This document shows, in pieces, positions 1-64,000 of a DNA stretch of 64,000 nt. Position numbers and translations under genes: made by a program. Source of the DNA: Vibrio sinaloensis (lineage in GTDB: Bacteria; Pseudomonadota; Gammaproteobacteria; Enterobacterales; Vibrionaceae). The notes under the pieces are model-generated. The model was not told the DNA's origin, ran no database searches, and worked only from the letters and a program-made list of their open reading frames with translations. Position 1 is the stretch's first letter; each line of letters opens with the position of its first letter. Location: positions 682,001 through 746,000 of the forward strand of contig NZ_CP096199.1 of assembly GCF_023195835.1 (NCBI RefSeq), given 5' to 3'.

Positions 1-2991
1 GACCGTTTTTATCTCGAGCTTACCCGCACCGGTCGTGCGGATGAAGAAACCTATCTCCATTTTGCCTTGGAACTGGCTGAGCAAGCTGATTTACCTGTGG
101 TCGCCACCAATGAGGTGGTGATCTTAGAAGAGTCGCTGTTTGATGCTCACGAAATTCGAGTCGCGATTCATGATGGCTATACACTAGAAGATCCTCGCCG
201 ACCTAAAAACTACAGTCCTCAGCAATATCTACGCAGTGAAGAAGAGATGTGCGAGCTGTTCGCCGACATTCCGGAAGCGCTACAAAACAGTGTGGAAATT
301 GCTAAGCGTTGTAACGTCACGGTACGCTTGGGCGAATATTTCCTGCCTGCTTTCCCTACCGAAGGGATGGAAGAGACCGAGTATTTGGTTATGAAATCCA
401 AGGAAGGGTTAGAAGAGCGCCTAGAGTTTCTTTTCCCTGATCCTAAGGTGCGCGCAGAGCGCCGACCAGAGTACGATGAGCGACTAGAGGTCGAGCTAGA
501 AGTGATCAATAACATGGGATTCCCAGGTTATTTCTTGATCGTTATGGAGTTTATCCAGTGGTCAAAAGATAACGGCATTCCGGTGGGTCCAGGACGTGGT
601 TCTGGTGCCGGTTCGCTGGTGGCGTACGCACTGAAAATCACAGACCTCGATCCGCTTGAATACGATTTGCTTTTCGAACGATTCCTCAACCCGGAACGTG
701 TTTCCATGCCCGACTTCGATGTCGATTTCTGTATGGATAAACGTGACCAGGTGATCGATCACGTGGCAGAAATGTATGGCCGCGATGCGGTTTCGCAAAT
801 CATCACCTTCGGTACGATGGCGGCTAAGGCGGTTATTCGCGATGTAGGGCGTGTACTAGGACATGGTTTCGGCTTTGTCGACCGTATTTCCAAGCTGGTC
901 CCACCGGATCCTGGAATGACGCTGGAAAAAGCGTTTAAAGCCGAACCCGCTTTGGTCGAGCTGTATGAAAACGACGAAGAGATCAAAGAGCTGATTGATA
1001 TGTGTCGCATCCTTGAAGGGTGTACACGTAATGCGGGTAAGCACGCGGGAGGGGTGGTGATCTCGCCAACCACCATTACCGATTTTGCGCCTATCTATGC
1101 CGATGCAGAAGGGCACTTTCCGGTCACTCAGTTTGATAAGAACGATGTAGAAACCGCTGGGTTGGTGAAGTTTGACTTCTTAGGACTTCGAACCTTAACC
1201 ATCATAGATTGGGCGTTGGGATTAATTAACCCGAGGCTTGAAAAAGAAGGCAAAGAGCCGGTTCGAATTGAGTCGATTCCACTCGAAGATCAAGCTTCTT
1301 TCAATCTACTACAAAACTCAGAAACGACCGCGGTATTCCAGCTTGAATCACGCGGGATGAAAGAGCTGATTAAGCGCCTACAACCAGACTGTTTTGAAGA
1401 CATTATCGCTTTGGTGGCGCTATTCCGCCCGGGACCATTGCAATCGGGCATGGTAGATAACTTCATCGACCGTAAGCACGGCAGAGAAGCGATTTCATAT
1501 CCTGATGAAACCTGGCAGCATGAGTCGCTTAAAGAAACGCTTGAACCGACTTATGGCATCATCTTGTACCAAGAGCAGGTGATGCAGATCGCCCAGATTT
1601 TGGCCGGTTATACCTTGGGCGGCGCTGACATGCTGCGCCGTGCTATGGGTAAGAAAAAGCCAGAAGAGATGGCCAAACAGCGCGCTGTGTTCAAAGAGGG
1701 CGCAGAAAACAATGGCGTCGATGGCGAGCTGGCGATGAAGATCTTCGACTTGGTGGAGAAGTTCGCAGGCTATGGCTTTAACAAATCGCACTCCGCTGCC
1801 TATGCGCTGGTTTCCTACCAGACGTTGTGGCTGAAAACGCACTATCCTGCTGAGTTTATGGCTGCGGTTATGACCGCTGATATGGATAACACCGAAAAGG
1901 TGGTTGGGCTGGTGGACGAGTGCCTACGCATGAAGCTCAAAGTGCTGCCGCCAGACATTAACGCGGGTCTGTATCGTTTTAACGTCAATGAAGAAGGGGC
2001 AATTGTCTACGGTATTGGCGCGATTAAAGGGGTGGGTGAAGGGCCCATTGAAGCGATACTCGAAGCGCGCAATAAGGGCGGCCACTTTAAAGATTTGTTC
2101 GATTTCTGTGCGCGTTTAGACTTGAAAAAGGTCAACAAACGGGTCATTGAAAAATTGATTCTGGCTGGAGCGCTGGATCGCCTTGGGCCTCACCGCGCGG
2201 CAATGATGGCTTCGCTGAATGATGCGGTTAAGGCTGCCAGTCAACACCATCAAGCAGAAGCGTTTGGTCAAACCGATCTGTTTGGCGTGTTAACTGAAGC
2301 TCCTGAAGAAGTCGAACACAAGTACACTAAGGTGGAACCATGGCCAGAGAAAGTGTGGCTAGAGGGAGAACGTGACACACTTGGCCTTTATTTAACCGGT
2401 CACCCAATAAATGCCTACCTGAAGGAACTTGGTAAGTACACCAGTTGTCGACTAAAAGACGCCACACCGACTCGCCGCGATCAAAGTGTGACGGTAGCGG
2501 GGTTAGTTATCGCTGCTCGAGTGATGACGACCAAGCGCGGCACTCGAATTGGTATCATGACTTTAGACGACCGTAGTGGTCGTATGGAAGTGATGTTATT
2601 CTCCGATGCGCTGGATAGATACGCTGAATTGCTAGAAAAAGACAAAATTTTAGTGGTTTCAGGACAGGTCAGCTTTGATGATTTCAATGGTGGTCTTAAA
2701 ATGTCGGCGCGCGAGGTTATGGATCTCGGTAGTGCGCGTGAAAAGTACGCGCGTGGTTTATCCGTTTCCATCGAACAATCGCAAATCAATGACCGATTTT
2801 TTGAGCGCTTTAGTCAAATCCTAGAGCCTCATCGGGCGGGGAGCGTCCCTGTCCATGTATACTACCAACGCTCAGATGCCCGAGCGAGATTAACGTTAGG
2901 TACAGAATGGCGTGTGACGCCGAGTGACGCTTTATTAGATGATTTAAAACAACTGCTTGGGAAAGGCCAAGTAGAACTCGAATTTAACTAA
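1..2991 (+). CDS. dnaE: DNA polymerase III alpha subunit (5' end missing)
   Basis: Replicative polymerase catalytic subunit. The frame is open from base 1, so about 996 residues are visible. The catalytic motif PDFDVDF has its aspartates at visible residues 238 and 240. If these are the E. coli catalytic D401 and D403 (known for the family), roughly 163 N-terminal residues, mostly PHP domain, lie outside the window. A clamp-binding motif QTDLFG starts at visible residue 757, where E. coli has its internal beta-binding site. An OB-fold region follows ([20 protein letters not shown]). accA starts 38 bases downstream on the same strand, the usual gammaproteobacterial arrangement, so the two are probably co-transcribed. 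Confidence 0.98.
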
Positions 2992-3029
2992 GTTTGGTGG
3001 TTCGCTGCCAAATAATAAAGGATCTATAG

Positions 3030-3989
3030 ATGAGCCTGAATTTTTTAGAATTTGAAAAACCAATCGCTGAGCTGGAAGCAAAAATTGAAGCACTACGTGA
3101 TGTCTCTCGTCATGGTGGTGACTCAGGTGTTGATCTTGAGAAAGAGATCGAACAGTTAGAGAAGAAAAGTTTAGAGCTTAAAAAGAAAACCTTCAGCGAT
3201 CTTGGTGCTTGGGAAACGGCCCAACTTGCTCGTCATCCATTACGTCCTTACACATTAGATTACATCGAACATGTTTTCACTGAGTTTGATGAGCTGGCGG
3301 GTGATCGTCACTACGCGGATGACAAAGCGATTGTTGGCGGTATGGCGCGTCTTGATGGCCGTCCAGTTATGGTGATTGGTCATCAAAAAGGCCGTGAAAC
3401 CAAAGAAAAAGTGAAACGTAACTTTGGGATGCCAAAACCAGAAGGTTACCGTAAAGCCTTGCGTCTGATGCAAATGGCGGAGCGCTTCAACATGCCAATC
3501 ATTACTTTTATTGATACGGCTGGCGCTTACCCAGGTGTTGGTGCGGAAGAGCGCGGTCAGTCAGAGGCTATCGCGACTAACTTAAAAGTGATGGCTGGTC
3601 TGACGGTTCCTGTAATTTGTAACGTGGTTGGTGAAGGCGGCTCAGGTGGTGCTCTAGCTATCGGTGTTGGCGATTATGTGAATATGTTGCAGTACTCTAC
3701 TTACTCGGTGATCTCACCAGAAGGCTGTGCTTCTATTCTATGGCGCGATTCAGACAAAGCACCGCAAGCGGCGGAAGCGATGGGTTTGATTGCCCCACGC
3801 CTTAAAGAGCTAGAACTGATTGACGAAATCATCGAAGAGCCACTAGGTGGTGCGCATCGCGATCATCGCCAAATGGCGGCCAACATGAAAGCGACCTTAG
3901 TTCGTCAGCTTGAAGAGCTGGAAGCGTTTGATAATGACACGTTATTGGATCGCCGTTATCAACGTTTGATGAACTACGGATACTGCTGA
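3030..3989 (+). CDS. accA: acetyl-CoA carboxylase carboxyltransferase subunit alpha
   Basis: Alpha half of the carboxyltransferase that moves the carboxyl group from biotin-BCCP to acetyl-CoA, the first step of fatty acid synthesis, in the cytoplasm with AccD. The 319-residue length equals that of E. coli AccA. The N terminus ([21 protein letters not shown]) is typical, as is the oxyanion-hole glycine stretch [15 protein letters not shown]. It has an AAGGATC ribosome-binding site just upstream, follows dnaE closely, and is followed by a strong terminator at 4012-4040. No anomaly. Confidence 0.98.
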
Positions 3990-4011
3990 TAAGTGATCAA
4001 TGAATTAGGTA

Positions 4012-4040
4012 AAGGCTGAACTTAAGTTCAGCCTTTTTTA
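4012..4040 (+). terminator. accA terminator
   Basis: The palindrome AAGGCTGAACTTAAGTTCAGCCTT is followed by a T-run. It ends the dnaE-accA transcript before tilS. Confidence 0.9.
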
Positions 4041-4085
4041 TTGCCGATGATACACTAGGCTCAATGTTCCAGAGCAAAAAGCACT

Positions 4086-5405
4086 ATGAGTTTACAAGTC
4101 ACTTTTAACACCGTTATCGAACAGCACTTAACCACTGAAGGACGACTGGTTCTCGGGCTCAGTGGTGGTATGGACTCACGGGTATTGTTGGAGTTGATGG
4201 TCAACTTCGCGCGAAGTCGAGAGGTAGATTGTATTGCTGTGCATGTTCATCATGGCTTAAGTGCTAACGCTGACCTGTGGGCGCAACGTTGTAGAGACTG
4301 GTGTCAATCACTCAATGTGCCCTTGATGATTGAACACGTGCAAGTGGAGCAAGATGGACAGAGTTTAGAAGAGCGTGCTCGGCAACTGCGTTATGCGATA
4401 TTGCGCCCCTATATTCACAACAATGATTTGTTGCTGACTGGGCATCATGCGGATGATCAGTTAGAGACATTACTACTGGCGTTAAAGCGCGGCAGTGGGC
4501 CTAAAGGGTTGTCGTCGATGGCGTTAGCGATGCCGTTTGGCCACGGACAACTGGTTCGGCCGCTGTTGTCAGTGACGCGAGACGATATTGAACAATACGC
4601 GCAGCAGCAAAACCTTGAGTGGAACGAAGATGAGAGTAATCAAGATCCACGTTTTGATCGTAATTTTCTTCGCCATCATATCGTGCCACAACTTGCCAAG
4701 CGTTGGCCGCATATCCAACAAGCTTCGTTAAGAACGGCGCAACTCTGTTACGAGCAGGAATCACTACTTGATGAGTTGTTGGCAGAGCCGTTTGCACAGG
4801 CATTGAGCAGTGATCTGAGTTTGGATATAGAGACGTTAATTAAAGTCAGCGAAAAAGTGAGGATGAGGCTGCTCAGAATGTGGCTGGAGCATCTATCTGT
4901 GCGCATGCCTTCGCGTGAGCAGCTCAAGCTGATTTGGCAACAGGTTGCGCTGGCACAGGCTGATGCCAATCCACAACTGCAACTTGAGCAGGCTCAGGTT
5001 CGCCGTTTCCAAGGGCGACTGTACTTAGTGCGCCAATGGCAATCGCTACAAACATGGCAACAGAGCTTGACGCTTGATTCTCCTTTATTGCTGCCTGATG
5101 GGCTAGGCACGATCCATCTTCGGCCAATGGCGAGTGGTCAGTTGTCACTAGCAGCGCTAAGCCAAGCTGAGTTGAGGGTGACGTTTGAGCCGCAAGGGCT
5201 GTCGGCCCATCCGGCTGAGCGTGTTCATAGTCGCAAACTAAAAAAATTATTCCAAGAATATGGTATTCCAAGCTGGCTTAGACGTAGAACGCCTATAATC
5301 CTGTGCGGAGAGCAGGTGGTTGCCGTGGGTGATTTGTTTATCGATCGCCAGTTTACCGGTCAAGATTGTGAACTTGTCTGGGACAAGCTGCAACAGATTG
5401 TGTAA
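4086..5405 (+). CDS. tilS: tRNA(Ile)-lysidine synthase
   Basis: Makes lysidine at C34 of the CAU-anticodon tRNA-Ile so that it reads AUA; essential in most bacteria. The ATP pyrophosphatase PP-loop signature SGGMDS lies at residues 26-31. The middle part carries the conserved GHHADDQLETLLLALKRGSG motif, and the C terminus has the small TilS C-terminal domain (VHSRKLKKLFQEYGIPSWLR). It is 439 residues long against 432 in E. coli. It is transcribed alone after the accA terminator, and a cytochrome c gene follows 50 bases later. Confidence 0.97.
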   Translation: MSLQVTFNTVIEQHLTTEGRLVLGLSGGMDSRVLLELMVNFARSREVDCIAVHVHHGLSANADLWAQRCRDWCQSLNVPLMIEHVQVEQDGQSLEERARQLRYAILRPYIHNNDLLLTGHHADDQLETLLLALKRGSGPKGLSSMALAMPFGHGQLVRPLLSVTRDDIEQYAQQQNLEWNEDESNQDPRFDRNFLRHHIVPQLAKRWPHIQQASLRTAQLCYEQESLLDELLAEPFAQALSSDLSLDIETLIKVSEKVRMRLLRMWLEHLSVRMPSREQLKLIWQQVALAQADANPQLQLEQAQVRRFQGRLYLVRQWQSLQTWQQSLTLDSPLLLPDGLGTIHLRPMASGQLSLAALSQAELRVTFEPQGLSAHPAERVHSRKLKKLFQEYGIPSWLRRRTPIILCGEQVVAVGDLFIDRQFTGQDCELVWDKLQQIV

Positions 5406-5455
5406 AACTATATAGATAAAAACGTACAACTATCATGGAATTATAAGGAAGAGCA

Positions 5456-5770
5456 ATGAAGAAAATCGCTATTGGAATGGTAATCGGTTTAGGTTTAATC
5501 AGTGGTCAAGCATTCGCAGCGGGTGACATCGAAGCGGGTAAAGCCAAAGCCGCGGTCTGTGCTGCCTGTCATGGCGCTGATGGGATGGCGGTTATCCCTG
5601 GTTACCCACACCTCAAAGGCCAAAACGAGCAGTACTTGGTCTCTTCACTCAATGCTTATAAAGCGAAACAGCGCAACGGTGGTTTGGCTGCGGTCATGCA
5701 AGCTCAAGCAGCAATGCTCAGTGATGCTGACATTGCCAATCTAGCAGCTTACTACGCTAGCTTGAAATAA
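5456..5770 (+). CDS. small periplasmic c-type cytochrome
   Basis: A 104-residue class I cytochrome c with a Sec signal peptide ([21 protein letters not shown]). A single haem-binding CAACH motif has C35, C38 and H39, and methionines near residues 82-88 are candidates for the sixth iron ligand. It resembles the cytochrome c553/c5-like single-domain carriers of vibrios (family knowledge). Its electron partners cannot be read from the neighbours, tilS and glnB. It has a good AAGGAAG ribosome-binding site and its own terminator at 5787-5815. Confidence 0.9.
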
Positions 5771-5786
5771 GCCCCGATTAGAAATC

Positions 5787-5815
5787 AGCCCGAGCCGTGA
5801 TGCTCGGGCTTTTTA
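5787..5815 (+). terminator. cytochrome c gene terminator
   Basis: A nine-base-pair stem AGCCCGAGC/GCTCGGGCT with a six-base loop is followed by TTTTATT. Confidence 0.9.
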
Positions 5816-5860
5816 TTGCCGGATGTTCGTGGAATAATAGCAACAATAACCATAGTTTAA

Positions 5861-6208
<348 letters not shown>

Positions 6209-6222
6209 TTCAAACATCCGAA

Positions 6223-6246
6223 AAAGAGCCCTATGGCTCTTTTTTA
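6223..6246 (+). terminator. glnB terminator
   Basis: The stem AAGAGCC/GGCTCTT with loop CTAT is followed by a T-run. It lies only 14 bases before the likely start of the next gene. Confidence 0.85.
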
Positions 6247-6259
6247 CTTTTATCCGCTT

Positions 6260-7111
6260 ATGAAAAAATTGCGACTTATTGCTTCTGTTTTCGTGTTGAG
6301 CTTAGCGACTTGGGTCGGCTATCAAACGGTGTTCACCTTACCGAATCAGTCGCAAATTCACTCTATTTCATCGCAAGGCATTAATTTGTCGTTGCACTGT
6401 TTCGAAAACAGCAACGCCAAGGTACTCGATGACAACGGTTTGCTGAGTGTGCTGGTGTGGAACATCTATAAGCAGAACAAATCAAACTGGCAATCGAGCT
6501 TAGACAGCCTGACTGAGGGAAAACAGTTGGTGTTATTGCAAGAAGCCAGTATGACACCAGAGCTCATCGATTGGATCGCTGAGCGGCAATGGTTTGCTAG
6601 CCAAGTGGATGCGTTTAAAGCCTTCCAAACCTCAGCAGGGGTTCTCAATCTCTCTTATGACTCACCGAGTAAAGCGTGCGCCTATACCGAGCTTGAGCCG
6701 TGGCTGAGGCTGCCTAAATCAGCACTGTATGCTTTGTATCCGCTTTCTAATGGACAGCAACTGGCGGTGGTCAACATACATGCGGTCAACTTTACCTATG
6801 GAACGACAGAGTATCGTCGTCAGTTGGGCGTGCTGGTGAATGAACTGCAACAACATCAAGGTCCGATTATTGTCGCTGGCGATTTTAATAGTTGGAGCGA
6901 AGAACGTTTGGCTGTGATGCAACAGGTGCTCGCGCAGCTTGAACTCAATGAAGTGGCCTATCAGCCGGATTTACGCACCCAATTTATCACTGGCTTAGCG
7001 CTCGATCATGTCTTTTATCGCGGTTTGACCCTAAAAACAGCAGAGGCGCCGAACACCGACGCCTCTGATCATAATCCATTGTTGGTCTCTTTTCGTCTCG
7101 CTACGCAATAA
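6260..7111 (+). CDS. yafD: endonuclease/exonuclease/phosphatase family protein (YafD-like)
   Basis: About 283 residues; member of the EEP (DNase I-like) fold family. An N-terminal hydrophobic segment (residues 5-22) suggests membrane anchoring or export. EEP motifs are visible: VLVWNIYKQ near the N-terminal domain, LLQEAS (metal-binding Glu), AGDFNSW, and C-terminal SDHNPLLV. These match the YafD family, and the gene sits before mltD as in E. coli. The start is placed at 6260 because an upstream in-frame ATG at 6233 lies inside the glnB terminator. No clear Shine-Dalgarno sequence precedes 6260. The true substrate is unknown. It overlaps the convergent Yip1-type gene by 11 bases. Confidence 0.85.
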   Translation: MKKLRLIASVFVLSLATWVGYQTVFTLPNQSQIHSISSQGINLSLHCFENSNAKVLDDNGLLSVLVWNIYKQNKSNWQSSLDSLTEGKQLVLLQEASMTPELIDWIAERQWFASQVDAFKAFQTSAGVLNLSYDSPSKACAYTELEPWLRLPKSALYALYPLSNGQQLAVVNIHAVNFTYGTTEYRRQLGVLVNELQQHQGPIIVAGDFNSWSEERLAVMQQVLAQLELNEVAYQPDLRTQFITGLALDHVFYRGLTLKTAEAPNTDASDHNPLLVSFRLATQ

Positions 7112-7787
7112 CGATATACACAGCCCAAATAAGGTAATAGGCCACCCAAGGTAGCGCAGATATCACCAAGGCTTGGCCGCGCTCGAACTCAGTCCAAGTA
7201 CCGACAGCCGCGTAGCCGAGAACAATGTACCATGGCAGCAACAGTGGGAATGAGCTGGCAAACTGAGACCAAGGGTTAGTCAGTGGCAACTTGAGCAAAC
7301 CATTGAGGCTATTAAGATCCGCTGCATAAACCAACACTTGACCATGCTTGAGCAGCACACTGACATAACTCGCCAGATCGCCAACAATTGCCGGGAAGGT
7401 AATCACCGCACTGGCGGCAAACCACTTCCAAAAGCCGTGCTGATGCTGACTTGGTTTGGTGGCCAGGTTGAACCAAAACGCCAGCATCAAGATAGTTAAG
7501 GTGCGTCCCGCAATGTCACTGATGATTTCACTTGCCATCAGCGTATCGGCATCGAGCAGCTCTAGTTGGGCTGGGTTGGTGACCGCCAGTTGGCCTTCGA
7601 GCGTTTGTTTGAGCCAGTCAAAGTTGACCATGTCAAAGTAGGCACCCCAAAACAAAAAGGGGGACAAAATTAAAAAGATGTAGGGCTGCCAACCCCAAGC
7701 GCCGCGTTGATAAAGCGCTAAGAAACAAGCGCTCGGCGAACGAAAAATATCGACGAGCATAACGAGGGGGTTACTGGAAGGGGTCAT
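7101..7787 (-). CDS. Yip1-domain integral membrane protein
   Basis: A 228-residue protein with about five hydrophobic segments (for example YIFLILSPFLFWGAYF and LLLPWYIVLGYAAVGTW). Its arrangement resembles the Yip1 family of small membrane proteins, whose bacterial function is not known. Its start overlaps the mltD stop by four bases (ATGA), so translational coupling with mltD is likely. The family call rests on overall pattern, not on a catalytic motif. Confidence 0.75.
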   Translation of the reverse strand: MTPSSNPLVMLVDIFRSPSACFLALYQRGAWGWQPYIFLILSPFLFWGAYFDMVNFDWLKQTLEGQLAVTNPAQLELLDADTLMASEIISDIAGRTLTILMLAFWFNLATKPSQHQHGFWKWFAASAVITFPAIVGDLASYVSVLLKHGQVLVYAADLNSLNGLLKLPLTNPWSQFASSFPLLLPWYIVLGYAAVGTWTEFERGQALVISALPWVAYYLIWAVYIVIA

Positions 7788-9349
7788 ACACTTACCTTAG
7801 TGACATCGACATACAGCTTTAACTTTTGACCAGGCTTGAGATACTTCTGTTTGCTTAGGTCATTCCATTTCACTATGTCTTTGGATTTAACTTTAAATTT
7901 ATTGGCAATACCGCTGATGGTGTCACCGCTGCGCACGTTGTAAAACACGGTGCGGATAATGGCGCCATCGGAACTGTTCTTCCAAATCACCAGTTTTTGG
8001 CCGACTCGTAAGGTATCTCTTGGACCCATACCGTTCCATTTAGCTAGCGATTGATGCGAGACTTTGTTGGCGCGCGCGATGGACCACAAACTGTCCCCAG
8101 AGGCAACAGTATGAGTCAATTTATATTTACCGCGCGCTGTGGCTTGCGTTTTCGCTAGGCGATTAGTCGCGCTCAGTGTGTACGCTTGATCATCCTTGGT
8201 CGAGGTCGGAATCATCAAATGCTGACCCACTCGGATGGTATTGCTCTTGAGATTGTTGGCGCGACGAATCACTTTGCTGGTGGTGTTGTACTTGCTGGCC
8301 AGTACGCTTAACGTATCCCCTGATTTGACCTTGTAGCGCACCACTTTCATGCCTTTACCACGGTTCGCATCTGCGGCTTGATTGAACTTAGTTACGCTGT
8401 CGACAGGTAATAACAGTTGATGCGGTCCGTCTGGCGCTGTTGCCCATTGATTGTACGCTGGGTTTAAGCTTTGCAATTGTTTTACTGAGATGCCAGCGTA
8501 GTTGGCGGCAATGGCCAGATCAAGCTGCTCTTTTGGATCAACCAGCTCGACCACTTGGCGGTTGGCGATGGCTGGAATCTCGATGCCGTAGTGCTGCTGA
8601 TTGGCGACGATGTCAGCCAGCGCGAGCAGTTTTGGCACGTAGCCACTGGTCTCTCTTGGCAAATCCAGTGAGAAGAAGTCGGTTGGCTTACCCAGTTTTT
8701 TGTTTTTGCGGATAGCGCTAGAGACGCGACCACCACCACTGTTATACGCGGCAATTGCGTGGTTCCAATTACCGTCAAAACGCTTGTTCAGATAGGTGAG
8801 ATAATCGAGCGCAGCATCGGTTGCTGCGGCAACATCACGTCGGCCGTCGTACCAGAAATTCTGCTTCAAACCGTACATCTCGCCGGTGCCTGGCACAAAC
8901 TGCCACAAGCCCGCAGCACTACCGTGAGAATAGGCAAAGGCATCGAAAGAGCTCTCGACCACAGGCAGTAGTGCCAGTTCGAGCGGCAATCCACGCTGCT
9001 CGATTTTTTCAGTGATCAGATAGAGAAACGGTTCGGCGCGTTTCGATACGGTTTTTAGATGATTGGGGTGCTTTAAATACCAAGTTCGGTAGTAATCGAC
9101 ACTTTTGTGCTCTGGAATGGGCAACTCTAATTGCATAGCAATCCGCTGCCACACATCCTGCTGAGTTTGTGGCGTCACTTTAGGATGCGGTTTAGCCACA
9201 GGCTTCACCACTTCAGTCTGAGGCTTGATTGGATGTGTTGATGTTGGTTGATTGGTGTCTGGAGTAACGGCTTCTCCAGTCTCTGTCGGCTGGGTAAGCT
9301 GACAACCTGCTAACAGAAGTGCTAATACCCAGCTGTGTTGTACTCGCAT
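7784..9349 (-). CDS. mltD: membrane-bound lytic murein transglycosylase D
   Basis: Outer-membrane lipoprotein that cleaves peptidoglycan glycan strands to 1,6-anhydro ends. Of 521 residues, the lipobox LLLAGC has its cysteine at 16. The SLT domain carries the catalytic glutamate at about 132 in LLPVVESSFDAFAYSHGSAA, plus the NSGGGRV motif. Three C-terminal LysM repeats follow, each with a GDTLSVLA, GDSLWSIA or GDTISGIA core. E. coli MltD is somewhat shorter with fewer LysM units. gloB lies upstream on the same strand, as in E. coli. Confidence 0.97.
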   Translation of the reverse strand: MRVQHSWVLALLLAGCQLTQPTETGEAVTPDTNQPTSTHPIKPQTEVVKPVAKPHPKVTPQTQQDVWQRIAMQLELPIPEHKSVDYYRTWYLKHPNHLKTVSKRAEPFLYLITEKIEQRGLPLELALLPVVESSFDAFAYSHGSAAGLWQFVPGTGEMYGLKQNFWYDGRRDVAAATDAALDYLTYLNKRFDGNWNHAIAAYNSGGGRVSSAIRKNKKLGKPTDFFSLDLPRETSGYVPKLLALADIVANQQHYGIEIPAIANRQVVELVDPKEQLDLAIAANYAGISVKQLQSLNPAYNQWATAPDGPHQLLLPVDSVTKFNQAADANRGKGMKVVRYKVKSGDTLSVLASKYNTTSKVIRRANNLKSNTIRVGQHLMIPTSTKDDQAYTLSATNRLAKTQATARGKYKLTHTVASGDSLWSIARANKVSHQSLAKWNGMGPRDTLRVGQKLVIWKNSSDGAIIRTVFYNVRSGDTISGIANKFKVKSKDIVKWNDLSKQKYLKPGQKLKLYVDVTKVSV

Positions 9350-9419
9350 TTCACAGCCCTTTTTGTTTTTGGCTGGTGATAATACTTGTCACAATAACGA
9401 GGTGACAAGCAGCAAATCG

Positions 9420-10178
9420 TTAAAATTCGTTCTTCCACTCACGTAATGCAGTAAAAATGGCGAGTGGGTCGGTTTGTGAAGTCCGATTTGCGACCGAGCG
9501 CATTACGCTAGGCTGATCGGTGCGTAAAAAAGGGTTGATCCACTTTTCACGACCAATTGTGGTGGGGAGGGTGGGCTGGTTTTGTGCTCGTAGCCGATTC
9601 ACCTCATCGCGATATTTGTGTAGTTGCGCATTATCCGGCTCCACCGCCAATGCAAAGGCGACGTTACTTGCTGTGTATTCATGGGCGCAAAAGACCTCAG
9701 TTTCCTGTGGTAGCGCAGCCAATTTCGACAGCGAGGTGTACATCTGCTCCATCGTGCCTTCAAAGACACGTCCACAGCCGGCAGAAAAAAGTACATCGCC
9801 ACAAAACAGTTTTCCATCGCCGACATAACCAATGTGACCTGCGGTGTGACCTTCTAAGCCGAGGACCAGAAACACTTCATCGAACAGCTCGATCTGCTCT
9901 CCGGGATCAACCGCGTGGGTTAAGGTTGGAATGGGCTCATTAGCTGGGCCGACCACATCGACATTCGGAAACTGGCGCACTAACTCGGACACGCCACCAA
10001 TATGGTCATTATGGTGATGGGTAATTAATATCGCTTCCAAACTCAGTTGGTGCCGTTCTAGGTAAGCTAAAACTGGAGCGGCATCACCTGGGTCAACTAC
10101 TGCACAACGCTGATCGCTATTTTCAATTAGCCAGATGTAATTATCGTTAAATGCGGGTATGCTTTTGATATTCAACAT
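9420..10178 (-). CDS. gloB: hydroxyacylglutathione hydrolase (glyoxalase II)
   Basis: Hydrolyses S-D-lactoylglutathione to D-lactate and glutathione, finishing methylglyoxal detoxification. It is a 252-residue metallo-beta-lactamase-fold protein. The binuclear metal motif THHHNDH is at residues 53-59, with further ligands in [22 protein letters not shown] and the C-terminal CAHEYT. A GGGAGA ribosome-binding site precedes the ATG. It is divergent from the yafS-like methyltransferase, with only 38 bases between the starts, so the promoters must overlap. Confidence 0.97.
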
Positions 10179-10216
10179 GGTTGTTTCTCCCGTTAGCAGA
10201 GTGAAGCAGGTTAACT

Positions 10217-10960
10217 ATGAAGCCAGCGCGTAGCAAGAAGAAGTTTGAAAAGCCTCATTCATGGTCTCAGCTTAAGAATGGCCAATGGGTCAGTGAGTCT
10301 ATCCAAACGCGCATCGACGAGTGGTGTCCGAAGTTATTTGGTTATCATCTGCTCAAACTCGGCGGCCTCAGTTGTGAGTTAACCAGCTTCAATTGCAACA
10401 TTCAACATCAAGTTCATCTCGATACGCACAATCCCTTACACAACGTCATCGCCGACTGTTATGAACTCCCTTTTATTGAAAAAAGTTTTGATACCGTGCT
10501 GGTGGCTCATCAACTTGATTACTGCAGCGATCCTCACCGTCTACTGCGCGAAGTTGACCGAGTGATGATGGATGATGGCTATCTGATTATTACTGGTTTC
10601 AACCCGTTGAGTTTCACCGGGTTGGCAAGTTTGATGCCGTGGAGAAAAAACAATTTGCCTTGGAGTGGGCGGATGTTTACCCCGAATCGAGTCAAGGACT
10701 GGTTAGGACTATTGAACTATCAGGTTATTGAGTGTGACCGCTATGCGTTATTTCCTATGCAGCGCTATCGCACTATGTGGACTTGGTTAGAAAACAGTTT
10801 AGGTGATTGGGCGGCGCCGATGGGCAGCTTGTACTTTATTGTGGCGCGAAAACGAACCTATCCACTTAAACCATTGAAGCCGCACTGGAAGCTAAAACGA
10901 AAATTGACGCCACTGGGCGTCAATTACAAGCTGTCGAGCCGTCAACATCGACAAGGTTAG
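10217..10960 (+). CDS. yafS: class I SAM-dependent methyltransferase (YafS-like)
   Basis: A 247-residue protein of the methyltransferase type 11 group. Visible signs are the acidic strand-loop region [27 protein letters not shown] and the following [24 protein letters not shown], typical of Rossmann-fold methyltransferases. The glycine-rich motif I is weak ([11 protein letters not shown]). It occupies the gloB-yafS-rnhA position seen in E. coli. The substrate is unknown. Its 3' end overlaps the convergent rnhA by four bases. Confidence 0.85.
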
Positions 10961-11424
10961 TTGGCAGCGATGTATCCGCTGTCTTCTTCGGTTGGGTTTT
11001 CTGCGGCAGCGCGAGCGAGCTCATCGCACATCTCGTTTTCGCGATGGCCTGCGTGCCCCTTGACCCAACGCCAGTCGATTTGGTGACGCTGAGTTTCGGC
11101 ATCGAGCGCTTGCCATAAGTCGGCATTTTTGACCGGCTTTTTATCGGCGGTTTTCCAGCCGCGCTTTTTCCAGTTGTGGATCCACTGGGTGATCCCTTGG
11201 CGAACGTATTGACTGTCGGTGGTGAGGATGACATTGCACGGCTCTTTGAGGGTTTTCAGAGCGACGATGGTGGCCATCATTTCCATGCGGTTATTGGTGG
11301 TGAGCGTGTAGCCCTTAGCTAAGGTTTTTTCGGTTTGCTTGTAACGCAGCACGATGCCGTAGCCCCCAGGCCCCGGGTTGCCTAAACAAGAGCCATCAGT
11401 GAAAATTTCCACCTGTTTCGTCAT
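10957..11424 (-). CDS. rnhA: ribonuclease HI
   Basis: Degrades the RNA strand of RNA-DNA hybrids. It is 155 residues, the same as E. coli. The metal-binding catalytic residues D10, E48, D70 and D134 are all present at the E. coli positions, with H124 in the flexible loop. It is divergent from dnaQ with 56 bases between starts, the classic rnhA-dnaQ divergent pair with overlapping promoters. Confidence 0.98.
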
Positions 11425-11480
11425 GATTTGATACTATTGGGTTAAGCATATTATTGGCATAGTCTGACACACATTTTGTT

Positions 11481-12218
11481 ATGAATACTAGCAACAATTC
11501 AAACCAGCATCGTATTGTCGTTCTCGATACCGAAACGACAGGTATGAACCGTGAAGGTGGCCCTCACTATCAAGGGCATCGGATTATCGAAATCGGTGCG
11601 GTTGAGATCATTAACCGTAAACTGACAGGACGACATTTTCACGTTTACATCAAGCCAGATCGTGAGATCCAACCTGATGCGGTGGAAGTCCATGGTATTA
11701 CCGACGAGTTCTTGGTTGATAAGCCAGACTATCGCGATGTACACAGTGAATTTCTCGAGTTCATTAAAGGCGCGGAACTGGTCGCACACAATGCGCCCTT
11801 CGACGTCGGCTTTATGGACCATGAGTTTGCAATGCTCGACGCCAGCATTGGCAAGACGGTCGATTACTGTAAAGTGACCGATACCCTGGCCATGGCGAAG
11901 AAGATCTTCCCGGGCAAGCGGAACAACCTCGACATCTTATGTGATAGATACGGTATTGATAACTCACATCGAACCTTGCACGGCGCATTGCTCGATGCGG
12001 AGATTCTCGCCGATGTCTATTTGTTGATGACGGGCGGACAAACCTCATTGCAATTTAACGCAGGAAGCGCCAATGATAGTGGCGGTGAAGAGATAAAACG
12101 TGTCGCCAGCGGACGGAAACCGCTAAAGGTTTTGCATGCTTCTGCCGATGAATTAGAAGCCCACCAAAATAGATTAGATATTGTCGAGAAAAGCGGAAGC
12201 TGTCTCTGGCGTCAGTAG
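11481..12218 (+). CDS. dnaQ: DNA polymerase III epsilon subunit (proofreading exonuclease)
   Basis: 3'-5' exonuclease of the replicative core enzyme, partner of DnaE (encoded at the left of this window) and HolE. It is 245 residues. DEDDh motifs are seen: D16 and E18 in LDTETTGM (ExoI), D108 in HNAPFDVGFMDHE (ExoII), and H167 and D172 in HRTLHGALLDAEILADVY (ExoIII). A C-terminal tail binds alpha. The TIGR03503-type gene starts eight bases after the stop. Confidence 0.98.
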   Translation: MNTSNNSNQHRIVVLDTETTGMNREGGPHYQGHRIIEIGAVEIINRKLTGRHFHVYIKPDREIQPDAVEVHGITDEFLVDKPDYRDVHSEFLEFIKGAELVAHNAPFDVGFMDHEFAMLDASIGKTVDYCKVTDTLAMAKKIFPGKRNNLDILCDRYGIDNSHRTLHGALLDAEILADVYLLMTGGQTSLQFNAGSANDSGGEEIKRVASGRKPLKVLHASADELEAHQNRLDIVEKSGSCLWRQ

Positions 12219-12226
12219 GAGAAAGG

Positions 12227-13477
12227 ATGTTGAGGAACTGGATTGCAGTCATAGCCCTATTTTGGAGTGCGCTTGCTGTTAGCGCAGATGGTTCCTCAAT
12301 GTCTCTACTCGATAACCGTTTTCGCGTTGATCCGTCGATCAAACAGATCACCTTTGTGATTTACCGGGCGCAAAGTTCACAGCCGGTGGTATTGGTGCGC
12401 CCTGATGGTAAAAAGTACTACGCTTGGCGCAGCCCAGATAACGTACGTTGGTATCAGGAGTCATCGATGGATATTATTTCTATTGATAATCCGATGCCAG
12501 GTCCTTGGCAAGCCATTGGTAAAGTCACACCGAAAAATAAAATTAAGCTCATTTCCCACCTTGAGCTGTCTACCGACATGTTACCTAACCGCCTGTATCA
12601 AGGTGAGTCACTCAAATTTAATGCGCGCTTGACCTCTGATGGCGAGCCACTTGTGCTCAGAGACTTTCTCGACCGAGTCAAACTCAAAGTCACCTTCACT
12701 AAGTTTATTGAGAATGAAGAGACATTAGTCAAAGAGGCACGGCCGATTCCAGAGGTGATTGGCGAGTTCGCTGACGATGGCCAAGATCTCGATGAAGTCG
12801 CCGGTGATGGTATTTTTACCGTAGGTTTGCCGATTTCTAGTGAACCGGGTAAGTACCGAGTGCGGATTACCTCTGGGAACGGGGTGTTCCTGCGCGCTCA
12901 GGAGCAAGAAGTGTTGGTCTACCCGTCACCGATTCAATCGACCTTTATCCAGTCACGTGAAGAGGGAATGAGCAACAAATTGGTGTTCTCTGGTGAGCAA
13001 GGGATGATAAAACCAGGCTCCATCGCTGGGCACGTCGAACATATTAGCCCCAACGAAGACAAACTGACGGTGCAAGGCTCATCGGAACCAGAGAGTAGTA
13101 AGCTCGAACTGGATATTCCTTATAGCGCTGATATTGGCCTTTACTCATGGACGGGCAAAGTGTTTGCCACTGAGATGGGCTCTGAGCGTCCGCTTATTTT
13201 CCCACTGACAGAGCATACTTACAGCGTGGTTAAAGAGGTGGATATTGCCGAAACCCGTCGTTTGCAGGAAGAAGAGCGCCTGAAACAGCAGAAATTGATG
13301 GAAGAGATGCAACTGATCAAAATGCGCGAAGAGAAACGTACGCGCACTATGATTATTATCGCCGTCGGGAACATTATCGCGCTATTACTCGGTTTAGTGG
13401 TTTGGTTTATCCGCAGTAAGCTTAAAGCCAGCAAGCAAGCGATACCTGAAATGCAGCTAGAGATGCCAAAGAAGTAA
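12227..13477 (+). CDS. TIGR03503-type exported membrane-anchored protein
   Basis: A 416-residue protein of unknown function, recognised as resembling the TIGR03503 family found next to dnaQ in vibrios and relatives. It has an N-terminal signal peptide (about residues 1-20) and a large beta-rich extracytoplasmic region. A charged coiled coil follows (RRLQEEERLKQQKLMEEMQL), then one transmembrane segment near residues 384-402 and a short basic cytoplasmic tail. The segment VAGDGIFTVGLPISSEPGKY resembles repeats of bacterial Ig-like or von Willebrand-associated exported proteins. It starts eight bases after dnaQ, so it is probably co-transcribed. Confidence 0.75.
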   Translation: MLRNWIAVIALFWSALAVSADGSSMSLLDNRFRVDPSIKQITFVIYRAQSSQPVVLVRPDGKKYYAWRSPDNVRWYQESSMDIISIDNPMPGPWQAIGKVTPKNKIKLISHLELSTDMLPNRLYQGESLKFNARLTSDGEPLVLRDFLDRVKLKVTFTKFIENEETLVKEARPIPEVIGEFADDGQDLDEVAGDGIFTVGLPISSEPGKYRVRITSGNGVFLRAQEQEVLVYPSPIQSTFIQSREEGMSNKLVFSGEQGMIKPGSIAGHVEHISPNEDKLTVQGSSEPESSKLELDIPYSADIGLYSWTGKVFATEMGSERPLIFPLTEHTYSVVKEVDIAETRRLQEEERLKQQKLMEEMQLIKMREEKRTRTMIIIAVGNIIALLLGLVVWFIRSKLKASKQAIPEMQLEMPKK

Positions 13478-13587
13478 ACTTCTTGTCGGTTGAGGCTTCA
13501 GCGCTGCTGATAGAAACGGCAACAATATCGACGAAATCGCTGAGGTGGGGATTGGTATAACAGAGAACAGTAGATTGACTGATAAAA

Positions 13588-13616
13588 CAAAGGGCTGCCA
13601 GCTGGCAGCCCTTTTT
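13588..13616. terminator. bidirectional terminator between dnaQ operon and fadE
   Basis: A perfect 22-base palindrome at 13591-13612 (arm AGGGCTGCCAG) is flanked by A-rich and T-rich sequence, so it can end both converging transcripts. Confidence 0.9.
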
Positions 13617-13636
13617 GATGCGAGTAGTTCAGCCGG

Positions 13637-16090
13637 TTACGCGACCTCTTCCATTTTAGGCGTCGGCGCGGGGAGTGGCTTTGCCGCAAGTTGCTCTGGA
13701 CTAAAGTCATCGACATTAATCACATACAAACGCTGCTGCTCGGCTTGTTTCAGAAGTTCTGCCTCAGCTTTATCCAAAATGCCTTGCTCTAAACCAAGTT
13801 CTGCGACTTCATCCAAGCGCAAGAATGGACGACGTTGCCCCGTCTCTTTGCACACTTTGTCGAACAGAGGTTCGGCAGAGAGGATAACACCGAGCGCGTG
13901 CTCAATCTTACCCGCCGGGTTGAACTCGCTGGCGGTTAAGTATTGGTTGCGACCAATGCGAGAGCGTGTTTCGTTTGGTGTTTGTAAAATTTGAGCCACT
14001 TGGCTGTCCAGTTTGTCATTTGGGGCTTTACGCACACGACCAAACGGCAGAATCATCACTCTTAGCACTTTCGCCAATAGCTTGTTAGGGAAGTTAGCTA
14101 AAAACTCATCAATCGCCTGCTCGGTCTGTTTCAAGCTATCTTGCAGTCCCCAATGAACGAGCGCTAAGTCAGTCTGCTGGCGTCCTTCACTTTCGAAACG
14201 CTTCAAGGTAGCTGAACTCAAGTAGAGTTGGCTCAAAATATCCCCTAAACGAGCTGACAAGCGCTCCTTACGTTTCAGAGAGCCGCCGAGCACAGCCATT
14301 GAGATGTCGGACAAGAACGCGATGTTGGCACTGTAGCGGTTAAGCTGCTGATAGTAACGCTTGGTGGCATCACTTGTTGGCGCGCTAGAAAAGCGGCCGT
14401 CGGTAAGTCCTAGCCAGAAGCTGCGCACTAAGTTACTCAAGGTAAAGCTCACGTGACCAGCGAGTGCGGCGTCGAACTTATCCAAGGCATCTGAACTGTC
14501 AGAATAAGCAGCATTCATCTCTTCAAGTACATAAGGATGACAACGAATGGCACCTTGGCCAAAGATGATCATCGAACGAGTCAGAATGTTTGCGCCTTCA
14601 ACTGTTACCGCAATAGGGGCACCTTGGTACCCTCGGGCAAGGAAGTTAGATGGACCCATACAAATGCCTTTACCGCCGACAATGTCCATCGCGTCAATGA
14701 TGCTTTGTTGACCACGGTGAGTACAGTGGTATTTAACGATAGCTGAGATCACTGATGGTTTTTCGCCTAAGTCGATACCTGCAACAGTCAGGGCACTGGC
14801 TGCATCCATGACGTAAGCATTACCCCCTAAGCGTGCCAATGGCTCCTCAACCCCTTCCATGTGGCCGATAGGTTGTTTGAACTGGCGACGAATACGGGCA
14901 TAAGCACCGGTTGCCAGTGCGGCTGTTTTGATGCCACCGGTTGAGTTTGAAGGTAGCGTAATACCACGGCCAACGGATAGACACTCAACCAACATACGCC
15001 AGCCTTGGCCAGCCATTTTGGGGCCACCGATAATGAAATCGAGCGGGACAAATAGATCCTTGGCGCGAGTTGGACCATTTTGGAACGGCACGTTCAGCGG
15101 GAAGTGGCGGTTACCAATTTCGACCCCTTCTAGGTCGGTTGGAATCAGCGCACAGGTAATACCGAGCTCTGGTGTCTCACCTAGCAGACCATCAGGGTCG
15201 CGCAGCTTGAAAGCAAGGCCGAGTACTGTAGCGACAGGAGCAAGAGTAATGTAACGTTTGTTCCACGTAAGGCGCATACCAAGTACTTCTTTGCCTTGCC
15301 ATTCGCCTTTGCACACCACACCAAAATCCGGAATAGAGCCCGCATCTGAACCTGCTTCTGGACTGGTTAGAGCGAAACAAGGGATCTCTTTACCTTCAGC
15401 GAGGCGAGGTAGGTAATAGTCTTTTTGTTCGGTAGTACCGTAGTGTTGCAACAGTTCACCAGGGCCTAACGAGTTAGGCACGCCGACTGTCGATGACAGA
15501 ACACCAGAGACACCGGTTAGCTTTTGCAACACCAAAGATTGGGCGTACGCTGAGAATTCCAAGCCACCATATTTTTTCTTGATGATCATGGCAAAGAACT
15601 TGTTGTCTTTTAGGTACTGCCAAACGTGCGGAGGCAAGTCGGCTAGCTCGTGAGTCACTTGATAATCGTTGACCATGGCACACACTTCGTTAACCGGGCC
15701 ATCGAGAAACGCTTGTTCTTCAGCGCTCAGTTGCGGGTCTTTGATCTGGTGTAGTTTGTTCCAGTCAGGTTTGCCTTTGAACAGCTCGGCTTCCCACCAC
15801 ACGGTGCCGGCATCCAATGCCTCTTTTTCTGTTTGAGACATGGCCGGTAGCACTTTCTTGAATACTGCTAACGCTTTTTTACTGATCACTGATTGGCGCA
15901 AAGACGGCACCGCGAGCACAGCAGTGGCGGCCACATACAGCAACCAACTGACGGAACCGACACTGCCAAAAATCGACAGTAGGATCATTGTCGCCGTGAG
16001 CGCAGCAATAGAAGTAAAAAGTGAGCTGCGATGGTATAGGCAGGCAGCCAAGACGACGGTAAAGCCGAGTATTGAGAGCAAGATGTCCAT
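13637..16090 (-). CDS. fadE: acyl-CoA dehydrogenase FadE
   Basis: FAD-linked enzyme for the first step of fatty acid beta-oxidation. It is 817 residues, close to the long gammaproteobacterial FadE type (about 814). An N-terminal hydrophobic region (two segments, residues 1-60) suggests membrane association. The acyl-CoA dehydrogenase core has [15 protein letters not shown] and [23 protein letters not shown]. The start has GGAAAAC upstream. A FadR-like operator lies 53 bases upstream of the start. It is divergent from gmhA. Confidence 0.97.
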
Positions 16091-16142
16091 ATTTGTTTTC
16101 CTTTTACGACGATTATTGGTTTGTTATACGTCGATATCTAGT

Positions 16143-16159
16143 AAGAGGTCTAACCAGTT
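16143..16159. promoter_or_regulatory. FadR-like operator upstream of fadE
   Basis: AAGAGGTCTAACCAGTT resembles the family consensus AACTGGTCNGACCAGTT, with three differences outside the N position. It lies between the fadE start and the predicted -10, around the expected transcription start. FadR repression of fadE at such a site is established in enterobacteria and vibrios; here it is inferred from sequence. Confidence 0.65.
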
Positions 16160-16160
16160 A

Positions 16161-16190
16161 AGTGTAATCAAAATATTAATAAAATGTAAA
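16161..16190 (-). promoter_or_regulatory. putative fadE promoter
   Basis: Minus-strand TTTACA (16185-16190) and TACACT (16161-16166) are separated by 18 bases. The FadR-like site begins directly downstream. The rest of the 305-base fadE-gmhA gap is AT-rich and holds no further gene I can support. Confidence 0.45.
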
Positions 16191-16395
16191 ACCACCAATT
16201 GTTCAAAAAGTGATCCAGATAGAGTGATAAGTCTAAAAATGCTAAGTGGTGCCCGATTTATGCGCGCACAGAGGTGACAAAAGCGCATTTGTTCTCAACA
16301 AGCTATCGACAGCCTCGAATGTTTGGGTAAACTCTGTAAATAACGCTTTCTGTATTGATTGCAGAACCCCTATTACAACGATTAGAGACAAACCT

Positions 16396-16974
16396 ATGTA
16401 CCAGGATTTAATTAAAAGTGAATTGACGGAAGCGGCTGACGTACTGAATAAGTTTTTGAGCGATGCGCAAAATATCGCTCAGATTGAAGCAGCAGCGAAA
16501 ATGATTGCTGATTCCTTTAAGCAAGGGGGGAAAGTGCTCTCTTGTGGTAACGGCGGCTCTCACTGTGACGCCATGCACTTCGCAGAAGAGCTAACAGGGC
16601 GTTACCGAGAAAACCGTCCTGGTCTGCCTGGCATTGCGATTTCAGACCCAAGTCACCTTTCATGTGTGAGCAACGACTTTGGCTATGACTATGTTTTCTC
16701 TCGCTATGTCGAAGCGGTTGGCGTAAAAGGAGACGTACTGTTTGGTTTGTCGACATCTGGTAACTCGGGCAACATTCTAAAAGCCATTGAAGCGGCGCAA
16801 GCGAAAGGAATGAAAACCATTGCGTTGACCGGTAAAGATGGCGGCAAAATGGCTGGACTCGCTGATATCGAAATTCGCGTGCCACATTTTGGCTATGCGG
16901 ATCGCATCCAAGAAATTCATATTAAGATCATCCATATCGTGATCCAATTGATTGAAAAAGAGATGGAAGCATAG
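16396..16974 (+). CDS. gmhA: sedoheptulose 7-phosphate isomerase
   Basis: Converts sedoheptulose 7-phosphate to D-glycero-D-manno-heptose 7-phosphate, the first step of ADP-heptose synthesis for LPS inner core. The start at 16396 gives 192 residues, equal to E. coli GmhA; upstream in-frame sequence does not look coding. SIS-domain motifs include [20 protein letters not shown] and [11 protein letters not shown]. gmhB, the third step of the same pathway, is also in this window (26761). A strong hairpin follows, then the yafJ-type gene, the same order as E. coli. Confidence 0.97.
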
Positions 16975-16991
16975 TCCAACACCAACAGAAG

Positions 16992-17017
16992 CAGTATCGG
17001 CAGTGATGCCGATACTG
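16992..17017. repeat. 11-bp perfect hairpin between gmhA and yafJ-type gene
   Basis: CAGTATCGGCA/TGCCGATACTG with loop GTGA and no T-run. It is more likely an mRNA-processing or stability element, or a partial terminator, than a full terminator. Confidence 0.7.
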
Positions 17018-17043
17018 AGGTTTGCTAAGGAGAGTCGTAAACC

Positions 17044-17889
17044 ATGTGTGAATTGCTCGGAATGAGCGCCAACGTACCAACTGATATCTGTTTCAGTTTT
17101 ACTGGCCTGATGCAGCGAGGAGGGAAGACCGGCCCGCACCGCGATGGTTGGGGTATCACCTTCTATGAAGGAAAAGGCTTTCGTAACTTTAAAGACCCAA
17201 ACCCAAGTTGCCAGTCGAAAATTGCCGAATTAGTACAAAACTACCCGATAAAAAGCCGCGCAGTCATTAGCCATATTCGCCAAGCCAATCGTGGTGGCGT
17301 GAATTTAGAGAACACCCACCCGTTTACGCGAGAATTATGGGGACGCTACTGGACCTTTGCCCACAATGGTCAACTGAGTGACTATCAAGATTTGCATACC
17401 GGGCGCCATCGTCCTGTCGGCCAAACCGATAGCGAGCTTGCCTTCTGTTGGCTACTGAAACAGATGGAAGACCGTTACCCAGAACCACCGCAAGATATGA
17501 TCGGAGTGTTTCGTTTTGTCGCGCAGTGCTGTGAGCTGCTAAAGCAGAAAGGTGTGTTTAATATGCTGCTTTCCGATGGTGAGTATGTGATGACTTATTG
17601 CACCAATCACCTCTATTGGATCACTCGCCGTGCGCCGTTTGGCAAAGCCTCTTTGATTGATGAAGACGTAGAAATTAACTTCCAAGAAGAGACCACACCC
17701 AATGACATTGTCTCTGTGATTGCTACCCAACCGCTGACTGACAATGAGCAGTGGCACCGAATGAAACCGGGTGAATTCGGCATTTTGCACTTTGGTGAGA
17801 TTGTTGATGGCAACGCCGATCAGTTAACCGATGTGCCATTTGCTCCGAAGAAGGTCGCCAGCCAAGCGCCCACCGAGCCACTGGAGTAG
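17044..17889 (+). CDS. yafJ: class II glutamine amidotransferase (YafJ family)
   Basis: A 281-residue protein of the N-terminal nucleophile glutamine amidotransferase class. The nucleophile cysteine is C2 (MCELLGMSAN), exposed after methionine removal. The family motifs RDGWGI (here HRDGWGITFYEGKG), SHIRQANRG, NTHPF and FAHNGQL are all visible. In cells such domains release ammonia from glutamine; the acceptor substrate of YafJ is not firmly known. AAGGAGAG lies 12 bases before the ATG. Its position after gmhA matches E. coli. Confidence 0.93.
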   Translation: MCELLGMSANVPTDICFSFTGLMQRGGKTGPHRDGWGITFYEGKGFRNFKDPNPSCQSKIAELVQNYPIKSRAVISHIRQANRGGVNLENTHPFTRELWGRYWTFAHNGQLSDYQDLHTGRHRPVGQTDSELAFCWLLKQMEDRYPEPPQDMIGVFRFVAQCCELLKQKGVFNMLLSDGEYVMTYCTNHLYWITRRAPFGKASLIDEDVEINFQEETTPNDIVSVIATQPLTDNEQWHRMKPGEFGILHFGEIVDGNADQLTDVPFAPKKVASQAPTEPLE

Positions 17890-17912
17890 CTTAAAGAGTG
17901 CTTCTCGCATAA

Positions 17913-17940
17913 AAAAGGCCGATGTTTCCATCGGCCTTTT
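17913..17940. terminator. bidirectional terminator yafJ/proS
   Basis: A 12-bp stem AAAAGGCCGATG/CATCGGCCTTTT with loop TTTC, between convergent genes. Confidence 0.9.
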
Positions 17941-17958
17941 GCATTTCTCGCTGTCAGC

Positions 17959-19674
17959 TTAAGCAATTTGAGCTTTAACGTGTTCAACGATGTCCGCCAT
18001 TGCAACTGGTGTTTTTTCACCAGTACGACGGTTTTTATACTCGAAGTTGCCTTCTTTCATGCTGCGGTCACCGATGATGATGGTGTGCGGCACGCCAATC
18101 AGCTCCATATCCGAGAACATCACGCCTGGGCGCTCTTTGCGGTCATCAAACAGCACATCAATACCTAGAGCCGTTAGCTCAGCGTATAGCTTTTCAGCCG
18201 CTTGCTGCACTTCTTCTGACTTGTGCATGTTCATCGGAACAATAGCCACTTGGAACGGAGCCAGTGCGTCAGGCCAGATGATGCCGTATTGATCGTGGTT
18301 TTGCTCAATCGCCGCTGCCACGACTCGGGTAATACCAATACCGTAACAGCCCATCTCTAGGATAGTGTTCTTGCCATCAGGACCAAGTACACCACAGTTC
18401 ATCGCTGCCGAGTAGGTATTGCCTAGCTGGAAAATATGACCCACTTCGATACCGCGTTTAAGCTGAATGGTACCTTGACCACATGGGCTAGGGTCGCCTT
18501 CAACCACATTGCGCAGGTCTTCAACTTGACCAAGCTCGACATCACGACCCCAGTTAATGCCAAAGTAGTGTTTGTCATCAATGTTGGCACCAGCGCCAAA
18601 ATCACTCATAACAGCAACGCTGCGGTCAACGATGAAAGGCAGTTTAAGACCGACTGGGCCAAGTGAGCCTGGGCCTGCACCGATCAGCGCACGAATTTCT
18701 TCTTCCGATGCCATCTCGAGTGGTGCGGCGACTTGAGCAAGGTTCTCCGCTTTCACTTCGTTAAGCTCGTGATCGCCACGAATAATCAGCGCAATAATCG
18801 GCGCTTCCATTTCGTCCGAGGCTTTTACAAATAGCGTCTTAACGGTTTTTTCAATCGGTAGCTCAAACTGTTCAACCAGCTCTGCGATGGTTTTCGCGTT
18901 TGGCGTATCGACTAAAGTCATCTCTTGAGTCGGTGCGGGTGCTGCATCGGCTGGAGCTAGGGCTTCTGCTTTTTCAATGTTGGCCGCGTAATCTGACTCA
19001 GTTGAGAAGGCGATAAGATCTTCACCGCTTTCAGCCAGTACGTGGAACTCTTGTGAGCCACTGCCACCAATCGCGCCGCTGTCAGCAAGAACTGGACGGT
19101 AGTCTAAGCCCATGCGGTCGAAAGCTTTGCAGTACGCGTCGTGCATCGCATCGTAGGATTTTTGCAAGCCCTCTTTATCGATGTCGAAGCTGTACGCATC
19201 CATCATCGAGAACTCACGAGAGCGCATAACGCCAAAGCGCGGACGACGTTCATCACGGAACTTGGTTTGAATTTGGTACAGGTTAAGCGGTAGCTGTTTG
19301 TAAGAGCTCACTTCATTACGCACCAAGCTAGTGATCACCTCTTCTGCCGTTGGGCTAAGCACAAACGGACGCACATGGCGGTCAGTAAAGCGAAGTAACT
19401 CAGGGCCCATCTTCTCTGATCGACCGGTTTCTTCCCATAGTTCAAACGGCTGCACAACGGGCATCAAGGTTTCGACTGCACCTGCATTATCGATTTCTTG
19501 ACGAACGATGTTTTCGACTTTACGCAACACACGTAGACCGGTAGGCAGCCAAGTATAAAGACCTGAAGCCAGCTTACGGATCATACCTGCTCGTAGCATG
19601 AGCTGGTGGCTCACTACTTCTGCGTCGTTTGGAGTCTCCTTCAGAGTAGAAAGAAGATAGTTACTGGTACGCAT
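17959..19674 (-). CDS. proS: prolyl-tRNA synthetase
   Basis: Class II synthetase charging tRNA-Pro. It is 571 residues, the long bacterial form. The catalytic core is split by the INS editing domain, which hydrolyses Ala-tRNA-Pro (region around [19 protein letters not shown]). Class II motif 2 is seen in [21 protein letters not shown] and motif 3 in [17 protein letters not shown]; the C-terminal anticodon-binding domain is complete. It is preceded by a promoter that overlaps the end of trmO. Confidence 0.98.
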
Positions 19675-19739
19675 TCTATGGTATCCGTTTCTAATGTTTG
19701 ACAGACATTCCCTATCTACACAGGGAATAAAGTTAGCCG

Positions 19740-19769
19740 CCTATAATATCAGCCATTTGGCTTTGTCAA
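19740..19769 (-). promoter_or_regulatory. putative proS promoter
   Basis: Minus-strand TTGACA at 19764-19769 and TATAGG at 19740-19745 with an 18-base spacer. The -35 box overlaps the 3' end of trmO. A hairpin ATTCCCT/AGGGAAT lies just downstream in the proS leader. Confidence 0.5.
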
Positions 19770-20461
19770 AAGCGTTCAATCGCGGTAACCGTTACTAAGT
19801 TGTCTGCGACGATAAATTTAACGTTTAGATCGAACAAGTTGACCGCGTACTCTTTGCTATCGGGCTTGGCTCTCTTGTAGGCCGGGCGGGGGTCTTGCGC
19901 CAGTACTTGCTCTATTACTTTCGCTTCCATCTCTTGTTGTGGGCGCAGTTTGAGTACAGCTAGAGCCTCTGCTGAGAAACTGACAGTGAGCGTGGTTGGC
20001 TCGTGTTCCGCGTAGCCGCCACTGGCTTCGTTCACCTGGTCGCTGTAAGGGATATAGGGTTTGATATCGACAATAGGGGTGCCATCCACTAAGTCGACAC
20101 TGCCAAGATCTAAATAGATCTGCTCTCCTTGTTTGGTTACCCCTTTGACTTCTACCGCAGACATGCCGATGCCATTGGGCCTAAAGGTTGAGCGTGAAGC
20201 AAATACACCAATACGTTCATTACCGCCCAGTCTGGGTGGGCGCACGGTTGGTTTCCATCCGGCTTGTAAATTCTGGTCAAACAGAAAGAGTAACCAGACA
20301 TGAGAGAACTGTTCGATGCCTCTCAGTGCTTCTGGGCAATTGGCTTTTCCGAGTAACTTAACGCGAGAGCACGCGGCGGGCACTAAACGTGGCTGACGTG
20401 GTACGGCGAATTTCTCTTTATACGGGCTTTCAATAAAACCGATTGGCTCTATGGAATACAT
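19766..20461 (-). CDS. trmO: tRNA (t6A37) N6-methyltransferase TrmO
   Basis: Methylates N6-threonylcarbamoyladenosine at A37 of threonine tRNA (formerly TsaA/YaeB). The start at 20461 (MYSIEPIGFIESPYKEKF) matches the family N terminus and gives 231 residues; a longer in-frame extension to 20563 looks non-coding and would run into the regulatory region. Typical stretches are FAVPRQPRLVPAA and RSTFRPNGIGMSAVEV. It lies directly upstream of proS as in E. coli (proS-tsaA). Confidence 0.93.
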   Translation of the reverse strand: MYSIEPIGFIESPYKEKFAVPRQPRLVPAACSRVKLLGKANCPEALRGIEQFSHVWLLFLFDQNLQAGWKPTVRPPRLGGNERIGVFASRSTFRPNGIGMSAVEVKGVTKQGEQIYLDLGSVDLVDGTPIVDIKPYIPYSDQVNEASGGYAEHEPTTLTVSFSAEALAVLKLRPQQEMEAKVIEQVLAQDPRPAYKRAKPDSKEYAVNLFDLNVKFIVADNLVTVTAIERF

Positions 20462-20525
20462 GATGTTTGCACTCTGGGACAACTTATTCAGCAAAAGTAA
20501 CACAAAAAAAGCTTGTAAATCTTGT

Positions 20526-20544
20526 TGATAATGATTATTAATTA
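20526..20544. promoter_or_regulatory. Fur-box-like sequence
   Basis: GATAATGATTATTAATTAA begins with nine of nine bases of the Fur consensus and matches about 13 of 19 overall. It sits directly beside the Zur-like palindrome in the trmO-L31B gap. It could be chance AT-richness. Confidence 0.3.
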
Positions 20545-20546
20545 AT

Positions 20547-20563
20547 ATGTTATAACATAACAT
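20547..20563. promoter_or_regulatory. Zur-like operator
   Basis: Perfect 7-3-7 palindrome ATGTTAT-AAC-ATAACAT, 17 bases before the L31B start. It matches the core of the enterobacterial Zur box (ATGTTATANTATAACAT). Zinc starvation would relieve repression of the downstream zinc-free ribosomal proteins, as is established for ykgM-type genes. Confidence 0.8.
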
Positions 20564-20579
20564 TTGAGGTAGATTAACT

Positions 20580-20840
20580 ATGCAAGCGAATATCCACCCT
20601 GAGTATCGAACGGTTGTGTTTCACGATACCAGTGTCGATGAGTATTTTTTGATTGGCTCAACGTTACAAACCAATCGCACTATCGAATGGAGTGATGGCA
20701 AAACCTATCCCTATTTCACAGTTGAGGTCTCGTCGAAGTCTCATCCTTTCTATACCGGCAAACAACGCGTGGTTCAGAAAGAAGGGCGCGTGGCTAACTT
20801 CAGACGTCGTTTTAGTCAGTTTGAACAAGGAAATAAGTAG
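20580..20840 (+). CDS. ykgM: 50S ribosomal protein L31 type B (zinc-independent)
   Basis: An 86-residue L31 paralog with no cysteine at all, so it lacks the zinc-binding CxxC of ordinary L31. The signature [23 protein letters not shown] is typical of type B. It replaces the zinc form when zinc is scarce, freeing zinc (established for the family). It is placed directly after a Zur-like box and is followed without a gap by the L36 paralog. Confidence 0.95.
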
Positions 20841-20966
20841 ATGAAAGTGGTCAAATCGTTGAAAAGTGCCAAGAGTCGTCACCCTGATTGCCAAGTCGTC
20901 AAAAGAAGAGGGCGTCTGTATGTGATATGCAAAGCTAACCCTAGGTTTAAAGCGGTACAGAAATAG
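20841..20966 (+). CDS. ykgO: 50S ribosomal protein L36 type B (zinc-independent)
   Basis: A short gene of 41 codons beginning [20 protein letters not shown] and ending FKAVQK. It has only two cysteines (17 and 30) and lacks the full zinc ligand set of classical L36. The ATG follows the L31B stop directly (TAG-ATG), so the two are one operon. Same zinc-sparing role as its partner. Confidence 0.93.
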
Positions 20967-21040
20967 TGCGCTATTCCTGTAAACACGTTGTTACTATCGT
21001 CGATTAGTGCAAGCCGATTCACCTCTTCTCACGTTAAGTT

Positions 21041-21069
21041 GCGCTCAATGTTTTGTTGGGCGTTTTTTT
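21041..21069 (+). terminator. terminator of L31B-L36B operon
   Basis: Stem CGCTCAA/TTGGGCG (one G-T pair) followed by seven Ts. Confidence 0.8.
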
Positions 21070-21129
21070 GTTTTGCGTCAACGGCCGGCTGTTCTATTAA
21101 TCAATAAGTTACCGAACAACATATAAACA

Positions 21130-21186
21130 GTACGTATGGTTTGATACGAACTATAATTTTATTTTTTGCTTTATAACTGAAGTTAT
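21130..21186 (+). promoter_or_regulatory. upstream region of abgT-family gene with two inverted repeats
   Basis: The 378-base gap after L36B holds two candidate operator sequences. GTACGTAT-6-ATACGAAC lies at 21130-21151 and directly abuts a TATAAT at 21152-21157. ATAACT-GA-AGTTAT lies at 21173-21186. No convincing -35 box is seen, which would fit an activator-dependent promoter. The regulator is not identifiable. Confidence 0.4.
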
Positions 21187-21344
21187 TTGCTAATTATTTG
21201 TGCATTGGGCGTTAAAAAATATGATCATTTACACATTTGGTAACATTTTGTATTTCTAATTGAGTGTTTTGTCGAGTACCCTCTCGCCGGCATTTGGAAC
21301 ATTTTTGTCACATTTGCATAGGAAAAACTACAAGGAGGGAACAG

Positions 21345-22931
21345 ATGAGTTCATCTGCTTCGATTAAACAAAATTCACCTAAGAAGCCGCTATTTACGCG
21401 TTTCTTAGACGCTGTTGAATATTTGGGGAACCTATTGCCCCATCCAATCACTCTATTTGCTATCTTCTGCTTAGCGATCTTGGTCCTATCTGGTATTGCG
21501 GGCTTTTTTGAAGTAGCAGTCATGGATCCTCGCCCTGAGGGTGCCAAAGGTCGTGCCGCAGATGGCATGATTCATGTCGTTAGCCTGCTTAATGCAGACG
21601 GTCTAGAGCTCATTGTTACCAATCTCGTTAAAAACTTTGTGGGCTTTGCACCGTTAGGTACCGTTTTAGTGGCCATGCTGGGTGTAGCGATCGCTGAGTA
21701 CTCGGGTCTGTTGTCTGCTGCGATGCGTGGCATGGTGATGGGTGCGTCAAAGCGTATGGTCACGGTGACTGTGGTGTTTGCGGGTATTATCTCTAACACG
21801 GCGTCTGAGCTGGGTTACGTGGTATTGATTCCGCTAGCGGCGATGCTATTCCACTCACTTGGTCGTCACCCACTTGCTGGTTTGGCGGCAGCGTTTGCCG
21901 GTGTTTCTGGCGGTTACTCGGCTAACCTATTGATTGGTACTGTTGATCCACTGCTGTCTGGTATTACAGAAACTGCAGCGCAAATGATCGATCCGACTTA
22001 CACCGTTGGGCCAGAAGTGAACTGGTACTTCATGTTTGTATCGACGTTCTTTATTGCCGGAATGGGTGCGTTCGTTACTGAGAAAATCGTTGAGCCGAAA
22101 CTGGGCAAATACAACGATGAAGAAGCATCGGAAGATCTATCGCAAGATAAGATGGGTAAGCTGAGCGAGATCGAGAAGAAAGGTCTCAAGCTCGCGGGTG
22201 TTGCTGTTCTTGTTGTATCGGCACTCCTTGCGTGGACGATTGTTCCTGCTGACGGTATTCTGCGCTCTGATACCGGCACGGTCGCTGGCTCGCCATTCCT
22301 TAAGAGTATTGTTGCCTTTATCTTTGTGTTCTTTGCGATTCCAGGCTTTGTCTACGGCAAAGTGGTTGGCACAATGAAGACTGACCGCGACGTGATTGAT
22401 GCAATGGCCAAGTCTATGTCTTCGATGGGCATGTACATTGTACTGGTGTTCTTCGCAGCTCAATTTGTTGCATTTTTCAAGTGGACTAACTTCGGGCAAG
22501 TATTCGCGGTTGCTGGTGCTAGCTTCCTACAAGAGATTGGTTTGACTGGCCCGATGCTGTTCTTCGCATTTATCCTGATGTGTGGCTTCATTAACCTGAT
22601 GATCGGTTCAGCTTCGGCACAGTGGGCAGTCACAGCGCCTATCTTCGTGCCTATGCTAATGCTGGTAGGTTACGCGCCAGAGACTATCCAGGCGGCGTAC
22701 CGTATCGGTGACTCAACCACCAACATCATTACGCCGATGATGAGCTACTTCGGTCTGATCTTGGCTGTGGCAACTCGTTACATGAAGAACCTAGGTATCG
22801 GTACGCTGATCGCGACCATGCTGCCGTACTCAATCTGCTTTATCGTTGGTTGGAGTCTGCTGTTCTACCTTTGGGTGTTTGTGTTTGGTCTACCTGTTGG
22901 TCCTGGCGCAGCAACTTACTACACACCTTAA
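21345..22931 (+). CDS. AbgT family transporter
   Basis: A 528-residue inner-membrane protein with about a dozen hydrophobic segments, of the AbgT family (p-aminobenzoyl-glutamate uptake; some members export sulfonamides). The start at 21345 is chosen because AAGGAGGG lies ten bases before it; an 81-base longer in-frame extension lacks a ribosome-binding site. Family hallmarks include NTASELGYVVLIPLAAMLF, GSASAQWAVTAPIFVPMLML and IGDSTTNIITPMMSY. No abgA/abgB peptidase genes are adjacent, so the substrate is uncertain. Confidence 0.93.
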   Translation: MSSSASIKQNSPKKPLFTRFLDAVEYLGNLLPHPITLFAIFCLAILVLSGIAGFFEVAVMDPRPEGAKGRAADGMIHVVSLLNADGLELIVTNLVKNFVGFAPLGTVLVAMLGVAIAEYSGLLSAAMRGMVMGASKRMVTVTVVFAGIISNTASELGYVVLIPLAAMLFHSLGRHPLAGLAAAFAGVSGGYSANLLIGTVDPLLSGITETAAQMIDPTYTVGPEVNWYFMFVSTFFIAGMGAFVTEKIVEPKLGKYNDEEASEDLSQDKMGKLSEIEKKGLKLAGVAVLVVSALLAWTIVPADGILRSDTGTVAGSPFLKSIVAFIFVFFAIPGFVYGKVVGTMKTDRDVIDAMAKSMSSMGMYIVLVFFAAQFVAFFKWTNFGQVFAVAGASFLQEIGLTGPMLFFAFILMCGFINLMIGSASAQWAVTAPIFVPMLMLVGYAPETIQAAYRIGDSTTNIITPMMSYFGLILAVATRYMKNLGIGTLIATMLPYSICFIVGWSLLFYLWVFVFGLPVGPGAATYYTP

Positions 22932-22956
22932 TTTTCAGGTTAAACTTAATTTCATC

Positions 22957-22986
22957 AAAGCCGGAGCAGTGAGCTCCGGCTTTTTT
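22957..22986 (+). terminator. terminator of abgT-family gene
   Basis: Stem AAGCCGGAGC/GCTCCGGCTT with loop AGTGA and a T-run. Confidence 0.9.
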
Positions 22987-23110
22987 ACGCGTGGAGCATA
23001 CCAAGGCTCGGTTTGACAAGCGTCGAGAGGCGACTTTACTTATGAGAGTACAGCGGATTACAAAGTAGACTTTGGATGGTCGGATGCTGGGAAGTCGGCG
23101 AGGTAGACGA

Positions 23111-23884
23111 ATGAGGCAGTTTCTACAGCGATTAACATCTTTTTGTGTGATGGCCTGCTTACCTGCGTTCGCGCAAACGCCTATTCAACTGGTAACGCTC
23201 GACTACCCACCTTATATCGAATTTCGTCAGGATAAACTGTCAGGAGTTGCGATCAAATTGGTGGAGTCGATATTTGCAGAGCTTAATCAACCTATCACTA
23301 TTGAAGTTTTGCCTTGGGCTAGGGCGTTGAGTTTAGTTGAGTATGGCCGAGCAGATGCCATTTTTACCGCTTTCAAAACACCAAGCCGAGAGCGTTTTGC
23401 ACACTTCAGTGATCAGGTGTTGTTCGTTCAAAATATCAGTTTAGTTGTCCGTTCATCTTCTTCGATAGCCAGCCAAGATTTTTTTACCCAAGATCATTCG
23501 ACTCTGGCGCTTTGTGTGGTCAATCGAGTGAGTTATGGCAATCAGTTTGACAATTTACTTGTTGAGAATCGATTTCGTCGTGTTTTTAAACGCGACAGTG
23601 CAGAGGAATGTGCTCGCTTAGTCAGAGCGGGAAGAGTTGATGTTTGGGTCAACAATGAGTTTGGAGCGCGAAGTATTTTGGTTACCGAGGGGCTTGAGCA
23701 AGAGTTGCAGGTTTTGTCTCCTCCATTGGAGGCTACGGCAAGCTATATCGCTTTTTCTCAGCGGCGTGGTCATCAAGCTTTGCTCAAGCGGTTTGATGAG
23801 GTTTTGCGGCAGATGAAGCAAGATGGTCGTTATCAAGCGTTAATCGATGCCTATTTTCAACAGTTGCGCCAGCAGCGAAAATAA
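23111..23884 (+). CDS. orphan family 3 solute-binding protein
   Basis: About 257 residues from the start at 23111, with a signal peptide (MRQFLQRLTSFCVMACLPAFA). The rest fits the periplasmic binding protein type 2 / amino-acid binding family 3: LVTLDYPPYIEFRQDKLSG, AVKLVESIF-like helix, PWARALSLVEYGRADAIF. The PWARAL pattern is common in orphan vibrio proteins of this class. No permease or ATPase of the polar amino-acid type is adjacent; the nearby metNIQ system has its own binding protein. A sensor or accessory role is therefore as likely as transport. Confidence 0.8.
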   Translation: MRQFLQRLTSFCVMACLPAFAQTPIQLVTLDYPPYIEFRQDKLSGVAIKLVESIFAELNQPITIEVLPWARALSLVEYGRADAIFTAFKTPSRERFAHFSDQVLFVQNISLVVRSSSSIASQDFFTQDHSTLALCVVNRVSYGNQFDNLLVENRFRRVFKRDSAEECARLVRAGRVDVWVNNEFGARSILVTEGLEQELQVLSPPLEATASYIAFSQRRGHQALLKRFDEVLRQMKQDGRYQALIDAYFQQLRQQRK

Positions 23885-23909
23885 AAGGCTGACACAGAAT
23901 GTCAGCCTT
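23885..23909. terminator. bidirectional terminator between solute-binding gene and metQ
   Basis: Stem AAGGCTGACA/TGTCAGCCTT; the T-rich side favours the minus strand (metQ). Confidence 0.8.
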
Positions 23910-23936
23910 GAGCAAAATGGGAGTGAACGCCGGGAA

Positions 23937-24749
23937 TTACCAGCCTTTTACTACGCCGCCTTGGAAAATGTCAGAGGCTGCTTGGTAAACCTCGTCGGTT
24001 TGGTAAGCCTTGACGAAGTTTTGTACATTCTCAGCTTGGACATTGTCTTCACGAGCCACAATCAGGTTAACGTATGGAGACTCTTTATCTTCAACAAAAA
24101 CGCCGTCTTTTTGAGGAGTTAGGTTGATTGAGCTCGCGTAAGTCGTATTGATTACTGACAGCGCTACATCATCCAGTGAGCGTGGAAGCTGAGCAGCGTC
24201 TAGCTCTACGATAGTGATGTTTTTTGGGTTCTCAACGATATCGCGTACCGTGGCTAGTAGACCCACATTTTCACGTAGCTTGAGTAGACCTTGCTGTTCA
24301 AGAAGTAGCAGTGAACGACCTAGGTTGGTCGGATCGTTTGGTACCGCGATACGAGCGCCATCTTGGATCTCGTCCACAGATTGAACTTGCTTAGAGTAAC
24401 CTGCAATTGGGTAAACAAACGTGTTGCCAGCAATCGTTAGTTTGTAACCACGGTCTGCCACTTGCTGATCTAGATATGGCTTATGTTGGAACGCATTGAT
24501 ATCGATTGAACCATCATCAAGCGCTGCGTTTGGCGTCACGTAATCTGTGAAAGTGACCAGTTCAACATCAAGACCATACTGCTCTTTCGCGACTTTCGCT
24601 GCCACTTCTGCTACTTGTGCTTCTGCGCCAGCCATGACACCCACTTTGATTTTGCTGGTGTCTGCCGCTTGCTCACCACAGCCTGCTAGAACGAGTGCCG
24701 ACGCTGCGGCTGCGATAGTCAAAAGACCTTTAAGACTGAATTTCATCAC
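23937..24749 (-). CDS. metQ: D-methionine ABC transporter substrate-binding lipoprotein
   Basis: Lipoprotein that captures L- and D-methionine for MetNI. It is 270 residues with a lipobox LVLAGC (lipidated C24). Family sequence is VGVMAGAEAQVAEVAAKVAKE and ALDDGSIDINAFQHKPYLDQQ. It is the last gene of the metN-metI-metQ operon, 45 bases after metI. It is regulated with the operon through the Met boxes at 26596-26627. Confidence 0.97.
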   Translation of the reverse strand: MMKFSLKGLLTIAAAASALVLAGCGEQAADTSKIKVGVMAGAEAQVAEVAAKVAKEQYGLDVELVTFTDYVTPNAALDDGSIDINAFQHKPYLDQQVADRGYKLTIAGNTFVYPIAGYSKQVQSVDEIQDGARIAVPNDPTNLGRSLLLLEQQGLLKLRENVGLLATVRDIVENPKNITIVELDAAQLPRSLDDVALSVINTTYASSINLTPQKDGVFVEDKESPYVNLIVAREDNVQAENVQNFVKAYQTDEVYQAASDIFQGGVVKGW

Positions 24750-24794
24750 TATCTCCTTATGAATAAATCTGTGAATTTATAATTTATTGGTTGT

Positions 24795-25472
24795 TTATCT
24801 GTGGTCAACACGACGAACGATCGCATCACCAATGGATTGAATAATTTGTACCAGCACAATCAGCATCACTACCGTTACGGCCATGATCACCACATCATAG
24901 CGGTGGAATCCGTAGCGAATTGCCACATCGCCAAGACCGCCGCCACCCACCGTACCTGCCATCGCTGAGTAGCTGACTAGGGTGACCAGTGTAATGGTCA
25001 CTGAGTTGACTATAGTTGGCATCGCTTCTGGCAGTAGCACTTTGCTGATGATCTGCATCGGCGTCGCGCCCATAGATTGCGCTGCTTCGACTAAGCCGGT
25101 AGGCACTTCCAATAGCGCACCCTCAATTAAGCGAGCAACAAATGGGATTGCGCCAATCGTCAGTGGCACAATGGCCGCTGTTGTGCCGATAAAGGTGCCG
25201 ACCAACAGCTTTGTGACCGGAATGATTGCCACCATCAACACTAAGAAAGGCACAGAGCGTCCAATGTTGACGATAGCGCCAAGCACACTGTTTAACTTGG
25301 TGTTTTCTAGCAGACCGCCCTTTTTAGTAGTGTGTAGAATAACCCCGAGAGGAATGCCTACCGCAAAGCCAACAATCCCAGCAACGGCCACCATGTATAG
25401 GGTTTCCCAGGTTGCACCGAGCAGCAACTTGCTGTTAAGGCTTAACCACTGTGAAATTTCATTAAAGGACAT
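24795..25472 (-). CDS. metI: methionine ABC transporter permease
   Basis: Integral membrane permease of the MetNIQ importer, 225 residues, with about five transmembrane segments and the ABC permease EAA-type loop ([23 protein letters not shown] region). The [21 protein letters not shown] segment is characteristic of MetI. Its start overlaps the metN 3' end by 11 bases, indicating translational coupling. Confidence 0.97.
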
Positions 25473-26496
25473 AACCCAGCACCTCTACTTTTACGTTGTG
25501 GTCACGCAGGAACTCAATGGCTGCGTTGTCATCTTGTTCATTACCAAATAGTTCAGCCACCATCATGCCGAACTTGACGCCGCCCGCGTAGTCGAGATCT
25601 GAACTTAAAATAGAGACATCGATGTTAAATTTGCGTGCGATTTGAGTCATAAGTGGCGCATCCACGGTTGCGCCGGTGAATTCAAGGCGCACCAGCGGGT
25701 AACTGCCTTCAACACGAGTCGGTTGCAGACGTGCTTGGTAATCTTCGGGAATCGATAGATCCAGCGTAGAACGAATAAACTCATGAGCCAGGTCTGTTTT
25801 CGGGTGAGCAAATATCTCCCCGACGGTGCCTTTTTCAACCAACTCGCCACCGCCAATGATCGCCACTTGATGACAGATGCTTTTCACAACGTCCATCTCA
25901 TGGGTAATTAACAGCATGGTGATGTTGAGTTTGCGGTTGATCTCTTTTAGCAGTTCTAAAATCGATTGTGTGGTGGCCGGATCGAGCGCACTGGTCGCTT
26001 CATCACACAGCAGAACTTTAGGATCCGATGCGAGTGCACGCGCAATCGCCACACGCTGCTTCTGACCGCCACTTAGGTTTGCTGGGTAGCTTTCGTGTTT
26101 GTCGGCCAAACCGACCAGTTTTAGCAGTTCGGTGACTTTGGATTCGATTTGCGTTTTATCTTTACCCGCTAACTCCAGCGGCAGTGCGACGTTGCCAAAC
26201 ACTGTGCGTGAAGAGAGTAAGTTAAAGTGCTGAAAGATCATGCCAATGTTACGACGCGCTTCGCTCAATTGAGATTTGCTCAGTTGAGTAAGGTCGACAC
26301 CGTCTACCACAATTGAGCCGCTGGTAGGGGCTTCAAGCATGTTTACACAGCGAATAAGGGTACTTTTCCCTGCTCCTGATGAGCCAATAACACCAAAAAT
26401 GGTTCCCTGAGGAATGGTCAGGTTGATCTCTTTCAAGGCGTGAATCTCCTTATTGCCTTGATAGAAAACCTTATTTACTTGATTAATTTCAATCAT
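25462..26496 (-). CDS. metN: methionine ABC transporter ATP-binding protein
   Basis: ATPase of the methionine importer, 344 residues. Walker [10 protein letters not shown] is at about residues 38-46, with the signature [15 protein letters not shown] and Walker [14 protein letters not shown]. The C-terminal NIL domain (about 265-344) binds methionine and trans-inhibits the transporter (family knowledge). First gene of the operon, with four Met boxes upstream. Confidence 0.98.
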
Positions 26497-26565
26497 TGAG
26501 AAACCCGTTATCAGTTTGGATGAGCAGCAGATGATTATGTTGAGCTACATCTCATTTAGTAGAGG

Positions 26566-26594
26566 ATGCTATGGGTTTGTGGTTTTAGTGTCAA
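26566..26594 (-). promoter_or_regulatory. putative metN promoter
   Basis: Minus-strand TTGACA (26589-26594) and TAGCAT (26566-26571) with a 17-base spacer. The Met-box array begins two bases upstream of the -35. Confidence 0.6.
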
Positions 26595-26595
26595 T

Positions 26596-26627
26596 AGATA
26601 TTTTTACGTCTAGACGTCTAAACGTAT
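26596..26627. promoter_or_regulatory. MetJ operator (four tandem Met boxes)
   Basis: Contiguous octamers relative to the consensus AGACGTCT: AGATATTT (5/8), TTACGTCT (6/8), AGACGTCT (8/8) and AAACGTAT (6/8). Tandem head-to-tail boxes are how MetJ-SAM dimers bind cooperatively (established). The site would repress metNIQ when methionine is plentiful. Confidence 0.88.
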
Positions 26628-26696
26628 TTTTCGCTAAAACCAATCGGAATGAGTTAGTCATGAATGACATATAGCGACTGGCTTGATGCCGTCAAG

Positions 26697-26731
26697 ATGG
26701 CATATTGAAGTGACTCAGGTATAATCTGAGT
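26697..26731 (+). promoter_or_regulatory. putative gmhB promoter within an inverted repeat
   Basis: TATAAT at 26720-26725 with ATGGCA at 26697-26702 (17-base spacer). The -10 is embedded in the inverted repeat ACTCAG-GTATAAT-CTGAGT (26713-26731). Confidence 0.5.
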
Positions 26732-26760
26732 AATAAAACTAGTGAAATGAGAAACATATT

Positions 26761-27312
26761 TTGGCCAAACCCGCAGTCTTTTTAGATCGTGACGGCGTGA
26801 TTAATGTCGACCACGGTTACGTCCATGATGAACATGACTTTGAGTTTATCGATGGGGTATTTGAAGCCGCTAAACAGTTGAAACAGATGGGTTATCAACT
26901 TGTTCTGGTGACTAATCAGTCCGGTATTGCCCGTGGTAAGTTCAGTGAAGATCGCTTTCTGTCTCTGACTCAATGGATGGATTGGAACTTTGTCGACAAT
27001 GGGGTTGAGTTCGATGGGATTTATTATTGCCCACATCATCCAGAGCATGGGGTTGGTAAATACAAAGAAGATTGCGATTGTCGTAAACCTAAACCCGGTA
27101 TGTTTTTCTCAGCACGTGATTTTCTAAAGATTGATATGGAAAATTCGGTCATGGTGGGCGACAAAGCAGAAGATCTTATGGCTGCCGAAGCCGCTGGCGT
27201 CGGGACCAAAATCTTGGTCCGCACCGGTAAGCCAGTTACCGAGAAAGGCCAGGCCCTTGCCACAGTGGTGCTAGACAGCATTAAAGAAGTCCCTGCTTTT
27301 CTAGCGAAATAG
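26761..27312 (+). CDS. gmhB: D-glycero-beta-D-manno-heptose 1,7-bisphosphate 7-phosphatase
   Basis: HAD-family phosphatase giving heptose 1-phosphate for ADP-heptose and LPS inner core. It is 183 residues. The nucleophile and acid are D9 and D11 in FLDRDGVIN. The zinc loop is [18 protein letters not shown] and the HAD motif IV stretch is [12 protein letters not shown]. The start codon is TTG at 26761; there is no in-frame ATG nearby and no clear Shine-Dalgarno, so translation may be weak. It is divergent from metN, as in E. coli (metNIQ/gmhB). Confidence 0.95.
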
Positions 27313-27361
27313 TTTGACTATAGAGCCGCCAGTGCGGCTTTTGTTTTGTCTGGAGGTGACT

Positions 27362-27703
27362 ATGCTACGTTTGCTAACCGCATTCGCACTTACGGGGATG
27401 CTTATCGGCTGTGCTGATGATCGCGTGGTGAGAGAAGAGGTGTTTCAAGGCGATTTTCTTTTCTATCAATGCGAATCTCAATACACTTTCCAAGTGGCTT
27501 ATATGCCCAATACCCCAGCGGCATTGTTGCGCACAGAGCGAGGGGATTTTCGTCTTATGCAAGTGGCGTCCGGCTCTGGGACCAAATATATCCTTGATGA
27601 TCAAACCACCGAAAAACCCAACCCGAACACTCTTTACACTAAGGGCAACCAAGCTCGTCTAGAGGTTGGGCGGCAGGTACACAAAAATTGCCTTACCCAG
27701 TAA
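27362..27703 (+). CDS. small hypothetical lipoprotein
   Basis: A 113-residue protein with a lipobox at the end of a short signal (MLRLLTAFALTGMLIGC, lipidated C17). The start at 27362 follows GGAGGTGA; an upstream in-frame TTG at 27314 is rejected. The mature part resembles membrane-bound lysozyme-inhibitor-like (MliC) proteins in pattern: FYQCESQYTFQVAYM near the start, a YILDD loop, and a C-terminal cysteine that could pair with the first one. That assignment is tentative. It lies 49 bases after gmhB. Confidence 0.7.
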   Translation: MLRLLTAFALTGMLIGCADDRVVREEVFQGDFLFYQCESQYTFQVAYMPNTPAALLRTERGDFRLMQVASGSGTKYILDDQTTEKPNPNTLYTKGNQARLEVGRQVHKNCLTQ

Positions 27704-27725
27704 TTGCTTTACTATTGGGGGAAAA

Positions 27726-27746
27726 CGGCGCCACTATGTTGGCGCT
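27726..27746 (+). terminator. weak hairpin before treR
   Basis: GCGCCA/TGGCGC stem with loop CTATGT followed by TATATTT; a possible weak terminator of gmhB and the lipoprotein gene. Confidence 0.45.
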
Positions 27747-27769
27747 ATATTTAACAAAATCAGTAGGCT

Positions 27770-28717
27770 ATGACTAAGAAACTCACTATTCTTGATATTG
27801 CTCGTTTGTCTGGTGTCGGTAAATCGACTGTCTCGCGCGTGTTGACCAATGACCCTAAAGTCAAGCCTGAAACTCGGGCTAAAGTCGAGCAGGTGATCCA
27901 AGAGTCTGGTTATGTACCGTCCAAATCGGCGCAGTCGATGCGGGGCGGCAGTCAGAAAGTGGTTGGTGTGATTATCTCGCGTCTGGACTCTCCATCGGAA
28001 AACAAGGCTGTCAGCAGTATGCTCTCAACGCTGTATGCCGCTGGCTACGATGTGGTGATCATGGAGAGTCAGTTTGACCGCTATAAGACCAATGAACACC
28101 TAGACGTGTTAAAAAAACGCAGTGTTGATGGTGTTATCGTGTTTGGCTTTAGTGATTTTGACCTCTCTAAGCTTGCCAGTTGGAACAACCACAGTGTGGT
28201 GATTGCCATGGATACTCAGCAGGTCTCATCGATCAATTACGATAACAACCAAGTTATCGTTAAAGCGTTGCAATACCTAGAGGGCAAACAGCTTTCTCAA
28301 ATCGCATTTATCGGCGTTGATCCGAGTGATAAAACCACAGGTCAGGTTCGTTTAGCGGCGTATCTAAACTGGTGTCAGCAAAAAGGGCTAACGCCCAATC
28401 ATCGCACAGGGCAACTCAGTCATGAGAGTGCCTATCTACTGGTCGACGATGTGCTGACAGACAAAACCCAAGCCATTGTTTGTGCAAGCGATACCCTAGC
28501 CTTGGGGGTGATCAAGCGGCTGCAAGAACTCAACCGAGAAGACGTGGTCGTGACCGGGGTGGGGGGCAATGAGCTGCTCTCATTCCTGTTTCCCAAAGTG
28601 TTCAGTATTGACCCTGGGTATGCTTTAGCAGGAGAGAAGGCTGCTAAGTTATTGATATCTCAAATTAATGGTGAAATTGACAAGATTCACCTAACCCAAG
28701 AACCTATCTCAATTTAA
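27770..28717 (+). CDS. treR: LacI-family trehalose operon repressor
   Basis: A 315-residue LacI/GalR regulator. The N-terminal helix-turn-helix is LTILDIARLSGVGKSTVSRVL with hinge YVPSKSAQSMRGG, then a periplasmic-binding-like sensor domain that in E. coli binds trehalose 6-phosphate. It is directly upstream of treB-treC on the same strand, with two matching palindromes in the gap, so it is confidently TreR. The two operators lie downstream of treR and so should control treBC rather than treR. Confidence 0.95.
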   Translation: MTKKLTILDIARLSGVGKSTVSRVLTNDPKVKPETRAKVEQVIQESGYVPSKSAQSMRGGSQKVVGVIISRLDSPSENKAVSSMLSTLYAAGYDVVIMESQFDRYKTNEHLDVLKKRSVDGVIVFGFSDFDLSKLASWNNHSVVIAMDTQQVSSINYDNNQVIVKALQYLEGKQLSQIAFIGVDPSDKTTGQVRLAAYLNWCQQKGLTPNHRTGQLSHESAYLLVDDVLTDKTQAIVCASDTLALGVIKRLQELNREDVVVTGVGGNELLSFLFPKVFSIDPGYALAGEKAAKLLISQINGEIDKIHLTQEPISI

Positions 28718-28767
28718 GTCATTATTTTCAAACTGTTTTAAAATTATACTGTGATCTCATTCAATTA

Positions 28768-28783
28768 ATGGGACTGTTCCCAT
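28768..28783. promoter_or_regulatory. TreR-like operator 1
   Basis: ATGGGACTGTTCCCAT, a near-perfect palindrome with seven-base arms. It lies in the -35 region of the treB promoter candidate (TATAAT at 28809-28814). Confidence 0.8.
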
Positions 28784-28808
28784 TTTTATCTTTCGATAGA
28801 TCTGACAC

Positions 28809-28814
28809 TATAAT
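28809..28814 (+). promoter_or_regulatory. putative treB -10 box
   Basis: TATAAT between the two TreR-like operators; the -35 region (28786-28791) is poor, which suggests help from an activator such as CRP. Confidence 0.45.
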
Positions 28815-28822
28815 AATCATAA

Positions 28823-28838
28823 ATGGGAATGTTCCCAT
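28823..28838. promoter_or_regulatory. TreR-like operator 2
   Basis: ATGGGAATGTTCCCAT, same arms as operator 1, centred 55 bases downstream, at about the transcription start. Two operators on either side of the -10 fit repression by steric block or short-loop formation. Confidence 0.85.
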
Positions 28839-28900
28839 AAATATAAAAGTAAACCTGTCAGTGTGAACTGAACAAGAATGAGAATCCAATTAGGGTGGAC

Positions 28901-30331
28901 ATGGATATGAGTAAGATTGCGAAACAAGAAGTGGAGCGTCTGATTGAGTTAGTCGGTGGACGTGACAACATCGCTAGCGTCAGTCACTGCCTAACGCGAC
29001 TACGTTTTGTATTGAACCAAACAGATAAAGCGGACCAAAAAGCGCTGGAAGCCTTGCCGATAGTCAAGGGCTGCTTCACCAATGCGGGTCAGTTTCAGGT
29101 GGTTATCGGGACTGAAGTCGATGAAGTGTACAAGGTATTGATTGAGCTGTCTGGTAAGAGTGAGGCATCAAAAGACGAAGCCAAGCTCGCAGCACGTCAA
29201 AACATGAACTTGCTTGAGCGCGGTATCTCCCATCTTGCTGAAATTTTTGTACCGCTGCTTCCTGCCATCATCACTGGTGGTCTAATCCTAGGCTTCCGCA
29301 ATGTGATTGGTGACATCAAGATGTTTGATGGCCAATCACTCACAGAAATCAGTCAGTTCTGGGCGACGGTACACAGCTTCTTGTGGCTGATTGGCGAGGC
29401 GATTTTCTTCTTCCTACCTGTCGGTGTTTGTTGGTCTACCGTGAAAAAACTGGGCGGAACGCCGATCCTTGGTATTACCTTGGGTGTGACACTGGTTTCG
29501 CCACAGTTAATGAACGCTTACTTGATCGGTAAGCAAGCGCCTGAAGTGTGGGACTTCGGTCTGTTTGTGATTGAAAAAGTCGGTTATCAAGCCCAGGTGA
29601 TCCCGGCAATGCTAGCGGGTATGGCACTGGCGTTTATTGAAACCAACTTGAAGCGAATTGTACCGTCGTACCTTTACTTAGTCGTTGTTCCGTTTGTGTC
29701 TATCATCGTCTCTGTGGTACTCGCTCACTCGCTTATCGGTCCATTTGGCCGTGTGTTAGGTGATGGCGTGGCATTTGCGGCGAAAGCAGCAATGACAGGA
29801 GATTTTGCCGTCATTGGTTCAATGATCTTTGGTTTCCTCTACGCACCATTAGTGATCACTGGTATCCACCACACGACTAACGCAGTTGACCTACAACTGA
29901 TGCAAGATTTAGGCGGCACGCCAATCTGGCCTCTGATTGCGCTATCTAATATTGCTCAAGCGTCTGCGGTAGTGGGTATCATTATTATCAGTAAAAAGCA
30001 TGGTGAGCGTGACATTTCAGTACCTGCCGCTATCTCTGCTTACCTTGGGGTTACTGAGCCTGCCATGTACGGCATTAACCTTAAATACAAGTTCCCGATG
30101 TTAAGCGCGATGATTGGTAGTGCCATTGCCGCAGCGATATGTGGAAGTGCGGGTGTGATGGCGAACGGTATCGGCGTCGGTGGTTTGCCAGGTATTCTCT
30201 CTATCCAGCCACAGTTTTGGGGAATCTATGCGATTGCCATGCTGGTAGCCATCGCGCTTCCTGCCGCGTTGACTCTGTTCTTCTACAAGCGTGCTCAATC
30301 AAAAGGCGAGTTAGAGCCAGTCAGCGCCTAA
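28901..30331 (+). CDS. treB: PTS trehalose-specific EIIBC component
   Basis: Imports trehalose as trehalose 6-phosphate. It has about 476 residues from ATG 28901 (a GTG at 28895 and an ATG at 28907 are alternatives). The EIIB domain has phospho-cysteine C30 in ASVSHCLTRLRF; the EIIC domain has eight to ten membrane segments with ITGIHHTTNAVDLQLM. It lacks an EIIA domain, so phosphate must come from EIIA-Glc, whose gene crr is at 61213 in this window (inferred from E. coli). treC follows. Confidence 0.96.
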   Translation: MDMSKIAKQEVERLIELVGGRDNIASVSHCLTRLRFVLNQTDKADQKALEALPIVKGCFTNAGQFQVVIGTEVDEVYKVLIELSGKSEASKDEAKLAARQNMNLLERGISHLAEIFVPLLPAIITGGLILGFRNVIGDIKMFDGQSLTEISQFWATVHSFLWLIGEAIFFFLPVGVCWSTVKKLGGTPILGITLGVTLVSPQLMNAYLIGKQAPEVWDFGLFVIEKVGYQAQVIPAMLAGMALAFIETNLKRIVPSYLYLVVVPFVSIIVSVVLAHSLIGPFGRVLGDGVAFAAKAAMTGDFAVIGSMIFGFLYAPLVITGIHHTTNAVDLQLMQDLGGTPIWPLIALSNIAQASAVVGIIIISKKHGERDISVPAAISAYLGVTEPAMYGINLKYKFPMLSAMIGSAIAAAICGSAGVMANGIGVGGLPGILSIQPQFWGIYAIAMLVAIALPAALTLFFYKRAQSKGELEPVSA

Positions 30332-30350
30332 TCAAGACAATCACTCTTTA

Positions 30351-30370
30351 GGAGCGGCCATTGCCGCTCC
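30351..30370 (+). repeat. hairpin between treB and treC
   Basis: GGAGCGG/CCGCTCC with loop CCATTG and no T-run; it may stabilise treB mRNA or reduce treC expression. Confidence 0.6.
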
Positions 30371-30406
30371 TGTTATTCAGCAAATTTTCGGTAAGTGAGT
30401 TCAGTC

Positions 30407-32089
30407 ATGACAGTCATCACTCAGGATCCTAACTGGTGGAAAACCGCCTCGATTTATCAGATCTATCCAAAGAGTTTTTGTGACAGTGGGAGCAAAGGTA
30501 CGGGCGATATTCAGGGGATCATTTCTAAGCTGGACTATCTCAAGCGCTTAGGTGTCGATGCGATTTGGTTAACCCCGGTTTATCAGTCTCCCATGGTCGA
30601 CAACGGTTACGATATCTCCGATTACTACGCAATCAATCCAGATTTTGGCACTATGGCCGACTTTGACCAACTGCTTGAACAAGCCCATCAACGTGGATTG
30701 CGCATCATCATGGACATAGTGGTCAACCATACCTCGACTGAACATCACTGGTTTCAGTCGGCGCTGGGCGATAAACAGAGTCCTTATCGCGACTACTACA
30801 TTTGGCGTGACCCTGTTGATGGGGAAGTACCGAATAACTGGCAATCGAAATTTGGCGGCAGCGCTTGGGCGCTCGATGAAGCCACTGGTCAATACTATCT
30901 GCACTTGTTTGCCAAACAGCAGGCTGATTTGAATTGGGAGAACCCTAAAGTCAGAGCCGAAGTAAAAGAGGTGATCAGCTACTGGGCTGAAAAAGGGGTT
31001 GATGGCTTCCGTCTAGACGTGATTAACCTGATTTCGAAACAGCAAGATTTTCCTAATGATGATATCGGTGATGGTCGCCGATTCTATACCGATGGGCCGC
31101 GCGTTCATCAATACTTACAAGAGATAAGCCAAGCGGTATTTCAGAAATATGGTAGCGTGACCGTGGGTGAAATGTCGTCGACAACGCTTGAGCATTGTCA
31201 GCAATACTCTTCACTCGATGGCAAAGAGCTGTCGATGGTGTTCAATTTCCACCACCTTAAAGCCGACTATCCGAATGGCGAAAAGTGGACCAAAGCGCCG
31301 TTTGACTTTTTGCAACTGAAACAGATTTTTAATCACTGGCAAACCGGGCTTAACGGCAAAGGGTGGGGAGCGCTTTTTTGGTGTAACCACGATCAGCCGC
31401 GTGTGGTCAGCCGTTTGGGTAACGATAACCAGTACCGCGTCGAGTCGGCTAAGATGCTGGCGGCGTCGATACATATGATGCAAGGCACACCTTACATCTA
31501 CCAAGGCGAAGAAATTGGCATGACCAATCCAGGTTACACCTCGATTGAGCAGTATCGTGATGTCGAAAGTACCAACATGTATGACATCATGGTCAATCAA
31601 CAAGGTGTCGATCCACAGACAATGCTAGAGATATTGGCTCAAAAATCACGTGATAATTCGCGCACGCCAATGCAATGGAACAAAGAACCCTATGCTGGCT
31701 TCTCCAAGGGGCAGCCTTGGCTTGAAGTTGCAACCAATTATCGTGAACTTAATGCGTTGCAAGCAGAGCAAGACCCGAGTTCGGTGTTCTATTTTTATCA
31801 AAAGCTGATTGAGCTGCGCAAAGAAGTGAAGGTGATCACCACTGGCGATTATCTTGATCTCTATCCAGACCACTGCGCAGTGTTTGGTTACCAGCGTTGT
31901 TCGTCTGAGCAAACGCTCATCTGTTTAAACAACTACTATGGCGAACAAGCCGAATGTGTGCTGCCAAGTGATTTCGATGTTGCTAAGGCACGTTATCTAT
32001 TGGGTAACTATCAAGACTTACCTCAAGAGGTCAATGAGCTGCAGAAGTTAAGACCATACGAGACGCGTATTTTGCTCTTAGAAAACTAA
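30407..32089 (+). CDS. treC: alpha,alpha-phosphotrehalase
   Basis: Glycoside hydrolase family 13 enzyme splitting trehalose 6-phosphate into glucose and glucose 6-phosphate in the cytoplasm. It has about 560 residues from ATG 30407; a GTG at 30395 is an alternative. Catalytic motifs: DGFRLDVINLI (nucleophile Asp), VGEMSSTTLEHC (acid Glu) and CNHDQPRVVSRLG (transition-state Asp). WWKTASIYQIYPKSF opens the (beta/alpha)8 barrel. It is in an operon with treB and followed by a terminator. Confidence 0.97.
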   Translation: MTVITQDPNWWKTASIYQIYPKSFCDSGSKGTGDIQGIISKLDYLKRLGVDAIWLTPVYQSPMVDNGYDISDYYAINPDFGTMADFDQLLEQAHQRGLRIIMDIVVNHTSTEHHWFQSALGDKQSPYRDYYIWRDPVDGEVPNNWQSKFGGSAWALDEATGQYYLHLFAKQQADLNWENPKVRAEVKEVISYWAEKGVDGFRLDVINLISKQQDFPNDDIGDGRRFYTDGPRVHQYLQEISQAVFQKYGSVTVGEMSSTTLEHCQQYSSLDGKELSMVFNFHHLKADYPNGEKWTKAPFDFLQLKQIFNHWQTGLNGKGWGALFWCNHDQPRVVSRLGNDNQYRVESAKMLAASIHMMQGTPYIYQGEEIGMTNPGYTSIEQYRDVESTNMYDIMVNQQGVDPQTMLEILAQKSRDNSRTPMQWNKEPYAGFSKGQPWLEVATNYRELNALQAEQDPSSVFYFYQKLIELRKEVKVITTGDYLDLYPDHCAVFGYQRCSSEQTLICLNNYYGEQAECVLPSDFDVAKARYLLGNYQDLPQEVNELQKLRPYETRILLLEN

Positions 32090-32117
32090 CCCCCCCTTAA
32101 AGTGTTAGTTAACTTAC

Positions 32118-32140
32118 GCCCCGCGAGTCGGGGCTTTTTT
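32118..32140 (+). terminator. treC terminator
   Basis: Stem GCCCC/GGGGC with a seven-base loop and a T-run. Confidence 0.85.
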
Positions 32141-32185
32141 ATGCGGAGCGAGAAAGAGAAACCCATATGCCCATATCATAGGTAC

Positions 32186-32216
32186 AAAAAAACCAGCTCG
32201 ATGAGCTGGTTTTTTT
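32186..32216. terminator. terminator of tRNA-Tyr operon (works both ways)
   Basis: A 14-bp perfect stem (AAAAAAACCAGCTC with its complement, loop GAT) five bases from the 3' end of the last tRNA gene. Confidence 0.9.
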
Positions 32217-32220
32217 AATA

Positions 32221-32305
32221 TGGTGGAGGGGGACGGATTCGAACCATCGAAGGCAGTGCCAGCAGATTTACAGTCTGATCCCTTTGGCCACTCGGGAACC
32301 CCTCC
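32221..32305 (-). tRNA. tRNA-Tyr(GTA), copy 4 in transcription order
   Basis: 85-base class II tRNA with a long variable arm; anticodon GTA in loop CTGTAAATC, T-loop TTCGAAT, encoded CCA 3' end. Last gene of the four-gene array. Confidence 0.97.
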
Positions 32306-32317
32306 GGGTGTTTTATC

Positions 32318-32349
32318 CTTGGCAGTGTTTTCCCAACACACTGTTCAAG
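32318..32349. repeat. tRNA-Tyr spacer stem-loop
   Basis: Stem CTTG-CAGTG/CACTG-CAAG closing a loop of about eleven bases; the same element is in the other two spacers and, with base-pair changes, in the leader before the first tRNA (about 32857-32888). Adjacent CTATCC-CAA-GGATAG forms a second small hairpin. Confidence 0.7.
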
Positions 32350-32392
32350 TGTTTCTCACAAGCTATCCCAAGGATAGTCACAAGAAAGAATA

Positions 32393-32477
32393 TGGTGGAG
32401 GGGGACGGATTCGAACCATCGAAGGCAGTGCCAGCAGATTTACAGTCTGATCCCTTTGGCCACTCGGGAACCCCTCC
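32393..32477 (-). tRNA. tRNA-Tyr(GTA), copy 3
   Basis: Identical in sequence to the other three copies; 85 bases with encoded CCA. The spacing to copy 4 is 172 bases start to start. Confidence 0.97.
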
Positions 32478-32565
32478 AGGGTATTTTATCCTTGGCAGTG
32501 TTTTCCCAACACACTGTTCAAGCGTTTCCCACAAACTATCCCAAAGATAGTCACAAGAAAGAATA

Positions 32566-32650
32566 TGGTGGAGGGGGACGGATTCGAACCATCGAAGGCA
32601 GTGCCAGCAGATTTACAGTCTGATCCCTTTGGCCACTCGGGAACCCCTCC
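32566..32650 (-). tRNA. tRNA-Tyr(GTA), copy 2
   Basis: Identical 85-base gene; 173 bases from its neighbours. The preceding spacer is nearly identical to the others. Confidence 0.97.
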
Positions 32651-32738
32651 AGGGTATTTTATCCTTGGCAGTGTTTTCCCAACACACTGTTCAAGCGTTT
32701 CTCACAAGCTATCCCAAGGATAGTCACAAGAAAGAATA

Positions 32739-32823
32739 TGGTGGAGGGGGACGGATTCGAACCATCGAAGGCAGTGCCAGCAGATTTACAGTCTGATCCC
32801 TTTGGCCACTCGGGAACCCCTCC
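32739..32823 (-). tRNA. tRNA-Tyr(GTA), copy 1
   Basis: First gene of the array in the direction of transcription; same sequence, encoded CCA. Confidence 0.97.
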
Positions 32824-32889
32824 AGGGTGTTTTCTTGCTCTCAATCGGAACAAGCTTGAGACAATGTTTTCCCAACGCATTGCTCAAGT

Positions 32890-32926
32890 GCGGAGCGCAT
32901 CATAGCAAACTCGGAAAAGCTGTAAA
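32890..32926 (-). promoter_or_regulatory. tRNA-Tyr array promoter with stringent-type discriminator
   Basis: Minus strand TTTACA (32921-32926), 16-base spacer, TATGAT (32899-32904), then GC-rich GCGCTCCGC discriminator, as expected of a stable-RNA promoter under ppGpp control. Confidence 0.8.
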
Positions 32927-33113
32927 GAGTTTTTCGTAGAATTTTACGTTGAATGGTGCCTTTTTGGACAAGGTTGCTGGAAATTAAGCTAAAAGGCCAA
33001 ACAATCAACGGTTTTCCTTACATATTATTTCTCACTCTTTACATTCCTTGACGTTTTTAAAGCGTATAACTGGCTACAATACTTAGAGTTTATTAATGCA
33101 GAATCAAAAAAAC

Positions 33114-34172
33114 ATGAAAAGTAAAATTATTCTGAGCCTTCTGTCGGTGTCTATGTTCGTCGCAGTGCCGAATGCGCAAGCCAACCGACCCGGTGCGTCA
33201 GCGGTGACGGTGGTGACAGAGCAAGTACAGACACACAAAGTGTCACAGTCGTTGGTATTGGTTGGTAAGTTAGAGGCCGAACAATCGGTGATGATCTCGT
33301 CGGAAGTAACGGGGAAAATCGACGTGATTGCGGTGAAAGCCAATCAGCAAGTGAGCAAAGACCAGATCTTAGTCAAGCTTGATGATGACAAAGCGCTCGC
33401 CGCAGTGGCAGAGGCCAGGGCCTATCTAAGAGATCAGCAGCGCGTATTGCAAGAGTACGAGCGTTTGGTGAAAAGCAATGCGATCACCCAAACGGCGATC
33501 AACGCGCAAAAAGCTGCAGTGGATATCGCTCAAGCTCGACTTGATGCCGCCAACGCCAATCTCAATGATTTACATATTAGCGCACCGTTTGCCGGCACAG
33601 TGGGTTTTATCGATTTTAGCCGCGGTAAGTTGGTTACCTCCGGTAGTGAGTTGTTGTCCTTAGATAACTTGTCGGTGATGCAGCTCGATTTGCAAGTGCC
33701 AGAGCGTTATCTAGGGCAGTTAGAAAAAGGCATGACGGTCACCGCGACGACCGCTGCTTGGCCTGGTAAAGCGTTTACTGGTGAGCTGGTGGCTATCGAT
33801 TCGCGCATCAACCAGCAGACGTTAAACCTGAGAGTGCGCATCCATTTTTCTAATTCTGATTTAGCTCTTAAACCCGGCATGCTGGTGTCTGCTGATATGG
33901 ACTTCCCACCGATGGAAGCGCCAATCATTCCCGTACAAGCGCTCGAGTATTCAGGGACTAAGCGCTACGTCTATGTAGTCGGCGACAACAACAAAGCCAC
34001 CCGCACTGAAGTTAAGCTCGGTGCCCGAGTCGAAAACCAAGTGGTCATTGAAGAAGGCCTATCGATTGGCGATAAGATCGTTGTGCAAGGTATTGTCAAT
34101 ATGCGTGATGGCGTTGCCGTGACTGAGCTAACCCAAACCGCTAAATCTGAGCCGACGCAAGGGGGCAACTAA
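33114..34172 (+). CDS. vexG: RND efflux periplasmic adaptor subunit (VexG-like)
   Basis: Membrane-fusion protein linking an RND pump to an outer-membrane channel. It has about 352 residues from 33114, with a signal peptide (MKSKIILSLLSVSMFVAVPNAQA); an ATG six codons upstream (33096) is the alternative start. The lipoyl-like halves flank a helical hairpin (EARAYLRDQQRVLQEYERLV). The beta-barrel segment DLHISAPFAGTVGFIDFSRG is typical. Its stop overlaps the pump start by one base. Placing it after treC matches the V. cholerae vexGH locus as I recall it. No outer-membrane gene is adjacent, so TolC is the presumed partner. Confidence 0.9.
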   Translation: MKSKIILSLLSVSMFVAVPNAQANRPGASAVTVVTEQVQTHKVSQSLVLVGKLEAEQSVMISSEVTGKIDVIAVKANQQVSKDQILVKLDDDKALAAVAEARAYLRDQQRVLQEYERLVKSNAITQTAINAQKAAVDIAQARLDAANANLNDLHISAPFAGTVGFIDFSRGKLVTSGSELLSLDNLSVMQLDLQVPERYLGQLEKGMTVTATTAAWPGKAFTGELVAIDSRINQQTLNLRVRIHFSNSDLALKPGMLVSADMDFPPMEAPIIPVQALEYSGTKRYVYVVGDNNKATRTEVKLGARVENQVVIEEGLSIGDKIVVQGIVNMRDGVAVTELTQTAKSEPTQGGN

Positions 34173-37100
34173 TGCTGCTGTCAGATGTTTCGGTTAAACG
34201 CCCTGTGGCGGCGGTGGTATTGAGTTTACTGCTATGTGTGTTTGGTATTGTCTCGTTTAGTAAACTCGCGGTGCGAGAGATGCCGGATATTGAAAGCCCG
34301 GTGGTGTCGATCAGCACGCGCTACGAAGGGGCGTCTGCGACCATTATCGAAAGCCAGATCACCTCGGTCCTCGAAGATCAGTTATCGGGGATCAGTGGTA
34401 TCGATGAGATAGAGTCGACCACGCGCAACAGTATGTCGCGCATTACCATCACTTTTGAGCTCGGTTATGACCTCAATACGGGGGTAAGCGACGTTCGTGA
34501 TGCGGTGGCGCGTGCTCAACGAGCGTTGCCAGATGAAGCCGACGATCCTGTGGTCTTTAAAAATAACGGTTCTGGGCAAGCCTCACTGTACATCAACTTG
34601 AGCTCATCGGAGATGGACCGCACTCAACTGACGGATTACGTCGAAAGAGTGTTACTGGACCGTTTTAGCTTGATTTCCGGTGTGAGTTCGGTCGATGTCT
34701 CCGGTGGGCTGTACAAGGTGATGTACGTCAAGCTTAAGCCTGACCAAATGGCGGGCCGTGGCGTTACAACGACTGACATTACCACAGCGCTGCGCAATGA
34801 GAATATTGAGAGTCCTGGCGGTGAAGTGCGCAACGACCAAATCGTGATGTCGGTCCGAACTGCACGTAGCTATAACCAAGCCGAAGACTTTGAATATCTT
34901 GTGGTCAAGCGCGCGAGTGACAACACACCTATCTATCTACGAGATGTGGCAGACGTCTTTATCGGTGCCGAGAACGAGAACTCAACCTTTAAGAGTGATG
35001 GTGTGGTCAACGTCAGTATGGGGATCGTGCCGCAATCCGATGCCAACCCACTCGAAGTGGCTGAGCGTGTGCATAAGCAGGTTGACGACATTCAGCAGTT
35101 TTTGCCGGAAGGGACACGTTTAGCCATCGATTATGACTCAACCGTGTTTATCGACCGTTCTATTTCCGAAGTGTATAACACCCTGTTTATCACCGGTGGC
35201 CTAGTGATTTTGGTGCTGTACATCTTCATTGGTCAAGCAAGAGCGACCTTGATCCCAGCGGTAACGGTACCAGTGTCGCTGATCTCTTCGTTTATCGCGG
35301 CTTATTATTTTGGTTTTTCGATTAACTTGATCACCCTGATGGCGCTGATTCTATCGATCGGATTGGTGGTCGATGATGCGATTGTGGTCGTTGAGAATAT
35401 TTTCCATCATATCGAAAGAGGCGAAAAACCGCTGCTTGCCGCGTACAAAGGCGCACGCGAGGTAGGGTTTGCGGTAGTGGCGACCACCTTAGTATTGGTG
35501 ATGGTGTTTTTACCTATCTCCTTTATGGATGGCATGGTCGGCCTACTATTTACCGAGTTTTCGGTATTGCTTGCTATGGCTGTTATCTTTTCGTCGCTTA
35601 TCGCTCTCACTCTAACCCCAGTACTAGGCAGTAAGCTGCTCAAGGCAAACGTCAAACCTAGCCGCTTCAACTTGTTTATTGAACGTATGTTTGGCCGCTT
35701 AGAGTCAGGGTATCGCCGCGCATTGACGATAGCGCTGCGCGGTAAGTGGCTGGCGCCAATCATTATCTTGGCGTGTGTAGCAGGCAGTTGGGGATTGATG
35801 CAGCAAGTGCCATCCCAGTTAACTCCGTCAGAAGACCGAGGCGTTATTTTTGCCTTTGCACGTGGAGCGGATGCGACCAGTTACAATCGCATGGCTGCGA
35901 ATATGGATGAGATCGAGCAGCGCTTACTGCCACTTCTTGGTCAAGGATTCTTGAAGTCGTTCAGTATCCAATCGCCCGCGTTTGGCGGCAATGCCGGAGA
36001 CCAAACTGGCTTCGTGATCATGATCTTAGAAGACTGGAGTGATCGAGATGTCACCGCTCAACAAGCGTTGGGGCAGGTGAGGAAAGCGTTGTCGGGCATC
36101 GCGGATGTGCGCATCTTTCCATTCATGCCTGGCTTTAGAGGGGGTTCTAGTGAGCCGGTTCAGTTTGTGCTTGGTGGTTCTGATTACTCTGAGCTTAAAT
36201 CTTGGGCAGAAAAGCTTGAGCAGTTGGCCGAAGAGTCGCCTTATATGGAAGGGGCGGATATCAACTACTCAGAGAAAACACCAGAGCTTGTGGTCACGAT
36301 TGACAAGCAGCGCGCTGCAGAGCTTGGCATCAGCGTCAAGGACATCTCCGATACCTTAGAAATTATGCTTGGTGGTAAGAGTGAAACTACTTATGTCGAG
36401 CGTGGTGAGGAGTATGATGTTTACTTGCGTGGTGATGAGAACAGCTTTAACAATGCGTCGGACTTGAGCCAAATCTACATGAGAACGGCGTCGGGAGAGT
36501 TGGTGACGCTCGATGCTGTGACCAAGATTGAGGAGGTCGCGTCTTCGATTCGTTTGTCTCACTATAACAAGCAAAAGTCTGTCACGATTACCGCAAATCT
36601 GTCGGATGGCTACACCTTGGGTGAGGCGCTCGATTATTTGGATCAGCAAGCGATAGAGCTGCTTCCTGGCGATATCTCAGTCAGCTACTCTGGGGAATCA
36701 AAAGATTACAAAGAGAACCAGTCGAGTGTATTGGTGGTGTTTGCACTGGCACTGTTAGTGGCATACCTAGTACTCGCGGCGCAGTTTGAAAGCTTTATCA
36801 ACCCCTTAGTGGTGATGTTTACTGTACCAATGGGCGTATTTGGGGGCTTTCTGGGCCTGGTTGTTATGCAGCAAGGGCTCAATATCTACAGCCAAATCGG
36901 CATGATTATGTTGATTGGTATGGTCACCAAGAACGGCATCTTGATTGTCGAGTTTGCCAACCAGTTACGTGACCGTGGCATTGAGTTTGAGAAAGCGATC
37001 ATTGATGCATCGGCGCGACGCTTGAGGCCGATTATGATGACGGCATTTACGACGCTAGCGGGCGCAATCCCACTGATTTTGTCCACCGGAGCTGGATATG

Positions 37101-37294
37101 AGAGCCGTGTTTCGGTGGGTACGGTCATCTTCTTTGGTATGGGCTTTGCGACCATAGTGACCCTGTTCGTGATTCCTGCGATGTACCGCTTAATCTCGGG
37201 ACATACTCAGTCACCGGGCCATGTTGCGGCAGAGCTAGACAAAGAACTTAGCCATGATGTCAAAGCTCGAAGTTCACATGGTGAACTGAACTAG
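34172..37294 (+). CDS. vexH: RND efflux transporter permease (VexH-like)
   Basis: A 1040-residue proton-driven inner-membrane pump with the two-fold RND layout: single TM near residue 10, large periplasmic loop, cluster of TMs from about 335-480, and a second half repeating this. The proton-relay region LSIGLVVDDAIVVVENIFHH carries the paired aspartates. The family is hydrophobe/amphiphile efflux (HAE1/HAE3-like, with GIVSFSKLAVREMPDIESP typical of MexF/VexH-like pumps). Start ATG overlaps the adaptor stop (TAATG). Confidence 0.92.
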   Translation: MLLSDVSVKRPVAAVVLSLLLCVFGIVSFSKLAVREMPDIESPVVSISTRYEGASATIIESQITSVLEDQLSGISGIDEIESTTRNSMSRITITFELGYDLNTGVSDVRDAVARAQRALPDEADDPVVFKNNGSGQASLYINLSSSEMDRTQLTDYVERVLLDRFSLISGVSSVDVSGGLYKVMYVKLKPDQMAGRGVTTTDITTALRNENIESPGGEVRNDQIVMSVRTARSYNQAEDFEYLVVKRASDNTPIYLRDVADVFIGAENENSTFKSDGVVNVSMGIVPQSDANPLEVAERVHKQVDDIQQFLPEGTRLAIDYDSTVFIDRSISEVYNTLFITGGLVILVLYIFIGQARATLIPAVTVPVSLISSFIAAYYFGFSINLITLMALILSIGLVVDDAIVVVENIFHHIERGEKPLLAAYKGAREVGFAVVATTLVLVMVFLPISFMDGMVGLLFTEFSVLLAMAVIFSSLIALTLTPVLGSKLLKANVKPSRFNLFIERMFGRLESGYRRALTIALRGKWLAPIIILACVAGSWGLMQQVPSQLTPSEDRGVIFAFARGADATSYNRMAANMDEIEQRLLPLLGQGFLKSFSIQSPAFGGNAGDQTGFVIMILEDWSDRDVTAQQALGQVRKALSGIADVRIFPFMPGFRGGSSEPVQFVLGGSDYSELKSWAEKLEQLAEESPYMEGADINYSEKTPELVVTIDKQRAAELGISVKDISDTLEIMLGGKSETTYVERGEEYDVYLRGDENSFNNASDLSQIYMRTASGELVTLDAVTKIEEVASSIRLSHYNKQKSVTITANLSDGYTLGEALDYLDQQAIELLPGDISVSYSGESKDYKENQSSVLVVFALALLVAYLVLAAQFESFINPLVVMFTVPMGVFGGFLGLVVMQQGLNIYSQIGMIMLIGMVTKNGILIVEFANQLRDRGIEFEKAIIDASARRLRPIMMTAFTTLAGAIPLILSTGAGYESRVSVGTVIFFGMGFATIVTLFVIPAMYRLISGHTQSPGHVAAELDKELSHDVKARSSHGELN

Positions 37295-37422
37295 AGAACG
37301 GACTTCGTCCTGCGAGAATTTAGAACGGGCTGCGCCCTTCGAGAGGGTGGGGGGATGAGCGAGTCGAAAAGTGCAGGCAGTGCTGGCTTATTTTTTAGTC
37401 TAATTTCCTGATTTTAAAACAG

Positions 37423-37449
37423 AAGGGTTGACACTGTGTGTCAACCCTT
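37423..37449. terminator. hairpin of element A, possible terminator
   Basis: Stem AAGGGTTGACA/TGTCAACCCTT, loop CTGTG. On the minus strand it is followed by CTGTTTTAAAA, a moderate U-tract, so it may end yitT transcripts after the heptamer array. Confidence 0.6.
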
Positions 37450-37460
37450 CCAAGATTTTC

Positions 37461-37635
37461 TCGCTTCTCGCTTCTCGCTTCTCGCTTCTCGCTTCTCGCT
37501 TCTCGCTTCTCGCTTCTCGCTTCTCGCTTCTCGCTTCTCGCTTCTCGCTTCTCGCTTCTCGCTTCTCGCTTCTCGCTTCTCGCTTCTCGCTTCTCGCTTC
37601 TCGCTTCTCGCTTCTCGCTTCTCGCTTCTCGCTTC
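37461..37635. repeat. heptanucleotide tandem array (TCGCTTC)25
   Basis: Twenty-five perfect head-to-tail copies, 175 bases, ending three bases from the yitT stop codon (37639-37641). All plus-strand frames through it read as a repeated LASRFSL peptide, which is an artefact of a stop-free 7-mer. Confidence 0.98.
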
Positions 37636-37638
37636 TCT

Positions 37639-38238
37639 CTATCCGTAATTAACCGAGTAGCGTGTTGGCTTATGATTCATCGCCAAAACTAAGTTCAATG
37701 CCACTGCACCGACGATCGACAGCAATATGGTTTGTGGTGAAACAAAAAATAGCGAGGTCACCAGGATCCCGATGTCGATCGTTAACTGCGATTTGCCTAC
37801 CGAAATGCCAAATTTGTCTTGAATGAACAGGCACAGCACATTAAAGCCGCCCAAGCTTGAGCGATGGCGAAACAGAATGAGCATGCCCAATCCCATCAAT
37901 AGTCCACCAGCAACGGCGCAGTATACGGGGTTAATACTATCTAGGCTGATCACAAGGTAGAGATGATCAGTAAAAATAGACACGAGCGCTCCGGAAATGG
38001 CACTGTTCACGGCAAAGCGCGAGCCAAAGCGTCGCCACGCCAGCAGGTAGAACGGGCTATTGGCAATAAAATAGAGCATGCCAAGTGATAAAGAACTGAA
38101 CTGACTGACCAGCAGCGCTAAGCCGGCAGTTCCACCGGTGAGCAATGAAGCCGACTGGAGGAAGAAAAATCCTTGGGCGACAAGGAAAGTGCCGGTCAAT
38201 ATTGCGACCCAGTCTTCTTTACGTGAGTGTTTTTCCAT
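37639..38238 (-). CDS. YitT family membrane protein
   Basis: About 199 residues from ATG 38238 (MEKHSRKEDWVAILTG); an ATG twelve codons further up is possible. Five to six hydrophobic segments (FLVAQGFFFLQSASLLTGGTAGLALLVSQF, YCAVAGGLLMGLGMLIL) and the NVLCLFIQDKFGISVGKSQ motif indicate the YitT/DUF161 group without the C-terminal DUF2179 domain. Function unknown. Its stop codon abuts the heptamer array, so array length changes would alter only the 3' untranslated RNA. Confidence 0.85.
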   Translation of the reverse strand: MEKHSRKEDWVAILTGTFLVAQGFFFLQSASLLTGGTAGLALLVSQFSSLSLGMLYFIANSPFYLLAWRRFGSRFAVNSAISGALVSIFTDHLYLVISLDSINPVYCAVAGGLLMGLGMLILFRHRSSLGGFNVLCLFIQDKFGISVGKSQLTIDIGILVTSLFFVSPQTILLSIVGAVALNLVLAMNHKPTRYSVNYG

Positions 38239-38465
38239 CAATTTTAAATTTATACAGCAATTAATGGCGTGCATACTATTTAAAAAATGCGGATTTCGGT
38301 AGCTTGAGGGTGAAAATTAAGGTAAACCTATGTAATTATCGTTTTACGGAGTGTAAAGGAGAGAATTGACACTTTTCGCAGTGTGATCTGAGAAAAATGG
38401 TCAACATGACATTCCTTGTAAAGCATTATGAAAAAACTGCATGAGAAAAAGTGTATTTTTCTCTT

Positions 38466-38481
38466 TATGACGTAGATCAAA
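38466..38481. promoter_or_regulatory. CRP-like site upstream of glyA
   Basis: TATGACGTAGATCAAA matches TGTGA-N6-TCACA at 8 of 10 positions. It overlaps the -35 side of a candidate promoter (TAGAAT at 38487-38492). Uncertain. Confidence 0.35.
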
Positions 38482-38510
38482 TTCTGTAGAATGCGCGTCA
38501 TTAGCTCGAT

Positions 38511-38522
38511 GCAAACGTTTGC
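38511..38522. promoter_or_regulatory. PurR-like operator upstream of glyA
   Basis: GCAAACGTTTGC, a perfect 12-base palindrome and the core of the PurR box (ACGCAAACGTTTNCNT), 78 bases before the glyA ATG and just downstream of a TAGAAT -10. PurR control of glyA is established in E. coli. A further TTGACA at 38366 may belong to a second promoter in this 326-base gap. Confidence 0.8.
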
Positions 38523-38600
38523 GCGAATAAAAATGCGTGGATTATTAGGGTCAAAATCAGTTTTACTACTTTAAGTCTTAATCTGAGTCAGGAGATACAG

Positions 38601-39851
38601 ATGCTAAAGCGTGATATGAACATCGCCGATTACGATGCGGAACTGTTCGCAGCAATCCAAGAAGAAACTCTTCGCCAGGAAGAACACATTGAACTTATCG
38701 CTTCTGAAAACTACACCAGTCCACGTGTAATGGAAGCGCAAGGCTCTCAGCTAACGAACAAATACGCTGAAGGTTACCCAGGCAAGCGTTACTACGGCGG
38801 TTGTGAATACGTAGATAAAGCAGAAGCTCTTGCTATTGACCGTGCTTGTCAGCTATTTGGTTGTGAATACGCCAACGTTCAGCCTCACTCTGGTTCTCAA
38901 GCAAACAGCGCAGTATACATGGCGCTACTGAACCCTGGTGACACAGTACTTGGTATGAGCCTAGCGCACGGTGGTCACTTAACTCACGGTTCACCAGTCA
39001 ACTTCTCTGGCAAACACTACAACGTTATCCCTTACGGCATCGATGAAGCTGGTCAAATCAACTACGATGAGATGGAGCAACTTGCAGTTGAGCACAAACC
39101 TAAGATGATCATCGGTGGTTTTTCTGCTTACTCACAAATCGTTGATTGGAAGCGCATGCGTGAAATCGCAGACAAAGTTGACGCTTACCTATTCGTTGAT
39201 ATGGCGCACGTCGCTGGTCTGATTGCTGCTGGTGAATACCCAACACCAGTGCCTCATGCACATGTTGTGACTACTACAACTCACAAGACGCTAGCAGGCC
39301 CACGTGGTGGTCTAATCCTGTCGAACGCTGGCGAAGAGATGTACAAAAAGCTTAACTCTGCTGTCTTCCCTGGTGGTCAAGGTGGCCCGCTAATGCACGT
39401 TATCGCCGGTAAAGCGGTCGCGTTCAAAGAGGCGATGGAGCCTGAGTTTAAAGCGTACCAAGCGCGCGTGGTTAAAAATGCCAAAGCGATGGTTGCTCAG
39501 TTCCAAGAGCGTGGTTACAAGATTGTGTCTAACGGCACTGAAAACCACCTGTTCCTAGTTGATTTGATCGACAAAGACATCACAGGTAAAGATGCGGATG
39601 CCGCACTTGGTGCAGCCAACATTACCGTAAACAAAAACTCAGTGCCAAACGATCCACGTAGCCCGTTTGTCACTTCTGGTATCCGTGTAGGTACACCAGC
39701 AATCACTCGCCGCGGTTTTACTGAAGACGATGCGAAAGAGTTGGCAAACTGGATGTGTGACGTTCTAGATAACATCGGCAACCAAGACGTTATCGAAGCG
39801 ACAAAAGCAAAAGTACTTGAGATTTGTAAGCGTCTACCTGTTTACGCGTAA
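38601..39851 (+). CDS. glyA: serine hydroxymethyltransferase
   Basis: PLP enzyme interconverting serine and glycine and loading one-carbon units on tetrahydrofolate. It is 416 residues. The PLP lysine lies in [15 protein letters not shown]; other marks are [19 protein letters not shown] and the C-terminal [20 protein letters not shown] precedes the ATG by seven bases. Single-gene transcript with a terminator at 39957. Confidence 0.98.
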
Positions 39852-39956
39852 TTTTCGTCATAGTTGACTCAATTTCGTTGTCGGGCATGCTCATTGACAC
39901 TTGTGAACTCCGCGTGCCCTCCTAGTATTTCAGCCAACTACTTTGAAAATGAATTG

Positions 39957-39986
39957 AAGCCTCATCTTGTGATGGGGCTTTTTTGT
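39957..39986 (+). terminator. glyA terminator
   Basis: Stem AGCCTCATC/GATGGGGCT with loop TTGT and a T-run, about 105 bases after the stop. Confidence 0.85.
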
Positions 39987-40034
39987 ATCCGTAGGAAATC
40001 GGGCGTCTGAAAGATTACTCAAGTTCGAGAAACA

Positions 40035-40065
40035 AAAAAGGCTGATGTGTTCACATCAACCTTTT
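40035..40065. terminator. terminator of the minus-strand lipoprotein gene
   Basis: Stem AAGGCTGATGTG/CACATCAACCTT with one G-U on the minus strand, followed there by a U-run. Confidence 0.8.
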
Positions 40066-40082
40066 ATCAGCGCACTTTTTCT

Positions 40083-40412
40083 CTATTTAGGTAGGCTGAG
40101 TAGGGTGCCAGATTTACATCTAAACGAGTAGTATTTGCTACTTTCGTTAAACTTGCCTAATCCTTCACCGTCACAATAATCGATATTGATGTCACGCATC
40201 GTTTCCAAGGTGTCTTCACTGGTTAGCGCGAATTTAGAGCCATCGGAACAGACAATGCGCACTCGACCATCATCACTGACTGAGTAAATATCAACCTCGG
40301 TATTGCACAGCTCGAATGACGCTTCGCGGAAATTGTCTTGTTCGGTGTTGCTCGCACAGCCCGCCGTCACTGCAACCAACGTTGTTAGCGCTATCAGTCC
40401 AAATGTTTTCAT
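40083..40412 (-). CDS. small hypothetical lipoprotein
   Basis: A 109-residue protein with lipobox (MKTFGLIALTTLVAVTAGC; lipidated C19). The start at 40412 has AAGGAATT just upstream, so the longer frame to 40448 is rejected. The mature part has four cysteines (in FELCNTEVDIY, VRIVCSDGSKF, IDYCDGEGLGKF and SFRCKSGTL), which could make two disulfides in the periplasm. I do not recognise the family; it stands alone between glyA and lipA with its own terminator. Confidence 0.75.
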   Translation of the reverse strand: MKTFGLIALTTLVAVTAGCASNTEQDNFREASFELCNTEVDIYSVSDDGRVRIVCSDGSKFALTSEDTLETMRDINIDYCDGEGLGKFNESSKYYSFRCKSGTLLSLPK

Positions 40413-40502
40413 AATAATTCCTTGGATTGTCGGTTTAATACATATCATCTTAGTAGTTGTTGCTTAAGCTAAGACTATATAACTGTGGCATCTCATTCAA
40501 CA

Positions 40503-40531
40503 ATAAAAAAGCCAGCGGTGTTCGCTGGCTT
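40503..40531. terminator. lipA terminator
   Basis: Stem AAGCCAGCG/CGCTGGCTT; on the minus strand followed by TTTTTTATTG. Confidence 0.85.
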
Positions 40532-40555
40532 AATCAGTATCTAAAGGAGAGCGGA

Positions 40556-41521
40556 TTAACCGACTTCAATACCTTGAGCTTGAAGATCCGCATGGTACGA
40601 CGAACGAACAAATGGACCACAGGCGGCATGGGTGAAGCCAAGATCAAGGGCAATCTCTTTCAACTCGTCAAACTCAGACGGCGGCACATAACGCTCTACA
40701 GGTAAGTGATGACGACTTGGCGCGAGGTATTGACCTAGGGTAAGCATCGTCACACCATGAGCGCGCAGATCTTTCAGAACTTCAATGATCTCTTCCTTGG
40801 TTTCGCCTAGGCCCATCATCAATCCTGACTTGGTCGGGATGTCAGGGTGTTGCTGTTTGAACTTTTGTAGCAGTTGCAGCGACCATTTGTAGTTCGCGCC
40901 AGGGCGAGCTTTACGGTAGAGGCGCGGCGCAGTTTCCAAGTTGTGGTTGAATACATCAGGCGGATTGTCTTTCATTAGATCCAACGCGACATCCATACGG
41001 CCACGGAAGTCTGGGACTAGGGTCTCAATCTTGATGTTAGGATTGAGCGCACGGATCTCGCGGTTACAGTCGGCAAAATGCTGTGCACCACCATCGCGAA
41101 GATCGTCACGGTCAACAGAGGTGATCACCACGTATTTGAGCTTCATATCTTGGATGGTCTTGGCAAGCTTCTTCGGCTCATCGGCCTCTGGCGCGAGAGG
41201 ACGACCGTGGGCAACATCACAGAATGGGCAGCGACGAGTACAAATGGCACCGAGAATCATAAAGGTTGCCGTACCGTGGTTAAAACACTCAGCCAAGTTT
41301 GGGCAAGAGGCTTCTTCACAGACGGAGTGCAAGTTGTTTTTACGCATCGCTGATTTGATGTCTTGAATGCGCTGGCTATCTGCTGGGAGTTTGATCTTCA
41401 TCCACTCTGGCTTACGAAGAACTTCTTTCTGCTCAGCGGGCATATTCTTCACTGGGATCAGTGCCATCTTGTCAGCGTCACGATACTTAACGCCTTTTTC
41501 CATTTGGATTGGTTTACTCAT
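40556..41521 (-). CDS. lipA: lipoyl synthase
   Basis: Radical SAM enzyme inserting two sulfurs into octanoyl groups on lipoyl domains. The start at 41521 ([15 protein letters not shown]) gives 321 residues, identical in length to E. coli LipA; the 22-residue upstream extension is not supported. The auxiliary 4Fe-4S cluster motif is [12 protein letters not shown] and the radical SAM motif is CTRRCPFC. The C terminus has the conserved serine motif (FVRSSYHAD). lipB lies 28 bases upstream, forming the lipB-lipA operon. Confidence 0.98.
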
Positions 41522-41549
41522 GCTTCTCTTACTTCTCGTTGCTGGTGGC

Positions 41550-42197
41550 CTAGTGGTTGTTGGTAGAGATGAACTCAACCTGTTCATAACCCAGTAGTTT
41601 GACTAGCTCTTCGACTAGTTTGTTTTCAACTTGGATGACATCATCAGGTCCACCTAGTTGGCTGACTTGAACCATTTCCATCCCCGCATAACCGCACGGG
41701 TTAATGCGTTGGAAAGGTGAAAGGTCCATGTTCACATTCAGTGCTAAGCCATGAAATGAACACCCTTTACGGATTCTAAGCCCTAAAGAACAGATTTTTC
41801 TGCCATCGACGTACACACCTGGTGCATCTGGCCGTGCCGTTGACTCGATATTGTATGCTTTAAGGGTGTTGATTACGAGGTTCTCAATATGGGTAACGAG
41901 ATCTCGCACACCAAGCTTTTTACGACGTAGGTTGATCAGGAAGTAGGCAACCAGTTGCCCCGGGCCGTGATAGGTGACCTGACCACCGCGATCACTTTGT
42001 ACGACGGGAATATCGCCAGTGTTGAGCAAATGTTCTGCTTTTCCTGCTTGTCCTTGGGTAAAGACCGGATTGTGCTCTACCAGCCAAACCTCGTCTGCGG
42101 TCTGTTCCGTTCGGTTATCGGTGAAGTCATGCATTGCTTGCCAAATCGGCTCGTAATCCTGTCTTCCCAGATGTTTTACCACAAGCTGGTTATGCAT
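41550..42197 (-). CDS. lipB: octanoyl-ACP:protein octanoyltransferase
   Basis: Transfers octanoate from ACP to lipoyl domains, supplying LipA. It is 215 residues. The catalytic pair is the Lys in [11 protein letters not shown] and the Cys in [31 protein letters not shown] is the conserved signature. Adjacent to lipA, as expected; ybeD is upstream. Confidence 0.97.
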
Positions 42198-42327
42198 TGC
42201 CTTATTCCATCGTCGATTAATAAAGTGAAAAGATTATAAACTGCTTCGGGTCAATGAACTACATCTTAGCCACAGGTTTTTGACCCTAGAAAAAGTGGCT
42301 TTTATTTATCTGATTGATATATATGAA

Positions 42328-42350
42328 GAAAGCAGCCTTCCGCTGCTTTC
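42328..42350. terminator. hairpin between ybeD and lipB
   Basis: Stem GAAAGCAGC/GCTGCTTTC with a five-base loop; a weak U-tract on the minus strand, so perhaps a partial terminator. Confidence 0.55.
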
Positions 42351-42377
42351 AAAAAAAATTGATAACATCAAATAAAA

Positions 42378-42656
42378 TTAGAGAACCATGCGCACGATGT
42401 CGATTTCACCCAGCTCTTTGTATAGGGTTTCCACCTGCTCAATCGATGTGGCTGTGATGTTGATAGAGACTGAATGATAGTTGCCTTTGGCACTTGGCTT
42501 TACGGTTGGGCTGTAGTCACCTGGAGCATGACGTTGAATCACTTCCAAAACCTTCTCTGGTAGCTCTGGCTTAGCGTAGCCCATCACCTTGTAGGTAAAT
42601 GAACAAGGGAACTCTAGCAGGTCTTTCAGTTTTGCATCTGAGTTAATGTTCAGCAT
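42378..42656 (-). CDS. ybeD: YbeD/DUF493 family protein
   Basis: A small 92-residue ACT-like fold protein. The start at 42656 ([16 protein letters not shown]) is chosen because GGAGTAAC precedes it and because it aligns with E. coli YbeD (87 residues). The block [21 protein letters not shown] and the C terminus [11 protein letters not shown] are nearly invariant in the family. Function is not established; it always lies between dacA and lipB in this group, hinting at a link with lipoylation or the cell wall. Confidence 0.93.
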
Positions 42657-42749
42657 GTTGTTACTCCAAGTTGGAAAATTGGTCTGAATAGCGCGGAATA
42701 GTACTGACAATTGAGGTCGAACTCAAGTAAACGCGCGGGGGTTAAAAAC

Positions 42750-42778
42750 GAAAAGAGCCGCGCTAGGCGGCTCTTTTC
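42750..42778. terminator. dacA terminator
   Basis: A 12-bp stem GAAAAGAGCCGC/GCGGCTCTTTTC with a five-base loop. Confidence 0.85.
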
Positions 42779-42794
42779 ATACTAAATGCATGAA

Positions 42795-43973
42795 TTACAA
42801 GAAGCTCTTAAACAGCATCACAATGTAATCCCACAGGCGGCTAAATAGGCTGCCTTGCTCCACATCTTCTAATGCAAGCAGTGGGTACTCAGCAATGTCT
42901 TCACCTTCTAGTTGGTAGTATAGCTTACCAACCACATCACCCTTCATAATTGGGGCTTCTAGCTGTTTTTCAAGGATGAAACTTGCAGTGAGGCTTTTGG
43001 CTTGACCACGAGGGAGGGTCACGTAGGTGTCTTGATCAAGACCAAGAGCGACTGTATCTTTGTTGCCCATCCAAATCTTCTCTTCAACAAAGGTTTCACC
43101 CGCTTTGTGTGGTGCTACTGTTTCAAAGAAGCGGAAGCCATAGCTGAGCAGCTTCTTGCTTTCTGACTTACGCGCATTGGCATCGCGGGTGCCCATTACA
43201 ACCGCAACGAGACGCATTTTGCCTTCAGTCGCTGAGCTAACTAAGCTGTAACCGGCGTTGCTAGTGTGTCCGGTTTTGATGCCATCCACGTTCATGCTCT
43301 TATCCCAAAGTAGACCGTTGCGGTTGTATTGGGTAATGCCGTTGTAGGTGTATTTTTTCTCTGAGTAGATACGGTACTCATCAGGTACGTCGCGAATCAG
43401 CGCGCTGCCTAGTAATGCCATATCGTAAGGGGTTGAATACAGGTTAGGGTTATCCAGACCGTGAACATTGGCAAAGTGGGTATCCTTCATACCAATGGTG
43501 TCAGCCCAAGCGTTCATCAAATCGACAAAGGCATCTTCAGAGCCGGCAATGTGCTCTGCCATCGCGACACACGCATCGTTACCTGACTGAACAATAATGC
43601 CGCGATTGAGATCTTCAACTTTGACCGTGGTGCCCACTTCGATAAACATCTTTGAAGAGTCAGGGAAGTTCTTGGCCCAAGCGTTTTTGCTGATGGTCAC
43701 GTCATCTTGCAGTGAGATATTACCGCGTTCAAGCTCCTGGCCTATCACGTAGCTGGTCATCATCTTGGTCAAACTTGCAGGCGACAGTTTGGTATTCATC
43801 TCTTTTTGCGCGAGAACTTTGCCTGAATGGTAATCCATCAACACATAGCCTTTCGCTGCGATTTGAGGAGCATCAGGGACGACGATAGGTGATGCGAATG
43901 CAGAAGATGCGAAAGTTGCAGAAAGCACAATAGAAGACGCAAATGCTGATTTAATGAGTGTTGTTTTTTTCAT
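42795..43973 (-). CDS. dacA: D-alanyl-D-alanine carboxypeptidase (PBP5/6 type)
   Basis: Trims the terminal D-Ala of peptidoglycan pentapeptides at the periplasmic face. It is 392 residues from 43973 with a signal peptide (MKKTTLIKSAFASSIVLSAT). Catalytic motifs: SLTK at 67-70, SGND and KTGHT. The C terminus is an amphipathic membrane anchor (LFSRLWDYIVMLFKSFL). A 17-residue upstream extension in frame is rejected because the signal peptide starts at MKKTT. Confidence 0.97.
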   Translation of the reverse strand: MKKTTLIKSAFASSIVLSATFASSAFASPIVVPDAPQIAAKGYVLMDYHSGKVLAQKEMNTKLSPASLTKMMTSYVIGQELERGNISLQDDVTISKNAWAKNFPDSSKMFIEVGTTVKVEDLNRGIIVQSGNDACVAMAEHIAGSEDAFVDLMNAWADTIGMKDTHFANVHGLDNPNLYSTPYDMALLGSALIRDVPDEYRIYSEKKYTYNGITQYNRNGLLWDKSMNVDGIKTGHTSNAGYSLVSSATEGKMRLVAVVMGTRDANARKSESKKLLSYGFRFFETVAPHKAGETFVEEKIWMGNKDTVALGLDQDTYVTLPRGQAKSLTASFILEKQLEAPIMKGDVVGKLYYQLEGEDIAEYPLLALEDVEQGSLFSRLWDYIVMLFKSFL

Positions 43974-44064
43974 AGTGACTACAGGTTTATCTTTGACTGT
44001 CCATATCTTAACAGAATCAATCACTCAAATCAGTGCCGCCCTAGGGGAAACACTGGATTGAGGA

Positions 44065-44841
44065 CTAACGAGATTTAATAAAGGCGCTGTCATATCCCAG
44101 TGCCTTGACTTGTTCAAGGGCCTTTTGCGTCGACATAAAATCGTCGAAAGGGCCGAGCAGTACGCGATGTAATGTATCAGATGAACTGACATAACTCTTT
44201 ACCGACAGAATTTGACTCAGACTTTGCGCTAAAGTTTCAACCCGATCTTGGTGTTGTGACGAAGCGACTTGGACAATGTATTGGCTGTGCGCCTTATTTG
44301 GCCGAGTTGTGGTCGGTCTGTCGACGGTGATGACTTCAATTTCAACATTCGCTGTGCCAGTTTTCAACACATCAAGCTTAAGCGCTGCCGCGTAGCTGAG
44401 GTCGATGATGCGTCCGGGATGGAAAGGTCCTCGGTCGTTGACTCGAACAATCGCTGTCTTGCCGTTGTCTTGGTTGGTGACTTTGACATAGCTAGGAATC
44501 GGCAGCTCTTTGTGCGCTGCAGACATTGAGTACATGTCGTAGATTTCGCCGTTCGAGGTCAGGTGGCCATGAAATTTTTTACCATACCAAGAGGCAGTTC
44601 CTTGCTGCTTAAACCCTTTCGGATCTTTTATGATGGTATAGCGCTGACCTCGCAGGGTGTAATTGCTATTGCCCCCACGACTGTATGGCTCATATTGCGG
44701 TGTCGCGTCTTCGATATGATCGACGCTAATGGGGGTATCGGGAGCCACATCGTCGGCGATGCTATAGCGCCCAGAAGAGGAGCAGCCTGCGAGTATTACC
44801 GATAACGTTATCGCGCCAGCGACAAGGTGTTTATTGGTCAT
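44065..44841 (-). CDS. rlpA: septal ring lytic transglycosylase RlpA
   Basis: Lipoprotein (lipobox ILAGC, C20) with a central double-psi beta-barrel RlpA domain (TASWYGKKFHGHLTSNGEIYDMYSMSAAHKELP, then VRVNDRGPFHPGRIIDLS) and a C-terminal SPOR domain (YIVQVASSQHQDRVETLAQS) that binds denuded septal glycans. 258 residues. Its ATG follows the rodA stop directly (TAA-ATG), so it is coupled to the mrdA-rodA elongation operon. Confidence 0.96.
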   Translation of the reverse strand: MTNKHLVAGAITLSVILAGCSSSGRYSIADDVAPDTPISVDHIEDATPQYEPYSRGGNSNYTLRGQRYTIIKDPKGFKQQGTASWYGKKFHGHLTSNGEIYDMYSMSAAHKELPIPSYVKVTNQDNGKTAIVRVNDRGPFHPGRIIDLSYAAALKLDVLKTGTANVEIEVITVDRPTTTRPNKAHSQYIVQVASSQHQDRVETLAQSLSQILSVKSYVSSSDTLHRVLLGPFDDFMSTQKALEQVKALGYDSAFIKSR

Positions 44842-45963
44842 TTAGATTGCCTTTGAGAACGCTTTTCGGTGCGTATGAATGGACATTAAGATGCCAAAAC
44901 CAGCCATCAAGGTCACCATTGACGTACCACCGTAACTGATTAAGGGAAGCGGCACTCCGACCACTGGCAAGATCCCACTTACCATTCCGATATTTACAAA
45001 TACGTAGACGAAGAAGCTTAATACGATACTGCCCGCCATCATTCGACCAAATGCAGTTTGTGCTTTGCTGGCTAAGACTAGGCCTCGGCCAATAATAAAA
45101 AGGTACAAACTGAGCAAAACAAGGATGCCGATTAAGCCCCACTCTTCGGCGATCACCGCGAAGATAAAGTCGGTGTGACGTTCTGGAAGGAATTCGAGCT
45201 GAGACTGAGTCCCTTGCAGCCACCCCTTGCCCGAGATACCTCCAGAGCCGATCGCGATCTTACTTTGAATAATATGATAACCCGCGCCAAGTGGATCGGA
45301 TTCAGGATTAAACAGCGTTCTGACGCGCACTTTTTGGTACTCACGCATCAAAAAGAACCACAAAACGGGCAGAAAGGCGCCTAAAGCACACGCTGCGGCA
45401 ATGATGATTTTCCAACTGATACCAGCAAGAAAAATGACAAAAATCCCCGAGGCAGCGATAAGGATTGATGTGCCTAAGTCGGGTTGTTTGGCGATCAAAA
45501 TCGTCGGCACGAACACCATCACCAAGGAGATAACCAAGGTTTGGAATGTCGGCGGAAGTGGGCGCTTACCAATGAATCTTGCCACCATCAAAGGGACGGC
45601 GAGCTTAAGCAGTTCGGAAGGCTGGAAGCGGACGAAACCTAAGTTTAACCAGCGCTGCGCTCCTTTTGACGCCTCACCAAAAAACAGTACCCCGAGCAAC
45701 AACACCACGCCACCGACAAACATCAGCGGTGCTAACGCTTCATAGGTACGCGGCGGAATTTGGGCCAGCAGTAACATTACCCCAAGCGACAAGCCCATGC
45801 GCATGGCTTGGCGGTCCATCATGGCTAAGTTTTGTCCGCTGGCGCTATACATCACCACCAGACCAAAGGCCATCAGAACCAATATGCCCAGTAGTAAAGG
45901 CAAATCTAAATGAAAGCGTTCAAAAAGAGCGCGGTTTTGACCGGTGGCTGGGTTTAAATCCAT
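44842..45963 (-). CDS. rodA: rod-shape peptidoglycan glycosyltransferase RodA
   Basis: SEDS-family polymerase of the elongasome, partner of PBP2 encoded just upstream. It is 373 residues with ten predicted membrane segments. The conserved signatures are [23 protein letters not shown] and the C-terminal [22 protein letters not shown]; the catalytic Asp region is [11 protein letters not shown]. The E. coli symbol mrdB is synonymous. Two bases separate it from mrdA. Confidence 0.98.
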
Positions 45964-45965
45964 GG

Positions 45966-47858
45966 CTACTTCGCCTCCTCTTTGTCGCTATTTAAAATGA
46001 CGTGGTCGAATATTCTGCGCACCACAGGGCCACCTTGTGAAGAGCCGCCCCCCGCGTTTTCAAGCACTAGGGAGACAATCACTTCAGGGTTTTCTATCGG
46101 GGCAAAACCGGTAAATAGCGCATGGTCTCGAAGGTGTTCGGCGATCTCGTCAGCGTTGTATTCTTCGTCTTCAGCTAGGCCAAATACCTGCGCGGTTCCC
46201 GACTTGCCGGCGCTCACATAACTCATATTGGTAAAGGCGCGTCGCGCTGTTCCTTTTTTGCCATGGTTAACCAAACGCATGCCTTCAATTGCTAAGTCCC
46301 AGAAGCGGTCTTTCACGCCCTCTATCGGTGGGTGAGTATAGGTTTCTAGATCTTCCAGTTCATGTTTAGCAAACTTTTCACCATTGACTATGGTTGCGCG
46401 CAGTAGGTGAGGGGCGATACGCGTTCCTCGGTTGACTAACACAGACGTCGCTTTGGCGATTTGCATCGGGGTTGCTGTCCAATACCCTTGACCGATACCG
46501 ACAGGGATGGTGTCTCCCTGATACCAAGGCACACGATGACGCGCCATTTTCCATTCTCGGGTTGGCATGTTGGCTTTACTTTCTTCATAGATATCAAGGC
46601 CAGTGTAGTCACCAAAACCAAACATCATCATCCAACGCGATATACGGTCAATGCCCATGTCGTAAGCAATTTGATAAAAGAAAGTATCGACGGATTCCTC
46701 AATGGATTTGACGATATCCACCTTGCCATGTCCCCACGCTAGCCAATCACGGAATGGTCGGGTTTTGGAGTTGGGAATTTTCCAATAACCTGGATCGTTA
46801 CGTGTGGTGTAGGGGGTAATCACACCCTCTTGTAGCGCAGCGACCGCCATAAAAGGCTTGATCGTCGACGCGGGTGGGTAGATTCCTAACGTTGCTCGGT
46901 TAACCAATGGCCGGTTTTTATCGTTAAGCAAGGCGCTATACGCTTTGCTTGAAATACCATGGACAAAAGCGTTCGGGTCATAACTTGGGCTGGAAACCAT
47001 CGCCAGCACGCCGTTGTCGGCCGGATCGAGCACCACGACACTGCCTCTGCGATCATCAAGCAAATCATGTATGTAAAGTTGAAGATCAATATCTAGGTTG
47101 AGAACAATATCTTTGCCTGGAACGGGAGGCACATATTTGAGTGTACGAATAATACGGCCACGACTGTTGACTTCGACCTCTTGGTAGCCGGCGGTGCCGT
47201 GCAGTAGGTCTTCATAAAAGCGCTCAATCCCCAGTTTGCCGATATCGCGGGTGGCTTGATAATTGGCATCTTTTTCTTCACGAACCAGACGTTGCATGTC
47301 TCTGTCGTTGATTCGAGATACATAACCAATTACGTGCGTCAGCACTTCGCCATAAGGGTAATGACGTTTGAGGGCCGCATTAATCGCCACGCCTGGGAAG
47401 TTGTGTTGTTGAACGGAGAACTTCGCCACTTGCTGCTCAGTGAGCTGGGTTAAAATAGGCACCGATTTAAAGCGACGAGAGTGTTTACGCTCTTTTTGGA
47501 AACGCTCTACTTGCTCTGGTGTAATAGTGACGATTTGTTGCAGGCGACTAATGGTGTCGTCCATGTCATCGACTTTTTCAGGAATGATTTCCAGGCTAAA
47601 TACAGGTCGGTTTTCAGCCAGCAATTTGCCGTTACGGTCGTATATCAGGCCTCGGTTGGGCGCAATAGGCACGACTTTGATACGGTTGTCGTTAGAGCGG
47701 GTCTTGTAGTCTTGGTATTGATTGATTTGGATATTATAGAGGTTAGTCACCAGCACGCCCATCATGGCAACAATACCAATGAAAGCGACGATAGCGCGGC
47801 TTTTGAATAGCCGCGCTTCTTCATGGTAATCCCTTATTTGGGTACGCTTGCGTAACAT
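45966..47858 (-). CDS. mrdA: penicillin-binding protein 2 (elongation transpeptidase)
   Basis: 630-residue class B PBP that crosslinks peptidoglycan during cell elongation. It has an N-terminal TM ([22 protein letters not shown]), a pedestal domain, and a transpeptidase domain with active-site STIK (in [14 protein letters not shown]), an SVD motif ([11 protein letters not shown]) and KSGTAQ. It lies between rlmH and rodA as in E. coli. Normal length, all catalytic motifs intact. Confidence 0.98.
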
Positions 47859-47864
47859 CTATAC

Positions 47865-48335
47865 TTATTCTCGATGATAAGGGTGGTTGGCGGTGATACT
47901 CCACGCGCGATACAGACTCTCTGCCATCACAATTCTGACCAGCGGGTGAGGAAGTGTTAGCGCAGAGAGTGACCAGCTCTGATCCGCTGCCGCTTTGCAA
48001 GCGGGTGCCAATCCCTCAGGACCGCCGATTAAAATCGAGACATCTCGTCCGTCTAATTTCCAGCTTTCAAGTTGCTGGGCAAGTTGTGGCGTGTCCCACT
48101 TTTTGCCCGGGATATCGAGAGTAACAATTCGATTGCCTTTTGGCACGGCGGCCAACATGGCTTCGCCTTCTTTTTGCAAAATCCTTGCAATATCGGCATT
48201 TTTTCCGCGTTTTCCGGCGGTTATTTCTACAAGCTCAAGAGGCATGTCGTGGGGAAAACGGCGGCGGTACTCCTGAAAGCCCTCTTCGACCCACTTGGGC
48301 ATCTTACTGCCGACAGCGATAAGCTGGATCTTCAT
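47865..48335 (-). CDS. rlmH: 23S rRNA (pseudouridine1915-N3)-methyltransferase
   Basis: SPOUT-class methyltransferase acting on 70S ribosomes at position 1915. It is 156 residues, with the knotted C terminus [19 protein letters not shown] and [19 protein letters not shown], ending in the invariant HPYHRE. Six bases before mrdA and four bases after rsfS, so part of a tight operon. Confidence 0.98.
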
Positions 48336-48338
48336 CGC

Positions 48339-48656
48339 TTAACCCCAAAGTTTTTCGAGTTGGTAGAGTTCACGTTGCTCTTCTTGCATAACATGCACAA
48401 TGGTCGAGCCCATATCAAGCACGACCCACTCTCCTTGCTCTTCACCATCGATACCCAATGGTGCAAGGCCAGCCAGTTTTGACTCTTTGGCCACGTGCTC
48501 GGCAATCGAAGAAACGTGGCGCTTGGAGGTGCCTGTACACACAATCATAAAGTCAGTAATGCTGGATTTACCTTGAACATCAATCGTTTTGATGTCTTGC
48601 GCTTTCATATCGTCGATTTTGTCGACTAAGAAGTCGTTTAACTGTTCAAGTTGCAA
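48339..48656 (-). CDS. rsfS: ribosomal silencing factor RsfS
   Basis: Binds L14 and blocks subunit joining under starvation. 105 residues with the DUF143 signature [20 protein letters not shown] and [21 protein letters not shown] C terminus ([19 protein letters not shown]). It starts the rsfS-rlmH-mrdA-rodA-rlpA run. In E. coli nadD lies immediately upstream; here there is only a 70-base gap to holA. Confidence 0.97.
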
Positions 48657-48726
48657 GGTGTTGTCCTCATTGGTTTTCTAGTTAACTTGTCGCCCTTTTT
48701 GACGGCGGCGAAGTATAGCACGCTTT

Positions 48727-49740
48727 TTATATCCGCACTTGTGGCAGGCAAATTTGGCAGCTTAGCTGGTGCAATAGTGGCCAACATGAGATCTCATATT
48801 GGGTTTTCGCAGTGATTTCAGCTTGAGCTAGGAGTTGCAGCTGCTTTGCCAGCAGGCTTGGGTTAAGTCTTTGCAGCGCAGCGGAGTAGAGCGGGCGTTT
48901 TGACTGCCAGATTCGATATTGCTCGAACACTTGTGCCAGGGTTTGGCTATTGAGCAGTGAGGCCATAGCAAACAATTGTGTCAGCTCTTTTTGCAAGGTG
49001 CGGATCAGGATAACTGATTCGATCCCTTCGGCCTCTAGCTGACGCAAAATACGCTGCGAACGTTTCGCTTTACCTGCTAATAGGGCATCGACCCAATGGA
49101 AAGCGGTGAAATGGTTATGGCGACTTAGCGCATGTTCCAGCCGAACTAAATTGAGCTGGCCGTCTGGATAGAGAAGCACAAGCTTTTCAAGACTTTGGCT
49201 CAAGGCAAACAAGTTACCTTCATGCCATTGCGCGAGCATCTGAACGGCTTCTTGATCGGGTTGTAGGCCCATTTTTCGGCAGCGCTGCTGCACAAACTGA
49301 GGCAGACGCTGAATATCAGGTGTTAGGCAATTCACCCAACACCCTTGGCTAGAAAGGGCTTTGAACCACTTTGCACTCTCTTGCGCTTTGGTTAATTTGC
49401 TGCCGATGATGACCAGTAAAACATCAGGATGAATCAGTTCGGCCACGGCCAGCAACTCTTTGGCGATGGCTGCATTGACACCCGTTTCAGGCAGTTCGAG
49501 CTCAATAACCTGCTTGGCCGAGAATAAACTCATGGCTTGGCAACAGTCGTACACCTGGTTCCAATCAAGATTACTACTGACAGCAAAGCGGTGTCGCTCT
49601 TCAAAGCCATGGGCAAACGCCGTCTGCTGAATGGCCTCACGTGACTCTTGTAGCAATAGGGGTTCATTGCCAAAAATCAGATAGATCGGGTGGAGCTGTT
49701 TGACCAGTTGCTCCGCTAATCGGTCGGCGAAAATGCGCAT
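48727..49740 (-). CDS. holA: DNA polymerase III delta subunit
   Basis: Clamp-loader subunit that opens the beta clamp. 337 residues; the N-terminal domain with IYLIFGNEPLLLQESREAI and the following FSAKQVIELELPETG are typical, and a second three-helix domain ends the protein. It lies five bases after lptE on the same strand. The rsfS gap follows. Confidence 0.97.
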   Translation of the reverse strand: MRIFADRLAEQLVKQLHPIYLIFGNEPLLLQESREAIQQTAFAHGFEERHRFAVSSNLDWNQVYDCCQAMSLFSAKQVIELELPETGVNAAIAKELLAVAELIHPDVLLVIIGSKLTKAQESAKWFKALSSQGCWVNCLTPDIQRLPQFVQQRCRKMGLQPDQEAVQMLAQWHEGNLFALSQSLEKLVLLYPDGQLNLVRLEHALSRHNHFTAFHWVDALLAGKAKRSQRILRQLEAEGIESVILIRTLQKELTQLFAMASLLNSQTLAQVFEQYRIWQSKRPLYSAALQRLNPSLLAKQLQLLAQAEITAKTQYEISCWPLLHQLSCQICLPQVRI

Positions 49741-49745
49741 GGTGC

Positions 49746-50393
49746 TTATTGCTGAGTGTTCGTTGGCGCGCTGTTTTGTGCTTCGTCAGTGAAGAGCGTT
49801 TTAACTCGGTACTGCTCTTCGTCCGTACCAAGTTGAATTTCTTGCTCTTGTTCAAGGAGTTCGTTCGCTTCAATATCGGCTTTTAGGCGAGCCATCTGGC
49901 GAATGATTTGCGAAGCCGCTAACTTACGCATTTCGTCTTCAATCATGTCACGTTCAACCGATTTCGCCAGTGCTGTAAGCGGGTTGTCTAGGTAACTTCT
50001 GGTTACGCTGGTGGAGAAGGTTTTTGCCCCTAACTCTGGGATAGTGACGCGATAAGAAGCGCGGAAAGTGAGCTCTTTCTCCGCAGCGCGGGTGTTCTGA
50101 TAAAGTGATAGAGTGCGCTCGCCAACCCCTTCACCAATCAGGTGTAGGTTAGGAATGTTCTCAGCAGGAGCGACGACGTCAATCTCACTCATACGCAGTT
50201 GACCTTTCATCATACGAGTAAAGCTACTGTACTGGTCGTAACTGGTTAGCGACATGGTCTCGAGTTCTTCTGGAATAGAGTAATCCCCGCGCAGGTGAAA
50301 TCCACAAGCAGAGAGTAAAGAAGCGCTCAGGATGACCGCGGTCATCTTCAGCGAAGGGGAACTCAATAGTGATCGTACTCGTTGAGGAAACAT
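49746..50393 (-). CDS. lptE: LPS assembly lipoprotein LptE
   Basis: Outer-membrane lipoprotein plugging the LptD barrel that inserts LPS. 215 residues; lipobox SLLSACGFHLRGDY (lipidated Cys about 30). The conserved FHLRG follows the lipid cysteine. The C terminus is Gln/Glu-rich and low complexity. Upstream leuS is 131 bases away; downstream holA follows after five bases. Confidence 0.96.
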   Translation of the reverse strand: MFPQRVRSLLSSPSLKMTAVILSASLLSACGFHLRGDYSIPEELETMSLTSYDQYSSFTRMMKGQLRMSEIDVVAPAENIPNLHLIGEGVGERTLSLYQNTRAAEKELTFRASYRVTIPELGAKTFSTSVTRSYLDNPLTALAKSVERDMIEDEMRKLAASQIIRQMARLKADIEANELLEQEQEIQLGTDEEQYRVKTLFTDEAQNSAPTNTQQ

Positions 50394-50480
50394 AGTCTGG
50401 TAGCTCTCGATGATTATTGGAATACTTATCTTAAAATTCTAACTCAGGGCGAGGCTTTAAGCGAAAACCTTAAGATAAGT

Positions 50481-50505
50481 AAAGCAGGGCCGTACGCCCT
50501 GCTTT
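50481..50505. terminator. hairpin between leuS and lptE
   Basis: Stem AAAGCAGGGC/GCCCTGCTTT with loop CGTAC and a weak U-tract on the minus strand; a partial terminator inside the leuS-lptE-holA run is likely. Confidence 0.6.
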
Positions 50506-50524
50506 TAGAGTGACTGAATAGCAG

Positions 50525-53098
50525 TTAGTTCGCCACTATGTTAAGAAGTTTGCCCGGTACGTAGATAACTTTACGTACGGTTTTGCCTTTTGTGAACTTA
50601 GTAACATTCTCGTCGTTTAGACCAAGCTGTTCAATGTCGTCTTTCGAGATGTCTGCTGGTACGGTTAGTTTCGCGCGCAGCTTACCGTTTACCTGAACAA
50701 CGATGGTTTTCTCATCTTCAACCAGAGCTTGCTCGTCGTAGCTAGGCCAAGCTGCGTTGTCGATGTCAGACTCACCCAGCGCGCCCCACATTTCAAATGA
50801 GATATGCGGAGTGATTGGGTAAAGCATCGCAACCACGGCTTTCAAGGCTTCATCAAGAATAGCGCGGTCTTGCGCAGAGTCTTGTGGCGCTTTGGCTAGC
50901 TTGTTCATCAGCTCCATGATGGCAGCGATGGCGGTGTTGAAGGTTTGACGACGTGCAATATCGTCCGTCACTTTGGCAATCGTCTTGTGAACGTCACGAC
51001 GAAGCGCTTTTTGGTCACCAGAAAGCGCTGCTGGATCGACAGCTTCCGCTGCGCCCTTCGCTGCGTGTTCGTTGACGAGTTTCCATACACGTTTCAGGAA
51101 GCGGTTAGCGCCTTCAACGCCAGACTCTTGCCATTCAAGCGTCATGTCCGCAGGTGAGGCAAACATCATAAATAGACGTACTGTGTCCGCGCCGTATTTG
51201 TCGACCATCTCTTGTGGGTCAATGCCGTTGTTCTTCGACTTAGACATTTTGATCATGCCTGAGTGCTCAACGTCACGACCTTGGTTGTCTTTTGCTGAAG
51301 TTATGCGACCTTTGCCGTCACGCTCAACTGTTACGTCAGTTGGTGCCACCCACTCTTTACCGCCTTTCTCGTTCTCGAAGTAGAACGCATCCGCTAGTAC
51401 CATGCCTTGACATAGTAGCTGCTTGAACGGTTCATCAGAGGTTACGTAGCCCGCATCACGTAGCAGTTTGTGGAAGAAGCGAGAGTAAAGTAGGTGCATA
51501 CAAGCATGCTCGATACCACCGATGTACTGGTCTACTGGTAGCCAGTAGTTCGCTTTTTCAGGATCCAGAATGTCGTCCGCTTGTGGTGAACAGTAACGCG
51601 CGTAGTACCAAGAAGATTCCATGAACGTATCGAAGGTATCTGTCTCACGTAGAGCAGGTTCGCCGTTGAAGGTTGTCTTCGCCCATTCTTTATCTGCTTT
51701 GATTGGGCTAGTTACGCCATCCATAACCACGTCTTCTGGAAGAATGACTGGCAGTTGGTCTGCCGGTACTGGGTGAACCTGACCGTCTTCAGTGGTCACC
51801 ATTGGGATTGGCGCGCCCCAGTAACGCTGACGAGAGACCCCCCAGTCACGTAGACGGAAATTGACAGTCTTCGTGCCTTTGCCTTCCGCTTCTAGTTTCG
51901 CTGCGATGGCATCGAACGCCGCTTGGAACTCAAGCCCATCAAACTCACCAGAGTCGAACAGAACCCCTTTCTCTGTGTACGCTTCTTGAGCAATGTTTAG
52001 CTCGCTGCCGTCAGTTGGCTTGATCACAGGGATGATATCTAGGCCGTACTTAGTTGCAAACTCAAAGTCGCGCTGGTCGTGTGCAGGTACTGCCATCACC
52101 GCGCCTGTACCGTAGTCCATTAGCACGAAGTTAGCCACGTAAACTGGCACTTCACGGCCGTTCAATGGGTGAATCGCAGTAAGGCCGGTCGCCATACCTT
52201 TCTTCTCCATTGTCGCCAGTTCCGCTTCCGCCACTTTGTTGTTCTTACATTCGTCGATAAAGGCTGCAAGCTCTGGGTTGTTCTCTGCTGCGATTGCCGC
52301 TAGAGGGTGACCGGCTGCGATACCGACGTAAGTCACACCCATTAGTGTGTCAGGGCGTGTTGTATAAACTTCTAGGTCTTGTTGACCTTTGACTTCAAAC
52401 TTAAGCTCTACCCCTTCAGAGCGACCAATCCAGTTGCGCTGCATGGTCTTAACCATTTCAGGCCAACCGTCTAGGTTGTCTAAGTCGTCTAGAAGTTCTT
52501 GAGCGTATTCAGTGATCTTAATAAACCATTGAGGAATTTCTTTTTGCTCTACTGGAGTATCACAACGCCAGCAGCAGCCATCTTCCACCTGCTCGTTAGC
52601 CAGAACCGTTTGGTCGTTAGGACACCAGTTAACAGAAGAGGTCTTCTTGTACACTAGGCCTTTTTCATAAAGTTTAGTGAAGAACTCTTGTTCCCAGCGG
52701 TAGTACTCAGGTGTACAGGTCGCGAACTCACGATTCCAGTCGTAACCAAAGCCAAGCAACTTAAGCTGGTTTTTCATGTACTCGATGTTTTCGTAAGTCC
52801 AAGGTGCAGGTGCAGTTTTGTTCTTCACTGCTGCGTTTTCCGCAGGTAGGCCAAACGCATCCCAACCAATAGGTTGCATCACGTTTTTCCCTTGCAGGCG
52901 TTGGAAACGAGAAACCACATCACCGATGGTATAGTTACGCACGTGACCCATGTGCAGTCGGCCACTTGGGTATGGGAACATGGATAGACAGTAGAATTTT
53001 TCTTTGTTTGGGTCTTCACTTACAACAAAAGTCTTGTTGTCGTCCCAGTGCTGTTGAACTTTTTGCTCAATATCTTGCGGGTTGTATTGCTCTTGCAT
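50525..53098 (-). CDS. leuS: leucyl-tRNA synthetase
   Basis: Class I synthetase, 857 residues. The HIGH motif is in [20 protein letters not shown] is in [15 protein letters not shown], a zinc-like cysteine domain is [22 protein letters not shown], and the CP1 editing domain ([12 protein letters not shown]) is complete. Divergent from ybeL. No leader peptide or T-box is evident upstream. Confidence 0.98.
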
Positions 53099-53287
53099 CG
53101 ATGATATCCGGTTATCTTGGAATTTGTGAGTTCGGTTAGAACAGACATTAATAGATCGTCATAGAATACCTAAAGGAAAGGTACACAACAATAGCCAATC
53201 CCAAGTCTCGTCCCTTTCCCCAAGGTTGTTTCTAGCTCACGAGGCAAATTGGTTCAGGTCAGTGCGAAGGATTTATGGAGGTTGTTT

Positions 53288-53758
53288 ATGCCGAAAAGAA
53301 AAGCAGGGTATGAAGAGATGCTTGAGGATGTGGTTGAAACCTTGAAGCACAGTCCTGAAGAGGTCAATCATGTATTGGAGAAGTCTGGCCAAGTCGCGAA
53401 AGCGGCCAATGACTTAACCAAAGACGAACTGGCTTTGGTTTCTGCCTACGTCAAATCTGATTTAAAAGAGTTTGCGGAAAACTACGAAGATTCAAAAAAA
53501 GGCCCCTTTTACTTGATGATTGCCGATTCGATTTGGCAAGGTTTATTGGAAATCACCGATAGAACCAAAGTTGAGTGGGTGGAGCTGTTTCAAGATCTAG
53601 AGCATCAAGGGCTGTATCAAGCCGGAGAAGTGATCGGCTTAGGCACCCTAGTGTGTGACGACTGCGGCCACAAGACTCAGTACAACCATCCAACAGTTAT
53701 TATTCCGTGCATCAAATGCGGCTGCAAAGGCTTTAGTCGCCAGCCATTAAAACCGTAG
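53288..53758 (+). CDS. ybeL: zinc-ribbon protein YbeL
   Basis: 156 residues from ATG 53288, which has GGAGG seven to ten bases upstream; a longer frame from 53249 is rejected. Helical N-terminal half (YEEMLEDVVETLKHSPEEV) and a C-terminal zinc ribbon CDDCGHKTQYNHPTVIIPC-type with CIKCGC, four or more cysteines. DUF1451 family, function unknown. It is divergent from leuS and convergent with lnt; repeat element B lies behind it. Confidence 0.9.
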   Translation: MPKRKAGYEEMLEDVVETLKHSPEEVNHVLEKSGQVAKAANDLTKDELALVSAYVKSDLKEFAENYEDSKKGPFYLMIADSIWQGLLEITDRTKVEWVELFQDLEHQGLYQAGEVIGLGTLVCDDCGHKTQYNHPTVIIPCIKCGCKGFSRQPLKP

Positions 53759-53900
53759 GGACGCTGAGAGAGGGGCTCCACCCTGCGAGATGCGAGTACA
53801 CTGCGCTTCGAATTCGGAATGCGCCCTATGAGAGGCGCTTGTGGTGAGCGAGTCAAAAGTTGCAGGTAGTGTGGCTACGAATTATCTGAACTTAAAAGGA

Positions 53901-53927
53901 AAGGGTTGACGCAATGTGCCAACCCTT
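53901..53927. terminator. hairpin of element B, possible terminator
   Basis: Stem AAGGGTTG/CAACCCTT with an 11-base loop, same arms as the element A hairpin; it could end ybeL or lnt transcripts. Confidence 0.5.
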
Positions 53928-53934
53928 CCAAACT

Positions 53935-54032
53935 GTCACTCGTCACTCGTCACTCGTCACTCGTCACTCGTCACTCGTCACTCGTCACTCGTCACTCGTC
54001 ACTCGTCACTCGTCACTCGTCACTCGTCACTC
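53935..54032. repeat. heptanucleotide tandem array (GTCACTC)14
   Basis: Fourteen perfect head-to-tail copies, 98 bases, ending three bases before the lnt stop codon (54036-54038). Confidence 0.98.
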
Positions 54033-54035
54033 GCT

Positions 54036-55544
54036 TTAGTCTCGCAATCTCCAACCTATCACCAGACTCAACATAACCCATAGATACAGCGGCCAGCTGC
54101 CCCACAAGTGGAATGGCGTTTGCCCCTCAGTCGAGGTAACTTCGGCGCGCAGTACCCCAGTTTCAAATTGTGGAATGTCAGCGATAACACGGCCCATGTG
54201 GTCGGTGATAGCCGTGACGCCGTTATTGGTGGAGCGGATAACCGGTTTGCCAAATTCTAGCGCGCGCATGCGTGCAATCTCCATATGTTGGAGAGGGCCG
54301 ATAGAGCGGCCGAACCAAGCATCGTTCGACAGAGTAAGAATAAAGTCTGTCTCGTCGTCGATGTTTTGCCGCACTTGTTCGTTGAAGATAATCTCATAGC
54401 AAAGTGCTGGTGCCATCTGTTTTCCATTCGCTTCAATATTTGGCTGAATGAACTCACCGCGACTGAACGAGGACATAGGTAAGTTAAAGAACGGGGCCAG
54501 TGGGCGTAGAATGCTTTCAAATGGGACAAACTCGCCGAACGGCAGCAGGTGATGCTTGTGGTAGCGCTCATTCATATCATAGCGATACCCCGGTTGTGCT
54601 TTGTTGCCTAAGGTTAAGATGCTGTTATAGAACTTTTTATCTTCACTTTGATTAACAATCCCTGTGATGACTGCACTGTCATTCATCGCAGCGGCAGAGT
54701 CGAGATTGCTTAAAAATGAGGAGATCTCGAACTCAAACGCGGGAATTGCGGCTTCTGGCCAGATGATGATGTCAGCATCCCAGTTCTCTCGGGTCAGGTC
54801 GGTGTATTTCATTATGGTCGGCCAGCGTTGGCTGGGTTTCCATTTCAATGCTTGCGGTATATTCCCTTGAATCAGGGCAACCTTGGTGACCTGGTTGGTA
54901 TCAGGTGTGACCCATTGAGCGGAGGTCAAGCCAAAACCGGTGGCAATAATCACCGCAGGAACAATCAGCGTAGACCAACGTTTATGCAGCAGTGCATAAC
55001 CTAAACCCGCTGCACTGATTATCACCAACAGAGTAATCAGTTCGACACCGCCTACTGGCGCGAAATGACCAAGGGGGCTGTCAATCTGACTGTAGCCGAG
55101 CCATAACCAAGGAAAACCGGTCATTACCCAGCCGCGCAGCCAGTCGAAGATTAGCCACAAGGCCGGGGCGCCAAGTAGCCAGCGGGTACGAGTTGAAGTC
55201 GCGAACCAGCGATTGAGGCTCCAGCAGAACAACGCACTGTACAGCGCTAAGTATCCGACCAGCAGTGCCATAAGAAACAAACTGGCGGGTTTGGGCATGC
55301 CGCCAAAGTTGTCTATGCTGACATGTACCCAACTGATCCCCGTCGCAAATTGTCCTAGGCCCCATGCGTAGCCGATGGCAAACGCATATTTAGGCGTCTG
55401 CTTGTGGATAAGCAACAGCAGTAGCAGGGGGGAAATAATAGCGAGCGGCCATAAAGAGAATGGTGCAAAGGCTAGGGTGGTTGAGGCGCCAACAAAAACG
55501 GCCGCGAGCGGCCGTTTTAGGCGATGAAACAGTGTACTTATCAT
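54036..55544 (-). CDS. lnt: apolipoprotein N-acyltransferase
   Basis: Adds the third acyl chain to lipoproteins at the periplasmic face of the inner membrane. It has 502 residues from 55544, where GGAGAA precedes the ATG; an ATG four codons earlier lacks one. N-terminal membrane segments are followed by a nitrilase domain with catalytic Glu in WPEAAIPAF, a conserved Lys, and Cys in [11 protein letters not shown]. It follows corC by 13-25 bases. The heptamer array abuts its stop codon. Confidence 0.96.
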
Positions 55545-55569
55545 CGAATTCTCCATTAGGAGATGAGCG

Positions 55570-56469
55570 TTACTCGTCGGTGGTATCTAGCACCGACTCT
55601 TCGTCTGGTATCGTGACTTGAAGCTGAACCACACGGCGGTTATCGGCGGCGGTGACTTTGAAGTTGTAGCCGTCAATGCCGACCACTTCACCGCGCGAAG
55701 GCAGGTGACCAAATGCGGTCATGACCATGCCACCTACGGTGTCCACCTCTTCATCGCTGAAAGATGTGCCAAAGGTTTCATTGAACTCTTCAATTGTGGT
55801 GAGCGCTTTCACTGCGAAAGTGTGTTTGCTCAACTTACGAATATCCAACTCTTCCTCGTCATCGAACTCGTCTTCGATTTCGCCGACAATTTCTTCCAAA
55901 ATATCTTCAATGGTGACCAGGCCTGAGACCCCGCCAAATTCGTCGACCACAATAGCCATGTGGTAGCGCTCTTGACGGAACTCTTTGAGTAGGCGATCAA
56001 CACGCTTACTTTCAGGGACCACAACAGCAGGGCGTATGACCTGCTCAATATCAAAAGGTTCACTGTCTGAGCCTAAGTATTTAAGTAAGTCCTTCGCAAG
56101 CAGAATACCTTCCACGTGGTCTTTATCTTCGCTGATCACTGGGTAGCGAGAGTGCTGAGCATCAGTGATGAGGTTGATTAAGTTGTCGAGATCGTCACTG
56201 CGATCGACGGTGACCATTTGTGAACGCGGCAACATGATGTCGCGCACTCGCATTTCGGAGATCTCCATCACCCCTTCGAGCATATCTCGAGTGTCATGGT
56301 CGATCAGGTCGTTTTCTTCCGAGTCGCGAATCACATCCACGAGCTCTTGGCGATCTTTAGGTTCACCTTGGAATAACTGACCTAGGCGTCCGAAGAAGGA
56401 CTTTCTACTCGGACCTTCAGATTTTTCTTTCTTACCTTCTAGAGAAGAGGGCGAATTGTCTTCGTTCAT
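55570..56469 (-). CDS. corC: CorC/YbeX CBS-domain transporter-associated protein
   Basis: 299 residues: an N-terminal region lacking TMs ([21 protein letters not shown]), two CBS domains ([23 protein letters not shown] and [19 protein letters not shown]), and a C-terminal CorC_HlyC domain ([21 protein letters not shown]). Linked to magnesium/cobalt efflux and ribosome metabolism in E. coli (ybeX). It is between ybeY and lnt as in E. coli. Confidence 0.95.
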
Positions 56470-56577
56470 TGTTTCTCAAACTAGTAACGCTATCAGATGT
56501 GTGATAGCACACGTCGTAGCTCCCGAATAAAAAGACCAAAAGTGGTAAGCGCGCTTTCCACTATTGATTTCGGTTGG

Positions 56578-57042
56578 CTACTGTTTCTCTGCAATATAAG
56601 GGTCTTGAAAGCCCATAGATTGCATGATTTCTGTTTCGAGTGACTCCATCTCTTCGGCTTCGTCATCTTCGATATGATCATAACCTAGCAGATGCAGGCT
56701 GCCATGTACAACCATATGCGCCCAGTGCGCCATCAGCGGCTTGTTTTGCTCATCCGCTTCACGTTCAACCACTTGGCGACAGATAATCAGGTCACCCAAT
56801 AAGTCCAGCTCCACGCCTGGCGGTGCTTCGAACGGAAAAGAGAGCACGTTAGTTGGCTTGTCTTTTCCACGGTAATCCCGATTAAGCTGCTGGCTCTCCG
56901 CTTCGTCCACGATGCGTACTGTCACCTCAGCTTGGGGCTGAAACTGGCTGATGGTGGTGCTCAACCAGTTTAGGATGTCGCTCTCGCTTGGTAATCCGCT
57001 TTGCTCTTCGACAGCAAGTTGTAGGTCGAGTTCGATTGTCAT
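56578..57042 (-). CDS. ybeY: endoribonuclease YbeY
   Basis: Single-strand endoribonuclease for 16S rRNA 3' maturation and quality control. 154 residues, with the zinc motif [21 protein letters not shown] (HxxxHxxxxxH) and conserved [19 protein letters not shown]. It overlaps the ybeZ stop by one base (TAATG-type), so it is coupled to ybeZ. Confidence 0.97.
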
Positions 57043-58148
57043 TATTTACCTTCAGTGGTTTCTGCTTGAACTTGTTTCGACAGCTCGGCTTTCGCCGTTT
57101 CAAGCAATTTAGCCTCGCGCTCTTCGCGACGTTTCTTTTCGTACTCTTTGCGCTCTTTTTGGTCTTGCGCTTCCCACTTCTCGTAAGCGTTGACAATGCG
57201 GGCAACCACGGGGTGGCGCACTACGTCGTCAGATTGGAAGAAGTTGAAGCTAATGTCATCCACTTCACTCAACACTTCGATGGCGTGGCGTAAACCAGAT
57301 TTAGCGCCGCGAGGTAAATCGATCTGGGTAATATCTCCAGTGATAACCGCGCGCGAGTTGAAGCCAATTCGGGTTAAGAACATTTTCATTTGTTCCACCG
57401 TGGTGTTTTGGCTTTCGTCCAAGATAATAAACGCATCGTTGAGAGTACGACCACGCATATAGGCCAGTGGCGCGACTTCAATGACGTTACGCTCAATCAG
57501 TTTTTCTACTTTTTCAAAACCGAGCATCTCAAATAGCGCATCGTACAGTGGGCGCAAGTAAGGGTCGACTTTTTGGCTTAAGTCGCCAGGCAAAAAACCG
57601 AGCTTTTCACCCGCTTCGACCGCTGGACGAGTGAGTAGAATGCGGCGGATCTCTTGACGCTCTAATGCATCAACAGCGGCTGCGACCGCGAGATAGGTTT
57701 TCCCCGTACCGGCAGGACCAATACCGAAAGAGATGTCATGGGTGACCATGTTCATCAAGTATTGACCTTGGTTCGGTGTACGCGGTTTGATTACGCCTTT
57801 TTTGGTCTTGATAAAGACTTCTTTGCCATGCTCAATACTTGACCCTAAGTCTTGCTCCAACACGCCCGTCTCTTTGATGGCCAAGTGGATTTCATCGGGC
57901 TCGATATCGGGGATATTGCCGCGCACCGGAGCGGTGTTCACATACAGAGTTTTGATGATTTCCAACGCTGCGGCACTGGTATGCGGTTTACCCACGATAG
58001 TGAAAAAGTTACCACGGTAGCTGATTTCAACACCTAAACGGCGTTCTAAGTGTTTGATATTGTCATCGAAAGGACCGCACAAGCTGGCTAAGCGGCGGTT
58101 ATCAGAAGGTTCTAGATTGATCTCTAGCGTTACAATTTTATTGCTCAA
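57042..58148 (-). CDS. ybeZ: PhoH-like ATPase YbeZ (PhoL)
   Basis: 368 residues: N-terminal KH-like segment and the PhoH core with Walker [34 protein letters not shown], Walker [12 protein letters not shown], and a charged C-terminal tail ([20 protein letters not shown]) typical of RNA-associated helicase-like ATPases. It works with YbeY in rRNA processing. 96 bases downstream of miaB, with a hairpin in that gap. Confidence 0.96.
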
Positions 58149-58165
58149 AGTTGCCTCTCATTTAT

Positions 58166-58191
58166 GGCCGTCCGATTGAGACCGGACGGCC
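58166..58191. repeat. hairpin between miaB and ybeZ
   Basis: Perfect nine-bp stem GGCCGTCCG/CGGACGGCC with an eight-base loop and no U-tract; possible RNA processing site inside the miaB-ybeZ-ybeY run. Confidence 0.65.
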
Positions 58192-58244
58192 AATGATCCT
58201 GTATACCTTATCTAAGATGGTCACTCAGAAAGGCATTTTCAAGC

Positions 58245-59669
58245 TTAAGGTGTAAAAGTCGCTACACCTAGCTCATCTTCACGTTTGGTACGAGCCATCA
58301 TTTGAGTTGGTGAAATAATGGTACGTAGATCCATGTCTTTCTCGGTGCGAACAAGCTCACCGCGCAACGAGTTGGCAAATACGTCGGTGATCTTCACATC
58401 AACGAACTGACCAATCAGGTCTGCGCTGCCTTCGAAGTTCACCACTCGGTTATTCTCTGTACGTGCGCGAAGCTCCATTAGATTCTTTTTCGATGGTCCT
58501 TCGACCAGCACGCGTTGCTCAGTGCCTAACATTAGGCGCGAATAACGCATCGCTTGGCTGTTGACGGTTTGCTGCAATTCGTACAAGCGCTGTTTTTTCT
58601 CTTCTTCTGATACGTCGCAAGGGTAGTCTGCTGCAGGTGTGCCCGGGCGAGGTGAGAAAATAAAGCTAAAGCTCATGTCGAAGTCGACATCTTTGATCAG
58701 TTTCATCGTGTCTTGGAAGTCTTTATCTGTCTCTCCAGGGAAACCGACGATGAAGTCAGAACTGATCTGAATGTCTGGACGCGCTTTACGCAGCTTACGA
58801 ATAATCGATTTGTACTCAATGGCTGTGTGTGGACGCTTCATCATAGTGAGAATGCGATCGCTGCCACTTTGCACTGGTAGGTGCAGGAAGCTCACAAGCT
58901 CAGGCGTATCTTCGTAAACCGCGATAATGTCGTCAGTAAACTCAAGCGGATGGCTGGTCGTAAAGCGAATACGGTCGATACCATCAATAGACGCCACTAA
59001 ACGCAGCAGCTCAGCGAAAGTACAGATTTCGCCGTCATGGGTTGGACCACGATAAGCGTTCACATTTTGCCCTAGCAGGTTTACTTCGCGCACGCCTTGC
59101 TCTGCAAGCTGGGCAATTTCGAATAGAACGTCATCCATAGGACGGCTCACTTCTTCACCGCGAGTATATGGCACAACGCAGTAAGTACAGTATTTTGAGC
59201 AGCCTTCCATAATCGATACAAACGCAGTCGCACCTTCTGCGCGTGGTTCTGGCAAGCGGTCAAACTTCTCGATCTCTGGGAACGAGATATCCATAACCGG
59301 CGCGTCATCTGATTGAGATTGCTTGATCATCTCTGGCAAGCGGTGCAGGGTTTGTGGGCCAAAAATGACGTCAACAAACGGTGCGCGCTCACGAATGTGG
59401 TCGCCTTCTTGGGTCGCGACACAACCGCCAACACCAATCACCACACCCTCTTTTTTGTCTTTAAGCGTTTTCCAACGACCTAGCTGGTGGAACACCTTCT
59501 CTTGCGCTTTTTCACGAATAGAACAGGTGTTGAGAAGTAGTACATCTGCCTCTTCTGGCTCTTCGGTTAGCTCGTAGCCGTTAGCCGCGTTCAGTAGATC
59601 CGCCATTTTAGATGAATCGTATTCGTTCATCTGGCAGCCCCAGGTTTTAATTAGCAGTTTCTTACTCAT
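58245..59669 (-). CDS. miaB: tRNA-2-methylthio-N6-dimethylallyladenosine synthase
   Basis: Radical SAM methylthiotransferase acting on A37. 474 residues: N-terminal UPF0004 domain with cluster cysteines ([18 protein letters not shown]), radical [18 protein letters not shown], and C-terminal TRAM domain ([20 protein letters not shown]). It is divergent from ubiF as in E. coli. The 280-base gap is AT-rich and holds the two promoters, for which I find no clean boxes. Confidence 0.98.
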
Positions 59670-59949
59670 TGTTTCGCTCGATCGTTAGTTTAAATTAAGG
59701 GAGCAAATTGCCCAGTGTGACAATGGACCATCTTGAATAGGTTTTTGATGGTGTTGATATCTCGCTTATTCGCGAGCGGCGTATTGTACTGCTTTAAAAA
59801 CCGACTGACTAGTACTGGGGAGAAATCAGTGATAACCGTTATTGCATAAGGGATTTGACCATATTTGACTTGAGGTTTTTGGTTACATTTTAGTGATGAA
59901 AACGTACAATAAAAAATAGCTAAAGAATCAATATGATGAAGTACGAATT

Positions 59950-61122
59950 ATGAGCGATTTTGATGTTGCCGTCATCGGTGGCGGGATGGTTGGAGCGGCA
60001 ACTGCAATTGGCTTTGCCCAGCAAGGGCGACGTGTGGTTGTGGTTGAAGGTGTGGAACCTATGCCGTTTGCCATGGAACAACCGCTAGATATCAGAGTGT
60101 CGGCTATTTCTCAGCACTCGGTGGCCATTTTAGAGTCTCTTGGCGCTTGGCAGGCGATCGCCAACATGCGCGTTTGTCCTTACCGCCGCTTGGAAACTTG
60201 GGAACACCCTGAGTGTCGTACTCGTTTTCATTCCGATAGCCTCAATATGCAACAGCTGGGGTTTATTGTGGAAAACCGTTTGATTCAGCTCGGGCTATGG
60301 CAACAATTACATTCGTTTGACAACATCACGCTTCATTGCCCCGACAGGCTTGAATCGATTGAGTTTGCAGAGGTGAATCGCGTCACTTTAGCCTCGGGAG
60401 GGTCGTTGACTGCCAAGTTAGTGGTTGGCGCAGACGGGGCTAATTCTAAAGTGCGTCAATTAGCACGGATCGGCATCACTGCTTGGGACTACCGTCAGCA
60501 CTGTATGCTAATTAATGTGGAAACAGAGCGCGAACAACAGGACATTACCTGGCAGCAGTTTACTCCATCCGGACCACGTTCGTTTTTACCACTGAGCTCA
60601 TTGCAAAAAGAGGGGCAATGGGTCGGGCAAGGTTCTTTGGTCTGGTACGATTCCCCGAAGCGTATTCGTCAGCTCTCTGCGATGTCTTTAGCGCAATTAC
60701 GCCAAGAGATTCTAGCGGGGTTCCCTCAAGAGCTGGGTGATATCAAAGTGTTGCAGCATGGCTCGTTCCCTTTAACTAGGCGCCACGCTCAGCGCTATTG
60801 GCGTCATAACTGCGTGCTGGTTGGCGATGCCGCGCACACCATTAACCCGCTTGCAGGCCAAGGGGTGAATCTCGGCTTCAAGGATGTCGAGGCCTTACTT
60901 GATGTGTGTGACGGGGAAAATGAGCTTAATCAACAGACGCTGGCGAACTATGAAAAACGCAGACGTCCAGATAACTTGTTAATGCAGTCAGGAATGGATC
61001 TGTTCTATAAAGGGTTTAGCAATGATATTGCACCAGTGAAGTTGGTGCGCAATGCAGCGCTTAAGTTCGCGGAACACAGCCCGCTTAAGACTCAAGTCCT
61101 TAAGTACGCTTTAGGTTTATAA
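59950..61122 (+). CDS. ubiF: FAD-dependent ubiquinone hydroxylase UbiF
   Basis: Likely hydroxylates 3-demethoxyubiquinol in ubiquinone synthesis. 390 residues; FAD-binding GGGMVGAATAIGFAQQ, DG motif VVGADGANSKVRQ, and second FAD motif GDAAHTINPLAGQGVNLGFKD, all of the UbiH/UbiF/VisC type. Among paralogs, assignment to UbiF rests on the divergent position next to miaB, as in E. coli. A bidirectional terminator follows. Confidence 0.88.
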   Translation: MSDFDVAVIGGGMVGAATAIGFAQQGRRVVVVEGVEPMPFAMEQPLDIRVSAISQHSVAILESLGAWQAIANMRVCPYRRLETWEHPECRTRFHSDSLNMQQLGFIVENRLIQLGLWQQLHSFDNITLHCPDRLESIEFAEVNRVTLASGGSLTAKLVVGADGANSKVRQLARIGITAWDYRQHCMLINVETEREQQDITWQQFTPSGPRSFLPLSSLQKEGQWVGQGSLVWYDSPKRIRQLSAMSLAQLRQEILAGFPQELGDIKVLQHGSFPLTRRHAQRYWRHNCVLVGDAAHTINPLAGQGVNLGFKDVEALLDVCDGENELNQQTLANYEKRRRPDNLLMQSGMDLFYKGFSNDIAPVKLVRNAALKFAEHSPLKTQVLKYALGL

Positions 61123-61166
61123 AATCAATTACACCAGTCGATTTGTGCTGATTGCTATACAACAAA

Positions 61167-61191
61167 AAAACGCAGCCATAGGCTGCGTTTT
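61167..61191. terminator. bidirectional terminator ubiF/crr
   Basis: Stem AAAACGCAGCC/GGCTGCGTTTT with loop ATA between convergent genes. Confidence 0.9.
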
Positions 61192-61212
61192 CTTATGCGG
61201 TACTAAGTGAGT

Positions 61213-61722
61213 TTACTTAGTGACGCGTAGTACTGGCGTTTCACCAACAACAACAGAACCAGAAAGCTTGTTCAGCTCTTTGATTTCGTCCATGTTTGAG
61301 ATAACAACAGGAGTCAAAGTCGACTTCGCTTTTTCTTCTAGAAGTGCTAGATCGAATTCGATGATAGTGTCACCCGCTTTAACTGATTGACCTTCTTCAG
61401 CGATGCGCGTGAAGCCTTCGCCTTTTAGCTCAACAGTATCGATACCGAAGTGAACAAACAGTTCAACGCCATCGTCAGATTCGATAGAAAACGCGTGGTT
61501 GGTTTCGAAAATCTTACCAATTGTACCGTTAACAGGAGCTACCATCTTGTTGCCAGCAGGCTTGATAGCGATACCATCACCAACGATTTTCTCAGCGAAA
61601 ACAACATCTGGCACATCTTCGATGTTTACGATTTCACCAGAAAGAGGTGCGATGATTTCGATTGCACCCGCGTCAGCGCTGTCGTCAGATACTAGCTTCT
61701 TAAGTTTGTCAAACAGACCCAT
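61213..61722 (-). CDS. crr: PTS glucose-specific EIIA component
   Basis: EIIA-Glc carries phosphate from HPr to EIIB-Glc (and likely to TreB, which lacks EIIA) and controls inducer exclusion and adenylate cyclase. 169 residues; the phospho-accepting H91 ([15 protein letters not shown]) and supporting H76 are at the E. coli positions. It is 105 bases after ptsI. Confidence 0.98.
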
Positions 61723-61827
61723 TGTGTCATGCTCCTAACGTTTTAATTTAATTCTGTCGAATTATAGTATACCAATCTCTCGAGATAGACGACAAATTTC
61801 GCCGCCTATCTTATTGGAATTAACTGA

Positions 61828-63552
61828 TTATTGAGTTTTCTCTGCGATGAATTTTTCTACTACAGCTTCAATTTCTGCTGCTGTTGGTAGAGATAGCGCG
61901 TGTTCTGCCATCGCTTTCACTTCTGCGAAGTTAGAGTTGCGAATCACTTTCTTCACTTTAGGGATAGAAATACCGCTCATAGAGAACTCATCTAGGCCCA
62001 TACCTAGCAGAAGTAGTGTTGCACGCTCATCACCTGCAAGCTCACCACACATACCCGTCCATTTACCTTCAGCGTGCGAAGCGTCGATAACTTGCTTGAT
62101 CACTGTAAGTACTGCTGGAGATAGTGGGTTGTATAGGTGAGAAATCATCTCGTTACCACGGTCTACTGCGAGTGTGTACTGAGTCAGGTCGTTAGTGCCG
62201 ATAGAGAAGAAGGCCACTTCTTTTGCAAGGTGCGGTGCGATAGCAGCGGCTGCTGGTGTCTCAACCATTACACCGATTTCGATCTCTTCGTCGAATGCAT
62301 GGCCTTCAGCACGTAGTTCTGCTTTGTACTCTTCGATCGCTTGTTTTAGCTCGCGAATTTCTTCGACAGAGATGATCATTGGGAACATGATACGTAGCTT
62401 ACCGTGTGCAGACGCACGCAGAATACCACGCAACTGGTCACGGAGGATTTCACGACGGTCCAAGCTGATACGTACAGCACGCCAGCCCAGGAACGGGTTC
62501 ATCTCTTGTGGCAAGTCCATGTATGGAAGATCTTTGTCACCACCGATATCCATAGTTCGGATGATCACTGATTCCCCGTTCATTGCTTCAGCAACTTCTT
62601 TGTACGCTTGGTACTGTTCTTCTTCAGTTGGCAGCGCGTCACGATCCATGAATAGGAACTCAGTACGGTATAGGCCAACGCCTTCACCGCCGTTACGCAG
62701 GATACCGTCACAGTCTTTCACTGTACCGATGTTACCGCAAACTTCTACGCGGTGACCGTCTAGCGTCTCAGCGTGCAGATCTTTCAGCTTGGCAAGCTCT
62801 TCTTTTTCAGCAAGGAACGCCGCTTTAACAGCTTTTGCTTCTTCGAGTTCAGCTTCAGATGGATTGATAACGATCTTGTTGTTCATCGCATCAAGAATCA
62901 GCATGTCGCCGTTCTTAACTTGTTTAGTGATGTCGTTAGTACCAACGATAGCTGGAAGCTCAAGAGAACGAGCCATGATAGAAGTGTGAGAAGTACGACC
63001 GCCGATGTCACAAGCAAAACCTAGCACGTAATCAAGGTTGATCTGGGCAGTTTCAGATGGAGTCAGGTCGTAAGCAACTAGGATAACTTCTTGGTCAATA
63101 TCGCTTAGAGAAACGATGTTGATGCCTAGTGCGTTTTTCACAAAACGTGAGCCGATGTCGCGGATGTCGGTCGCACGTTCTTTCAAATATTCGTCGTCTA
63201 GAGATTCTAGAGCTGATGCTTGCTCTTCGATAACGGTGTAAATCGCGTTATCGGCGTGCATCTTGTCATTTTTGATCAGTGCTAGGATTTCTTCCTCTAG
63301 CTCTTCGTCTTCAAGAAGCATAATGTGACCTTCAAAGATCGCTTCTTTTTCTTCACCGAAGGTTTCAAGTGCTTTCTGCTTGATAGTTTCGAGTTGAGCC
63401 GCTGACTTGTTACGTGCGTCGAAGAAACGTGCAACTTCAGCTTCTACTTGATCATCAGAAATAGTGTTTGTGTTTAGGACAATTTCATCTTCTTGAAGTA
63501 GTAGTGCTTTACCGATAGCAATACCAGGAGATGCTAGGATGCCTGAAATCAT
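61828..63552 (-). CDS. ptsI: PTS enzyme I
   Basis: Phosphoenolpyruvate-protein phosphotransferase starting the PTS chain. 574 residues. Phospho-histidine H189 is in [13 protein letters not shown]; the PEP domain has [15 protein letters not shown] and [17 protein letters not shown] C terminus with the active cysteine region [20 protein letters not shown]. Second gene of ptsH-ptsI-crr; a hairpin is in the gap after ptsH. Confidence 0.98.
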
Positions 63553-63641
63553 AGCCTTACCTTAAATTGGTCAACTTTAAAACGGGAGAATTATGAGTGC
63601 GCTAACGAATAGTTGTAGCTTATATATTGGCCTATTTCCAA

Positions 63642-63673
63642 CAAAGCCATTTTGCGTTGACAAAATGGCTTTG
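63642..63673. terminator. hairpin between ptsH and ptsI
   Basis: 13-bp perfect stem CAAAGCCATTTTG/CAAAATGGCTTTG, loop CGTTGA, 17 bases from the ptsH stop. On the minus strand it lacks a long U-tract, so it should act as a partial terminator or stability element giving extra ptsH transcript. Confidence 0.7.
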
Positions 63674-63689
63674 AAAATAGGAGACCGGA

Positions 63690-63947
63690 TTAGTGTAGCT
63701 TGTCCATTAGAGCTACTAGGTGGTCTACAGCTTGTTGAGCTTGCGGGCCCTCAGCTGAGATAGAAACTACTGTACCTTTAACTAGGCCAAGAGTTTGTAG
63801 CTTGAAAAGGCTCTTCGCGCTAGCGCTTTTGCCGTTAGAAGTCACAGTGATGTCCGCGTCGAATGCTTTAGCTTCTTTAACGAACTGTGCAGCTGGACGA
63901 GTGTGAAGACCGTTTTCTGCAGTGATTTCTACTTGCTTCTCGTACAT
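63690..63947 (-). CDS. ptsH: PTS phosphocarrier protein HPr
   Basis: 85-residue HPr. The phosphorylated H15 is in [12 protein letters not shown]; the regulatory serine region [13 protein letters not shown] is present. First gene of ptsH-ptsI-crr; its promoter region is truncated by the window end (52 bases seen). Confidence 0.98.
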
Positions 63948-64000
63948 GTTATATACCCCAATTGATTTATATTTTGATAGTTTCTTAACCAGTTTTAGCT

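Follow-up and report, generated by a model that had tools for sequence, protein, structure and literature searches.

Heptamer arrays beside putative terminator hairpins are oriented by replication in a repeat family of Vibrio sinaloensis

The window analysed here, a 64,000-nucleotide stretch of the V. sinaloensis genome, spans positions 682001-746000 of chromosome 1 (C1; 2,971,812 bases), which together with chromosome 2 (C2; 1,195,397 bases) makes up an assembly of two contigs and 4,167,209 bases. It contains two elements, A and B, each lying between two convergent genes and occupying the space from one stop codon to the other (gene contexts throughout are from simple open reading frame calling). 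The gene on the head side of A (34172-37294, plus strand, stop codon at 37292-37294) is codirectional with the replication fork and encodes 1040 amino acids; judged by its size and part of its C-terminal end read by eye, it resembles an RND-type transporter. On the array side of A lies a minus-strand gene of 211 amino acids (37639-38274), head-on to the fork, whose stop codon adjoins the array. The array-side gene of B (54036-55556), likewise minus-strand and head-on, encodes 506 amino acids, presumably an apolipoprotein N-acyltransferase-like protein, and its locus was compared across Vibrio. Elsewhere in the window, at 32217-32833, a 173-base tandem unit in 3.6 copies carries four tRNA genes with an anticodon that, by eye, reads as Tyr.

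A sequence-only reading of the window had described a composite element present twice. Both copies are found where it placed them and share the order that it proposed: a head of CGAGA-tailed mini-hairpins, a body with a box, a hairpin and a heptamer array. In A, the plus-strand head (about 37296-37345) consists of two mini-hairpin units ending in CGAGA, GAACGGACTTCGTCCTGCGAGA and GAACGGGCTGCGCCCTTCGAGAG. The body that follows, of type 1 (37346-37421, plus strand), contains the conserved box TGAGCGAGTCGAAAAGTGCAGGCAGTG (37356-37382, plus strand; box pattern search and BLAST), and its A-rich end gives the U-rich tract of the minus-strand terminator. Next come the hairpin GAAGGGTTGACAC/GTGTCAACCCTTC (37422-37450) and the plus-strand array (37458-37637), which TRF reports as (TTCTCGC) x25.7 with 100% matches, that is, 25 CTCGCTT units that end one base short of the minus-strand gene's stop codon. 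Element B, also on the plus strand, begins with decayed mini-hairpin units (53761-53838) and continues with a body (53839-53900) carrying the box TGAGCGAGTCAAAAGTTGCAGGTAGTG at 53845-53871, the hairpin AAGGGTTGACGCAATGTGCCAACCCTT (53901-53927; sequence and comparison of the orthologous locus) and an array (53935-54033) of (GTCACTC) x14.1, again with 100% matches by TRF, whose 14 CTCGTCA units lie beside the minus-strand gene's stop codon. The hairpin arms of both elements are close to AAGGGTTGAC/GTCAACCCTT, and the array unit differs between them, CTCGCTT in A versus CTCGTCA in B, with CTCG kept in both.

From the viewpoint of the minus-strand gene, its stop codon is followed by the array, the hairpin and the U-rich tract, the layout of a 3' UTR that contains an intrinsic terminator. 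With its flanks included, the minus-strand RNA of A has a predicted folding energy of -24.4 kcal/mol (z -3.96) and UGUUUU after the hairpin; other copies of the family end in TTTTCTTTT. By sequence and predicted fold this is the stable hairpin followed by a U-tract of an intrinsic (Rho-independent) terminator, and the hairpin probably works as one. Among 61 hairpins of this type from this and other species there are 27 distinct arm pairs, in which one stem position is G-C in 14, C-G in five, A-T in three, T-A in two and something else in three, and another is A-T in 16, G-C in four and something else in seven. The TTG core is nearly invariant across the 27 pairs, and the stem shows compensatory changes.

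A and B belong to a family. BLAST with A found 39 places at E<=1e-3, all on C1 and including A itself and its own palindrome; the best match besides self has an E-value of 2e-42, and the long copies are dispersed, with 72-81% identity. The box pattern, with up to two mismatches, occurs at 13 places in the genome against four in a reversed control, several of the 13 lying outside the family. The hairpin-and-array pattern TTGAC-loop-GTCAA-linker-CTCGNNNCTCG has 24 genomic places and none in the control, and a four-unit array pattern matches 300 times forward and 248 times in reverse, against 0 and 20. There are at least two body types. We counted 46 arrays of at least four CTCGNNN units, in stretches partly picked from earlier matches, which cover 294 of the 300 forward and all 248 reverse four-unit matches (six forward matches fall outside the stretches catalogued); left out of the 46 are four three-unit matches, of which three are concordant with the orientation described below and one, degenerate and at 2722017, is discordant. 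The arrays hold four to 37 units each (median 13.5), and 43 are perfectly homogeneous. The commonest NNN of an array is CTT in 22, CCA in seven, AAA in five, CTA, CCT, CAT and TTG in two each, and TCT, AAT, TCA and CAA in one each. Among TRF arrays with a period up to 12 and at least three copies, period 7 accounts for 50 of 57 in this genome and 53 of 63 in other Vibrio, in stretches mostly picked for arrays; CTCG is present in 46 of the 50 and 49 of the 53 period-7 units, the stretches being mostly picked by CTCG arrays. In being tandem and near-identical at period 7, the arrays resemble bacterial heptameric SSRs, or minisatellites.

With these BLAST places and arrays, many of them in the same order, the genome-wide search that the sequence-only reading had called for supports its proposal of a non-autonomous repeat family of this genome. 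The likeness of A and B is not a matter of chance or of a mere common terminator motif, because BLAST similarity to A reaches 81% over 177 bases, from the head to the first bases of the array. That reading knew of no named element with such a structure; literature searches likewise gave none, and A has no Rfam match at E<=1. The first 178 bases of A have no match in either the plasmid or the phage collection, and we rejected a plasmid or phage origin on that ground.

The dnaA gene, identified by eye from its translation, lies at base 19 of C1, and GC skew, sampled in 20 stretches of 20 kb, is positive up to the stretch at 1.48 Mb and negative from 1.54 Mb; together these place the origin near 0 and the terminus near 1.5 Mb. 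No dif site was found at up to five mismatches in the sequence searched for it, so the placement of the terminus rests on GC skew. All 27 arrays of the right replichore carry CTCG on the plus strand and all 19 of the left on the minus strand (46 of 46; two-sided binomial 2.8e-14 if independent). Head clusters are just as polar, with 17 plus on the right and 11 minus on the left (28 of 28; 7.5e-9 if independent), including three that have no array of at least four units nearby. These P-values overstate independence, because copies within a genome share descent. A stop-anchored array pattern run over the whole genome matched 61 times forward and 78 times in reverse, all on C1 and in the concordant replichore. 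The family is oriented by replication, a refinement beyond the earlier reading, and with 46 of 46 arrays tracking the replichore it shares this trait with polar chromosome signals such as KOPS, Chi and Ter. No array was located on C2, where 400 kb sampled held no period-7 or other array of at least three copies; none was located between 1.06 and 1.55 Mb of C1 either. Gene dosage or accessory content may lie behind these gaps.

In the sense of the fork, the genes flanking the 46 arrays are oriented (+,-) in 32 cases, (-,-) in nine, (+,+) in four and (-,+) in one, and all 32 arrays between convergent genes are in the fork orientation. Transcription gives a convergent pair no preferred direction, so that at these sites the orientation of the array must come from replication. 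An origin linked to transcription would have head-on collisions between replication and transcription create the arrays at the 3' ends of lagging-strand genes. The array-side gene is indeed head-on to the fork in 41 of the 46 arrays, and in 35 its stop codon lies within eight bases of the array. However, four arrays of this genome keep the same order between two neighbours that are both codirectional with the fork by simple open reading frame calling, as does one such locus common to four other genomes, and we consider the collision account highly improbable.

To other Vibrio genomes we applied the same comparison, with fork direction taken from local GC skew only; ten were sampled and nine had arrays by this test, both genomes and stretches having been chosen for holding the pattern. 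Of 47 arrays, 38 agree with local GC skew and nine carry CTCG on the opposite strand, so that a rule by which the CTCG strand is always the lagging-strand template fails for these nine. We replaced it by a rule in which the hairpin comes before the array along the fork. Among the nine discordant arrays a strong hairpin stands only before the array in seven and only after it in none. The seven represent three loci. The terminators at two of these do not resemble the TTGAC type, and that at the third is somewhat like it; next to the downstream gene of this third locus, V. sinaloensis has an array as well, on the opposite strand, and the hairpin again comes first. With a hairpin cut-off of -10 kcal/mol and all TRF period-7 arrays taken, CTCG not being required, hairpins in this genome (n=50) lie before the array only in 28 cases, after it only in three, on both sides in six and on neither in 13; the figures for the other Vibrio (n=53) are 30, one, five and 17. 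When orthologous places are merged, 64 loci remain, with a hairpin on the fork-proximal side only in 36, on the fork-distal side only in four, on both in six and on neither in 18 (p 1.9e-7, a value that likewise overstates independence). The exceptions in this genome are at 1044656, 2443094 and 141035. The array at 141035 of C1 and another at about 2886 of locus L300, one per genome, consist of AAGCACT units and have a hairpin on the fork-distal side only. Array length is weakly correlated with hairpin strength in this genome (rho -0.33, p 0.026) and uncorrelated in the others (rho 0.03, p 0.82). In other Vibrio species the hairpin and array occur without this head and body, and together they form a separable module.

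That the arrays all lie the same way, and usually just past a terminator hairpin, suggests that DNA copying itself builds them. Our preferred reading, in which we place about even confidence, is that the family is a non-autonomous terminator cassette, dispersed over C1 and mostly at tail-to-tail gene ends, with an array that lengthens as lagging-strand synthesis is held up at the hairpin. Along the lagging-strand template, which in the right replichore is the plus strand, the order is head, body, terminator hairpin, array. Okazaki synthesis, running opposite to the fork, copies the array first and meets the hairpin next; the polymerase would stall at the folded hairpin while the nascent 3' end is still within the array, and that end could slip back by one 7-base unit and be extended again, leaving the array longer. 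We infer that stalling and slippage of this kind cause the arrays. Under such a model arrays should grow fork-distal to a hairpin regardless of its sequence and of which strand bears CTCG, and this is the prevailing pattern; against it count the 18 of 64 loci without a strong hairpin, the four with one on the wrong side only, and the weak or absent correlation between array length and hairpin strength. Slippage accounts for the polar arrays but not for the polar heads and bodies; nor does it account for CTCG as the core of the unit or for why CTCG favours the lagging-strand template. Heads and bodies could become polar either by being inserted with polarity or by being replaced through recombination between arrays whose polarity is already set, and the cassette presumably spreads by moving or recombining as a unit, with a bias towards one orientation relative to the fork.

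Comparison with relatives bears on how it might do so. At the B locus, genomes G005, G018, G011, G017, G006 and G009 have the same hairpin type without this head, and 0, 1, 3, 4, 5 and 11 CTCGAAT units, respectively, beside the stop codon. G002 has a similar hairpin and no array there, and several other relatives have unrelated sequence. The sister species G071 lacks site A, having instead 55 bases with an ordinary terminator, and its B locus (contig C38, about 42440-42760) holds a CTAGAGA array. A CTAG core thus occurs besides CTCG, and the core may be CTMG rather than CTCG. At 612666, V. sinaloensis has 22 CTT units and a type 1 body, G071 a type 2 body and a single CTCG; at 618623 the units are CCA and CTT, respectively; at 661885 there are 21 units and, in G071, a single CTCG. 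Other elements are present only in G071 and absent from this genome. The unit switches between the sister species at one site as CTCGCCA/CTCGCTT and CTCGTCT/CTCGCAA, and copy number differs between species at orthologous loci. Gain, loss and replacement thus all seem to affect the cassettes, and the unit differs between whole arrays. At several genes the array starts like TAGNNNC and goes on as GAGNNNC, as though the stop codon had served as its template. In four other loci (L150, L153, L155 and L163) another Vibrio intergenic repeat, GTCAT..CCTAGAGCGACGAAGGAG..GAGATCTCT, takes the head's place upstream of the hairpin.

Presence and absence at orthologous sites give movement of the element only indirect support. 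One way of moving that would by itself yield polarity is for a trans-acting transposase to insert the cassette, in single-stranded form, into the template of the lagging strand, the arrays being a by-product. Insertion of this kind is known for IS200/IS605 and has been proposed for REP/RAYT elements. REP and BIME repeats, small dispersed non-coding hairpins at gene ends that are associated with RAYTs, belong with an enzyme superfamily of strand-biased insertion, and the Vibrio family resembles them in its dispersed gene-end hairpins. A REP is defined as a short palindrome after a GTAG-type tetranucleotide, and in neither A nor B does a GTAG stand at the foot of the hairpin. Heads that are polar even without arrays speak for insertion, as do the dispersed long copies at 72-81% identity and the presence or absence of elements between sister species in both directions. 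However, a Pfam search of this genome found neither a Y1 transposase (PF01797; 0 matches here, nor any in the array-bearing G129, with 5 of 14 control genomes positive) nor a reverse transcriptase, the first being also a difference from REP/BIME. At site A, and at some further sites, the sisters differ over the entire intergenic stretch, and by eye no clean empty site with a target-site duplication, as expected of a MITE- or ERIC-type element, is evident in these comparisons, though an element near 115150 found only in this genome looks more like an insertion. In addition, arrays beside other terminators keep the same order, and copy number differs locally at a fixed hairpin. We regard such fork-directed insertion as possible, if rather unlikely.

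The hairpin-and-array pattern is present in 17 of 148 genomes of the genus, this one included and richest in copies (control positive in 3 of 148). A scan of the species collection returned 37 stretches, 32 of them from Vibrio or Vibrionales, and the sequences of 35 were inspected (all but L164 and L175). In a sample of 143 genomes of the class, 8 have arrays of five CTCGNNN units, this one included, and a reversed control is positive in 7 of 143; occurrence outside Vibrio is therefore a lead rather than a result. CTCGNNN arrays were seen in other gammaproteobacterial families at L361 (G284), L362 (G283) and L358 (G298), and short ones touching a stop codon at L360 (G272), beside a gene that by eye looks like EF-Tu, and at L173 (a Caldilineaceae MAG). 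Within single arrays of G283 and G284 the three bases after CTCG are not constant, CTCG having been required by the search.

This variation inside arrays, subject to the same search requirement, would fit a selected function, in which CTCG at 7-base spacing binds a protein or acts in the 3' UTR and fork orientation is selected, as for KOPS- or Chi-type signals. So would the constancy of CTCG in period-7 units while the other three bases change, in stretches mostly picked by CTCG arrays, and the lack of any located array on chromosome 2. Against selection stand the gain, loss and replacement of arrays between sister species, copy numbers from four to 37, the differing transcription context, with arrays before as well as after the terminator, and the 131 of 148 genus genomes that lack the hairpin-and-array pattern; we consider it very unlikely. 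Another account is that CTCGNNN units are added fork-distal to terminator hairpins by a dedicated process coupled to the fork, that a factor recognises CTCG, and that the same lagging-strand process spreads the cassette in one orientation around one chromosome. This, too, we think unlikely; were it true, replication-templated repeat elements of a new class would be at hand, possibly beyond Vibrio too.

Literature searches, with most subscription journals lying outside their coverage, found no description of this Vibrio family, and the literal heptamer strings matched only in unrelated fields. The typing repeats of V. parahaemolyticus were set aside, the six motifs shown being hexamers. Mrazek et al. 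2007, as cited in passages of PMC4679880 and PMC4692102, found seven to be the commonest tandem unit in most genomes studied and proposed heptamer slippage on the grounds that seven nucleotides may match the polymerase contact. The Vibrio arrays share tandem 7-mers with the bacterial heptameric SSRs treated in these passages, but they lie next to terminator hairpins and stop codons, follow the direction of the fork and consist of CTCG plus three bases that vary by locus and species. The GGGAATC and GGGGA(C/T)T intergenic arrays of Xanthomonas and Nostoc vary in length and sequence between close relatives, and for the Xanthomonas repeats a leading/lagging strand preference is reported to be absent (excerpts of PMC4692102); both systems are intergenic heptamer arrays, whereas the Vibrio ones are polar in 46 of 46 cases and have units without G runs. 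Numerous intergenic heptamer direct repeats are also found in another gammaproteobacterial group, the Beggiatoaceae, where passages of PMC4679880 describe a fixed heptamer, TAACTGA, which in the main genome forms sets of two to six copies and mostly precedes start codons; the Vibrio arrays lie instead at stop codons beside terminators. Repeated terminator hairpins are known from the uptake-sequence terminators of Neisseria and Pasteurellaceae, closely similar hairpins at many gene ends, for which excerpts of PMC1852404 mention no heptamer array and list Vibrio among the genera rich in intrinsic terminators. For eukaryotes, part of PMC12708500 reviews how hairpins on the lagging-strand template obstruct synthesis.

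Polymerase slippage has been proposed as the reason why heptamers dominate among long bacterial tandem repeats (passages of PMC4679880 and PMC4692102). The 46 fully polar arrays, with their preferred hairpin position, are a natural set that directly tests this proposal, and the pattern suggests that the step involved is the passage of lagging-strand synthesis through a terminator hairpin. If this reading is true, ordinary terminators would shape the sequence on their own fork-distal side, and the tail-to-tail intergenic regions of Vibrio would turn over as replaceable cassettes.
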